A stretch of 64,000 bases of DNA from Conus ventricosus (taxonomy: Eukaryota; Mollusca; Gastropoda; Neogastropoda; Conidae): the NCBI GenBank assembly GCA_018398815.1, contig CM031611.1, positions 48,777,763 to 48,841,762 of the forward strand. The letters run 5' to 3'. Positions 1 to 64,000 of the stretch are shown here, in pieces. The translations under genes were made by a program, and so were the position numbers. How positions within the stretch are numbered: position 1 is the stretch's first letter; each line of letters opens with the position of its first letter. The notes beneath the pieces are model-generated. The model had not been told where the DNA came from. It ran no database searches and was given only the letters and a program-made list of their open reading frames with translations.

Positions 1-1030
1 TGGTAGGGAACTAGGATTTTGGAATGAAAAGTCTAGCAGAAGACAGGAGAATGAAGGTCATGTGGATCGTGCTTGCATAGAAAAAGAATCGGACATAAAA
101 CCCTGCATCAAAGTCAGGTATGGTGTGGGTCAAGGACTGGACTGTATGATAAAGTTTTGTAACTGACCTATCTTGTGAGAAAATTTGAAAAATCATTGAT
201 AAAGCTCTGCCCACCCCGCCCCCCATCTCCTAATGAAAAAAGAAGTGGACGAACGAATCACAAGACAAAAATAGGGACGCGTTTCGACCTCTTAGGTCTT
301 CTACTGGCAAGATACACAACACTCCGGACAACGAAAATAAACGAACAATCACTGATCTTCATCCAATTTGGCGCAAGATAGGCGTTATGAGTAAAGCTAG
401 GTGCGGCTGTGAGTGAAATAGAGAATATATCTGTGAACGCAGCATGGGAAAAGGAGGCACAATTTTCATTTGTTGTTTATTTGCATTTCATTAAATTTAT
501 AAATATTTCTCAAATAAAATGCAAAGAAAGAACAGAATGGATTTATCTGTTATTGTTTTTCTTTTTCTTTTTTCTACACGTACTACATACTCCGATCACA
601 ACGAAGGGGAGGTAATTTGGTTGCAAAAGTTGCAACTTTCTTTTGAGCGTTACTCTGAAACTTGAATTTTCTGAACTATGGGTTTTGTGTCAAAAGATGC
701 ATAATCAAGTGATCTATCCCCCCATAAGATGACAGAATACAAGAAAATTCTTGTTTACATTCTTTACCTTTAAAAGGTAATAAGGAAATTAATCATAATT
801 CAGCCTCCAGTCAATCTTGTACAGCTTTAGTTTCCACGCCAGCAATAATGTCTGCAGAATTCTGTTAGCAATAAAGACACATACACAGGCAAATGAACAG
901 CATAAATATTTGCACATTAAAAAAAATCTCATCTTGATTTAAAAAAAAGCTGTCCATGGCATTCAGTTATCAAGTTCCATCCTGCGAATCAGTATTTTCA
1001 TGTCACTGCCGCTCATGTCACAGATCACTT
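1..1030. other. AT-rich non-coding stretch
   Basis: I see no convincing exon, RNA gene or repeat array here. The stretch is AT-rich. If the minus-strand exon candidate at 1031-1339 is real, this would be its 3' untranslated and downstream DNA. Confidence 0.4.
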
Positions 1031-1339
1031 TTATTCACTGTTTTGTGGCCTTCCTGGTAGCAAGTTCTCTTGAGGATTTCTTGGCCTGTCCACTTTCTTT
1101 TTTGTTGTTGTCTCAGGTGTTAACAGAACTCCTTGGCTTGCACTGGAAGCGGAAGAGGATGGGGCACTGTTCTTTGATTTAGATTCTATGACAGGTGGTT
1201 TGGGACACACCAGATCCTTATGCTCTGCAGCAACAAACTCCCTGGTGTCTCTGTTGAGATACTCCGCATGCTTCCGGGACAGACTCGGAGGTTTGATTAT
1301 GGGAGCAGTCAGACCTTTAGGAGGAAGATCAGCATGCAA
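1031..1339 (-). CDS. Candidate last exon of an unrecognised minus-strand gene, cut at its 5' side by a LINE
   Basis: On the minus strand about 100 codons stay open to a stop at 1031-1033. The predicted peptide is hydrophilic: a Pro/Lys-rich start, a stretch including RKHAEYLNRDTREFV and EHKDLVCPKPP, a Ser/Ala run, then a basic Lys/Arg/Pro tail. It does not look like transposon protein and I do not recognise it. The open frame runs directly into plus-strand LINE sequence at about 1335. No good acceptor of the right phase is visible at that edge, so the exon seems truncated by the LINE insertion. The exon candidate at 2330-2537 has the same orientation and may belong to the same gene, but its phase does not join directly. 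The coding call is inference from composition and length. Confidence 0.35.
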   Translation of the reverse strand: MHADLPPKGLTAPIIKPPSLSRKHAEYLNRDTREFVAAEHKDLVCPKPPVIESKSKNSAPSSSASSASQGVLLTPETTTKKKVDRPRNPQENLLPGRPQNSE

Positions 1340-2110
1340 AGTTCTGCACCTTGGAAAGAATAATCCACACTATCAGTACACATACTGGAAAATGGGGTTA
1401 ATAGAACACTGGAAAGTACTATTGCTGAGAAGGATTTAGGTGTCACCATGGACCCAGATTTGAACTTTGAGACTCATATAAACAACATTGTGAAAAAGGT
1501 AATCAAATGGCTGGTCTTCTTGTGAGGACTGTTACAAATAAATCTCCTGAAATTATGATTTTCCCTTGTTGAAAGCTCTAGTTGACCAATTATTGAATAT
1601 GAAACTCAGTATGGGGCCGCTATCTTAAAAAACATATAAATATGATTGAAGGTGTTCAACGAAGATTTACCAAGTGTATAACTAGAACGAGTACTCGTGA
1701 TCTTAGTTATGAGGAGCGCCTAACTCTGTTTAGGTTGCCTAGCCTAGAATTCAGAAGACTAAGAGGTGATCTCATTGAAGTATACAAAATTATACACAAT
1801 ATTTATGATCCTTGCACCACCTCTTCCTTGTTCACTATGGCTAACTATGAAAAGACTCGAGGACATAACTTCAAAATAACCAAAACTAATTATGCAAACT
1901 AACCAGTTTCGCAAATTTTTTACTAACCGTATACAGCCCTGATATGGCCTTTGCGGTCGGCTGGGCTATAAGCAACATTATCTTATCTTACTAACCCTAT
2001 CATTAATCTGTGGAAACCTTTCCGATGACACTATCAACGCGCCATCAGTAACGCATTTAAAAATCAAATTGACAAAAAGTTTAAAGGACCAGGTATTTTC
2101 CACTGAGTTG
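1335..2110 (+). mobile_element. Non-LTR retrotransposon fragment (C-terminal reverse transcriptase), with a nested insertion
   Basis: The plus strand encodes, across frameshifts, the C-terminal part of a CR1/Jockey-type reverse transcriptase. It starts at KVLHLGKNNP, continues through LGVTMDPDLNFETHI and a connection region with VQRRFTK and SYEERL, then LEFRRLRGDLIEVYKI. The frame breaks near 1920 and resumes near 1988 with TNPIINLWKPFPDDTINAPS, the usual end of this class. Between the two halves lies a 59-bp foreign insertion flanked by a 9-bp repeat (listed separately). The copy is 5'-truncated and dead. Confidence 0.75.
1929..1987 (+). mobile_element. Ultra-short LINE 3'-end insertion with target site duplication
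   Basis: The segment holds a GCGGTCGGCTGGGCTATAAG core and ends in a TTATC tail. It is flanked by TTACTAACC at 1920-1928 and 1988-1996. Removing it rejoins the reverse transcriptase frame of the host LINE. A second copy of the same 3' end lies at 37549-37634 with a different flanking duplication. Confidence 0.7.
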
Positions 2111-2329
2111 GATCTTTATTAAGATGATGATAAATGTAGTATACACTATGCCTGACTTAAGCCATTGGGACTTTCACGAGAAGTGATCTAAAAGCACATA
2201 AACGGATACTGATCATGAGGGCAAAAGGCTATTAGCCTATAGCCATACATTTCTGTGATTCTGTGATCTTTCCGAAGCTTGATCACCTGTGTCGATCAGT
2301 ATCGCAAGACAAGTGGATGTGCACCTCAC

Positions 2330-2537
2330 CTGACTCAAGAAATTCAAAATGATAGAGTAGGGAGCAAGGCTGCCCATCTTTGTACTTACAGCTGCAAGTG
2401 AAGCTCTTCTCACTTTTCATGTCCAATTTGCCAGCATTTGAAGCAAAGTCACACACTCTGGTCTCTGCTTTGAAGTCAACATCCGTCATTGTGACAGAAG
2501 TTTCTCCTCCCTTTCCAGCTGCTGTCAGTCTGCTCAG
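2330..2537 (-). CDS. Internal exon of an unrecognised minus-strand gene
   Basis: On the minus strand a 208-bp block lies between a good acceptor (TGTGTTTCAG, ending at 2538) and a good donor (CAG|GTGAGG, after 2330). One frame is open throughout and gives about 69 residues. These start LSRLTAAGKGGETSVTMTDV and continue through a Cys-containing region with FTCSCKYKDGQPC and the end LLYHFEFLES. The alternation of hydrophilic and aromatic residues looks like a folded domain. I cannot assign a family. The exon ends in phase 1. The partner exon may be the one at 1031-1339 or may have been lost. Confidence 0.5.
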
Positions 2538-2676
2538 CTGAAACACACAGTACAAACCCAACTAGGTTTCCTTCAGGATATTCAATGAATGTCTAAATAT
2601 AATTTACAGTCATCTTTCACCTACCTTGTTTACACTTCCCATTCTTGACTTTGTAACAGTCACATACACACTCACT

Positions 2677-2733
2677 AACACACACACACACACGCACACG
2701 CACGCACGCACGCATGCACGCACCCCACACACA

Positions 2734-2772
<39 letters not shown>

Positions 2773-2780
2773 ACACACAC
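2677..2780. repeat. Compound (AC)n / (GCAC)n microsatellite
   Basis: CA dinucleotides with interspersed GCAC and CACC variants run over about 100 bp. The open frames across it are low-complexity artefacts. Confidence 0.9.
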
Positions 2781-3478
2781 AAAAATGTCACCATGAAAAT
2801 TACAGGCTGCTAGAAACAAACAGCATGGAAAAAATTTAGCAGACGTTCTGATGAAAAGACTTTAACACAAAATACAGCTGCAGTTGGATGAGATGTATGT
2901 TGGAAATTGTATCGAGAAATGTTGTCAAATACACCGTTATATTATTCTAGACTTGTAACTTTCCTTTTTTCCACCTAAAAATGAACGCTTTAAAGACAAA
3001 ATTCTCCAAAAATGTATATTGCCTGTGTGGTGCACAAATCACATTTTAATCACATTTTATTCCATTGTAAAAGTTTCCGATGTTTTCTACCTGATTCAGT
3101 CACAGCAAAGAACGTTTCGGAAGAAAACATAGATGATTTATTATATGACACAAAACGTTTTACTACAAATTGCTGAATCCCTAATTCACACCCCATCAGG
3201 TCATTCCTGTAGATTTTTTTTTCTTCCAATGTAGATTAGTGGTGTGGGACACATCCACCCACCCACGTTTCTGTATTTTGCATTTTATTTGTTACATGTA
3301 TCTTTTAACATTTCCTCTTTACTGTTAATGCAGTGTTCACAGTTTTCATTACCTCAACATTTACACTCTCACGCACTCACACACACTCACAGACAGAATA
3401 CACTCACTCACGCACACTTTGGTCTAATATCACTTATGGTGAAAAGACGTAAAAACAAAGAACGAACGAACGAACACA

Positions 3479-3480
<2 letters not shown>
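2781..3480. other. Non-coding, no feature seen
   Basis: AT-rich sequence without credible exon signals. It lies upstream, in minus-strand terms, of the exon at 2330-2537 and could be its intron. Confidence 0.3.

Positions 3481-3482
<2 letters not shown>

Positions 3483-3547
<65 letters not shown>
3483..3547. repeat. (AG)n microsatellite
   Basis: An uninterrupted run of AG dinucleotides of about 65 bp. Confidence 0.95.
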
Positions 3548-3551
<4 letters not shown>

Positions 3552-3609
3552 ATAGACCAAGTGATTATCAAAATCTTTTCCCGTACTTTTCCCGTTCATA
3601 TATATGTAT

Positions 3610-4893
3610 GATATATGAACCATATGGAGAGGCACAACATACTGACAGACAGAAACCACCGCTTCAGATCCGGCTACTCCTGTGAGACGCAACTGATCAC
3701 CACAATGCATGATCTCTTGGAGTCCTTCGATGCGGGAAGCAAACCGATGTTGTGATACTGGACTTCAGTAAAGCCTTTGACACGGTACCTCACAAACAGC
3801 TACTTCACAAACTCGATCATTATGGAGTACGAGGAACCGATTCTTAAATGGCTCACTGACTTTCTGATGAAAAGGAGGATGTGAGTGGTGCTGGAGGGAG
3901 AGGCATCAGGAGAGGTAGCTGTCGACTCCAGTGTCCCTCAGGAACAGTGTTGGGGCCACTACTCTTTTCTGTGCCACATCAATGACCTACCGGAAGCAGT
4001 GAAGTCAAAAGTACGACTCTTCGCTGACGATTGCCTACTGTACCGCAACATCAACACCCTTCAGGACCACATCACCTTGCAGGAAGACCTGAGACACCTT
4101 GAGGACTGGGCCAAGAGATGGGGGATGCGCTTCAACGCACAGAAATGTTACATCCTGTCCTTCCGGAGCAAGTCTACCTATATGTACAGCCTCAATGGAG
4201 TCTTCCTGAAACAGGTTCAGCAAAACCCGTACTTAGGAGTACTCATCTCAGATGATTTGAAATGGGGTCAACACATTGCAAATATTGCTCGAAAAGCTGG
4301 ATCAACAGTGGGCTTCCTACGCCGAAATCTCAGGAATTGCCCGAAGGAGTGCAGGCGCCAGGCGTACATAGCATGGTGAGATCCAGACTGGAGTATGCAG
4401 CTACAGTGTGGGACCCATATTATCAACAGGACATTGAGAAGTTGGAGAGGGTACAGAGACAGGCAGCACGCTTCATCACAAAGGATTATAGGTCCAGGGA
4501 ACCAGGTTGCATAAGCCGAATGCTGCGGGATTTGAATCTCCCCCCGCTGGCTGATCGTCGCAGACAGGCACGATTAGACCTGATGTTCAAGATAGCGGGA
4601 AGTCTATCCCCGCCATTCCCCCGAAAAACTTCCTGACCCCTGTGAGTGCTGGCCGCAGACGGACACGACCCCCCAAGTATGAGGACTTTGAAGTCTTCAA
4701 TATTACAGAACACCGTGTGGTCAGTAACACTCGCGGCTTCAAACTACCTGTCTGTAACACAAGTCAGTACACCCACTCCTTCTTCGTGCGGACAGTGATG
4801 GACTGGAATCATCTAGGGGAGGATATCGTCAGTGCAGGCTCTGTCAGTGCATTTACAGCAGCACTTGGCAGATCAACATCGCCTGCCTACTAG
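3610..4893 (+). mobile_element. Non-LTR retrotransposon reverse transcriptase fragment (CR1/Jockey-like)
   Basis: Several plus-strand frames together give a reverse transcriptase from the fingers to the end of the protein. In order: RSGYSCETQLI, then after a frameshift VVILDFSKAFDTVPHKQLL, then the catalytic LFADDCLLYR near 4017-4046. Next come LQEDLRHLEDWAKRWGMRFN, NPYLGVLISDDLKWGQHI, GFLRRNLRNCP, LEYAATVWDPYYQQDI and VQRQAARFITKDYRSR. The protein ends at a stop at 4891-4893. Frameshifts near 3730, 3840 and 4370 show it is dead. The 5' half with the endonuclease is absent, so the copy is 5'-truncated. It differs in sequence from the LINEs at 1.3 kb and 42-45 kb. Confidence 0.85.
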
Positions 4894-5426
4894 CATCCTG
4901 ACAGCAGTAGAGTTTTTAGCCAGCTTTTTTTGTCTTTTTTTTTAACCTGTAGAAACCTGTTGTGGCTACTCACAGAGACCTTAACCCAGTAGAAGATTGT
5001 GAGGACAAAGTGGTGGCTTTTTAAACTATTTTGCGCTCTCCCTTCCGTGCATTTGCTTGATTGGCTTCTTGACGTATTGTTCCAGATCCAGATCCAGTTT
5101 GGGCCTAAACTGTAACCGTGGACTCGGACTGTGATTGGAGGCTGTCTAAGGGTGGCCCTAATATCGGTCAAAACTTCGAAGCGCACAATAGATTGGAGGA
5201 TGGTCTATTTCACGGCAAAGTTCCTTAGGCAGGCGTAAGCGGGGACAGCAAGGCGCACGTCCCGTATTTCTCCACGATGTTGAATCCGATTTATCTCGCT
5301 GATGGGTCAATCATTGTTGGTTATGCAACATTATTCTGCTTATGCAAACAGTTGCAGGGTTTTCATCGCAAACAAGTGAAAGATGTTGATAATCGCTTTG
5401 TCTATTAATTTGCCGGATGTGTTGCA

Positions 5427-5610
5427 GACTAGTCGTGCGATAATACGACTCGCAACCAGTCGGATTATTGGCCACATGTTTGTGCGACGAGAAAATGGTG
5501 TTGCGGTGACACGCTAGTGTGTTCGCTATAATACGACTCGCAACTCAGTCCAGCTATTGCAGACTAGTCGTGCGAACGACTAAAAATTGGTTGTTTCGTG
5601 CACGACTACT
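5427..5610 (-). repeat. Diverged copy of the CGACTAGTCG palindromic satellite, inverted relative to the 10-kb copy
   Basis: On the minus strand this reads like the array at 9993-10150. It has CCAATA..CCGACT, then GTTGCGAGTCGTATTATCGC, then the CGACTAGTC core, twice, about 145 bp apart. Related but degraded unit sequence lies between them. The plus strand therefore contains TAATACGACTC by chance. Confidence 0.65.
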
Positions 5611-5879
5611 AATTAACGGGTTCGTAGCGTTGGGAAGTTTGGGAAAGTTGTGGGAAAAAGATGTTATTTGCCAGGTGGAAGTCTTTGAAAATAGAAACAT
5701 GAATCGGTTTGGAAGTTTGTGAATTTAGAGTATGTCACCAATAAAGATTCCACTCGAAAAAATCGGGGACATGAAATTTTAACATATAGAGGACACAACT
5801 TCATAAAATATAATAAAAGCGATCGGATGAAACGCGCGAATTGAGTAGACAGTACGAACTCTCGAATTTCAAGCGCAAC

Positions 5880-6085
5880 TCGACGGAAAGACTTCCTTGG
5901 GAATTCCGGGTCTCTCAGAGACAACAAAATGCCGGACAGTGCGTTTTCAACGAGCTGTGGCTCGAAATATTCGACTTTACAACGATGGCTGCGATAAATC
6001 CTGGCACAGCGGTCTGCTACTGTGCGCGTGCAGACCAATAACATCGGAATTGAGAGACAACTTGTGTGAAGTGAGCCCTCTAAAG
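5880..6085 (+). pseudogene. Possible frameshifted F5/8 type C (discoidin-like) fragment
   Basis: One plus frame gives LRDNKMPDSAFSTSC and a neighbouring frame continues with INPGTAVCYCARADQ. The order of a PDSAFS-like opening, a Tyr/Ser stretch and a GTA..C.AR segment resembles the start of a discoidin domain, but a frameshift and stop separate the parts. The block is richer in CpG than its AT-rich surroundings. It could be a decayed exon or a fragment carried by a repeat. This is weak. Confidence 0.2.
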
Positions 6086-6090
6086 CAGTA

Positions 6091-7050
6091 ATGCGCGTAA
6101 GGTCTAATAAATGTTCAATCTTGCGTGGATCACGGTCACATTCTCTTGGTCACAGGAAGCAAAATGAACAAGACCGAAAATATTTTTGTGAACCTTTTGT
6201 TTCAGTTAGCAATGCTATCCAAACGCTTCTCCAATCACCATACCTTCAACCACTAAAGTTTTTTAATTTTTCTTATACAGTTTCGGTTGACGTTTTTGCA
6301 TTTAAAGAAAGAAAGAAAAAGATGTTGTCATGTGACCTGCGCTTTGAAGGAAACATGTTACAAATTTTGCCAGTATTTGCAAAGTGGTGATTCCTTCATG
6401 TCTTGTATGCAATACTACTAGTACTATTCTTTCTGTTCTCATACTCTTCTCTCCTAGAACTTCTGCTCTGATATCATTATACTACTACTAGTACTACCTA
6501 CGCGTTTACTACCAGCACTATACCACACGTAATTTTCATTATCCTATTTTGTTAATTATAATTTTTAAAAGGTTGGGAACTATCTACTAGGAAATATCTC
6601 ATGTGAATTTATTAATTGTTATATTAACTAATGTGAAGTTGAAGATAGTATTTTTCCATTAAGGATGTTCATAATTGTAATGTAAATAGTGTTTTTTTTT
6701 TAAAAGTTAATACCATTAATAGCAACTTGAATTTAAACAGTTTAAGTTTTAGTACTGGAATTATTCACAATAACAGACATTTTTTGAATTTAATGTTTAA
6801 CAGGTTATTGACAGGAATTTATAATGATCAGATCAATATTTACAATTTTTATAAATTTCTGATACAGATAATAAGCAGTACATTCTTACCACTGTTTTTT
6901 AAACAATGTTAAAGAACATATAATTGTGACATAATTATGGATGATTGTAATAGCTGAATAATGATTGTGATGATTATAAAGATTTTGCACCTACACTAGA
7001 ACGAAAAAATTGATATGATGATTAAATCAAGAATCGATTTTTTGGTGTTA
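6091..7050. other. AT-rich non-coding stretch
   Basis: Very AT-rich DNA, with TACTACTAGTACTA-type short direct repeats around 6410-6500. No coding signal was recognised. Confidence 0.4.
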
Positions 7051-7299
7051 TATTTAAAACTTTATTAAACACAAAGAAATTTGTATTTCAGGTGCAAAGC
7101 AAAGAAACGAATGTGGCTTCCATTGGGAAGAAGTGGTTGCACCCATTGGTTGGATCTTCATGGGCATCCAGCGCAACATTTTGTCTTCCACCAGCCAGCT
7201 CCTCGTCTGTTGCACCAGTGGCACATCTTCAGAGGTTCCCGTCTCACTCAGCTGCATGCGTATAAGATAAACAGTTTGTGGAGTTTGGCTATGTTACGT

Positions 7300-7683
7300 G
7301 TCTGGACAGAAGTGTTGAAAGCCGAGGTGTATGCAGTAGCATATGCAATGCATAACATCCATTACAGTATGAAATCAATTGTGATGGCAGATGAAACAGC
7401 TGTTTAAGCCACTGTTTACTGTTCAGCAACATGCTGCAGCGTTTTTTCGTGTGTTATTCGAAGCAAAACCAAGAAATATTAGTATACTTGGTCTTGGGCC
7501 AATTTTTCGTACAAGCACCAGAAACGTAACGGCAGCAGAAAACTATGTGCTTCTTTTTGATGAAACGCTGAACCAGAATTCTCCAGGAAAAACAGTTGGT
7601 TGTGTATGTCAGATTCGGGGAACCGTGAATTGTTGCTCTCTTACAAGATACTTTGACTCCAAATTCATTGGTGATCGATAACT
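7300..7683 (+). pseudogene. hAT-type transposase-related remnant
   Basis: Two adjacent frames give, in order, KAEVYAVAYAMHNIHYS, LFKPLF, GLGPIF, VLLFDETLN and LTRYFDSKFIGD. This order is typical of a widespread hAT-derived animal protein family. Its members have a K.AE....V..HYS opening, a G..P.F segment, the FDE.LN motif with the first acidic catalytic residue, and a RY..S.FLG motif. Frame changes near 7400 and 7640 and the lack of the C-terminal half mark it as a dead fragment. The assignment rests on motif order and is inference. Confidence 0.5.
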
Positions 7684-8640
7684 TGAGACTGTTCTACTAA
7701 AATGGTAATCTCTCACTACTAATACATTGGCCGCCTTTGAATTGACAGTTGTTGAAGTCTTGTGACATTAGTGCAGAATCCTTGATTCATTTTTCAAATA
7801 TACCGGCAGTGCATTGTGGCTGAAAATAGGAAAGGAATAATTTAGTCTACATTTTCTGTGGGTCATCACAAATGGACAAAAAAGGCGAGAAGGATTGGGT
7901 TGTGATAACAAGGAACTGTTCTATTAAAGGTAATCTGTCTGTCGTTGGTTTGTGTTATTTACATGTCCCTTTTATCTACCTAACTTCAGTTTTAGGGCTG
8001 CTTAAATAAAATAAAGGTCTTTGAAAAAATCCAGAAAGGGGTTTTGAAAGTTTGGGAAAAGTTTGGGAATTTGGGGATGCTCTTAGGCTATGAACCCTGA
8101 TTAAGCATGACTGTTTTGAGCTGTGCGCGCCTCCTCCCTCTCTCTCCAAGCAAAGCAAAAAAAAATGATAATCATGATGAAGATAAAAAGTATATTAAAA
8201 AACTCAGCAAGAATAGTCAGACATAATCGTGGAACGGCGAAAGGACAGTCTAGCATGGTGACGTCACAAATGTCATCACGCCTCCTGGCCCTTTTCCACA
8301 TGTCTCGTACTCTACAAGATTGGGACCGATTCATTTGAACTTGAAGCTCCACGTGCTACATCCGTGAACAGATGTGTAGCCTACCTGCATTTAAATCATT
8401 TCTTCCATTTATCCTAAGGACGCGGAACATCCTGCACCAGGACACTCCCGTGCATCAGCAGACCCCTCCTTGTCAGTCCTGCGGGATCACTTTGAAGGAG
8501 AAGCTCAAACGTTTTCACTCTCATCCTCCTTGTCCCTTCACCTCTCTGTAAGTAGAGAGTATTGCTCGCTGAATGGAGGTCCGTTACAAGTAACCATGAA
8601 GAAGATCTTGTTTGGTTAAGTTTCAGTGCCATCCATTCTT
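7684..8640. other. Non-coding, no feature recognised
   Basis: No exon pair or repeat family recognised. Short open frames exist on both strands without family resemblance. Confidence 0.3.
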
Positions 8641-8659
8641 CAAGTCGTCACGGGCGCTG

Positions 8660-8860
8660 CCCGATGTTCAACTGTCCGAAAAGTCAATAGTCCGACGTTT
8701 TCTGTTCCGACGTAGCGATTGTCGACATCCATTCTGACTATCGATACTTCGGAATTCTGAAACAATCTGTTTCAACAGTCCGAAGAAGCGTTTATCCGAC
8801 ACTCCCGATGAAAAGTTTGTTTCGACGTGTCGATAGTCCGAAAGTTAATTAACACGTTTT
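8660..8860. repeat. Cluster of TCCGA-containing short repeats
   Basis: The motif GTCCGA or close variants recurs about every 25-40 bp (AACTGTCCGAA, ATAGTCCGACG, ACAGTCCGAAG, TATCCGACA, ATAGTCCGAAAG). Between them are related GTTTCGACG/TCGATA words. It looks like a decayed array of a short, partly palindromic unit. Confidence 0.4.
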
Positions 8861-8906
8861 AAAAAGTTCTTTTTTCTTGTTGTAGTTGTGGTCTCCGTTG
8901 CTGCTG

Positions 8907-8907
<1 letters not shown>

Positions 8908-8980
<73 letters not shown>

Positions 8981-9015
8981 TGTGAGATATATGTGCGCCC
9001 GTGCATCTGTTTGCG

Positions 9016-9080
<65 letters not shown>

Positions 9081-9107
9081 CGCACACACACGGCGCACAC
9101 ACACACG
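8908..9107. repeat. Compound (GT)n-(TC)n-(AC)n microsatellite
   Basis: GT tract, short TATATG interruption, second GT tract to about 8978, CT tract at 9018-9048, then AC tract. The outer GT and AC arms are self-complementary and could fold into a cruciform. Confidence 0.95.
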
Positions 9108-9453
9108 TCTTTAAAAAAAAAAAAAGAAATCGGGTAAATATAACGCGGCCCTTTAAACAAGCACACTAATAAGGAGTAGTTTCTTTCCTCTTCGCCATTT
9201 ATTCCTCTTTAGTTTCTCTAGTTATTCCTCTTTAGTTTTGTTTCCTTTTGATTGGTTACTCAAGTACGTAGCTTGGTTGGTTGGATTTTTTATCAACTTT
9301 GAAGTGCTATGCTTTGTATTTTGATCATGATGCGAAGAACAATAGTGGGTTAGTTTTTTTTGTTTTTTTTATAGTTTCATACTTATGCAAAGAAACACAA
9401 AATTTGTGAGTTTCATTTTATCTTTTTTTCCCAGGTGCACGGCACAGTGCGGC

Positions 9454-9456
<3 letters not shown>

Positions 9457-9514
<58 letters not shown>

Positions 9515-9522
9515 GCGCGCGC
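9457..9522. repeat. (GT)n-(GCGT)n-(GC)n microsatellite
   Basis: A GT run grades into GCGT and then GC repeats, a sequence type prone to Z-DNA. Confidence 0.95.
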
Positions 9523-9737
9523 TAGATCGATCTAGAGATGGGAATGAAAAGCACAATGAAGTCACGAGTTTCTTGACTTGATTCGAAGAATACAATTTAA
9601 TCCAGTGTAGTGTTCTTCGTTCAGTAAACGGGTAAGATTTTGAATAAAAAATCATGCACCCACTCGCACACACACACACACGCTGGTGTTCGTGAGTGCA
9701 CTTGCTTGATTCGTGAGTGCGCGCGTGCACAGACAGA

Positions 9738-9739
9738 CA

Positions 9740-9778
<39 letters not shown>

Positions 9779-9819
9779 TCTCACACATGCACACACACGC
9801 GCGCGCGCGCGCGCGCGCG

Positions 9820-9905
<86 letters not shown>
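9738..9905. repeat. Compound (AC)n-(GC)n-(AC)n-(AT)n microsatellite
   Basis: AC tracts flank a GCGCGC core, followed by about 67 bp of pure AT, which is fully self-complementary. Confidence 0.95.
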
Positions 9906-9907
<2 letters not shown>

Positions 9908-9992
9908 GTGTAGGCTAACAATTCTACCGTCATTGTAATGACTTAGCAAAGAAAATTAAAAAAGAAAAACGAAAAAGGGGGTGGGGGTGGAA

Positions 9993-10150
9993 GACTAGTC
10001 GTGCCAATAGCCGGACTCGGTTGGGAGTTGCATTATCGCACGACTAGTCGTGCACGCAACCATTTTTTAGTTGGTCGCACGACTAGTCGTCCAATAGCCG
10101 AACTCGGTTGGGAGTTGTATTATCGCACGACTAGTCGTGCACGCAACCAC
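9993..10150 (+). repeat. Palindromic satellite, two direct units of about 88 bp
   Basis: Unit 1 begins at 9993 and unit 2 at 10081. Each holds GACTAGTCGTxCCAATAGCC, ACTCGGTTGGGAGTTG, ATTATCGC and the perfect 16-bp palindrome GCACGACTAGTCGTGC (10038-10053 and 10125-10140). After that comes ACGCAACCA. A half-degraded palindrome bridges the units near 10077. A diverged inverted copy is at 5427-5610. Confidence 0.75.
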
Positions 10151-10159
10151 TTCCATTAA

Positions 10160-11140
10160 ATTTCCCAGCCAAATCCTTTCCCTCCTTGTTTTGTGTGCGG
10201 ATTATTACATTGCTGCAGTGTTAAAAAGTTAAAACTTTTTAACATTCATTGAGATTATTTTAACTGGTATGTAGTTGAGGACAACAGTAACGTAGATCAA
10301 GAGAAAGGCTGACAAAACTACATCAGTATTTGTCCAAAAAAAGTCGGTGAAATTTCGATGGGTAACAGTAAAGTGAGGTCATCGATTTTATTTTTATTAT
10401 GACCCACCCGAGGTGGACAAAGTAGTGCTATCTTGATTTAGCACCGTTCCTGACTTTTGATTATTGTGTTCGAGCACCATCCCTTTTGCTATTGGTTTGT
10501 TCTTGAATGGTTCACTTTTCTGCATTGCACAAACACACAGAGAAATGAACTTACGAATAAACTGAAGGGATGGTGTTCCCATTATGATTAACATCACTTT
10601 CAACCAGGACTGATCTGACATCCTTTGTTTCTTGCCATTTTCTCTCCAAGAGCCAGAAACTGTGCACTCCCACACTTTTCCTCCAATCTGAGATAATCTT
10701 GGTTGGAACAGGAGGGAGAAGGGGTTGAGAAATATGTCTTTTGCCCACCCTTGAGCTTATACTTGTAAAGATTTTGGCGATTTTCTATTTTTACTTCCCC
10801 AGATATTTTACTGTTACCTGGGCCTGAATTTGGCCATTGCTTTGAACTTCTTGAATATCGAGTGCGACCCCTTGTTGCCAAATTTGCTCCAGGGGCCAAC
10901 AGCCTGAGTCGCACTATTTTATGTTATTTTATTTTACTTTTTAACATGTGCGCTGGTGACCTACTCGTTTTTGAGTGAACCAGTATTTTAGGAAGAAGAA
11001 GAAGAAGATTTCTGTTCAGAACGAATTATCCATGGTGGATTGTGCACACAGACACAAAAAATAAAAAAAAAGGGGGGGGAGGGGGGATGGGAGAGGGTTG
11101 GGCAGATAGAAAGGGAGATGTATGGTGAATGACTGCTAAA
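10160..11140. other. Non-coding, no gene recognised
   Basis: Some medium-length minus-strand open frames (about 10400-10914) lack family resemblance and convincing splice sites. A poly-G/A run lies near 11069-11087. Confidence 0.3.
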
Positions 11141-11149
11141 TAATCCCAG

Positions 11150-12135
11150 TTCAGCCAGGGCAACCCTGGCTCCACACCCTAAAAAAAGAGAGAGAATAAG
11201 AAAAAGAGAAAGCGATGGTCTGTTGATGCAGTGCTGTTTCATTTTCTATGAACTTGTGGTTGTCAACCAGGTCATAATGGTGGTTTTGAAGGCCTGAGGC
11301 GAACTGGTTATGGGACGTTCGTAAGGGACTTGATTCCTCAAGCAAACAGCAGAGGATAGAAGTCAAGTGGATGTGGGAGTCTGTGCGGGAGCATGGGATG
11401 AGTTTTTCGAAGTGTCCTCAGGTTCTCTTGTTGACTGGGTGAAGGTGCCCTCCTCTAGAACAGCCTAAATCAGGCTACCCATGATTTTGTACATCATGGC
11501 AGCCATGGCCGTGGTACACGGTAGCTTGAGCAGGTCAAAGTCCAGCCTGGAGAAAAGTTCTGTTGGTGGGGCAGGATTTGTGAATCTGGACGATATTGGA
11601 CCATCTCCTGGCTATCTGACAACAGCTTTTGCTAGGGGTACCAGACTGGCACAGCATACATAAGGAGCGGCAGCCTTACTAGTCCTGTGTAGCATGTTGA
11701 CTGGATGGTATGTGAATAACCTCTAACTAAGGTTTCCATACACAAAATTACATGTTTTGTGTGCCTTCGCTGTGATAGCTTTAACATGTGCTCCCCAGTG
11801 TAGATCTTCAGTAAGCTTCATGCTGAGGTATTTTCTGAAGTTCTTTGCTTTGCAGGTTATTGCTTGTACTGACGGGCGTCTTCTTGCATGTTATATGTAG
11901 TACATAATATTTGTTGGAATGGATCTACCAGATCTCCCAATACTGAAGCTGGTCCAGATCTATTTAGAGGGCGTTGGCATCTTTTAGTGTTAGAATTTGG
12001 CAGTACAGGATGGTATCATTGGTAAACAATCTAACCTTGGATTTAGGGTTGTCACCTGTGTCGATTGGGTTGGACAAGAACAGATCCCTGAGGAACCCTG
12101 CATGTCACCTGGCAAAAGTTGTAGGCTTGACCCTC
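11150..12135 (-). mobile_element. Decayed minus-strand LINE reverse transcriptase fragment
   Basis: On the minus strand, starting at about 12130, broken frames give SKVRLFTNDTILYCQ (the catalytic FADD box with substitutions), then a LDQLQYWE segment and ITCKKTPVS. Further on come a LGST-like segment, GCRSL and a LQAGL segment. The order is that of the palm-to-thumb half of a CR1-like reverse transcriptase. Stops and frameshifts are frequent, so this is older than the LINE at 42-45 kb. Confidence 0.5.
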
Positions 12136-12239
12136 ATCAACGTGCTGGGACTTATTTGATAGGAATTCCTCAGTTTGGCAAAATGTCAGTTCGACAACTA
12201 ATTGTCTTTTAAGACAAACGTTCAAAATTCAATGGGAAA

Positions 12240-13370
12240 TCTTTGTGGGTGACCCAGGAAGCACATGAACTAAAACTATAGGTATGAGAACGAGGTAATT
12301 GTGACTCGAAAAAGAAAAAAAGCAAGTCGTGATATGCATGCTGAGAGGGTGGTTGGTAATGGGGTAATGCATAACGTTTGCAGTTACACTCAGTTCACAT
12401 TGAAGTCTACCTACCATACTTTTAAGTTTTATGTCAGTAAACCAAGAGTTTTGACTGAAAGTGAAGTAAAAACGTCTTTCCAAGAGAAGATAGCTACAAG
12501 GTAGACTAGTGGGTTTTCAGAAATGGGTTTGGATCAGTTGTCATTTTTCTAGCCAGTCTAGGACACGGTGAGTACTGTATTGTAGGGTAAGCTCAGACGA
12601 AAAGAACACTTGCATTCACTTCCTTACTTTAAATGCTGAGTCCCCCTAAATGCTAGTTAGTTTTTCTCCTTCCACCAGCACAGTGTGTGAATGAAAGAGC
12701 GGATCACAGTGCATAGGAGTGTAAAAATTATGCTTGCGTTGGTGATTATGGTACAGACTTTGCCAGCTGGTCCCGCGAACTAGAGTCTTGTACTATGATT
12801 GGTTCTGTGAAGAATCAGCTTGAGTTCATTCAGTGTATACACTTTTTCATAGAGTATTTAAGTGAATGTGTCCAGTTATAGCACATAATTGTTGCATGAT
12901 ATACATAAATCAGTGATTTTGATGGGGGAAAATACACCATGAAATAAGCATAATGGCTTGGGAAAAAAAAAGTGAAAATTTTCGTTAGTTTGATTTTTCA
13001 AAAAGTGTAACCAGGCGAGAATGCTGGACAGAATTGCGATTGTTGGACGTTTCATGTCTTCGGATGAATACGTATGTCTTTCACCAATTTTGATTCATTT
13101 GAACTTTTTTTAGCAATAGTTTTTTTTAGCGTTTGTATGGGAAAAAAGATAAGGAGAAAAAAAAAATAAAGTGGGCTTAAAACTAAGAGATATTCATAAG
13201 TATAATTATTATCTTTTAAGGGCTTTTTTTTTTTTAACCAAAATTTCATTCAGTATGTTGTTGCAGATTGTATTATCACAGAAACTTGACCCTTTGGAAA
13301 AAAAAAGAGATCATCACAATTTGCTGTTTGGACTGAATTAGCAAATGCAATGCTTGATCTTTTCTTTTTT
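12240..13370. other. Non-coding, possibly upstream part of the kinase gene
   Basis: AT-rich with poly-A and poly-T runs and no recognisable exon. The missing first exon of the kinase, with its start codon and any targeting signal, may lie here or further left, but I could not identify it. Confidence 0.3.
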
Positions 13371-13377
13371 TTTTCAG

Positions 13378-13430
13378 AGAGCTTTCCTGCTCTCAAAACA
13401 GAAGGCAGAAAAGGTGAACGTTCATTCAGG
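13378..13430 (+). CDS. Candidate N-terminal exon of the kinase gene
   Basis: This 53-bp block lies between a strong acceptor (poly-T then CAG, ending at 13377) and a strong donor (AGG|GTGAGT). Read so that it ends in phase 0, as the next exon needs, it gives SFPALKTEGRKGERSFR, directly before QVAVEGNIGCGKT. A basic, unconserved stretch before the P-loop is normal in this family. There is no homology to confirm it and no start codon in it, so an earlier exon is required. Confidence 0.4.
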
Positions 13431-14537
13431 GTGAGTTTACACCATTTTTAGAATTTGTGCATGTGATTTTGTGTGTTTTTTTGTCAAAGATATTTGTGCC
13501 AAGAGAACACATGGACTATGATTATGTAAATATCATAAATATGTAAAAAGAAAAAAAAATTAGTATATCCCGTGATCCGCATTTCTAAGGTATAAGAACT
13601 TTCTGGATGGATTCATTAACAGTATGCATGGCTCAAGTCATGAGTCCACTGATAACTTGATTTGCATACTTTTTTCTTTTATTGGCAAACAAATACATTG
13701 GCACCATTTTACTAGAAACCACAGGTAAGATTTCAGTGATGTAGTTTTGTGCTAGCCCACAATGAACCACAGAAAACATTTTCAAACAGCCAAAAAAAAA
13801 GGGGTGTGCATGCAGAGGATTTGCGTGTGTGTGAGCAAAGTAGGTGAGTGCGCATGTATGTGTAACAGAGAGGGAAGTGTGGGTGGAGAGAGAGAGAGAG
13901 AGAGGTGAGATGACATTTAAATATGTATGCTGACATGAATGGGTGGATGAGGTGTGTGTGTGTGTTTAAAGTGTGTCTAATCTGTGAATGTGGGTGTGTG
14001 AAGTGTTCCTTTAATGATGGCATGATTTGTGGCGCACTTTTTGTTTTTGTTTTTTTGTTTGTAGATTTATGGTTTGTTGTGAGTTTTACATCATGTGGTG
14101 TTTATAGTTTTAAATTTAATCTATGATTTGTCCTAAGTTTATGGTTTGTTATGAGTTTTACATTACTTAGTGTTTATAATGAGCCTGTGAAGACACATGA
14201 ATTTCCATGTACATTAATAAAATATTATTGAACTGAATTGGTAAGCATGGGCAAATTCTTATTGGGTCTTTCCCTTATAACATTGCTAATCTGATCACAT
14301 ATACTGCAAATTTACTACACATGTTAATGACAAAACGCCAATGTCGGTGAAAAAGGAAGAGCAGTCTGTACTTCTGCTGCGTGTGTAGGACATTTCCTTT
14401 ACCCATGATCTCAGTTGTGCTGTATTTATTGATTACTTCCTGTGGACTGGGGTGCTGGGGAACCTGAGAGTGGTGGTTTGTGAGATAGCTGAAAAGTGAA
14501 ATCAGTGGTGTGGGAGCATTATCACTGAAGTGGATAT

Positions 14538-14573
14538 GGAAAATGAGCAGGGGGGGGGGGGGGGGTGGGGGGG
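14538..14573. repeat. Poly-G tract
   Basis: A G-run interrupted by one T, about 30 bases, able to form a G-quadruplex. Confidence 0.8.
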
Positions 14574-14843
14574 TTGTTTACAATGACATCAGCTGGAAGA
14601 AACCTAACTTGCACTCAGAAATTTGAATAGGTTTTGCTGTTAAGCACTTTTTAACAGATTGGGAAGGTTAATGCGTATAAGATTTGTAAAGATAAGTTAA
14701 AAAGATCATGAAGGCTTATGACCAAAAAAATATAACTGAGCCTACCTAGTATTGTGATATTAGGCCCCTCCTGTCTCCAACCTGCCTCCCACTCCCCCAT
14801 CGTTTGTGTGTCTCTTCTCTTTACAAAGGGTTAAAAAAAAAAG

Positions 14844-14862
14844 GGGGGGGGGGGGGGGGGGG
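14844..14862. repeat. Poly-G tract after poly-A
   Basis: About 18 consecutive G following an A-run. Confidence 0.8.
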
Positions 14863-14984
14863 AGAAGGTATTACAAGGCACTGACAGCTGAGAGGTAACA
14901 GAAGTTTCATTTCCAGTAGCGTGATTTCCTTTGTTAAACAGGTGAAAAGTGGCATCTTTATCCGTAAGGAAAGGATAGGGCTCT

Positions 14985-15231
14985 TGCTTGCTCAGTGTAC
15001 AGAATACATCTTGAATGCTCAGTGTATAGATACATCTTGCTTGCTCGGTGTATAGATACATCTTGCTTGCTCATACCTTGCTTGCTTTGTGTATAGATAC
15101 ATCTTGCTTGCTCAGTGTATAGATACATCTTGCTTGCTCGGTGTATAGATACATCTTGCTTGCTCGGTGTATAGGTACATCTTGCTTGCTCGGTGTATAG
15201 ATACATCTTGCTTGCTCGGTGTATAGATACA
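14985..15231. repeat. Minisatellite, 26-bp unit
   Basis: About nine copies of a 26-bp unit close to CTTGCTTGCTCGGTGTATAG plus ATACAT. The last five copies (15100-15231) are nearly identical. The first copies and one near 15072-15085 are degenerate or shortened. Long open frames on the minus strand across it reflect the unit, not a gene. It lies in the intron before the P-loop exon. Confidence 0.9.
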
Positions 15232-15584
15232 AACTGGACTGAGGACAAAGATTCAGACATAACAGTGAACACTGAGTATTATGGCATGTCGGCTGTCACA
15301 GTAAGGGTGGCAGTTGGTTGGTTGGTTGGTTTTCTCTTGTCCCCCCCTCCACCCCTCACCACCTTTTTAATATCAGTATTCTTTTCATGCATGCCTCGTT
15401 GAACAGAATGACCATACAATTTACTGATGCAATATGAAATTGATATATAATTTTGAGTCGCCAGATCGTATATCGTTATGAGTAACCAAATTTATATGAG
15501 TATTACAGTGTAGTGAGCTGATAGTTACATGTTGTTCTTATCTCTGTTTACTGATGTGTGCATTTTTGATACCAATCTTTTCAG

Positions 15585-15662
15585 CAAGTTGCAGTGGAAG
15601 GAAACATTGGCTGTGGCAAAACAACATTTTTGGAACACTTCAGAAATCATTCTGGTGTGGAG
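15585..15662 (+). CDS. Kinase exon 1 of the homologous core: P-loop
   Basis: Acceptor TTTTCAG ends at 15584 and donor GAG|GTAAGG follows 15662. The 26 codons start QVAVEGNIGCGKTTFLEHF. GNIGCGKT is the ATP-binding P-loop, with the Lys and Thr that contact the phosphates. Vertebrate TK2 has GNIASGKT and fly dNK has GNIGSGKT at the same place. The exon is in phase 0 at both ends and has no indel. Confidence 0.92.
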
Positions 15663-15870
15663 GTAAGGCATGAATTCAGTGTTCACTATATTTTATATGT
15701 CAAACTTCCAGGGCAGTTTTTTTCTTTTATTCATCCATTTGTCATGTTGGATTCGTTTGTTAATAATGAATTTGACAACATTGCCTGTACAATACTTGGC
15801 ATCAGCTTTCTTTGGTCTTGATAGGTCATGGATGCATATGTCTTGGAAAAAAGTGAAATGTCAGTTCAGA

Positions 15871-16246
15871 CCAGCCGTCGTGGTGAAGTGGTTGGTGTCA
15901 TGGACTACCGGCTTGGTGTGAGTTCAATTCCCATCAGAACCATTTAAGATTTTTCTGCTTCGACCGGCTCCTACCAAGAGCTGAATTTGCTACGGGCTCA
16001 GTTTGGAAGACTGAGACCACACAGTCGAGTTTCATTCACTAAACAGATGAGCCTCTGAGAGTGTTGCTCAAATTTTCTGACCAACACTGCAGGTGTCTGT
16101 AAGACTTGGGCCTGGTTGACGCCGGGATATATTGTAATGAAAGTAAGCGTATAGTACAGCCCTGTCATGCAGTCTCAAACTGGAATGGAAATCCGCATCA
16201 TTTTTATCCTCGTTCTCATCGATCGTCATGAAAAAAAAAGAAAAAA
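15871..16246 (+). mobile_element. tRNA-headed SINE, short form
   Basis: The head has a box A-like TGGTGAAGTGGTTGG and a box B-like GAGTTCAATTCCC. The body includes CGACCGGCTCCTACC, ACCACACAGTCGAGTTTCAT, CAACACTGCAGGTGTCTGTA and CTGGTTGACGCCGGGATATA. It ends in an A-rich tail. The same body occurs at 19068 and 29780. No clear target site duplication was seen. Confidence 0.8.
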
Positions 16247-17234
16247 GTGAGTTCAGTCCACACTGGCAGAACAGTGTTCACTGTGGCTGCAGAAACTGAC
16301 ACCGCAGTGATAGCTTGTGCTGCAGTGGCTGTACTTGTACAAGGTGTCAACTCTTATTGTCTTCTAGTCATTTGCTCATTTGTCTTCAGCAATTGACCTT
16401 GGCTTGACCTCCCCTTTGTGCAGGCCTTTATTTAGCTCCTGTCTTTAGTGGTGATTGTCATCTGCAAGCTGTTCCCACCACTCAACACTCAAATCGAGAA
16501 TCTTCATGTCTCGCTCATAGAGAGCTGCCACCAAGTAATATGCTTATGGCGTAGCGTGCTATGATTTCGTCCCATAGTACCACAAAGCAGTGTTTCAGTG
16601 ACAACTAAATCATGCCAGGAGGAAAATTTATAACCCAAAGCAGAAAGGGACAGCTTTATTGGAACTAGTTTCAGCATGATTCTTACAAGTACGAGGCAGT
16701 GTCTTCAGTTTACCAAATGTCGATCAACATTTCAGTTAAGCAAAGGGAAATAAACGTTAAGAAAGCATGTAAACCGATTGCAATCTGTTGCAAGTTTTTT
16801 TTTTTTCTTTTTCTTTTTTGCTTGTCATCGGCCAGTTTCAGGATTGCTGAGGTCTGCTAAGATCGTTTGAAATATGATGGCAACTGACAAGCAAGAGAAC
16901 CAGCATTAAGACCTTCTGAATGAATGGATAGGTGATAGTTAATCTTTGGAAAAACAATTATATCATTTAAGAAACTCCTATGATTAGGATGAAACTGGAG
17001 CTAAGCGGACCTTTTTTTCAAATTGTTTTTTTACTGTTTATTTTACAGTACAGTGTGTGTCTGGAAATCACTGAACTATGACAAAAGGTTCTTAAAATGT
17101 GAAATTTCCTAATGAAAGTACTTAAAAAATCATGAAAGATACCTGAAATCTAGTAAAGCCCGTGAATTTTTTCAAGGTAGGTATGAACTCTGAATTTAAC
17201 TTACAAAACTACAAGGTATAGCAAGCAAAACATA

Positions 17235-17425
17235 ATTGGGAATCTTGGATAACTATCGGAATACAGGAAGCCAGACATAAACCAGGAATCTTCAACAACT
17301 ATCGAAATACAGGAAGCCAGTGTGCAAAGAAGAGGGAACAAACCGGAAAGAGTCTGAGAAACACTGAGCAGCAAGACAGAACAGACACTGAGGCAGCGAG
17401 ACAGAACAGACACTGAGGAAAGTTC
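17235..17425. repeat. Two local tandem duplications
   Basis: GGAATCTT..ACTATCG.AATACAGGAAGCCAG occurs twice at 17239-17320. AGACAGAACAGACACTGAGG occurs twice at 17370-17420. Both are intronic. Confidence 0.75.
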
Positions 17426-17615
17426 CAGAGGAAAGGAACCAACTAGACAGGGGCAGAAAGGAAAGTACAGAGTGGGACCACAACTGCACAAGAAAGTTGT
17501 TGCCAATGGCCTTTGTTCCCTTTAGGGGTGAAGAGCCTAAAGAAGAAGGATGTAAATAATCTTGAAAATCTACACCATGCTTGTTTCTATTGAAGCTTGT
17601 GTTTTTGTGTGACAG

Positions 17616-17667
17616 GTGCTTGCAGACCAGTAGAGAAATGGAAGGACGTAATGGATTTAACTGTTTT
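17616..17667 (+). CDS. Kinase exon 2: EPV-KW segment, with two one-base deletions
   Basis: Acceptor GTGTGACAG ends at 17615 and donor GTAAGT starts at 17668. The sequence encodes the conserved segment V-L-A-E-P-V-E-K-W-K-D-V-N-G-F-N that follows the P-loop and lines the deoxynucleoside pocket. Two bases are missing: one in the Glu codon of EPV near 17629, one in the Val-Asn codons near 17649. The raw frame hits TAG at once. With both bases the exon would be 54 bp and phase 0 to 0, as its neighbours require. The Glu of this motif is a substrate-pocket residue in the family. Confidence 0.8.
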
Positions 17668-18081
17668 GTAAGTATTCCATTTATTTGAGCGAAGAAAAAT
17701 ACTAGCTATTTCGGAGGAGGGGAATGGAGGATTGTGGGAGTGTATGAAAAGAAATCTGTACAAATCATAGATCTGCTGAGGGAACCACTGTTGCCTATCA
17801 TTGGAGACTTCAGAAGAGCTTGGGTCTGGAAACAACTGAATCAGTTTAATGACTTACTGAAAGTAAGTCATGTGGGGGTGTGCTACTTTGTTAGTGAAGG
17901 GATTGAGGTGGGATACATTTTCTTATGAATTGCCATGTGATCAGCAACAATATTACAGAATCTACAGCTGATTAGACTTTCTGATATTCTTGCAAGACAT
18001 TGTGGTAAGAATCGTGCACCAGATCTGAGATGTTGGTGTCACCATAGCAATGTTTGTTTTGTTTTCTTTTTTCCTTTTCAG

Positions 18082-18171
18082 GATTTGATGTACAGAGACA
18101 CATCACGATGGAGTTTGGCCTTTCAGTCCTATGTGACACTGACTATGCTGGAAAACCATGAACAAGAGGAA
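18082..18171 (+). CDS. Kinase exon 3: LMYRDTSRW helix
   Basis: Acceptor TTTTCAG ends at 18081 and the donor after 18171 is GAA|GTATGA. Thirty codons in phase 0 start DLMYRDTSRWSLAFQSYVTL and end TMLENHEQEE. This matches the family segment L-M-Y-x-D-x-x-R-W...F-Q-x-Y...L-T-M-L, where Tyr and Gln contact the substrate base. No indel. It joins gaplessly to the GFNCF end of exon 2. Confidence 0.92.
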
Positions 18172-19067
18172 GTATGATCTGTGGATTGTTATTTTTATTT
18201 ATTTTTTTGTTTTTATTTTTTCTTCCGATTTTCTTATATTTCATGTCTGAAAGTGTGGTGACACGAGTCTTGGCCAACAAACTGTTGCATCTCTTTTTGT
18301 TTTTTGTTGTTGTTGTTGTTGGTTTTTTTGTTTGTTTGTTTTTGTTACAGCAATAGATGTTGAATATTAGATTTTACTGGAAACATTCTCTTAATACATT
18401 GAACTGTTTCATGTATTCATATTATGTGCAGAGCCTAAATTCTGTCACCCTGTCAATCTGGATTTTTCATTTGGAAAACATTTAATGGTTCTGTCCTTTT
18501 TAAGTCAGATTTGATAAACTATTTTGACATACATGTAATTGTATCAGCAAATGTCATGTTCAGCAATGTGTATTGACAGCAATGTGTATGGAACTCATGT
18601 TTTAGGGTGCCTGCTGAAACAAAATGCACACCAGAAACAAAAGCAAAAAAAGTGGGGGGAGGGGGGGACTGCTGTGGTTAGCTTCTAGCTTTGAGAAATT
18701 TTAACAGACTGAATTTTGAAGTCTGGTCATAGCAGCATTAATACTCCGGATCACATTCTGTCGGCAGTGGTTTCTACATGTAATGCATGTGTAAATAAAT
18801 AGTTTTTTTTAAACTTTCATACCAGTTTCGCATTTGAAATGTTTTGGTAAAAAAAGTACATGCCATTCTAAAGCAAAGAAAAATCATTTGTTAGTTCAAA
18901 ACAAAAGGGCAAAATAATTGATTGCTCTCTATGGGCTGCTTTGTGCTAAGACTGCAATGGGAACAGCCTGGGTATGGCCAAGTACAGGGAGGTAAATGAG
19001 TGGCATGGGATAAATGTCACTGAGAGTGCTTGGAAGATGAGGCAGCAAGAAAGAAAAGCAATGTTTC

Positions 19068-19898
19068 ACCAGCCGCCGTGGCGAAGTGGTTAGCATTGCA
19101 GACTCCCGGCAGAAGTCATGTGGGTTTTTTCTGCCCCGACCGGCTCCTACCCAGAGTTGAGTTGCTGCGGACTCAGTTGGGAAGACTGGGACCACACAGT
19201 CGAGTTTCATCCACCTTATGGATGCATTTCTGAGAGTGTTGCTCAAATTTCCTGACCAACACTGCAGGTGTCTGTATCTCTCGGGCCTGGTTGACGCCGG
19301 GATATATTATGAAAGGAAGCGTAGAGTACAGCCCTGTCATGTAGTCTCAGACCGAAATGGAAATCCGTAGCATCATCTTAATCATCCTCATTCTCCTCGA
19401 TCAGCATAAAAAAAAGTATCAAATTCTGTGGCCCTTCATGCCCTGCTCTCATGGTGACCTCAATTTCGATGTCCTCTCCACGTCTGTGGCCTTGGTTTGG
19501 TTCAGTCGGGGTCACCGGTATCGGCGAGTCCATGGGGGCTGTCGTTGGACGGACGTGGTGGCACCCTCTGGAGGGAGAGCTCACTCACGCTGGCTCCGCA
19601 ACTAAGCAATTACTGTCGTCAGTAGGGGGCTTAGTAGGTGGTGTCCTGCGTATGTTAGCTCAGAACAGGCGCCACTGAACACCACTGAAGTGACTCGGCA
19701 GCAGTGCAATGTCTCCTCTGGTGGGTTGCCTCTTGACGATTTGACATTGACTGCTCCCTGTGGATTGCTGGTGCCGGGGCTGAGGCGGGGCCGACCGGCC
19801 TGTGGCTGTGGACAGGGTGTCGGAATGAGCGGCATGGGTGCACTGCCTCTGAGGTGGCACAGAGGTTGGGACTGCAAAAAAAGAAGAAAAAAAAAAGT
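19068..19898 (+). mobile_element. Long composite SINE (831 bp) with 13-bp target site duplication
   Basis: AAAGCAATGTTTC flanks the element at 19055-19067 and 19899-19911. The first 345 bp are the tRNA-headed SINE also seen at 15871 (box A TGGCGAAGTGGTTAGC) and end in an A-rich run. The second block, from CTGTGGCCCTTCATGCC at about 19427, continues through GCTCCGCAACTAAGCAATTA, GGGGGCTTAGTAGGTGGTG and GTGACTCGGCAGCAGTGCA to GGTTGGGACTGC and an A-rich tail. Since the duplication brackets both blocks, they appear to have inserted as one unit. Confidence 0.8.
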
Positions 19899-20385
19899 AA
19901 AGCAATGTTTCCTTTTGTGCATTTCTTGACATTTCAGTCAACATTCTTTCACAGAAAAAGATGCTTTCAGCTGATGTGAGTGTGGCACATACTTCATAAT
20001 CAGAGCCTCAAATTGTTGGCACGCTCGCCACATTTTCGAGTGAACTTTTTCAATGGTGTGTCACATATCAAGCTTCTGAGTGATTTGAAATTGAAACAAG
20101 TGTAAAGTGTTGTCTCCAAGATTTAAAAAAAAATATAGCCTTGTCCTTTTTCACTATAGCAAATGTCGCCCCCTTACTGGCAATGATAATAAACAAGACT
20201 GTTAAAAAAAAAAAAAGAAGAAGAAAATACTACCAAAGGTGAAGCGAAGATTGACAGTGCCACGAATCGGCCAACAGAGCTTGAACAGGGATTTTTGGAC
20301 TAAAACCACATTCACTTGCATAAGAGGAGATAAATCTTGTGAAGGAAGGATGAGCAGTGAAGTCAGAAAACTGCTTTCATGCAAT

Positions 20386-20447
20386 AGATTATCTTCTTTC
20401 AGGGTGTGTGTGAAACATTATCTTCTTTCAGGGTGTGTGTGAAACAT
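20386..20447. repeat. 33-bp tandem duplication
   Basis: ATTATCTTCTTTCAGGGTGT with GTGTGAAACAT occurs twice in direct succession, in an intron. Each copy contains a TTTCAG|GG acceptor-like site. Confidence 0.8.
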
Positions 20448-20640
20448 GGACTAATTTTCCCATGCGAATAAAAAAAACAACACTTGTCAAACATGATGAT
20501 AATCTTCCTTCAGTTATATCCATTACTTCCCCGAAGATGGAGTATGGCTGCCTTAATGGCGGGATAAAAAAGGGTCATACACACAAAACTCCACTGCCTG
20601 GCTATACAGGGAGTGTCCGCAGGAGTATCAGCCTGCGTAC

Positions 20641-20665
20641 GCAGAAAGAAAGAAAGAAAGAAAGA
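20641..20665. repeat. (GAAA)n microsatellite
   Basis: Short run of AGAA/GAAA tetranucleotides. Confidence 0.7.
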
Positions 20666-20756
20666 ATATCCATTACAACTGATGTTAATGCATCCATATC
20701 ATAACATACATGTACATACACATACATGCGTGCGTATATGCGAGGACACTGACGCT

Positions 20757-20902
20757 GCACACACACACAGTGACACATTGTGATAAACATGCATGCGCGT
20801 TCACAAAGACAGAGAGAGACAGGTAGACACGCACACACACAGACACACACACACACACACACACCACACCACACCACACCATAACACCACAACACACACA
20901 CA
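20757..20902. repeat. Imperfect (AC)n / (CACAC) tract
   Basis: AC dinucleotides with AGAG interruptions, then ACACC pentanucleotide repeats around 20865-20882. Confidence 0.85.
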
Positions 20903-21186
20903 CCCGTGATAGTCTATACAGTCGCATGCACTCTCTACAATGAAAGTGATGTCATTGTACTTACAGGTAATGACAGATTAAAAGGGCTTGAGAGCTCAGA
21001 GGTACTGAGTTAAAGTGTATCCCATGCCTTTACATTTTGTCCCCTCACTTTAAGCTGCCAGGTGACTGAAAACCAATTGAACCTCTGATGATCAAAACTT
21101 AAAAGAAATATACATGTATATCACTGTAACTAACTTTACGTTTGGTGACTTTCGATGAAAGAGAAAAGCTGTATTTTTTGTTTCAG

Positions 21187-21263
21187 AAAAAGGGACATGT
21201 GAAGATGATTGAACGGACCATCTACAGTGCTCGCTACTGCTTCATTGAAAACTTGCACAAAAA
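21187..21263 (+). CDS. Kinase exon 4: ER catalytic motif
   Basis: Acceptor TTGTTTCAG ends at 21186 and the donor after 21263 is AAA|GTAAGC. It encodes KKGHVKMIERTIYSARYCF followed by IENLHK and ends in phase 2. M-x-E-R-(S/T)-x-x-S-x-R-Y is the family's catalytic signature, holding the base-activating region Glu-Arg and the Arg that contacts the phosphate. Human TK2 has LMERSIHSARY here. No indel. Confidence 0.92.
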
Positions 21264-21702
21264 GTAAGCGATCAGTGCCACATTCTGTTGGGATGCAGAA
21301 CTGACATAATGTAGATTCTTTTTCCCCCTTTATTTGACTTCTCATGAATTTCATATCAGACTCTTTAATTTTTGTATATAAAAGAAGCTCCCCTCCCCGT
21401 AATCAGCTACTTTTCCATTATTCAGAGTACCATGTTTTACTCATTTTCTGTGAATGTTGTTTAAGCTTCTTTAATCCAGGTAGATGTTTTTGAATGTGAA
21501 TCTGAAGTACACTGTGGAATTGTATTTTTTTCTCCTAGCTTGTATTTTGAATGTCATGACTTGTGTTTAAAGAAAACTTGTATAACGATCTCATCAAAAC
21601 AAAATTTTGTGGGTTTGAAATTTTTTGCTTTTCACATGGAAAGGTGTCTCCTGTAGGAAAAACCCAAGATGATAGTTTATAACAGAAAATGAAGAGGGGT
21701 GG

Positions 21703-21729
21703 GGTGGGGGGGGGGGGGGGGGGGGGGGT
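21703..21729. repeat. Poly-G tract
   Basis: GGGGTGGGG followed by more than 15 consecutive G. Confidence 0.85.
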
Positions 21730-22359
21730 TAGTGCATCATCATGATAAAACCTCTCTTCTGTGTGTGTGTGTGTTTGTTTGCGTATCGAAGTAGATTTTC
21801 TCTGTAGAATTTTACCGGAGAAAACTCCTTGATGTGCTACACGTGGAACCTAGTTTTATCTTCTTGTCCAAAAGACTGACATTCTGTGAGAAAACCTGCC
21901 TATTGTGAGACACAAACCAACCACCTCTTGCACCTTAGGTCAGTGAGGTTTCCTCCACGCCACCTTTCCACAAAACATGGCATGACAGAAAGTATTTGAA
22001 ATGCATAAAACAAGTAATGTGATATTGTGACCCCTTTAGATTGGTGAGTATATTCCAGTTTCCTGATCCATTATCCTCTCTCAGGAATGGTTAAAGTGTT
22101 AAATTCTCATGGCCTAATGGCCACAGGGGCAGAGAACTGTTACAGGTTCACACAGTGTGTGGAGCATGGCATAATGGAATGAGGAGTCAATTCCTTTCCT
22201 TCTGCAGGCAAAATCTGTACATAACAAAAACTGAGGTGCATTAGTAGACTTCTTGTTGCCGCCCTTAAGTCCCCCTATGATGCACGGCTCACAGTAGGTG
22301 TGCACAGCGAGTTGATTTCTGCAGAATGTTGAAAAGGCGCTTTTTTTTTTTCTGTGCAG

Positions 22360-22448
22360 AAACTTGATGTCTGATATGGACTTTGCGGTTCTGAGCGAGT
22401 GGCATGACTGGATCACAAACAATGCCAATACTGGCCTGGATCTCATTG
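22360..22448 (+). CDS. Kinase exon 5: LSEWHDW segment
   Basis: The acceptor is a poly-T run then CTGTGCAG ending at 22359; the donor after 22448 is ATTG|GTAAGC. With the two bases carried from exon 4 it encodes KNLMSDMDFAVLSEWHDW, ITNNANTGLDLI and the first base of the next Val. Human TK2 has VLSEWFDWIL here. The exon enters in phase 2, ends in phase 1 and has no indel. A poly-T run of more than 40 bases starts about 20 bp after the donor. Confidence 0.92.
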
Positions 22449-22461
22449 GTAAGCCTATCTT

Positions 22462-22468
<7 letters not shown>

Positions 22469-22510
<42 letters not shown>
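22469..22510. repeat. Poly-T tract
   Basis: About 42 consecutive T just downstream of the exon 5 donor. Confidence 0.9.
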
Positions 22511-22513
<3 letters not shown>

Positions 22514-24184
22514 ACATTGAATTTTGTAATGGTTTTCCTGTACACATTTTCAGGTTGTCAAATTTGTTTTGGATTTTGGTCAAGGAATTTATATTAGGCT
22601 TACAGTAGTAGAGTGAAGTTTAATTGTGATTATTTGAGGTTTGTGACAGGAAGCAGAAAGTTGGATTGGCTTGCTGTATGCTTGCTGATCAGGATTTAGA
22701 TTTCTGTGCACATAGGCTTTATATACATAAAAAGCTAGATGTAAAAGCAAGGCAAGTGCATACGGTATCTGAAGTCGGCAACAGGATGGGCATGTCACTT
22801 TTACTTCCTGGAACAGTTAGGCTCTAATTCAGTTTTGAAGATGATGTCTAGGATTTTCTAGGTCATATGCCTGTTTCCCATTCTTGCAGGAATTTTTCTG
22901 GACTGTCTCAGGAAGGATAGCTTTATGAGTAAAATATTTTGTTAAAGAAAACCAAAAAACAACAGGATTGTGCCTGGGTAGATTTGTTTTCACCTGCTTG
23001 TCTTGTGGGCTGTTACCATCTGTGCTTTCTTGAATTAGAACTTGAAAGAAAGGGAGGTTTTTAGCTGCTCCCTCTTGAGATGTAGTTCCCTTTTTTTTTT
23101 TACTGGCATCCACTCTTAGCGTCAAATCTTGTGTGAAAAGGACTATGTGCCATGTGACCACATAAGTTTGCATCTCCTGAATCCAGTTGGTTGAGCAGCC
23201 TTATTTTTGCTTAGTTACTTGGACAATCCCTTTTAAGTATTTCTAAGATGCGGTCTCCAAACAGCCAACAAGTGACAGGAACATAATCTGGAAAAAAAAG
23301 CCATGCCAACTCCCTGCTGATGTGAAGCCTAATCGCCTGTGTGCATGTGTTTTGACAGCATAAGCAAAAAATCAGCATTTTGCAAGCATGACCGTTTTTG
23401 TGTGTGTGTGGGTTGAATCAATCAAGGTTTTGAGATGTACTCTGTTATAGTAGTTCCCAGTTTCATGACTGCATGTTGCATCTTGATTATTCTAAAGTCT
23501 GTGTAGGGCATTTGTGAGGGCAAGGATTTGCAGTTTTTTAAATTAACAAGGGAACAGTCAACTGTTAACACTTATCTGGCCTCAGATATTTGTCCATCCC
23601 ACTGGTCTGTTTTAGACAAATCTCTTATTAGGTAGACTGGCAAAAGAAAAGGCATCAGGTTCTGTAACTTTTCTCTGTTCATTTGCTCATCAGATACAGT
23701 TAGAGAAAGAATCTCTTCTCATACAAGTTCGCTTTTAGATGCTCATCTTTTGTCTGCTCTTTTTATTTTCTCGACATTTTTTAGTCCTGCCACAAATTTT
23801 ATGGCGCGGCTCATTTTCGTTAGCTCAATATCTATTCTTTACATTCTCTGTGGGCAGGCATGGGTAAGGGTAGGGTTCTTTGTCAGGGTTATGGATAAAT
23901 CTAGTCTTGTATTTGCCATTCAGTCTGGTCAGTAAAAGAGCAGCTGCTTCAAATAGTTTGTCATATATCGCATTTCTAAGTTTTGTTTTGGTCGCTTTCA
24001 TTTTTTTACAACCAGAAACTGGTCTGGCATGATGAAAGGAGGAAACTTGGCTTCCAGGTCTTTGTCTCCTGGCTTGTATTTGGTCCGTTACAGCCACATT
24101 TATCTTCCTTGACTTTATAATCATTTTCAGGGGAAATTTGATTTCACTACAAGCAGCAGATAAAATGTGACTTTGACCTGAGAG

Positions 24185-24424
24185 CTTGTAACACGAAGAT
24201 GTGTGTGTTTGCAGTGTACTTGCAGGTCAGACCTTGTAACACAAAGATGTGTGTGTGTTTGCAGTGTACTTGCAGGTCAGAGCTTGTAACACGAAGATGT
24301 GTGTGTGTGTTTGCAGTGTACTTGCAGGTCAGAACTTGTAACACGAAGATGTGTGTGTTTGCAGTGTACTTGCAGGTCAGAACTTGTAACACGAAGATGT
24401 TTGTGTTTGCAGTGTACTTGCAGG
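24185..24424 (+). repeat. Minisatellite made of the exon 6 splice acceptor and exon start
   Basis: Five tandem units start at 24185, 24233, 24283, 24335 and 24383, with spacings of 48, 50, 52 and 48 bp. The length changes come mostly from the number of GT dinucleotides. Each unit reads CTTGTAACACGAAGATG, (TG)n, TTTGCAG, TGTACTTGCAG, GTCAGA. The last two words are the real exon 6 acceptor plus the first 11 exon bases, then a donor-like CAG|GTCAG. Only the fifth copy continues into coding sequence. One frame stays open across the array because 50+52 restores it. Confidence 0.9.
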
Positions 24425-24492
24425 CCACTCCGGAAACCTGCCACGAGCGTCTGAAAAAAAGGAAACCGGTCGGAGGAGTCAGGAGTCTCTTG
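24413..24492 (+). CDS. Kinase exon 6: VYLQATPETC strand and LID region, with compensating indels
   Basis: The acceptor TTTGCAG ends at 24412 inside the last minisatellite unit; the donor after 24492 is TTG|GTAACC. The exon encodes VYLQATPETCHERLKKR, matching human VYLRTNPETCYQRLKKR. It then shifts frame near 24464 (one extra base in AAACC). The next frame gives RSEESGVS, as in fly dNK RSEESCVP. A base is missing before the donor, so the exon keeps its family phase. The arginine-rich segment is the LID that closes on ATP. Confidence 0.85.
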
Positions 24493-25009
24493 GTAACCAT
24501 TTGTTTTATGTTGGTGAATGTAAATTTGTGTGCAATTCTGTTCTCTGAGAGAATTTTTGTTACTGTTGAGATGTTCTTTTTGATGTTCTTGTTCGCACTG
24601 TTTATCTTGATGTTTTTTTTTTTATATCTCTCACTTGATTTGCCTGCCCTTCTCCCCATCCCCTTCTCTCTACTTCCTCCCCTCCCTTTCTGTTCTGTCT
24701 GTCTCTAACACTGTGATAGGAATTTTGGTATAGCTGGTATTGTCAAATGATTTTTTTTTTTAGTTTGCTGGCAAATTTTGGCTGTCCGTCTGGTCCTGCA
24801 ATGTTTGATGTTTCTGTTTTCCATTGTTCTGACTGAAGACTGATGATGCTGGTTGATGTATTTAATTTCATATGAACTGACAGAAGAAAAAAATCGCCCC
24901 ATTCTGCGCCCAATTTGAGAAGATGTTATTAAGTGGTTGCTCGTTCTTCGTTTTCATTGTCCTGAATATTGTTTATCTTGCTGAGGAAGACCAGCGAGTG
25001 CATGTTTTG

Positions 25010-25085
25010 TCTTGTGATTTGTTTGACCCTTTTTTCCAGTGGAATAATTGTGATTTGTTTGCCCCTTTTGTCAGTGGAATAATTG
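25010..25085. repeat. 37-bp tandem duplication
   Basis: TTGTGATTTGTTTG.CCCTTTT..CAGTGGAATAATTG occurs twice in an intron. Confidence 0.75.
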
Positions 25086-25186
25086 TAATTTCTCTTCAAA
25101 ATTGTTTTCAGTTTCCACCTGCAGCCACCTCACTTTGAAACTATCGCTAATTGCTAATTTCAGACAGGAATAATGAGGGCCTGGTT

Positions 25187-25595
25187 GGCTAATGGATAAG
25201 CCATCAGACTCTTTGTCCCAAGGTCAGGGGTTCAAGTATTCAAATCAGCCCGGCTAGAAGAGATTTTCTCTCATCTATGCAGACACCAATGCCCTCCTAG
25301 TCCTTCAGAAGAAACTTTATTTTAAACTGAGGTTGTGTGTGTGAATGCATATATTCTCCATTCCATGTTTTGAAGAAGAGTTGGACATTGTGCTCCGCCA
25401 CTAAGCAATTATTGTCGTCCGTAGGGGGCTTAGCAGATGGTGTCCTGCGTATGCTGGATCAGAACAGACGTCACTGAATACCACCAAAGTGACTCGGCAG
25501 CAGTGCAGTGTTTTCTTCAGTAGGTTACCTCTTGACGGCGTGACATTGACTGCTCCTGTGGATTGCCATGGCTGTGGTGATCTAGGCCAGGCTGT

Positions 25596-25684
<89 letters not shown>

Positions 25685-25790
25685 GGGGGGGGGGGGGGGG
25701 GGGGGGGGGGGTCGGGGTTCAGAATGAGTGGTTGGGGTGTCCCAGAAGATGGGACGGCCCCAAAAAAAGTAGAAAAAGAAAAGAAAAAAC
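25187..25790 (+). mobile_element. SINE with a different, tRNA-Arg-like head and the shared 3' block
   Basis: The head GGCCTGGTTGGCTAATGGAT and the box B-like GGGGTTCAAGTATTC resemble a tRNA-Arg-type sequence, unlike the head at 15871 and 19068. From about 25393 it carries the block seen at 19590 (CCACTAAGCAATTATTGTCG, GGGGGCTTAGCAGATGGTG, GTGACTCGGCAGCAGTGCA). It resumes after the poly-G run and ends in an A-rich tail. The poly-G expansion sits inside the element. Confidence 0.7.
25596..25711. repeat. Poly-G tract of about 116 bases
   Basis: Almost pure G with single interruptions (TC near 25644, T near 25684). The length may be unreliable in the assembly. It could form many stacked G-quadruplexes. 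Confidence 0.9.
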
Positions 25791-26344
25791 CAACAACCCC
25801 CCCCCCCTCCCCATCTATTGGCAATTTAAAGAGAAAAAGGGAATGTGGCTATCTTAATGGTGGGATTAAAAATTGTTACAAAATATGGTTGAAAAATGTT
25901 CAACCGGTGGTAAAGCTCAGAGTGCCCGATGAGGAATGAAGAAAAGGAATATAAAAGAGACTGGAATTCAAACTTTTTCCATCTGTGTTCTGGAAACCCT
26001 GATTTTTTTTTCTTTCTGATAACAGTCTATGACAAGCCAGGTTTACTTTTTTTCCTTTTTTTTGTTTTGCTTTTTGTAATCTGGCGATAGGTGATGAAAG
26101 TTGTACACGGTGTCCATTGTGGGCATGGACTTTTCATTCTATAGTATCCATTTGCCCATATGGCTTTTTTCGGTGGCATATAAATGTTTGTCATTAGTCT
26201 CTTGTATATTTTTTAAACTGGGAGTGAGAAATCGAGGGGGGTGCCTGCTGCTCTCAGCACAGCCTACTTGTATGTGCTGTAAGTTGTCAGTAGTTTGGCT
26301 ACCACATCATTGACTGCTTTTGTCGTTTCTTTTTCAGTATATAG

Positions 26345-26377
<33 letters not shown>

Positions 26378-26553
26378 CTGTTTTGATCTGTCAATGATGA
26401 GGCTTTTTTCTTTTTCCTTTCTTTCTGTTTTTTTTTCTTTAAAAAAAAAAAATTCTAGTATGAGTCTTACAGCTTTTAAAAGTCTGTGTGATCAGCTATG
26501 GTAAGAGGGGGGTCAGCAGGTGTGGATGCAATAAACTGACATTCCTGTTGCAG

Positions 26554-26632
26554 GAATATCTACGGGACCTTCTACTCTGCATGAAGATGGCTGATCCATA
26601 AAACTAACGGTCGGCTGCCTGCACCGGTTTTG
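26554..26632 (+). CDS. Kinase exon 7: HEDWLI segment, with two one-base deletions
   Basis: Acceptor CCTGTTGCAG ends at 26553 and donor GTGAGT starts at 26633. It encodes EYLRDL, then across a missing base near 26574 TLHED, then across a missing base in the Trp codon near 26589 WLIHKTNGRLPAPVL. Fly dNK and TK2 have YL..LH.LHE(D/E)WLI here. The raw frame stops at TAA (26599). With both bases the exon would be 81 bp and phase 0 to 0. Confidence 0.85.
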
Positions 26633-26759
26633 GTGAGTCGCGCAAACCTTTTTTTCTTTCCTTTTCTGTTGCTAAAGAGATTTTGAATGTTTCTTCTGTC
26701 TTTTTCAACTGAACCACATGTCTGGGCTCCACGGTCTGTAAAAACTCGTTCTGCTTCTC

Positions 26760-26853
26760 CATTCTCAGTTTCTCTCTCCCTTTCTCTCTCTCGCTCTGTT
26801 TCTCTCATGTCTGTCCGCTTGCCTGATTATCTTTCTCTGTTTCTGTCTGACTG

Positions 26854-26922
<69 letters not shown>
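26760..26922. repeat. (CT)n-rich tract
   Basis: Imperfect CTCTCT/TGTCT stretch grading into about 68 bp of pure CT. Confidence 0.9.
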
Positions 26923-26926
<4 letters not shown>

Positions 26927-27292
26927 CTCACTCTAATTGTGTGTAGTGTATTTTGCATAATTGTATTTGTACATATGCAGTTGCCTGAATCAGGGCTTCC
27001 ATTGAAACACATTTTTGTCAAAAGTTTTATGGCACAAACCATAACATCACTCATGGGGTGTTCCCAGTCAGTGTATAATAGATTTTTGTTTATTTCATAA
27101 CTTAACCAAACACAAATTGCCCCACATGAAGTGCATCTCGGTGTTCTAGTCTGTATTGTTTTAAGAACTATAACAATGCAAATAAATTTTATGAGCTGTG
27201 TTTGATAATTTCCAGTGAAATGGCTGCCTTCTTCATTGCCAACCTCTAGCAACAACCACATTGATTATGGGACACTATAATTGTCTCTGATA

Positions 27293-27319
27293 TACACACA
27301 CAGACACATGATAGACACA

Positions 27320-27373
<54 letters not shown>

Positions 27374-27445
27374 GATAGACACATGCGCACGCACACACAC
27401 ACACACACACACTCTCTCTCACTCTCTCTCACTCTCTCTCTCACT

Positions 27446-27482
<37 letters not shown>
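27293..27482. repeat. Compound (AC)n-(CT)n microsatellite with internal duplication
   Basis: GATAGACACATGCGC followed by an AC tract occurs twice (27311 and 27374), then a CT tract to 27482. Confidence 0.9.
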
Positions 27483-27488
<6 letters not shown>

Positions 27489-27607
27489 GTCTGATACACA
27501 CTTTACCTCATTGTAAAAAAAGACATATCTGAAAGAAAATTTATTCATTCGCAGAATACGTTTTTCAAAAACGAAAAAGCATATCCCCAGGCATGTTGAT
27601 GTTTATA

Positions 27608-28031
27608 CATAGCTGCCAACTGCTACGAGATCGCCGTAGTTTGCTACGCCAAGAGTATGCTTGCTACGACGCTACTACGATCATTAAATTGCTACGGCGA
27701 AACAAAAAAATTCGAAGATACTTTCGTTTTGTTTGGACAGCGCTAAGTAACGTCTCTATCGGTCTGTCGGAACTGCATTTCGCTTTCGGTTTTACTGTAG
27801 CACGTAGATTTTTTTTTACAATTTGCCCTCTTCCTCTGCTTCATCTCTGTATAATAACATTTTTTAGATATACTAAGAGTACTGTAGCTTTAATGTGGTC
27901 CGTTAAAACTGGTTATAGGCCTGATTTCTTTTTAGAACGCGCGCAAAATTAAGTTGCTACTGTCAAATTGGAAATGCTACTGTGAAAATTGTGAAATGCT
28001 ACTGTAAGCCGCATGAGCAGGTTGGCAGCTC
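27608..28031. mobile_element. hAT-like MITE, 424 bp, with 8-bp target site duplication
   Basis: The ends are CATAGCTGCCAAC and GTTGGCAGCTC, inverted repeats with small mismatches at the tips. TGTTTATA flanks the element at 27600-27607 and 28032-28039, and an 8-bp duplication is typical of hAT elements. Inside the left end TGCTACG recurs four times within 90 bp; inside the right end TGCTACTGT recurs three times. These look like subterminal transposase-binding repeats. No transposase frame is present. Confidence 0.75.
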
Positions 28032-28835
28032 TGTTTATATGTTCCTTCCCTACTCACAGCACATCAAACAAACTTTAGGAGCACAAAATTGACTGAAAAG
28101 TCTAGACCCTTTAAGAACAGGTAATTGGGATATTATGACCCTTCAGAATTCAGCTCAAATGGTCAGGTTACTGCTTTAAAGACAATGGCCAGTGGGGGCC
28201 CTGCTGAATTTTCTTTGCATAATGTGTACAGTATTTGTCTAGTATTTGTTTTTTCTCTTTCATTTGGTGGAACAGTAATTTTCTTAAAAGTTCGTTTCAG
28301 TTTCCGGCTGCAGTTGCCTCAGTTTGAAACTATGCTATTTAGTTGGTACCTGAGTTTTTCCCTGTTCTTAATGATGTTTGACATCGGCTTTTTGTTTTGT
28401 TTTGGGTTTTCTTTTGGTTGTTTTTATTTGTTTGTTGAAAAGGGCATGCTGTAAAGAAGTTTGTAGCCTTGGTTAAAACATTTCCTTCACCCTTTCTCTT
28501 ATCTGTTCCCGCTCTTTCTGTGACGTACGGATGTGCACATGCATGCTTGTGTGCATGAGTGTGTGCATGTATGTTTGTGTATGTGCGCGTGTGTGCGTTC
28601 TTTAATGAAAGAAAAGATCAAAGTGAATGTGTTAGAAACTCACAGAAAATAATTTTGGGTTTGAAGAGTCTTTTTTAACTATCAGTTGCTTCAAGGTTTG
28701 TAGCTGATCAAAATGTTACAGGCTTCTGGACTTGGTCAAGTTCAAATCCAGATGTAGCGTTTATCTTAGTCATAAGACTGTGATGTGTTTCCTCTGTTTA
28801 TCTTGATATAAAACTGATGTGTTTTCTTTCTGGTT

Positions 28836-28837
<2 letters not shown>

Positions 28838-28872
<35 letters not shown>
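28838..28872. repeat. Poly-T tract serving as polypyrimidine tract
   Basis: About 35 consecutive T, ending 9 bases before the acceptor of the last kinase exon. Confidence 0.85.
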
Positions 28873-28874
<2 letters not shown>

Positions 28875-28881
28875 CTCACAG

Positions 28882-28968
28882 GTGGTCGATGCCGACAAAG
28901 ACCTGGATGAAGTGACGAAAATTATTGGAGAATTGACCCCCCAGATTCTCGCTTCCAGTCAGAGTTAA
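28882..28968 (+). CDS. Kinase exon 8: last exon with stop
   Basis: The acceptor TTGCCTCACAG ends at 28881. The 28 codons start VVDADKDLDEVTKIIGELTP and end at TAA (28966-28968). It joins the APVL end of exon 7 to give P-V-L-V-V-D-A-D, the final beta-strand and base-sensing segment of the family. The C-terminal tail is short, as in TK2, and lacks the long tail of fly dNK. No indel. Confidence 0.9.
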   Translation: MVDADKDLDEVTKIIGELTPQILASSQS

Positions 28969-29770
28969 CAAAAAACACAGTGGATATCTGCCCTGCTGTT
29001 ATATTACTGTATATATATATGCACTGGTCTGTTCTTTGTATGATGTTGTGCAGCAACAGAAGATCAAATGAACTGCTGCAATATGTCAAATAAGTCTTGA
29101 ATGTTGGGAGACTGCTCATGGGAATGAGAGTAGGGGTAACTTGACTTTCAGCACTTGCAGACCAATCAGTTCAGCCACTCTCACAAGCAAGTCAGGTCTC
29201 GGAGTGTATTTCTTAAGGGGCTGACCACCTCACCATATAGGCAGCCACACTACTACTTCAGAGGATTGAACTCCTTTACATAAATGGAGAATGTTTGGCT
29301 ACCAGTGTACATGGTGGAAAACTGTCCTCACATGACAAGTAGTCTAGACTTCAAAGTCCAGCTTGCATACAAAAACGTGCAAAAGGCATTCTCAGTTGCC
29401 ACTACATTTTTTTGTTCTTTTTTCTTTGATTTTTTTCAACAAAAGATCTTTTTTAGCTTTGGTATGCAAGTTTGGTCTCTTCTCATTTCTACAAATTGAG
29501 ATAAAGAAAAAAGAGAGGGGGTGGGGTGGGATGGATTTGCCACAATATTTGGAAACTATCAAGCTGGAAAATTAAATTTTAGTCATGCTGAAATATGAAT
29601 CCTCTGACTGAAGTCAGGTGAGCTGTCAGTGTAGAAACTGTTGAGAGCAAGGAAATTTTGAAAACACAACAGTATTCAGTAAAATGCTCTATTCGTTAAT
29701 GAGAAATACTTCCAGCAGCAAGTTTGGGTGGACAGGTCTGCTTAAGGCAAAAGATATTGGATACAGTGTT
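28969..29770 (+). other. Probable 3' untranslated region of the kinase gene
   Basis: Non-coding sequence after the kinase stop. ATTAAA occurs near 29571 and AATAAA at 30551-30556 (beyond the SINE). Either could be a polyadenylation signal. The end of the transcript cannot be fixed from sequence. Confidence 0.4.
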
Positions 29771-29774
29771 GTTG

Positions 29775-30350
29775 TGTAGTGGTAAAGTTGCAGGCAGGGA
29801 GGTTGTGAATTTGATTCTCATCAGTGGTATGTATCTGGGATTTTTTTTGCCATGCCCAGCTGCTCCTGTCCAGAGCTGAGTGTGTTGTGGGAAGACTAGG
29901 ACTGCACAGTCAAATTTCATGCAGTGAATGGATGTGTCTTGGTCGCTCAAATTTTTTTTTTACCAAACTGCAGGACTGCACAGTCAAATTTCATGCAATG
30001 AATGGATGTGTCTTGGTCGCTCAATTTTTTTTTTAACCAAATACTGCAGGTGCTTGTATCTTGGGCCTGGTTGATGTTGGGGTATGAAAGAAAAGGTAGA
30101 GTGCAGCCCTGTTTTGTTGCATCTTACCAGTGTAGAACTCCATAGCAAAATCTCATGTTGATAATTAGCAGGGGGGGGGGGGGAGGGGGGAGTCTCAGGA
30201 TTTTGTGGCCCTTCATGCCATCCTCTATGGTTACCTCATTTTTGTTTCTTTCCTTGACTATGTGTTTAGTGAGTTTATGTCAGACTGGTAGATGTAGGGT
30301 TGCTCTAGTTTTCCTGTTTTCCCTGTCCAGGTTGAACACTCTGGCCATCA
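29775..30350 (+). mobile_element. Composite tRNA-headed SINE, older copy
   Basis: It shares the SINE body (CCCAGCTGCTCCTGTCCAGAGC, GGACTGCACAGTC, CTGCAGGTGCTTGTAT, GGGCCTGGTTGATGTTGGGG) and the start of the second block (TTTTGTGGCCCTTCATGCC near 30200) with the copy at 19068. A 77-bp segment starting GACTGCACAGTCAAATTTCA is tandemly duplicated at about 29900-30048. A poly-G run sits at 30170-30190. Confidence 0.65.
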
Positions 30351-30359
30351 CCTAGCACA

Positions 30360-32650
30360 TGCACCATTACAGGCAAATGTGAGGTCATATTGAGAGAATT
30401 TCAGATAGTGGGAGGAGTTCTTATGTATGGCCATTCACATTGAATGCCATATTGACCTGAAAAATCTTCAGGGAGAAGTTTTGGACCCAATATGTACTTA
30501 TACAGCTGCTCTTGAAAAAAGTAGAGAAAAGGTTCAGAAGAAAAATTGTAAATAAAACAAAAATTGATCTTCAGTTTTGACCAGTTAATTTACCACTGTC
30601 AGTAAATCAGGCATTTGTTCATTGTTGTGGAGATGGTCAGTTCTTTAATTTAAGTGTCCATGTATGGAGCCTCTGTTACTTAGATGTGTATATGTTGTAC
30701 GGCCAGTGCAATAGATCTCCCCAGAAGATCGAGGGAAGGATTACCTCAAACATAATGACTGCCAAAAGTGGGGCAGTGACAAATGCTCCTTTTTTTGTTT
30801 TGTTTCAATCTTGCTCTGTATGATAGTGTATATACTCTAGTTTTAAGCCAGCAAGCAAGAGGGGAGTGATCAAGGGGAACACTAGAATACCTTTGATTAA
30901 AGACGGGTATGCATTTTTGGCATGGGTCTGGTACAGTATGAACAGATGCAGACCCCAGGGCAGAGCAAGGGGGTTTAAACATTTATCATAAGGCTTGGAA
31001 TTTCTGGTCACTGGCTTCTGAGATTTTTTTTTGCAAAATGCTTTCCCCGACTGGGTAGACAGTTTTAACATCCCACGTAACAGTACATATGAGAAGTAAC
31101 TGAGGTGGGGAATAAAAGAAAATTTTAAAGAATACTTTAAAAGCAGAAAGGTGATGTACGTCAAACTGGAATAAAACCATTTCTAGTCATCTTTTAAAAA
31201 ATGAAAGAAAAAGAAGGTATCGCATTTAACTTCCGAATGTGTTTGTCAAAAGAAATTTATGTTTTGTGTATAGAAATTTGTGGCTGATGACATAGAAATA
31301 GACAGGTAGGAACACATGGATGCTTGCATTCATGTGCGCACACACGCACTCTAAAGGTGATTGTGAGTCTAAGATGATGAAAATAAAGAAAAATAGCCAT
31401 TTTAGAGCAGATGTAAATTAAAACTGAAGTAAGAATTCCAAACAGGAGGGAAAAAGCGGGTATATACAGATTCCATAGGAACGAAGCTCTCCCACTTTGC
31501 AAAGGGGCAAGATTACAGTGTTATTTTTTTCCCCTGATGACTACAGAGTGTTGTTTATCTCTTTCATGGAGAAAACCCTTCTTTGAGTGTTTCACAAGTG
31601 AGCATGTGTGTATATGTTTTATTTGTTTGAATTTTTATGAATCTCTTCACTTTGGCAGCCACATCCACTTTCAGGATTGAGCATGTTTGTTGCAAATTGC
31701 TTTTTTGCAAAAACCCCCTTATCTCTGTGTGTTTTCAGTTTCCTGACATTTTACAGTTCCTTTGGAGCTTTTTTAATTTTTATTTTTATTGAAATATATT
31801 GGTGTTTCAGTTTCGTCTTAGAGCCAGGTATATTCATAGCCATTTCTAGAAAACCGGGAGTAATATACATCTTGCAAAAATTTTCAGTGGTAAATTTTGA
31901 TTAGTAATTTCTATTTTTAATGCCCTATTTTTTGCTTATTTTTTTTGTAGTGTTTTATTCTGAGAGAGTATTACTTCAAAAAAAAGTGGGAAACTTTCAC
32001 AGGGGTGTGTCTTTATTGTACTGGATAGTCATTTGGTTCAAAGGAAACTAAGGCCACCCCTTTTCGTCAAGTGAGTGCACTTTTTAATGGATCATTTAAG
32101 ACCAGACTTTGTGTAATGGGTTAAAAAAAAAAAATTGAGCTTTTGTTTGATGGAGCGGGACTGAATTTTGTTCAGACTGCATTTCCCTCACAGCCGTTGC
32201 CTGTACATGATCATCTTTTAGAAAAACAAACGAAAAATATTTTTACTTTTTCAATATTATTTTTCTCTCAGCGATTTTTAGTCGAAGGGTACAGTGCCCC
32301 CTTTCTACATGATCTTGAAACACTGATATATGTAAATTATTTATATTTATGAATGATGTGTTTCAGTTTGTCAACCTCCACTGTCTCGTTTTTATTTTCC
32401 GTATGTTTGTGTCTTCACAATTTAATTAATTAAAAGGCAGCACATGCTCTGTTGAATTAGTCTTGACCTTTTTACAGTTTAAGTTTTTGTGTGAGATTTC
32501 AACAGTTATGAATGGACAAGTTTGTTTATTAACGTTTCATTGTCACGATTATTGCATCATCATGTGTTATATTTGATGGGTTAATTCCCAGCCAGTGTTT
32601 TTGATTTGGGAATTGTTCTTATGGTTTTTTTGTTTTTCCCATGTTCCCAG
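30360..32650. other. AT-rich intergenic DNA
   Basis: No exon, RNA gene or repeat family recognised. Short open frames are scattered and without family resemblance. Confidence 0.4.
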
Positions 32651-33559
32651 TTAGCTTTTACAGTAGAATCTGGTTTAAAAAAGTGGGGGGGGAAAATTTT
32701 TTTTTGCTTATACCCGAGTTTTCTCGTATCCGGTCCTGGGTTATAAGAAAATTCCTTGGAATTCTTTTTTATAAACCGGGCCCCTCGGTTATAAAAAAAT
32801 TCTTTGAAATTTTTTTCCTTATACCCGAGGCCCGGGTTTTAAGAAAGTTTTTTGGAAATTTTTTCTAAAAAACTAAGTTTAAATTTGACCTCAGGAAAGG
32901 GCCTTTTTTCTGTACCTGAGCTTGTTCGCTTTAGTTTTCGGCTGCTTTTAACATGCACCCTCTGGGCGATTTTCTGTAGTAAAATCGTCTGTATAATCAA
33001 AACCCCCTTGAGTCTATTTTGTTTAAGAAATGTTTGCAAAATTCCCTTTCAAGAAAAAGAACAGGGAAAAAGGGCCCGTTTAAATCTGATATCCGTGATG
33101 TATAAAGGGTGTTCAAGTTTTCAGTCCCATATCGTTTAAAATATGTATTCCATACAGGCCCACGGGAAAACAGACGACGGGGGGGGTGGGGGTGGGGGGG
33201 TGGGGGTCAAGTGGAAAGGGAAAGGGTTTTTAAAAAATTTCCTTTCATCAAGAAGGAAGACGACAGACAGACAGCAACACACGACAAACGACGACCGATT
33301 TCGGCCGCCTTTACATGAGCTTTTTCTTTTAACCCATCAATTTTTACTGAACGCTGTCAATCTTGGACTTTTTCGTTCAACTAAAAAGTTTTCTTTGTGC
33401 ATGCCTTCTTTTGCAGGGGGATGGATGGGGATATTGCACAAAAGAAAAAGCTTTTCTTTTTTTTTTATTTGATCACGTCATTTTAAACAAATACCATATG
33501 CCCCTGTTTTGAATGATCCTCTCTCTCTTTTCTCTCTCTCTCTCTCTCTGGCATCTAGG

Positions 33560-33935
33560 CGCACATGTGTGTGTTGTGGGGGTGTGTGTGTGGAGGGCGT
33601 GCGTGCGTGGTTGGTGGGGCGTGTGTGCGGTGTGTTTTGTTGATTGGGGCGCGCCGCGCTGTGTGTGTGTTGTGTGTGTTGTGCGACGCGGAGTGTATCT
33701 TGTCGTGTGTGTGTGCGCGCGTGGTATGTTCGCGCGGGCCCTGTGTGTTATCGCGGTATGTGGTTATGCGCGTGGTATGTGTGGGTAAATGTGTGATGCC
33801 GCGTGGTGGTGCTGTGCTGCGGTTTGTGTGTGCTTTGTGAGTGTCTGTGTCTGTGCTGCTGTTTGTGTGTGTGGTTGGGGAAAGTGTTTTTTGTGCTGCG
33901 TGTTTTTTGTGCGTTTGTGTGTGTGTTTGTTTGCA
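33560..33935. repeat. Degenerate TG/CG-rich simple sequence inside the Tigger-like element
   Basis: GTGTGTG interrupted by GCGCG, GGTGG and GCGTGC words. It is markedly richer in CpG than the flanks and keeps open frames by lack of stops only. Confidence 0.75.
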
Positions 33936-35267
33936 TGTGGGGGAAAAGCGCCCTGGACACGAAGGGGAAGAGGTGGATGGGGGTGGGGGGGGGGACGTGC
34001 ATGCATTTTTGTGTTTTTTAATTTAAAAGTCTATCCACGTTTAAATGATAAACAAAGTTAGAGGGAAAGGGGGGGGGGGGGTAAGGTATTAAGAATATAT
34101 CAAAGCTTTGAAAAAAAACAGCAAAAAAAAATAAAATAAAACATGAGCTGACAAAGAACTACTAATATCAAAACACCAAATCGGGTCCCGTTTTTCAGAA
34201 AAAAAAATAGGGCTTTGATGTTAAACTGCAATTTTACACATCGGTGATAAATCGGATACAATTTTTCAGAAACTTTAGGGGGGATGGTAGGAAGGTTTTA
34301 GTGCTCACATTGAAAAAGGGTGTGATTATTTTAAAATTTTTTTGCCAAAAGGCATGTTTGTTCTTACAAAAATTTGTCTTAAAAGCATTTAATTTGTCTT
34401 AAATCAAAGAAATTATAATCCTGAATAAAGGAAGCTACATTGATGAGATGAATTAAGGGTCAATGTTATTTGCTGGCGTGTGGGGGATTAGAAAACCCTT
34501 TCCAAAAATTTTTAGCAAAATTTTCCCCGCACGCATTTTCTAAAGGGCTTATCCCCCATGGGCAAAATGGAATATGCACATTTACCTGTTGTATTTCTTT
34601 CTCCCCCCTTTGGCTCTTTTACCCTCTCATTAAAAATGAATACCACGTGAGAAGGAACCCCGCAGAAAAAATACTCGTTCCCCTTATAACCAAAAAATGT
34701 TTTTCATGAATGTCTGTAATTAAATCTTTTTATTGTTTTTGATTTTTGAGGGGAAAAAAAAAATTTTGAATCGACACAAAAAGGGTGAAGGTTGGGTAAG
34801 AAAGATCAAGAAGAAATACAGGGCCATTAAGGGAAAATGTTGCCCCGTCTTTTTTCTTCTCCCCCATCTTCTCCCTGTCATAGAAAACCACAGGCACCTT
34901 TTAAAAAAAAATTGTAAAAGGGGTTTTTTCTTTGGTTTCTCAAGAAAGGAGACAGGAAAATTTTGTAAGTTTGCTTGTTTCTTAAACATGTGCCCGTAGC
35001 GTACTTTGCTTTCTGTTATGACGCAGTTTTTTTTTTCGGCGCGTGTTTTAATAATTATTTTGCGTCACCAAGGACAAGTTACAAAAACAGTACTGTATGC
35101 TCAGCTATGCTCTAGACAGTCAGACAATGGACAATTCTATTGGAACGCTTGTTTGCATATGTCAGCGTTAATCATGAACTACAATTGTGTTTGTGACCTC
35201 TGTCATTTATCAGATGTGGGTTTTTTCACATCCTGCATAGCGCCGCCGCCGCCCCTCCCCTCTCTCT

Positions 35268-35269
<2 letters not shown>

Positions 35270-35302
<33 letters not shown>
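35270..35302. repeat. Poly-C tract
   Basis: About 32 consecutive C, inside the right part of the Tigger-like element. Confidence 0.85.
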
Positions 35303-35539
35303 ACCAATCCTTTTTTCCCCTCCCCAGTCGCCAGAACTTTCTTGTATCCGAGCAAAACCCTCCCTTGGGGAGAGCAAAACGTGTTTCTAATAGGCGAGTT
35401 TTCTTGTAAGCGAGTTTCTGTATCCGAGTTTTCCTAAGTAAGAAAATAGAAACACGCTCGGCAGGGAAAATTTTTTTGCTTTCTAATAACCGAGTTTTCT
35501 TGTAACCGAGTTTTTTATAACCGGATTATACTGTAATTG

Positions 35540-37040
35540 GTTCAGTGCACAAACTCTTGAGACTTTTATTTAAAGTAAGAGACTAAAAGTGTACATAGAG
35601 TTTTGTATTTTATGCTGTGCTATGTAACATAAGCGGTATTTACATTGAGAAGGGTTTTAACACTTCAGAGCTGGGTGATCGATGCTCTCGTGTATTGGTT
35701 GGATTTTGTGGTCTCTTGAATTTTCAGAGCGTCTTATTGATTCATACTTAAACATAGCCCATGGCGTCACAATAAACTCTCTCACTCAACGATTGGTTTT
35801 TAGACATTTCCCCCTTGTAAATCATGTTAAATTGTACAACATAAATCTGTGAATCTGTTTATTGTGTGTCTGTAGTTCTTATGTGACTTTTTGTTTGTTT
35901 GTTTAATGAGGTGTCTTAGAAATAAATCAGATGTGACTAAAAGAAAGGAATTTTGTTTGTGTTGAGTGAACTGGTTTTGCATCTCTCTCACTCTCTCTGG
36001 GTGATTGCCATGAAAGCAAACTTCTTTGGAAAAAAAAGAAGAGATGCAAGCGAAAAGGAGTTGAACAATTTTTTCTTTTTTTTTTTCTTTTTGAGTCATA
36101 AATACCACAGTCATTCACAAAACGATATATGAATCATGCAAGTATGTGAATACATTTTTTAAATAGGTGTATGTTGATATGAGCTATATGTATGAAGGCG
36201 TGTTTATTTCTATATATGTGTGCATCTTCGACTTGGTACACCCCTAGATGCTGAGTAAGTGTACATTCATTAATCAAATATTGTAATAAATCTACTTAAG
36301 CCTTGACATAACTGTCCACGCCCCTTGACATCATTGTCTCGGTTGTAGTGTACAGCTGCTACTATCTTTACTGAATACAAGCTTCCACCCTGCATCACTA
36401 CTTCTAACTGCTGCTGGTTCTGTGCTGAGCACAACTGTTCACTCTTTCTTCCTTCTCCCCCCCCCCCCCCCCCAAATCATTGTTGTCTCAGTCACAGTAT
36501 ACTGAAGGATCCACCTACCTAACTTCGTTACAAGGTCAGACCACCCTGATCAAATATCTGTCCCTCTCGTAGCGGTCCAGGATGTTGGGAGGGATGACCT
36601 AATATTCCCGCCCTTCCTGGTCAACATCCAGTAATCTGTGCTCCTTGGGGAAGAACTTTATTGTAGACCTGTTTACCTGTACAATTTTGCCATAATTAAT
36701 ACGGGAAAAAATCGCAATGACGGGAATTATGCACACCCCCCCCCCCAAAAAAAAAATACGGGGAAAAAATCAAAGAAAACTGTTAAACGTGAAGTTTCGT
36801 CTACTACCGTTTCGGTCAAAATCAGTTAGAAGACATTTCCCAGCGTGCCTTGTGTCTTTTACCCTGTCAAAGATGGCAACAAAGCGGTCTTACATGCCAA
36901 CGGCCGGCCCTTCCAAATCTTCAAAAGATGCGAAAGTATTGCGATTATGAAGATTATGTGTGTGTGGTTTTTTTTTAATTACAGGTTTTTGTCTGAAATA
37001 TTACAGGTACACGAATTTGGGGTAAACAGGTCTGTTACTG
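35540..37040. other. Non-coding intergenic DNA
   Basis: No gene recognised. Poly-C runs lie near 36457-36473 and 36736-36746. Repeated CCTTGACATCATTGTCTC-like words around 36300-36350 hint at an old element edge. Confidence 0.35.
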
Positions 37041-37548
37041 CAGAATAGGACTTCCCACCACAGCCCTCAATCATCCAAGGTTTCTGTCAGTAGCCGTACT
37101 TAAGTAACTTTCCTAGCAGGACCGCTTTTACACTCCCTCGTGATGGGTGGGTCCTGTTTGTTTCATCCCAGGTATGGAGGATATTACTAGATCCAGTCTC
37201 GCAGATCTTGAAACGACATGACTCCCTTGCGGTGGCAAGCTTCTGTCAGCCTTGGGGCCATTGCACCTGGTGTCAAAACCTCTTGGTGCACAACCCCTCA
37301 TCACAGAGGCGGCTGTTCTCGTCTTCCATAGAGTTTATGTCCCCTGCCACCATTGCCAGTGCTAACCACGGAAACCCCCATCCTCTAGGAGAAATCCATC
37401 GGGCCCTTGCAAGCCTGGGTGTCTCCAGAAAGACCGGTGGCTCTTTGTCCTGGATTTGCGCACTTGGGTCGTATTAGATGTCTGCCATAGGAGAGCCTAG
37501 CATCCACTCTTCATCTGTTTGATAGATCTCTCGTCCATCCGAGGGGTG

Positions 37549-37634
37549 GGTGAGTTGATTTTAACGTGGTGACAGCCCTGATGTGGCCCTTTGCGGTCGG
37601 CTGGGCTATAAGCAACATTATCTTATCTTATCTT
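37549..37634 (+). mobile_element. Ultra-short LINE 3'-end insertion (86 bp) with target site duplication
   Basis: ATCCGAGGGGTG flanks it at 37537-37548 and 37635-37646. The insert contains the GCGGTCGGCTGGGCTATAAG core and a (TTATC)n tail, as at 1929-1987. It lies in the 5' part of the DIRS-like element. Confidence 0.75.
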
Positions 37635-37639
37635 ATCCG

Positions 37640-40600
37640 AGGGGTGAGGGGAGTGTCTGCGGGACCTACCCTGGGAAGCACCACAGCCATGGGGCCCATG
37701 GGATCTCCCCCATAATGCCACCACGGTATCCCCATTGCCTCCACTCCCATGGACAGGCAATACTGGGATCCTGCAGTGACCCGGCTCTGATCCAATGAGG
37801 ATCTCCAGTCGGAATGATCTTCAGTTGACCTCACCCCCACCCCCCCACAGAGATTCCTCTCTATTGCCACTCTCCTGGACTGCAGATTAAGGAGACTGAG
37901 CGGCGGAGGACTCTTAACCCCAGATCAGGTCTAGTGCTGTTGGAAAAGGAGACCACAGCTAGTTACCCTGGCTGAGGTATCATCAGGCCAGTCCCTGGAC
38001 CCCCTCAGCCTGTTCTCTACTTCCTCCACCAGGAAAGTGCTGCTGCATATGAGCGTAGCACTTTGCTACCAGTGTTCAGGAGCAACCCGCAGCATTGGCC
38101 AGGAGTACAGCCTCTGTCCCCTCTCCAGCGAAAGGTTGGGTTGTCATGGTTGCTCCCCCAGCTCCTTACTTGGAAGCAATTATTTCCCCTTCTCATCGCC
38201 TCTTGGTCCTCAACCAGACTGCCTTCCATACCTCATTATCCCTTTCCTTCAATATCCTTGGGATTATCTGGGGGGTTCCATGGATTGTCTGGGTCGCCAT
38301 TCCATTCTGGAAGTGTTTTATGCCCATGTCCTCTTCGACCTGCTCACCCAGTTGGTCACTGAGGAATGTCTGTCTTTCCGGACAACCTGGCATAGACAAG
38401 CAGCGGAGACCTTTTACGGAACTGGTCCCGCAACAGTTTGCTAACAGGATTGCAGAACACCTTTCGGCTGCAGTTCACAATGTAGTTTGGGTCTATTTTG
38501 ATATGATGGTCTGACGGAATAGGGTTCCCCTCTGGTCCAGCTTCGGATCAACCATCAACCAGCATTTAGCTCTTGAGTAATATTCCAGGGTTATCTCTCT
38601 TTGGGGATTATACAGCACATTTGTCTGAATCCAATGAGGAGGCCTCCTTGGCTGACATTCTGGCTTGTTCACTCCGCAGGTAGGTCCCATTTAAGGTGCC
38701 TTCTGCGTCAGTTATTCAAAGGCACTTCCACCCACCCCTCAAAATCTAGGGGCCAGCAGCCTTCCTCCTCTGACCAAGATATGTCTAAGGCAGACAGGAT
38801 CCTTCTTACCCATTCTCGTTCGATTGTAATTGGCCACTGACGAAAAGATTACAGGACCAGCCCCCATCACTGTCTCCCCCCCCCCCCCCCCCCCCCCTGT
38901 CCACACACACACACACCCAGTCACCCATTCCTGCCCTACCTCCCCCCAACAGTTCAGCCCTCTCTGGCGCACAGCCTATCCAGGTATGCCTGCTTATGCC
39001 AGCAGTGTGGTACGATCCTTGGATTGCCTTGGTCCACGAGGAGGATTAGGACCTCCCTTAGGTGGAGAGCCAGCGATCTCCTTTCATTTGTTCTTCCCTC
39101 CTTTCACCCCCTCCCCCCTCCTTTGGTCAATATGTTGCCTGAGCAGAAGCAGTATTCCTTAAAGAGCATATGACCTCCTCCAAAGAGGAATGAGCTCGGA
39201 GTGGGGTATCCCACTCGGGGATTGTACTCAAGACTCTTTTCCAAGAGCTCTGCCAGGTACTACATTATTCTCTGGCTCTTCCGTCTCAACCACTTCTTGC
39301 GCACGGTGAACTACAAGATGGATTCCTTGTCTTAGATGCGGGACTCCATCCAACAAGTGGACTGGGTGTCCACCATAGACTGGAAGGATGCCTTCTTTTG
39401 TGTCCTGATTAACATGGTGCATACTGGTATTTCAAGTTCATCTGGGACACCCTAGTCTCCCATTTTCCAGCCCTTCCCTTATATGACCGGATTGTTGGAA
39501 ACGTGCTCCCAACTGGGGTTCACCACAATTGTTCAAGTGTGAACGCTGTCCCAGCCAATCCACCTCGGTAGAATGTCCTTCGAAACCTGATCTTTGTCTC
39601 TGTGCTGGAAAAGGATGCACCATCTTTCAGAATTGACTTCCCGGCTATGGGATTCTCCTCGGCCTGCAGACAGATCTCTCTTTTGTCCACTGGACATGAC
39701 GAGTCCATCCTCTCATTATCGCAGAGCAGGACTGTCAAATGACCCAAGATGCGTTGGTTGCAACAGACATACCAGTGGGACTACTTCATCACCATTGGAC
39801 CATGCTTTCCAGAGGAAAGCGTATGAGTTTGCCCTAGCCATTGTCCCAGTCTCTCAGACCCAGCAGACATTCCTATTCATGGACTTCTATAAAACAGTCT
39901 GAGGTTCCCGCTCAGAACTCTTGCATGGTTTGGAGATTTGGGTACCCAACGAGGCCAAGAGCCGCTTTAACATCCTCAATGAAAGTGATCCACTTCTCAG
40001 TTCTCTTCCAGGAGCTATTAAAAAGGCAAGCACTCTGCTTTTTCACGCACAACAGTATAATGGCTTATTACATCAACAAAGCGAGAAGGGGAGGGGGTGG
40101 AGGCAAACTCTGTCAAACCGTCCCTCCAGGCTGATGTCTTCTTGCATGGTGCCACTCGCGACATATCACATTCATGGCAGGCCTATGACACGGAATCAGA
40201 ACATTTCTGCTGTTTCTCTGAACAGGTCAATCCAACGGTCTTCCAGCAGAATGGACCATAAACGGGACGTTCAGCAGGCAATCTGGAGTAATCGGTTCAC
40301 ACCCATAATCACACGTCTTTGGGACATGCTTCACCTTACATCTCACCTACCTCTTTCCAGTCTTGGACCCGTAACCATAAAAGAATAATGCCTTTCCCTG
40401 TCTAGGACCAGACATTGCTGAAATGTTTCTCATTTCTACGATCCTAAAGTTCGTGATCAGGGAGTCTGGTTTGGAAAGACCCCGTATTATCATTCCCTGG
40501 AGATGGCCAAACCAGTCCTGCTTCCCCAAGTTCTCATCAATGGCCTTTTTTCCCTCCACTGTGCTTGGGACCAGATGGTACTTTTTACAGCAGCCTTGGT

Positions 40601-40915
40601 CTGGTACTTTCATGACAGTCTGACACATTCCCTCTGGGAGCTCCTAACCCATGGGGGATGCTCAAGCAGATTTGCTGTTCCTGGCAACTGCCTCAACGTT
40701 GTCCAAGGACCAAGTCTCATGATAGCATGTCGGTGCATAAACACTGCCATCCCCATCAGGGGTTAGCGATTAACCACCTATACCACCAACCACCAGTTAA
40801 AAGAACCCTCCTTCCAAGACGACTTCTTCCTGTGGGAAGTTCCGTGAGGAGTTGCTCTCTGGGTGGCCCGTGCCCCCTCGGTGATCTCCCTTTCCTCACC
40901 TTGCAATTTCTGCAA
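37640..40915 (+). mobile_element. DIRS-like retroelement, left part (reverse transcriptase and RNase H), decayed
   Basis: Broken plus-strand frames give the DIRS-type reverse transcriptase start near 39270-39440: RLNHFLRTVNYKMDSLS, MRDSIQQ and DWVSTIDWKDAFFCV. Families have NLRPLN.FL....FKMETL and SxDLKDAYF there. Near 40050-40080 a MAYYINK segment matches the RNase H motif DN..AYINKQGG. Upstream sequence (37.6-39.2 kb) may be the gag-like region but gives no recognisable motif. Stops and frameshifts throughout show it is dead. The element is interrupted on its right by an I/Jockey-type LINE and resumes at 45219. Confidence 0.6.
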
Positions 40916-42400
40916 ACTGTCTTTCGGCCAATATCCAAAATCAACTTCCTGTCCATAGTTTCTCTGGCATTGTCCATTTTAGTGTGAAGATGTTCCAGTG
41001 TGTCACTCCAGTATGGCAGGTAATGTCTTCTTTTGCCCCTTGAGATTGCCTGCTTTGCTGCCTGAAGAATTGCATTAGTGAAATTCTGGACGTTCTTGTT
41101 CAGGTCATTTTCACAGCAAATGTTTCTGGTGTGGTGGTCAGCCTTTTCTGCAAAGAGGGTCCAGTTGGCTCGTTTGAAGTTCCAACTTGGTTGCATGTTG
41201 CGCTCAGTACATCCCAGGCTGGAGATGTTGAGAATGACTGGCAGGTGGTCGCTCCCTCCAAGCTGGGTGCTGACTTCTCTGGACGTGAGCTTGTGAATGT
41301 CCTCAGTAGCTGCTGCCAGGTCTGGTGTGGAGGTGGTTTTCCAAGCTCTGGAGAAGCACGTTGGTTTGTCGTCCGCCTGGTTGATGAGTACTAGATTGTT
41401 TTCCATCATCCAATCCTCCACTTCCTCACCACGGGCATCCATTTCTTCATATCCCCAGCTTTGCGAGTGGCTGTTGAAGTCTCCATCCACCAGGTGTCTG
41501 TAAGCTTCTAGCTTCACGTTGTGTAGCGTAAGAGATGAGGTTGATGGGCTGTAGCAGTTGGTGATCCATAGGTCTCCACTGGGCAGCAAGAGCTTGACAG
41601 TCAGGTGTTCTAGTTCTTGTCTTCTTGATCTGTTTGTCTCCACTGCAGGGATGGAGTTTCTGTCAAGGGTAATGATTCCTCCCTTGTGTCTGTCTTCGCG
41701 GTCTTGGCGAAATGTCTCGAAGCCTCTTACAAAGAAACGTCGATGATCTTTCAAGTGCATTTCTTGGATGCAGATGACGTCGATGTTGTTTTTGCTTAGA
41801 AACTTTTGCAGTTCTGGCTTCTTGTTCCCTAGTCCTTCTGCATTCCACTGAGCTACTGTAAGGGTGGTAGGAGGCTGGGTAGTCTGGCCAGTCGCTCTAC
41901 TCTGCCTTCCCCGACCGTCAGGTTAACAGAGGCACCGGTCGCTTTGGTGGGCCCCTTTGAGGCTAAGGGCCCGGCTCCGTCCCTCCCCGGTTGTCGCTGA
42001 TAGGGACGACGCCATGACAATAAGGTAGTTTGACGCATGACCATAATCGTTGATGCGTGTGTGCCCTAATTTATCCCCAGGACCTGCGCCGTAGCTGACA
42101 CACTCCGTATTCGGCAGGCTGGATGCTTTTGCCATTTAACCCATGGCTGGGGTAAGGCTTGGAGCAGTGTCAGGGCGTATCCACATGCCGGTGGGCCTTC
42201 ACTCAGTTCCTTCCATTTTGGTGGGGGCCTTACTCCTCCATCTGGACTGGTCTAGCCTGCGGCTTTCCTTGATTAGAGAGGCCGGGATCTAGTTTTGATA
42301 TAGCGCCAGTATTCCGCTCCCGTGCCGCGTTAGTGAAAACAACCTGCCCCATGTCCCCCTGAGGAGACACCCACATTAACGTGGCGAGAAGGTGCGACAA
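40915..42400 (-). mobile_element. I/Jockey-type LINE, 5' half in inverted orientation (endonuclease)
   Basis: On the minus strand the apurinic endonuclease starts near 41868 with VAQWNAEGLGNKKPELQ and ICIQEMHLK (across a frameshift near 41750). It continues with GGIITL, WITNCYSP, GDFNSHSQSWGYEE, STPDL and SDHLPVIL, then the linker RGKRRHYLPYW and MDNARETMDR. Catalytic motifs GDFN.H and SDH are present. Sequence at 41870-42400 is its 5' untranslated leader. It sits head-on against the plus-strand reverse transcriptase half, and the two halves together cover the element with little loss. The left edge is uncertain by some tens of bases. Confidence 0.8.
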
Positions 42401-45218
42401 CGGTGTTCACCCTTTCTTAATGGAAGAAAGGGATCTTCGCAGGTCCCCACTCCAGAGAACCTAGTGAGGCACAACAACGCCAAAGAAGCTTTCAACCAGC
42501 AAAAGAAAGCTGAACTCCAAAAGAGCTGGAACGAGAAGACCAGCAGCCTCAACATGGAGAAGGACACCAGCAAGCTGTGGAATCTGACAAAAGCCCTGAA
42601 TGAAGACACCAGAGCGGGACACAGCAAAACCGTCATCGAGGAAAACGGTACGCACCATGCGGGAAGGAAAGCAGCAAACATCCTGGCAGACTTTTACAAA
42701 GAAGAAAGCAAAGCAACAATACACAATGCCCGAGTGCAGGAAGTCAGCAAGGAAACCAAGGAGAAGCTGAAACACCAGAACCTCACACCATGATGTCAGC
42801 CTTCTCCATGACTGAACTCAGTGCAGCCATTAAAAAACTAAAGCCAAAGAAAGCCCCAGGGAAAGATGGTGTTCCCAATGACATGATCAGGAGACTTGGA
42901 ACCACAGCAAAACAGAAGCTTCTTCTGATCATCAACAGTCATGGAGCTCAGGGATATTCCCAGACCGATGGAGAGAAGCAGTCATCATCCCCATCAGAAA
43001 GAAACAGAAAGACAAAACCAAGAAATCCAGTTACCGACCGATCAGCCTCCTCAGTTGTCTGGGCAAGGTGATGGAAAGAATGGTGAACACAAGACTGTTG
43101 AAACACCTGGAAGAAAATCACCTGCTCAGCAACACACAGTAGGCTTACAGGAAAAACCACAGTACGGAAGACCAGCTTGTGTACCTCGCCCTACAGATCG
43201 AAAACGCCTTTCAGGAGAAGAAAAAGGTACTCACTGTCTTTGTGGACCTGACCAAAGCCTTCGACAAGGTATGGAAGGAAGGACTGCTCCTGAAGCTGCT
43301 AAACAAGAAAGTGGAAGGGAATATGTACCACTGGATACGCAACTTCCTCCAGTACCGCACAGCAAGAGTACAACTTGATGGGAAAATTAGCCATCGAATC
43401 ACTCTACAACAAGGTGTACCACAAGGAGGAGTCATTTCCCCTACACTCTTTCTCATCTTCATTGACGACATCGCTGAGAAGCTCACCAAGCACATCTCCA
43501 GAGCTCTCCACGCCGACGACTTTGCTGCCTGGAGTGCTGCAGAACATTTAACCACAGCCAGCTACAGGATGCAGGAAGCACTGGAACACGTCGGAAGATG
43601 GGCCTCTGACTGGGGCGTAGAAATCAACGCCACCAAAACAGTGGCCACAGTCTTCTCGCTGTCGCCACTGCCAGAAACCATCAGCCTGAAAATAAATGGA
43701 AGAGAGCTGAAACAAGAAGACAACCCAACATACCTAGGCATCAAGCTGGACAAGCGGCTTACTTGGAATCCGCACCTCAAGAACATTGAAAACGAAGCAG
43801 TCAGGAAGCTCGCCATCATGAAGAAGCTGGCCGGTACATCCTGGGGCGCAAACAGCAGCATCCTGCAGAAGGTGTACGTGGGTACCGTCAGACCAACCCT
43901 GGAGTATGGCAGTTCTGCATGGGCCACTGCATCCAAGACCAACACCAGTCGCCTGAACAAAGTGCAGAATGCAGGATTGCGACTGATCACGGGTGGGATG
44001 AAGACTACCCCAATCCAAGCCATGGAGAAGCTTACTAGCCTACATTCCCTCGAAGACAGACGCGAGGAGAAGGTTTTCATCCACAGTGAAAAGTTACTGC
44101 GTATGCCTACCCACCCCATGCACACCGAGATGCAGAACCCCACCAAAAACAGGCTAAAGAGAACAAGTTTCAACCACCTGTCTAAGAGCCTGCATCGCAG
44201 AAATGAAGACCTGCCTGCTTCACCAGCCGAAATGGAGATGCTTCCAGATTTTGAGGGAACCAGACAATCACCTAGAGGATGTCGCAATCATCACTGAAGT
44301 TCCTGGCATTAAAAGAATGGACCGTCAAGCCCTCAAGTAATGAAAGCTCTGGCACAGGAGATGATTGCCAACCAATACAACCCCAGTGAGTGGACCCACG
44401 TCTTCACAGATGGATCCTCAGAAGGAGCAGTCAAGAATGGAGGAGCAGGGTTCTTCATCAGACACACCAATGGAAGATTGACACACAAGGCCTTCCCCAC
44501 CGGAAAGATCTCCTCCAACTACAGAGCGGAGACAATAGCACTGCTCCACGCAGTGAGGATCTTTCTGAGACCAGGCAGCCATCACAGAAGGTTGTCTTCT
44601 TCACAGACTGCCGATCTCTGCTGCAGGGACTTCAGAACACAAGAAATGAACAACATACGCAAGGCATCAAGGCTGCCCTCCATGAACTCTCAAAACAGTC
44701 TGTCATTACACTTCAGTGGATTCCGTCTCACTGTGGGATCATGGGCAACGAAAAAGCTGATGCTCTCTCCAAGGCAGGCAGCAAAATGGAGCAGTTCAGC
44801 CACCCCGTGACCTACAGGAGGCCAAGACCATCATCCACAACCAGTTTCAGTCCCAGTGGAAGAGAAGGCTGGGTGCAGAGAATGGTGCTGACCCGATCCA
44901 CCAGCTCCAAAGGCACCAGCAGACAATCCTCTTCAGACTGAGGACCGGCCACTGCAGACTGCTGAGCCACCTTAACCGCCTGAAGATCACCTACACTGAC
45001 CAGTGTCCATGCGGCACTGGACCCAGACCCCTGAACATGTCCTCCTGCGCTGTCCTAGTCACGCAGCTCTACGACACAAAACCTGGCCGGGGGAAGCGGA
45101 GTTACAGGCGCAGCTTTGGGGAGCCCGTTCTGACCTGGAGAAGACCGCGGGCTTCATCATGGCGGCCGGGTTACAAGTCTGACGCATCCAGCTTAAATCG
45201 AACGCAGAAGAAGAAGAA
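42400..45218 (+). mobile_element. I/Jockey-type LINE, 3' half (reverse transcriptase, RNase H, zinc knuckle)
   Basis: The plus strand starts with the linker (LVRHNNAKEAFNQQKKAEL, KLWNLTKALNED). The reverse transcriptase follows: KPKKAPGKDGVPNDMI, then after a frameshift YRPISLLSCLGKVMERM, FVDLTKAFDKVW, QGVPQGGVISPTLF and catalytic HADDF (43509-43523), then YLGIKLDKRLTW. The main frame is open from 43179 to 44297. RNase H follows with FTDGS, YRAETIAL and, after a frameshift near 44570, FFTDCRS and IPSHCGIMGNEKADALS. Near 45000-45050 is the zinc knuckle CPCGTGP..PEHVLLRCPSH. It ends at 45218 with an AGAAGAAG tail. Confidence 0.88.
42412..42434. repeat. Small perfect hairpin at the LINE inversion junction
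   Basis: CCCTTTCTT and AAGAAAGGG flank a five-base loop, giving a 9-bp stem near the point where the inverted and sense LINE halves meet. Confidence 0.7.
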
Positions 45219-45890
45219 CTTCCCGTCCTACAAGACCACTTGTTTCCTCATTCTCACGTCCACTAGGCGTCGCAGTGAGATTTATGGTCTTGGTTGTAAC
45301 CCCAGGGATATTATTTTCCATCAGGACAGCTTTGACACCCTGTGTTTCTTGTCAAAAGTTCGGGCCAAAAGGAAGAAACTGGGCATTCCACACCTTCCTC
45401 TTCTCTCTTTTATTTTTGGTCGGGACAATAAGGGGTGATAGAAGGGTGTGTGTGTGTGAGAGACATGAACCTCTGCCCCTCGATGTGCCTGAGCTTATTA
45501 TTAGGAGAGGTCACATCTCAGGTGCTCCTCCCTACGTCATCAGTACGGATACATGGTCTCAAGCTGGCTCACCATCACCATCCGAGGAGCGTACTTCCAG
45601 CTCGGGTCAGCACGAATGGCCTCATCAAAGAGTCCATGACGTGCAGCGTGATTGCTACTTCAACTGTGTTCCAACACTCGGTTCCTGTAAACCACCTTCT
45701 GGAGGCAGCTTTCTGACATCTGGGTTATCCCTCCACTTACTTTCACCTCGGGGATATCCACATGACTGCAGCTGATGATTTCAGGAGGCTCTCCTTCATG
45801 GTGGCTAACTCAGCCATATTCACCCATACATCTTATTCTGCGAACCATTGGGCAGTTCGACTGCCTTCTTTTGCTTTAGATTCTGCTTGA
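45219..45890 (+). mobile_element. DIRS-like retroelement, right part (tyrosine recombinase), decayed
   Basis: The frame gives KTTCFLILTSTRRRSEIYGL, matching the DIRS/Ngaro recombinase box with the first catalytic Arg (K..FLLALA..KR.SE(I/L).AL). It continues with DIIFHQDSFDTLCFLSKV. Near 45635 is VHDVQRD, a disturbed H..R box. After a frameshift come VNHLLEAAF and YPSTYFHLGDI, where the nucleophile Tyr box would lie. Frameshifts and stops show it is dead. It continues the element interrupted at about 40915. Confidence 0.6.
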
Positions 45891-45894
45891 GTTT

Positions 45895-45980
45895 GAAATG
45901 CTACAGGACATGATGCCAAAATCGGGAGTTTTGCTCATTCTACAGGACATGACGCCCAAATCGGGAGTTTTTCTCACACT
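45895..45980. repeat. 42-bp tandem duplication at the end of the DIRS-like element
   Basis: CTACAGGACATGA.GCC.AAATCGGGAGTTTT.CTCA occurs twice. Confidence 0.75.
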
Positions 45981-46099
45981 CCCAGTATGGCTAAATATGC
46001 GCACCACATCAAACTCAACAGTCCTGTCTGTCCTTCCCCTGTCTTGAACTGTGGTGGTCGAGGGAGTTCTTTGGTTTAGCCAAAGCATGACGGGACACA

Positions 46100-46640
46100 G
46101 GAAGCAACTTCGTGTTGCCTGCTCGGAATGGGAGGCATTGAATATGGTGTCTTTACTGCGTTAACCAGAACTTGGCCAAAGAGAGCTGATCTGCTGCTGT
46201 AGCTTACAAGAGCGTGACACTGTATGTAAAAGCCAAACATGGAAAATGGGAAAAAAGTCCCCATTTTACTGCTTCTCTTGCCGCGTTTGTCACGATCTCA
46301 AACTAAATGAATGTTGTGCAGCAATGGTTCATTAATCGAATTCACCAGCGTTTCAACCCTGCAACTGCTTTATTTTTGAAAAAGACTTTGCTTTGACTTT
46401 TATTGCCACATCGAGAAAAACAGCCGAATGATCGATCATTTCAAATATTTGGCTATTGGGAATCCATTGATCATATTGAATACTTAGCCATTCAGAATAT
46501 TGATCATATTCAATACTTGGATGTTCAAAGTCTATCGACCATTTTCACATTTAGGATGTACAGAACATGCGACTTCAAAATACAATGACCTTGTAATTTA
46601 TCACCGTGGGTGACACACACACCGAGATTTATGGCTCTCT
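46100..46640. other. Non-coding spacer
   Basis: No gene recognised. ATTGATCATATT.AATACTT-type words recur three times at about 46460-46530. Confidence 0.4.
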
Positions 46641-46784
46641 TCATCCTCTTCTGTCCTCTCTTTCATCATACTCACCTCCGACTTCTCTCTATCCTTGACT
46701 TCTCACCTTTCTCCCCATCCCTCCCTATCTGTTTTCACCTAATATTCCACCCCTTTATCCTCCTGTCTGAATCCTTTCATCCTA

Positions 46785-49700
46785 CCCTCTGACCTCTCTT
46801 CATCCTTTCATCATTCCCTCTGACCTCTGTCCATTCCTTCATCCTCCCTCTGACCTCTCCATCCTCCCCTATGACCTCTCTCCATCCTCCCCTCTGACCT
46901 CTCTCCATCCCTTCATCCTCCCCTCTGACCTCTCTCCATTTCTTCATCCTCCCCTCTGACCTCTCTCCATCCCTTCATCCTTCCCTCTGACCTCTCTCCA
47001 TCCTCCCCTCTGACCTCTCTCCATTCCTCCATCCTCTCCTCTGACCTCTCTCCATCCCTTCATCCTCCCCTCTGACCTCCCTCCATTCCTTCATCCTCCC
47101 CTCTGACCTCTCTCCATTCCTTCATCCTCCCTCTGACCTCTCTCCATTCCTTCATCCTCCCCTCTGACCTCTTTCCATTCTCCCCTCTGACCTCTCTCCA
47201 TCCTCCCCTCTGACCTCTCTCCATTCCTTCATCCTCCCCTCTGACCTCTCTCCATCCCTTCATCCTCCCCTCTGACCTCTCTCCATCCCTTCATCCTCCC
47301 CTCTGACCTCTCTCCATCCCTTCATCCTCCCCTCTGACCTCTCTCCATTCCTTCATCCTCCCTCTGACCTCTTTCCATTCTCCCCTCTGACCTCTCTCCA
47401 TCCTCCCCTCTGACCTCTCTCCATCCCTTCATCCTCCCCTCTGACCTCTCTCCATCCCTTCATCCTCCCCTCTGACCTCTTTCCATTCTCCCTCTGACCT
47501 CTCTCCATCCTCCCCTCTGACCTCTCTCCATTCCTTCATCCTCCCCTCTGACCTCTTTCCATCCTCCCCTCTGACCTCTCTCCATTCCTTCATCCTCCCC
47601 TCTGACCTCTTTCCATCCTCCCCTCTGACCTCTCTCCATTCCTTCATCCTCCCCTCTGACCTCTTTCCATTCTCCCCTCTGACCTCTCTCCATCCTCCCC
47701 TCTGACCTCTCTCCATTCCTTCATCCTCCCCTCTGACCTCTTTCCATTCTCCCCTCTGACCTCTCTCCATCCTCCCCTCTGACCTCTCTCCATCCTTCAT
47801 CCTCCCCTCTGACCTCTCCATCCTCCCCTCTGACCTCTCTCCATCCCTTCATCCTCCCCTCTGACCTCTCCATCCTTCATCTCCCCTCTGACCTCTTTCA
47901 TCCTCATCTCCCTCTGACCTCTCTCCATCCTTCATCCTCCCCTCTGACCTCTCTCCATCCCTTCATCCTCCCCTCTGACCTCTCTCCATCCCTTCATCCT
48001 CCCCTCTGACCTCTCTCCATCCCTTCATCCTCCCCTCTGACCCTCTCCATCCTTTCATCCTCCCCTGACCTCTTCCCTCCTCCCCTCTGACTCTCTCCAT
48101 CCTTCATCCTCCCTCTGACCTCTCTCCATCCCTTCATCCTCCCCTCTGACCTCTCTCCATCCCTTCCTCCTCCATCCCCTCTGACCTCTCTCCATCCTTT
48201 CATCCTCCCCTCTGACCTCTCCACCTTTCATCCTCCCCTCTGACCTCTTTCCATCCTCCCCTCTGACCTCTCTCCATCCCTTCATCCTCCCCTCTGACCT
48301 CTCTCCATCCTTCATCCTCCGATCCCCTCTGACATCTCTCCATCCTTCCCCCCTCTGACTCTCTCCATCCTCTCTGACTCTCTTCCATCCTCCCCTCTGA
48401 CCTCTCTCCATTCCTTCATCTTCCCCTCGACTCTCTGCATTCCTTCATCCTCCCCTCTGACCTCTCTCCATCCCTCCCTCTGACCTCTTCCATCCATCCC
48501 CCCCTCTGAACTCTCTCCATTCCTTCATCCTCCCCTCTGACTCTCTCCATTCCTTCATCTCCCCTCTGACCTCTCTCCATCCTCCCCTCTGACCTCTATC
48601 CATCTCTCACCTCCCCACTGACCTCTCTCCATCTCCTTCATCTCCCCTCTGACCTCTTCCATCCTTCATCTCCCCTCTGACCTCTTCAATCCTCCCCTCT
48701 GACCTCTCTCCATCCTTCATCCTCCCCTCTGACTCTCTCTCATCCTCCCCTCTGACCTCTCTCCATCCTTCCATCCTCCCTCTGACCTTTTCTCCATTCA
48801 TCCTCCCCTCTGACCTCTCTCCATCCTTCATCCTCCCTCTGACCTCTCTCCATCCCTTCATCCTCCCTCTGACCTCTCCATCCCCCTCTGACCCTTTCCA
48901 CTCTCCATCTCCCTCTGACCTCTCTCCATCCTTTCATCCTCCCCTCTGACCTCTCTTCATCCCTTCATCCTCCCCTCTGACCTCTCTCCATCCCTCATCC
49001 CCCTCTGACCTCTCTCCATCCTTCATCCTCCCCTCTGACCTCTTCCTCTATCCTCTGACCTCTCACCTCCCCTCTGACCTCTCTCCATCCCTTCATCCTC
49101 CCTCTGACTCTCTCCATCTCCCTCTACTCTCTCATCCTTCATCTCCCTCTGACCTCTTTCATCCCTCATCCTCACCTCTGTCCTCTCTCCTCATCCTCCC
49201 CTCTGACCTCTCTCCATCCTTCATCCTCCCCTCTGACTCTCTCTCATCCCTTCATCCTCCCTGGCCTCTGACCTCTCTCCATCCCTTCATCCTCCCCTCT
49301 GACCTCTCTCCATCCTCCTCTGACCTCTCCATCCTCCCCTCTGACCTCTCTCCATCCTTCACCTCCCTGACCTCTTTCCACCTCCCCTCTGACCTCTCCA
49401 TCCCTTCACTCCCCTCTGACATCTCTTCCTCCCTCTGACCTCTCTCCATCCCTTCATCCTCCCCTTGACCTCTTTCATCCCTTCATCCTCCCCTCTGACC
49501 TCTCTCATCCCTTCATCCTCCCCTCTGACTCTCTCCATCCCTCATCCTCCCCTGTGACCTCTCTCCATCCTCCTCTGACCTCTCTCCATCCCTTCATCCT
49601 CCCCTCTGACCTCTCTCCATCCCTTCATCCTCCCCTCTGACCTCTCTCCATCTCTTCATCCTCCCCTCTGACCTCTCTCCATCCTCCCTCTGACCTCTCT

Positions 49701-51260
49701 CCATCCTCCCCTCTGACCTCACTCCATCCCTTCATCCTTCCCACTGACCTCTCTTCATCCCTTCATCCTCCCTTCTGACCTCTCTCCATCCCTTCATCCT
49801 CCCTCTGACTCTTCATCCTCCCCTCTGACCTCTCTCCTCCTTTCATCCTCCCTACCTCTCCATTCCTTCATCCTCCCCTCTGACCTCTCTCCATCTCTTC
49901 ATCCTCCCCTCTGACCTCTCTCCATCCCTTCATCCTCCCCTCTGACCTCTCTCCATTCCTTCATCCTCCCCTCTGACCTCTCTCCATCCTCCCCTCTGAC
50001 CTCTCTCCATTCCTTCATCCTCCCATCTGACCTCTCTCCATCCTCCCCTCTGACCTCTCTCCATCCTCCCCTCTGACCTCTCTCCATCTCTTCATTCTCC
50101 CCTCTGACCTCTCTCCATCCTCCCCTCTGACCTCTCTCCATCCCTCATCCTCCCCTCTGACCTCTCCATTCCTTCATCCTCCCCTCTGACCTCTCTCCTC
50201 ACCATCTGACCTCTCTTCATCCCTTCATTCTCCCTCTGACCTCTCTCCATTCCTTGATCCTCCCCTCTGACCTCTCTCCATCCTTCATCCTCCCCTGACC
50301 TCTCTCCATTCCTTATCCTCCCCTCTGACCTCTCTCCATCCTTCATCCTCCCCTGACCTCTCTCCATCCTTCATCCTCCCTGACCTCTCTCCATCCCTTC
50401 ATCCTCCCCTCTGACCTCTCTCCATTCCTTCATCCTCCTCTGACCTTCTCCATCCTCCCCTCTGACCTCTCTCCATTCCTTCATCCTCCCCTCTGACCTC
50501 TCTCCATCTCCCTCTGCCTCTCTCCATTCCTTCATCCTCCCCTCTGACCTCTATCCATCCCTTCATCCTCCCTCTGACCTCTCCATCCCTCATCCTCCCC
50601 TCTGACCTCCTTCATCCTTCTCTCCCCTCTGACCTCTTCCATTCCTTCATCCATCCCTCTGACCTCTCTCATTCCTTCATCCTCCCCTCTGACCTCTCTC
50701 CATTCCTTCATCCTCCCCTCTGACCTCTCTCCATTCCTTCATCCTCCCTCTGACCTCTCTCCATCCTTCATCCTCCCCTGACCTCTCTCCATCCTTCATC
50801 CTCCCTCTGACCTCTCTTCGTCCCTTTGACCTCTTGCTATCCTTCATCCTCCCCTCTGACCTGTCTTCGTCCCTTCACCTTCCCTTTGTCCACTCTTTAT
50901 CCCTTCATCTTCCTGTCTGACCTTGACCTTCTCATTCCATCCGCCCTTCCCCTCTGACCGCTCTCCATTCCGTTATTCTCCCTCTGATGTCTCCGTCCCT
51001 TCGTTGTCCCTTTGACTTCCTCTCCATCCTTGCAAACTCTCCTTGACCTCACTCCTCCTTTCATTCCGTGACCTTGACCTCTCTCCATCTTCAACTCCCT
51101 CTGACCTCCGTCCATTCCTCCATCTTCCCTTCTGCCGTCTTCATCCTCCATTCTGACCTTTCTCTCCATTGCCTCGTCCTCCCCTTTGACCTCTGTCTAT
51201 CCTTTCGTCCTCCCCTCTGATCTCTCTCTTCATCTCTCTATCTGTTCATGCTCCTCTCTC
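46785..51260. repeat. 4.4-kb homopyrimidine minisatellite
   Basis: The main unit is 31 bp (CTCTCCATCCCTTCATCC then TCCCCTCTGACCT), mixed with a 23-bp form lacking CCTTCATC. By length there are roughly 150 units. The plus strand is almost only C and T plus the single G and A of TGACCT and CAT. 46.9-47.8 kb is very regular. 47.8-50.9 kb has many one-base losses in C and T runs. 50.9-51.26 kb grades into degenerate pyrimidine sequence. The minus strand is G/A-rich and carries AGGTCA once per unit. The Glu/Arg/Gly-rich open frames on it are artefacts of the unit. Confidence 0.95.
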
Positions 51261-52420
51261 ACTTCTCTTCATCACTTCTTCCTCCACTGTGACCTCACTC
51301 TGTAGTCATCCCTCCAGTCCTCGCCTTGGATATATACCTCTGACCATACCATCCCCTAATTTTCCCCTGATCCCGTTGTCTGTCCCTTGGTCCTTACCTC
51401 GGCCTTCTCTTTTTCCACCCATTCGTCTTTTCTGAACTCGCTTTCCATTCCTTTCAGTCTCTCAAGTTCCTGTTGGAGCTCTACCTCCATTTGTAAATCA
51501 CAACCACTCTCTTCATTCCTACATCCAGACCATTGACCTCTCCATGACTCTATCTTGACTCTTCGATCCTATGCCTCTGTCTCCCCCCCCCCTCCCTCTC
51601 TCTCCATTCCTTTATCTGCTTCTTAATGTTGCTCTCCAGTCCTTCATCCTGCCCTCCTATCTCTCTCCGTGGCTGGGGTGAGAAGCGGAGTAGGGGAAGG
51701 ATAACTTGGGCTTGTCCAAACTGTCGGTTCCATTGTGGACAATAGCGTTAGTCTCCCCTATTTTCGCCCAAATTCCGCCGGTTCTAGCTAGGCAAGCAGA
51801 GTGGGAAGCGGGTTGTGGTGGTGGTGGTGGTGTGGGGACGGGGCAGGGAGGGGGGGGGGGGGGTGTTATGTCACGGTGGCAGCGGGCAGCACTTCTGTTC
51901 TGTTCTTCTTTTTTTTTTCTTTCTTCCTGTTTTTCTGTTTTTTTTTTTAACCCCAGATATATCTTTACTGCACGGGGAAAAAAGATAGGCTACACCTGAT
52001 TTGTGTCGAAGAGAAACACGGTAACAGACATACGTAGGCTATGTCTGTCGATCCAGGAATCAGAGTACACAGAAGTCCCTGAAAGTCCTTTCAAATACTT
52101 GAATTTTGAGAACCCTTTTCCAGGACTAGAAAAGCCCTTGAAATTCAGTTGGCCGTTAGAGCTCATCCTCACTGAGAGTGCTTGAAAACGCGAAATTTCA
52201 CGGGACATTTGATATCTTGCTGAAAAAAAATCATGCAAAGAATGGTAACATATGAAAGTTCGAGTTCGTTCTGTTACCAGTTTGCAAAAACTGAAGTGTT
52301 CATTTCCCTAGCGTCTGCTTCTAGGCATATTCTGCAGAAGTAAAGCAACCGAACAATAATGTAAAGGTGTCAATTTTCTGTATTACAGCCTTTGAATTTA
52401 ACTTACATGTTCTTAAGAAT
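51261..52420. other. Pyrimidine-rich fringe and non-coding DNA
   Basis: Until about 51680 this is degenerate C/T-rich sequence related to the array. A (GGT)n/poly-G stretch follows at 51816-51865. No exon recognised after it. Confidence 0.5.
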
Positions 52421-52421
52421 G

Positions 52422-52423
<2 letters not shown>

Positions 52424-52454
<31 letters not shown>
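52424..52454. repeat. (GT)n microsatellite
   Basis: About 30 bp of GT dinucleotides. Confidence 0.9.
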
Positions 52455-52455
<1 letters not shown>

Positions 52456-52779
52456 AGGGGAGGGACGAGAGTCTGCATGAGTCTGGGAAAGTCAACTGAA
52501 TACGAAAGAGCACCGCACGATCATTGATAATTGTTTTGTTAACACATGTATAACAATCACATCGGTAGGAAACCATGACAATGAAGCAAATCAAAGGTGG
52601 AAAATGGTCTACACTACATAAATCGAGAGAAAATGAAAACCTGTGGACTCCGAAATGACCAACCAACGAAGTGGGCGTGTCGCGCTTATCCTTGTTTATT
52701 CATTTATATATTCTTTTTTTTAACCCTCCCTCCTCTATGTTGATGTGTGTGCGAATCTCTCAGAGCGTACTATTAGGTA

Positions 52780-53075
52780 AATCCTTCAGCATGTCCTGAT
52801 CTCAGATAACCCGTCTTTCTCTGCGAGAGAATCGATCGTTTGTGCTGCCCGCGACAAGGTCAAGATAGCCTGTGAATGGAAGGATTGTCTCGCCATTTTT
52901 CTGTGGCTGGCAGAGTCACGGAAGTGGAGATAGGCAGCGCCCCTAAGCGGTGGTGAGAGCAACCGGGAAAGAACCAAGCTAACATTGCGCACCTGTGAAG
53001 TGCAAAAAAGTGTCTCGCAATTGAAAACTCCTGATAGTACGGTTTCTAATTCTGTCGACATCAACTGTTCTAGAC
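52780..53075 (+). promoter_or_regulatory. Possible promoter and 5' untranslated region
   Basis: This segment has more GC and CpG than the surrounding AT-rich DNA and lies directly before a candidate first exon with a good donor. No TATA box is evident. The downstream gene could be the Ser-rich protein at 57252. This is inference from composition and position. Confidence 0.3.
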
Positions 53076-53105
53076 ATGGCCAATCATCTCCTTCAGAAAC
53101 ATACG
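53076..53105 (+). CDS. Candidate short first coding exon
   Basis: ATG in a good context (GACATGG) gives the ten codons MANHLLQKHT and meets a strong donor (ACG|GTAAGG) in phase 0. No partner exon is certain. The large exon at 57252 has an in-frame TGA at 57243 just before its own ATG. This exon therefore cannot extend it in frame unless another exon lies between. It may be an alternative first exon, or chance. Confidence 0.25.
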
Positions 53106-54298
53106 GTAAGGAAAAAGATCAGACGACTAGAAGAAACGCGGCACGTTTAGCCGCACAGTGACTGATCACGGAAGCGATGACTTAGGCCTAGTTCATTGCG
53201 GTTGGAAACTCTCCAGCCGCTGATGAAGTACTCAACGGCAGTTTGATGTGCAACAGTGTCCAGCCATCCTTTATGTCTTCAGTTTGTTGACATGCCATTG
53301 CTGTGCGGTTGCTCGAGGCAAAGTTTGGTAGGGTTAATGTGTTTGGACCAATACGGGCAGTTGTTAAAACATGGCTGGCTGGAGCAGACGACACATGAAC
53401 CGGATTGACTTAGTGGTCTCGACTCGACAGACCGTAGACAGATGGTTTCCCAGATAAAATTTGTTAGAAAAATAAAAATCAGCAAAGGCAGTGACGTTTC
53501 TTCATGTGAACAAACAACACCATACCAGCATTTGAAGTGGTGCTGCATAGTAACTTTTCAGGGGAAAGAAAAAGGATGTAGATAGATAAGGTGTTTGTCG
53601 ATATCAACACAGCATAGGGGTAAAGTAGTTCAAGTGACCTGAAATTATTTACAACACCGGCAGTGTATATGTGGTGCACAATGCCAGTGTTAAAGACATC
53701 TTGCCCAGTAACGAAATCACAGTGGACTGTAACTTGATAGTGGAATAGAATGTAATTTGACGGATCTTTTTCAAGCACATGTTATCATCTTGCTATGAGC
53801 TTTTTTTAAGTCTGTATTTGATACAAAGCAATGTAAAGCCTATCAGAAGTATGCTAGTTTCATCACATCATAAATAAACTTTGTATAATTGCCAGCGTGA
53901 AACAGTTTCAGAGATGAGCATTCATGTTACTAGCACATGTAACCTCTTACCTGACTGCTTGTCCAGTCTTCAGAGACATATTCAGATTTAGAGAAAGGAC
54001 TTCATTACTTAAATTAACTTATCATCAGACACTTTGCAATCAGTATGAATGGAAAGTAAAAACTGAAGGACTAGCTTTTTTCTCTCCTAAACATCAGATA
54101 TCTTCAGGGCTTGCGTTGTGCCAGGTAAAATGTGTGCAAGAAGGAGGCAGTTCGCTTGGTCTGTGTATTTAACTTTCGCAGCTAAAGCAGAACGATGAGT
54201 AACACCAAGGCTGAATGTGCAGAACTGTATCCGCTTTTTGACCTGTTTCTTGCCATTCAACAACACATTCATGCTAGAAAATAAGTAACACGCACGTG

Positions 54299-54299
54299 T

Positions 54300-54355
<56 letters not shown>
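54299..54355. repeat. (AC)n microsatellite
   Basis: About 56 bp of AC with one GC interruption. Confidence 0.9.
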
Positions 54356-54358
<3 letters not shown>

Positions 54359-55314
54359 CATTGACAGTGATTGTAACACTGACATTTTGTGACAAACATT
54401 AAGAATACTGTAAAACAAGTATGTAATCTCTAACCCATAATTAAGAGCATGTCATTATGTCTTACTGCAAGTTTGTGTCCATAATGCAGGTTCGTGAATC
54501 GGTCGATTTTTCATCTTCCCTTCCTTCCCTCCTCATAGTGTGTGTGTGTGTGTGTTGGAAACGAGATCACTTAAATGACTAGATACAGAGTTCTTAACCA
54601 AAACAAATGAAAAGCAGTAGTACAACCTGTCATGCAGTTTTGTGCTGGTAACGTGAAGAAAATTAAAACTGTTGACAAAACGTTAAGACAAAAAAAATAT
54701 TGAAAGAAGAAAACATTGTTTCAAATAATATTGGTTGTGTTTTGTAGTACTGGTAGAGGGGATGATTTATACACGTATGATGTAGGGTAAAAATTAATTT
54801 TCTGCAGGATGCCATTTCATCCCATCTCTTTTCTTTTTGTCTGCGAATGCTCATCTCTGCTCGTCTTCCCTCTCTGATTTACAATGGTGTATGTGTGTGC
54901 GTATACATATGTGTGTGTGTATGTGTGTGTGTGTGTGTGTGTAAGAAGGAGCATCTCTCTCTCTCCTGGTCTCCACCTCTCTCTACTTCTCTTTCTCTCT
55001 CCCTTTGTCTAACTCGGCCTTTATGCACATTTGAAAGTTAGAAAAAGAATGTTGAACATATGGCATTTTAGGTAAAGGTGATATGCAATATCTGCCTTTT
55101 CTGAGCAGTTCGTTTTTCACTCACTGTATGAATTGGGGTAAAAGTATTCTTTACACTGACAAGAATGAGTTCAGTACAAGTTGCTGTCTCATAGACTAAC
55201 AAGTGGAGAAAAATAATTTCTGATCACGAGACCATCTGAGACAACTAGTCATAGAACAAAGAATTCAGCAAAAGGACATGGTGTCTCTGTGTGTATTCAT
55301 CATAATATAAGTAT

Positions 55315-55321
55315 GTGTGTG

Positions 55322-55381
<60 letters not shown>
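55315..55381. repeat. (GT)n microsatellite
   Basis: About 65 bp of GT dinucleotides after GTGTGACT. Confidence 0.9.
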
Positions 55382-55388
<7 letters not shown>

Positions 55389-57251
55389 GTGCATAGACAT
55401 GTGCACAGACACTTGTAGCGTGTCATGTATGATGTATGTGAGATCAGTATTCTTTCACTTGCTTTTGCATTTTTATTACAATAGATCTGAGAATAGTAAC
55501 CTGTGGGTGAACATGGAATATAAAGAGCTTTATGGAATGTATGGCAGACTTTGTAATGTAGGGACTTTGATTTAGTTTTCAGATTGCTCTAATCTTCTTC
55601 ACTAATAGTTTGCTCAAGCTAGCTTTAGTTTTGATCCTAATTTTTATTTAAAAAAAAAACCTGGATAAATATACTGGAGTAGTATATCTGTGACTAATAT
55701 TTGGAAACGATTCCTTGACACTATAATGTGATAACGTTCTGAATTGAATGTGTCAAGAAACCAATATTTTACATGAACAATTAATATTGTGTTGTTTACT
55801 TTGATGATAATTTGTATAACTGTTTTTAAGAGGGTGAAATTGAAGGATACACAAATGTAATTGAAGGCTTAGTGCATACAAAATCAGAATGAAAATTATA
55901 TTTCCTTTCATACTGTATTTTCAACCTGTGCGACCCCTCGTTGTTGTAGCAACACACCACCATCTTACCTGTAGTCACTAGCAATTTTTCATTGTTAAGA
56001 AATTGTTGAAAACAATGGCCAGTACCAGCATTAATATCTTTAACAGTCCAGTTCAATCCAATTGTTTACTTGCCGAGAACACCTGGATGCAGGCCTCGAG
56101 TTCAAACTTAAGAGGTCACTGTGACCTTTTCGGTTTCCTTCATCCAATTCATTCGCGACTAGGGTTAAGAATTTAAAGAAATAATGTAGTACATCAGTTT
56201 CGTCCTTCATGGCTGGATTGATTTCAAAATTCTCCAATGTTCTCTGAGTTTTGTTTTCACTCTAACTTGTCTTCGTGCGTGTGGCTATGCACACACATCT
56301 TAACTTATTCACATGCGTATGTGCTGGTCAGTCTATCTTCCTATAGTATAGAATGACCCCTCTTTACAAGATCTGTTTTTCGCAACATTTTCAAGTGTCA
56401 TTGAAAGGTTCCACAAGAATCAAGATTGTAATGTTCAGTTGTTTCCAGTAAATAATAGATGTTTAAATTTCAGTAATAAAGAATTTGCTTTGCTTTTTTA
56501 TAGTTAGAATTTTTGCGGTGATGGTGCTTTTCTGATATGTTTGTTCTGTTTCATGTTAGATGAATTGATTTGTCTGAACAGATATTGTTGGATGTTCTGT
56601 TGCTACAGGTCTATTATTATTTCTTTTCCTCTTTCAGCTTCAAAGGAGACGAAGTGGAGATAAGTAGAGCCGCACCAGCATTCTGTGGACAGAATTCCTC
56701 ACTTCATTTGTGTGTGCTCCTTCGCTGTTTTGGTATTCGGAAAGTGTTAGTGCATCCCTGTGCATACTCCTTAACTGTTTACTGCAAGCTGCAACTATGT
56801 TGGAGTGACAGGCATGGTTGCATGAGTGTCTTTTTTAACTTTAGAATAATAGCAACAGTATCATACCAGTGAGTAGAGTGATATCTTGTGTAGCATTTTC
56901 ACCAAAATTTACAGAATGCAGATCTGTACATTACCCACCCGTAGTTAATATTGTGTGTCTCAGTTGAACACAGATTAACAGTATTTTCAGCACTATTGGA
57001 TCAACTGAATAACCTTCCAATCGAGACTTTTTTTTTATTGCTGCATTTGACAGCAGCCATAGTGTAATGTGTTGCGTTTTCGGTTCTTGCCTTTTCAGTC
57101 TGCTGTTCACAGATGGATCATAGATGACAGAAAGAACAGAGAAATGAATTGTCACAGTTATGGATTATTCTGACACATTCGACTGAGGCTTGCAAGAGTC
57201 ACAATTTTCAAGGGCAGCATTTGTCGGCAGAGAGCAATAAACTGAGAAATC

Positions 57252-58776
57252 ATGGAACCCAAAAGGTTTGGGGTCAACTTGAAGCCTACTGGGGCTGATC
57301 CAGTCCATGACAAAGGCTTCTCATCAGGATCCTCAGGGGCATCTAGAGTCCGCAAGACCTCTTACACTCCACTCAAACCAGCCAATGTACAAGATCTGAA
57401 GGCTATGTTTGATGACAAGAAAGGGGGTGGAGGAGGAGCAGGAACTGCATCATCCTCTGGAGCTTCCAGTCCTCGATCTGGGGCTGTTAGTCCAAGATCT
57501 GGAACAACCAGTCCACGATCTGGATCTTCCAGCCCAGGGCACAGCGGGCATAACTTCAAGAAGAGTGAATCGGCCACTTCAACTTCCTCCAGGGTTCTGT
57601 CTTCAACATCCACCACAGGACCATCCAAAGGAACTGGTGTGGATAATAAATCTGTGTCGAAACCATCAAGCATTGCTACAAATTCATCACAGTCCAGTGT
57701 ATTAAGTAGTAGTGTGTCTTCTAGAGATAATGCCTTTCCCAGCAGAATCAACATCACAACAACCTCGTCGTCGGCAGCTGCGCGCTCATGGAGTCCCAAA
57801 AGCCGAGAGCAGACCAAGACAGACTCGAAAACAAATCTGGGCTTGAAAAGCAGTGGTTTGAAACGTGAAGAGAAAATAGTTGAAATTCCAGTGCAGCATG
57901 ACACAGCCAAGAGAACTTTCAGTGGTCCCTATGACAATCAGTCAAAGTCTCATTCCTCTGTTACCTCATCATCCAAATCATCATTACTGACCAAGACCTC
58001 TGGAAAAGGCACAACAGCTGGCGTAGCTAAAACACTGCAAGGATCTCCCAGCTCACAGACAGTGACAAAAAAGAACAGTGGGCTGTCTGCATCATCAGTA
58101 ACTTCTGATAGATCTTCGACAGACCAAAACGGTTCTGCAAGCAAAGCTGGTATCAGATCGAAAGGACGTGAAATCCCAGTGCAGAGGCTTCCCTCTGAAT
58201 CAAACAAAAACGACAAAGGTAGTGTTAAAACCACTGAACAAAGTAAGCAACTTACAAAGAGTGACAAGTTAAGGTCATCAGGAGAAAAGAATCCAAATTC
58301 CCTACAAAAGCCAAGGAATTCAGAAGTTTCTGATCCCCGCATGCTGAGTGTAAGGCAAATGAGCAGTGAGCGGTTTGAGCGCCTTAAATTTGACTTTGAG
58401 CGTGGAGTTCCGACAGAATGCCAAGAGAGGAGAGCGTCAGAAACAACTGATCACATAGAGCTACAGATGAAAGCGCGAGATTTGCAACTTGCCAAAGCAG
58501 AACCCGAAGAGGATAAACCGCCAAAGGAGGAGTCCATTTTTGCCAAAGGGATGAAAGTGTCTGACTTTGTGAAACATATCAACACGGTGCACCCTCCGTC
58601 GGATTTAGAAGCAGCCAATGTGAAAAAGTTCAAAAGCGGTGGCCCAAAGACGCAGCCAGGCGACAGGCTTCACCAGAGATCCCTGTCAGACCCTGGGGGA
58701 GAGAATGAGTACATTGAAATGCCGGAAGGTGCCGGAGACGAAATCTACGAGTTTGTGGGCGAAGGCGAGGTTGAAG
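57252..58776 (+). CDS. First coding exon (508 codons) of a Ser-rich, scaffold-like protein of unknown function
   Basis: The start ATG at 57252 lies nine bases after an in-frame TGA. A likely 5' UTR acceptor (GCCTTTTCAG) ends near 57100. The exon ends at donor GAAG|GTAATT in phase 1, so the protein continues. Residues 1-55 are distinctive (MEPKRFGVNLKPTGADP, then RKTSYTPLKPANVQDLKAMF). Residues 56-360 are Ser/Thr/Lys-rich and probably disordered, with four SPRSG-type repeats at about 72-95 and two copies of the EIPVQ word. Residues 365-500 are better structured: SSERFERLKFDFERGVP, a charged helix (ELQMKARDLQLAKAEPEED), FAKGMKVSDFVKHINTVHP, then tyrosines in ENEYIEMPEG and DEIYEFV. YIEM fits the YxxM motif of PI3K-type SH2 ligands. 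This looks like a cytoskeletal or signalling adaptor. I do not recognise the family. No frameshift in 1.5 kb. Confidence 0.85.
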
Positions 58777-59064
58777 GTAATTTGCATTTGATTCTTGTGT
58801 TCAGGGATGTGCATGGTTAGTGTAAACAAATGTTTCTGCTTCAGTGTCACAGATTGTTTGCTTTCAGGTAAGTTGTAAAGCTGTTATGATAGCTATCCTG
58901 TTAGGTCAGGTTAAGCGTGTAGTGGTAGAGGTAGGTGATGTGTGTTCTGGTCATTGGTTGACACTGAGCATTCTATCTTGCGTATTTTTATAGGGAAAAT
59001 GAGACAAACTTTAGTCTTGATGAAAAAAGTCTCTGTGTTGGCTACAGTATCAGTGACATATATT

Positions 59065-59065
<1 letters not shown>

Positions 59066-59136
<71 letters not shown>

Positions 59137-59137
59137 A
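59066..59137. repeat. (AC)n microsatellite
   Basis: About 70 bp of AC dinucleotides. Confidence 0.95.
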
Positions 59138-59605
59138 ACACACACCGCACACACTTTATGTTTTTGACATCCAGCCCTGTTGTGGTCTCGCTATACAGGA
59201 CTTGACTGAACACACCTACATCTAAGGTGAATACAAAATTATAAAAACACCAACGAAAGCTGAATAGGGGGTGAGATGAATTCCAAGGCAGAAATATGGC
59301 GATGAAAAAGCAAAGTCCTTTTTATTTACAAATACAATAAGTTATGTTTCCATTGCATTTGAGAAAGAAATGCAAAAATAACGGCATATTATGTCATAGT
59401 TTCTTATACTGGAGCTGGAAGTCAAGTTTAGTTAAAGATCAGATTCTTATGTACTATAGTAGCAGATACATTCAATTTTTTGCTTGCTTTTAACAAGCAT
59501 GTATTAATAACTTTATGTTAATTGTTAAGTCTGGCACTAAACAATGCAAAATTAGTACTTCAGTTTAGAATGTTTGTTGTTGTTTTAAACAGTGAATAAT
59601 TATTG

Positions 59606-59692
59606 AATGAACATATTGATCCTTGAGCATATTTGAAAATTCTGCTGGAATGCATTGATCCTTGAGCATATTTGAAAATTCTGCTGGAATAG
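59606..59692. repeat. 44-bp tandem duplication
   Basis: ATTGATCCTTGAGCATATTT with GAAAATTCTGCTGGAAT occurs twice in succession with almost no change. Confidence 0.85.
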
Positions 59693-62600
59693 GTCATCGA
59701 AAGGATAAACCAGGTTGTACTGAAATTTAATTCTGACCTTGCGAGTTAGACTACAATTTTGAAAGGTCTAAGAAAAGGCTCATTCTGCATCTATTTACCA
59801 CAATCAAAAGCTTTCATCAGTTGAATTTGACCCGGTCAGTATACACTTGATGTGCTCAATTTAATGGACAACGCTAAATTTGTACTGTCTGTCACGTAAC
59901 AAAATACAGTACAGGCAAAAATTTAAGAAATGTATCCCTTCAGTGATTTCATCTACTGTAAAGTAGCATATAATTTCTGATCAGATTCCTTATCAGTACT
60001 GTGGAACATCCTGTTTGAATTTGGTTTCAGTAGATGATTTGGTTGTGTCATGCTTGGGTGGGTAAGGATGTGTGCTTTCATCAAGTTGTGTGGTGAACTG
60101 TTTGATAAAATCTCCCATATCACTGTGATTGATGAAGACTAAAGTATGATTGTTTCCTTCTGATAATGTTTCCACGTTTTCTCATAAAGCTTCCACTATA
60201 ATAGAACAGTAATACCCGTGTTGCTGCTGTTCTTATTTTCTTCTTCTTGACAATCTAATTAGAATTATAGTTGAATTTCATGATTAATTTATGGAATATC
60301 TGTTATATTATGTTGTACAGTGGTTGCAAATGATACAGTTTTATTTTTCTGAGAATATGACTAAAATATGCTGTACATAACATTGTCAGTGTTGGATGTT
60401 AAGCTCATGTATAAATTATCACTTACCATTTTATGTGTGGTGCATGTGAAATGTGTAGAGGCATGTGTGTACATTTGTGTGTGGAGACATGTACTGTGTG
60501 TTTGTTGTATGTACTCTGTGTCTGTTAAGGTTATATGAAATAGTCTTTTCCTTCTATGTTTTGGTTTGATTTTTTCCGAAAGGGTTATTCAGTTTGTTGC
60601 TTCAGACATGATTACCTCTGCCTGTCAAGAACGATATATTTTCATCCCCACCCATTGGTTTCTTTGCATGTTTGTCTATAAACAAGATTACACAGACACA
60701 AAGAAAAAAAAAACTAAAAAAACTACTGAACCTGTTTAATCAATGGCTCAAGAACAGAAACATTAAAGTTTCGTGTAAGGATCTATTGTGTGGATCCTTA
60801 TAAAATGAGGGATCAAGGATCTGCTTAGCAAGATTATTATGTGTTTTCCAGTGAGCATGAACACTCACTGTGAAGTTACTGTGTACAGATTGATAAAGCT
60901 ACCTTTTAATGCAGTGTTTTTCCATTAAATTTTAAAATTTTCTTGTGAAATAAGTGTTGACATTTCTTACTCTATTATTGTATGAAAAAGCACATGGGAA
61001 GTAATTCTTTTAGTATGTTCCAGCTACTACTTCCCTGGTAGATTCATGAGTTTGTTATTAACAATGAACTTACTGTAAGGCTCAGTCTAGGATCTGTTTG
61101 ACCTGGGTGAAGATTTCTGCTCTCCTGAGTTTCCTTATTGTTTGCACTTTCGCTGTTTGCTTTTCGCTCTCATTTTTTAAATTGCGCTTGCCTTTTTTTT
61201 TTTATAAACTTGTGATTGCGGTTTGCACATTTTCACTTGTAGCTCTGTCATATAAAGAGAATGAGACATTATGCTATCATTTGATGATGATAACATAACT
61301 CAGTTATAGTGCTTAAATACTAACAATGCGAATTTCAGTGCTTCTGCCTTTTAAGTTGCACAGAGCTGTGGGTGTATTAACAATTTTTAAGGGGATGCTG
61401 ATTTTCAATATCGGTCTAATTTGATTTCTAAATGCATATCAATTCTTGAAAAAAAGAGTGATCTAAACATTTAATGTTTCAAAATGAGTTTTGCTTGTGT
61501 GGGGAAGAGCATAACTTTTCATTTTATGAATGTTCATTAATATTGTATGCATGACAAGCTTGTGGCATTAACACATGGTTTAGGTGTGAGCAACTGTGAC
61601 CGTCAAATGAAATGGATGTTTTCAGTTAACCGAAAACTATTTTAGACACTTTTCACACCTGCAGATCAAGTTTTGATACTCAAACTAAATGATATCCTTT
61701 GAGAAGGGGATGAAGGGTGTGTGTGGGGTGGGTGTGTAGGGTTAATAGAGAATTAAACAAAGTGGCACTTTTCTTTTACAGAATGTATGTCTGTAGTGTA
61801 AATCAGCATTTTGGTTCAATGCACGACAGCTCTGATCAGTGTAGAGCTGATTCTGTTAGTGTTAGTTGACAATATGAAACATTCCATAAATCAAAACTAT
61901 GTTGAATGGAACTGTGTTAAACTCTTTACCTATATGGTAATATCACTCAAAGGTAAAGCTGAACTTACGCAAATTTTGATTTATTTCAGCATCAGTTCGC
62001 ACGTTCTTAACTCTCTGATTTGACAAAAACAGTTACTGTTGTGACTTTCTGTTATATCTTCACACTTTTCTCCATGTTTCTATGTTTTAGAATACGATTT
62101 ACCCATTTCATTGCATAAAGTACGCTGATTTCATATGAAGTGAAACCGAGGACAGATAAGACCAAAAATTTTTTTTTATGAAAAATGTTATAAATAATTG
62201 TGTTTTTTGTGTGTGGCACAGTGCCCAGACATCCATATGTGCATGTGCATTGCATCAACCATATGCATGCGCACACACATAAATACACACACACACACAC
62301 TTACACACTTAACACAGGGTGTTTTTTTTTATGTATATGTGGTGGAAAAAACAATAACAACAACAACCCCAAACACTACCAGTTTGATTTAAACATATGA
62401 TTCTCACTTCTTACTGTGCAGATATTTTTGCGAGAAACTACCGGAAAATTCTGAAAGACTGTGTCCACAAACCATATTTAGGAAATAGTTCTGACCTCTG
62501 AAGGATATGATATACCAAACAATTTTTCCGGGCTGCAGTGTTAAAATTTGTAATGTTTTAAAGCCATCTGAATACTGATATGTAAGCAAACTTTGTTGTA

Positions 62601-64000
62601 ATTTTCATTACGTTAACCGGACTTACGAAGCGACAAGTTTGTATGAAATTGTCAGTGGATAATTTGGCAAAAAATATGGTTTAACTAAGCAATCTAGTAC
62701 AAAACTAAAAGAAATGTTGGCTTCCTGAGTTGCCTTTTATGGGGGACAGTGAACACGTTGGAGTATGCAACGTCTGTGAGAGTGGTGAAGACTGTGCCAG
62801 CCGAATGACTGTCTCTTTGTAATGTGCACAGGTGTTTAAGAGCAGATCGTGACTGTGGGCAGTCAGACACTTGCAAGCTTTTGTTTAAAGCAACAGTGAG
62901 TGGTGTGAGGGCACCCCCCCCACCCCCCTTCAAAGGCAGTGGCTATTGATTGAGAGAGGCCCAGCCCTGACAAAGAAGGGATGGGGTAATCTTGGGAGCC
63001 TGACACAGACAGCCTGTCACATCCTGGCCAGGCTGCCAGCCTCTTCACTGTGGAGAAAATGGGATTCATCAGTGTCACCAGCTCCAACTCCTTGGTGGCT
63101 GGAGAGGGCCTGAGTCACTGACGGACTAGGAGGAGGGGAGGGAGAGGAGAGAAGGCTTGATACGCCTGACAGCCTTTTTGATAGATTTGACATTCAGAAT
63201 GATTGCATTCATGTTTTTGGCTTACGATAGCCATAAATAAATAGGCTTCACTTGTCAAGGATGAATGAAATTTTATTCTTCAGGTAGATATCAATGAAAA
63301 TGATTTCATGAGGTACTAAAGTAAGTAATGGCATGGAAGAGTTGGTGGTGTGTGTTAGTGGTGGTTTTTATAGTAATTAGATTATAGGTTTTACTCATGT
63401 TCATTTAAGTTCGTCTGTTGTCAGTCTTTAATGCATCAATATTTGGCAAGAATTTGAGCCATTCCGTAAAATTTGATATATAAACTATATTTCATATGAC
63501 CCCCCCCCCCCCCTCCCTTATTTTTATATTCTTGTTTTTACAGAAAATAAAAACCTAGTTTACTGGGTAAAAAATGTGTCACTTGTTTTGTCCAAAACAA
63601 ACATCACTTAAGCAAACAGACAGAAAACTGTTGTTTTTTTTAAAAAATTCATGTGTTCTTTTGTGGTGAGAAATTGTCTGTGAATGATGTAGGTACAGGA
63701 CACAAAGTGATGAATAGTCATCTGTGATGATTATTGAGATTGGGCTTAGGGTGTCAACATCAACATTCACCGAACTTCAAATCAAATTATGATAGAATTA
63801 TGAAGTAAGATTCTGTTGCGCTTAGCACTTTACTCAAATTGTTTTGTTCCAGAACTGCTGTTTAAGTCTGACAAACAAGCACCTGTAAAGACAAGCCACA
63901 TAATGCATAGTCCTGTGTAAAGAGTTTGCATTACAATTTGCCTGAAAATGAAGATCGGAGGTAAATAGCAGTTGTACATTATTGGGAATATTGCTGCACC

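Follow-up and report, generated by a model that had tools for sequence, protein, structure and literature searches.

A five-unit minisatellite copying the intron 5/exon 6 junction of a TK2-like kinase gene in a cone snail, and similar arrays at other exon junctions

The stretch of DNA considered here (the window, 64,000 nucleotides in all) corresponds to C17:48777763-48841762 in a 3.52-Gb assembly of 12,740 contigs. This assembly of Lautoconus ventricosus, the Mediterranean cone snail, was built from PacBio CLR reads, as described in the available text of PMC8152183. The window contains a thymidine-kinase-2-like (TK2-like) deoxynucleoside kinase gene, the spliced peptide of which matches PF01712 with E=3.7e-11. 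In protein searches the kinase showed 75% identity to TK2 of Littorina saxatilis and 92% identity, over 70% of the query, to a fragment from Nucella lapillus; a search with a 71-residue piece of the kinase gave no match.

Three exons of this gene, all on the forward strand, are of importance here. Exon 5 (22360-22448), placed by Pfam analysis of the spliced peptide, donor position and U1 pairing, ends in NTGLDLI and has the donor GTAAGC at 22449. Exon 6 (24413-24492), placed by homologue alignment, starts with VYLQATPETCHERLKK and has the donor GTAACC at 24493. Exon 7 (26554-26632) follows the acceptor TTGCAG, has the donor GTGAGT at 26633, and its frame is broken in the assembly. The first codons of exon 6, VYLQ, match the segment IYLQATPETC of deoxycytidine kinase, and the exon begins at the same codon in the paralogous exons on contigs C15 and C1. 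In all eight homologues that reach the intron 5 junction (nine of 142 matches were aligned, and eight of these nine span it), LI or II leads directly into VYL without an insert. The predicted TK2 of Nucella lapillus (P0004) matches through the last residues of exon 5 (DLI) and ends four residues later, as if the predictor had missed exon 6.

The window also carries other repeats and frames. A 29-bp two-copy array with TTCTTTCAGGGTGTG (20388-20447) lies within an intron of the TK2-like gene, where no exon is known, and a 116-base run at 25596-25711 consists almost entirely of G. At 46771-51273 there is a degenerate CT-rich tandem repeat of about 4.5 kb with a period of about 31 bp, and a 524-codon open frame without a Pfam match (57246-58820) includes a 21-bp array at 57456-57536. 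An endonuclease-like frame (40756-41922, reverse strand) and a reverse-transcriptase-like frame (43143-44297, forward strand) lie on opposite strands and probably derive from non-LTR elements.

Directly before exon 6 and running into it, five tandem units occupy positions 24185-24424 of the forward strand. They measure 48, 50, 52, 48 and 48 bp and start at 24185, 24233, 24283, 24335 and 24383, with spacings of 48, 50, 52 and 48. Each unit combines the 3' splice site of intron 5 with the first 11 bases of exon 6 in the form TTTGCAG/TGTACTTGCAG behind a TG tract; TGTACTTGCAG recurs at 24215, 24265, 24317, 24365 and 24413, and GTGTTTGCAG stands directly before each copy. Units 1-4 run on as CAG/GTCAGA, and unit 5 runs on as CAGGCCACT into exon 6. 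The preliminary description had reported five junction-copying units of which only the last enters the exon, and this is borne out by the coordinates, by Tandem Repeats Finder (TRF) and by the homologues. The TRF score of the array is 400, as compared with a maximum of 64 (period at least 20) in 100 full-length dinucleotide shuffles of 22001-27000. Together with its flanks, the array is found at a single location in the assembly.

The units are not identical. In unit 1 (24185-24232) the “decoy” acceptor ends at 24214, the exon copy occupies 24215-24225 and the donor-like GTCAGA begins at 24226. The corresponding positions are 24264, 24265-24275 and 24276 in unit 2 (24233-24282), 24316, 24317-24327 and 24328 in unit 3 (24283-24334), which has the longest TG tract, and 24364, 24365-24375 and 24376 in unit 4 (24335-24382). 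In the terminal unit (24383-24424) the TG tract is interrupted by TTT, the true acceptor ends at 24412 and the true start of exon 6 follows. The TG part, earlier suggested as the slippage point, does differ between units. The suggested origin, a duplication across the intron-exon boundary, is supported as well, since the 11 bases in each copy code for conserved residues of the kinase, so that the exon is their source.

The four decoy acceptors with their donor-like continuation, which the preliminary description had listed, are structurally intact. A branch-like TGTAAC lies 23-27 nt before the AG in every unit, and the interval from -23 to -4 contains nine pyrimidines at the acceptors of units 1-4 and ten at the last one; the true exon 6 acceptor has the fewest pyrimidines among the seven acceptors counted in the gene. 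Judged by these sequence features, the five acceptors would be nearly equal in strength, the true one being hardly stronger than the decoys. The predicted U1 pairing of CAG/GTCAGA (-6.9 kcal/mol) is better than that of four of the seven gene donors examined, which range from -1.9 to -10.1 kcal/mol.

The earlier suggestion that upstream acceptors could extend exon 6 in frame holds for decoys 1, 3 and 4, which lie at distances of 198, 96 and 48 nt to the true acceptor, and fails for decoy 2, which is out of frame (148 nt) and meets a stop. Occasional use of the decoys would accordingly add 16, 32 or 66 codons (units 4, 3 and 1) or truncate the protein (unit 2). A frame open across the array had also been described, and a 188-codon frame (24142-24708) is indeed present in the assembly; it is weak evidence in view of frequent single-base assembly errors. 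A chain of serial 11-nt microexons was rejected as the main reading because, by the coordinates, the inter-unit introns from a donor-like site to the next acceptor would be just 37-41 nt long.

The exact unit lengths should be treated as unsafe since the assembly contains many one-base length differences. In the TK2-like gene itself, such differences relative to the relatives break the frame of exons 2, 6 and 7. A paralogous deoxynucleoside kinase (dNK) gene on C15 is assembled twice (59228000-59257999, L022-L024), its second copy lying on a piece bounded by 100-N gaps and being probably a haplotig placed in tandem. Alignment of the two copies (13,040 bases) shows 170 one-base gaps, 108 of which are adjacent to an identical base, and part of these gaps may represent a real haplotype difference. 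Each copy also has private single-base differences in conserved codons, and for this reason we regard assembly error as a likelier cause of the frame breaks in the host gene than the pseudogene status that they first suggested. Three intronless-looking dNK matches (L002 on C450; L004 and L009 on C17) were considered as retrocopies that might serve as “fossils” of splicing and were set aside, since they have no DNA match to the gene.

To understand how often such arrays may be detected at other exons, we inspected 280 match edges at 140 loci found by homology outside the window: 30 myosin loci (flanks of 1500 bp), 80 regions of myosins and kinases (flanks of 350 bp), 20 chaperonin regions and 10 dNK-family loci. 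At no fewer than 13 of these edges, in 12 loci, reading of the sequence confirmed an array that copies its own junction together with exon bases. The 13 arrays comprise seven acceptors (L054, L071, L074, L076, L105, L113 and L122) and six donors (L017, L068, which is degenerate, L075, L100, L113 and L132), carry 1-16 extra copies, and belong to myosin, kinase and NDUFA10-like exons; the exon identity of L054, L075, L100, L113 and L132 was rechecked with Pfam.

The myosin head exon of L054 (C29:51278783, reverse strand, 1741-2362) is preceded by 16.9 copies of a 37-bp unit holding its own acceptor (CTACCTGTCAG/ATGTTC), and AG is present in all 16 decoys counted. The donor end of the NDUFA10-like exon L017 (C3:144010601, forward strand, 1596-2309) is repeated 11.9 times with a 59-bp unit (AATGTG/GTAAGTG). 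The receptor-kinase-like exon L113 (C1:109266077, forward strand) has arrays at both ends, 5.0 copies of 42 bp at the acceptor and 10.5 copies of 32 bp at the donor. In L122 (C12:95556030-95556993, 1-305), 6.1 copies of a 50-bp unit provide six decoy copies of the acceptor (TTCAG/GAGTGTGTGA) upstream of a kinase exon starting GAGTGTGTGAAGGGG; the homology match starts inside this exon.

The frequency of junction arrays varied between the groups: the first 30 myosin loci had one at 60 edges, the 80 regions that followed had 11 at 160, and the dNK family had one at 20. No junction array was found at the 40 edges of the chaperonins (20 regions fetched of 48 rows, with all 81 candidates scored), which fits chance or a search bias; the arrays may recur unevenly, or their recurrence may in part reflect that bias. 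The sample is non-random, being drawn by homology and rank: scoring covered 65 of the 231 myosin candidates and 140 of the 883 kinase candidates, and exon pieces repeated in arrays may raise the rank at the first look, so that the search may favour them. The edges of the matches do not coincide exactly with those of the exons, and a small number of the sampled loci are not spliced exons. Two intronless-looking chaperonin frames (L147 and L153 on C3541) possibly mark a contaminant contig, and a nearly full-length mitochondrial COX1-like frame (code 5) lies within a chromosome-sized contig (L025, C13:52756042), as either a nuclear copy or a misjoin.

In the 14 arrays, the window's included, AG or GT/GC is retained at 81 of 84 extra junctions, a proportion biased upwards by scoring that demanded similarity to the true junction. 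The distance to the true junction preserves the frame at 31 of the 84, which is near the one-third expected by chance; the frame is thus not kept more often than chance across these arrays, and the three of four in the window array are too few to judge. Array ends occur at 0.61 per kb just inside the matches, at 0.41-0.56 per kb in the 150 bp of intron closest to them and at 0.10-0.31 per kb deeper in the intron, where counts are too low in bins close to the limits of the fetched flanks. Compared with all intron bins, the exon side has 12 ends where 5.1 are expected (P=0.006). These 12 ends differ slightly from the set confirmed by inspection of the sequence: counted among them is the acceptor side of L100, whose array adjoins the junction but copies no exon bases, and missing are the L113 donor array, which ends 0 bases outside the match, and the L122 acceptor array, which ends 19 bases outside it. 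We do not claim an enrichment of arrays at junctions, since the nearest 150 bp are not clearly different; the excess over all intron bins leaves room for a special process there. The sample thus shows neither a clear avoidance nor a clear targeting of junctions, and no visible selection on the frame.

The explanation that we prefer, with a probability of roughly 0.75, is that the array represents a neutral, tolerated junction minisatellite of the TK2-like gene, in a genome where such arrays abound. We suppose that a segment of about 48 bp spanning the intron 5/exon 6 junction was repeatedly duplicated in tandem, and that the resulting short minisatellite grew by unequal exchange or slippage. 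The donor-like CAG/GTCAGA in units 1-4 is probably a breakpoint “scar”, in which CAGG from the exon became joined to intron sequence from upstream; the intron sequence preceding unit 1, TGAGAG, resembles what follows the exonic CAGG in this scar. The last acceptor is probably used for most or all functional mRNA because it is only at the last copy that a full exon follows, with its own sequence and a downstream donor. The array would then be tolerated since the exon-bounding copy is normally used, and an adaptive function would not be needed. The similar arrays at junctions of other genes make it look like a recurring by-product of DNA duplication and not a special switch.

Such a switch, in which unit number and TG repeats tune acceptor choice towards in-frame insertions or a poison frame, had been proposed for this array, and we regard it as unlikely. 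The four complete decoy acceptors, each with its branch-like sequence, are what it would need, three of them are in frame and open, and the UG tract beside T(n)CAG resembles the CFTR exon 9 context associated with TDP-43. However, the 13 arrays elsewhere affect donors as well as acceptors, the frame preference is absent over all 14 arrays, and an insert would fall just before VYL, where none of the eight homologues spanning the junction has one. Nothing in our analysis favours a tuned switch for the TK2-like gene, and the claim of a special, length-variable device is not supported.

Under another alternative, the copies would be an assembly artefact absent from the animal. CLR errors are mainly single-base changes and not 48-bp tandem copies, the units show the variation in sequence and length that tandem copies have, and one 32-bp two-copy array is common to both separately assembled C15 copies. 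On the other side, three arrays of one C15 copy are unreported in the other, and the assembly is a PacBio CLR one with many one-base length differences, its authors mentioning possible false exon redundancies (PMC8152183, available text). We consider an artefact very improbable; the array is very probably real in the animal. An equally slim chance is given to junction arrays being intermediates of intron or exon gain, in which a decoy piece lying between AG and GT would turn into a new exon, or TTGCAG/GTCAG would serve as a recursive splice site: units 1-4 each hold an acceptor, 11 exon bases and a donor-like GT, and such a gain model has been put forward for amphioxus (PMC3087553, available text), but the exon would be only 11 nt long, the gaps to the next acceptor 37-41 nt and the pyrimidine tract weak.

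The neutral junction minisatellite would by itself be a curiosity; the spread of such arrays in a mollusc is the aspect that could be new. Tentatively, and at somewhat less than even odds, we suggest that a few percent of cone-snail junctions lie in minisatellites copying the junction up to about 17 times, that the spliceosome routinely picks the exon-bounding copy, and that length-variable leakage into decoys feeds isoform variation and the gain of introns and exons. If so, the genome would represent a natural genome-wide experiment on splice-site competition. Should the sampled rate hold genome-wide, there would be very many natural tandem acceptors and donors, and RNA-seq could show the spliceosome's choice among near-identical sites, leakage into isoforms and the seeding of introns. 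For annotation there is a warning: real-looking arrays of splice sites, combined with assembly indels, can mislead gene predictors in genomes of this sort.

Within the literature covered, to which most subscription papers did not belong, we found no report on junction arrays in molluscs, and only amphioxus offers a direct precedent for junction minisatellites. Several other systems are related in part. The interferon-induced gene 6-16 (IFI6) has a minisatellite with multiple splice donors; there too a tandem repeat offers several splice sites in one transcript, the sites being donors and not intron-end acceptors as here. In CFTR, a (TG)m(T)n tract of variable length before exon 9 is bound by TDP-43; it resembles our array in having a UG repeat beside an acceptor T-CAG, and differs in that one acceptor is accompanied by a microsatellite, whereas here whole acceptors are copied. 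Introns are reportedly gained by tandem duplication of AGGT-bearing segments, which likewise makes new AG and GT sites; in the cone-snail array no new intron is seen.

The “mirages” of amphioxus, described in Adh3 and the globin genes BflGb6 and BflGb9, are minisatellite-like duplications of intron-exon boundaries, 5' or 3', with AG or GT in many units (PMC3087553, available text). By this structural definition the window array is of the same kind, as far as its sequence tells: its units span an exon-intron boundary of their own gene, AG is kept in four of four decoys, and arrays of both boundary kinds recur at several loci outside the window (at least 13 of the 280 edges). The likeness is closest to the BflGb6 mirage, which copies an intron end and the 5' part of exon 2 as the cone-snail array does for exon 6. 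The available text of the same paper reports six and three units of the BflGb6 mirage in different haplotypes and RT-PCR suggesting regular splicing at the mirages. The two cases differ in the host, a gastropod versus a cephalochordate, and in the unit length, 48-52 bp versus 150-160 bp in BflGb6 and 10-72 bp in Adh3; for amphioxus, haplotype lengths and RT-PCR are reported, and the cone snail contributes a sample of other exons.
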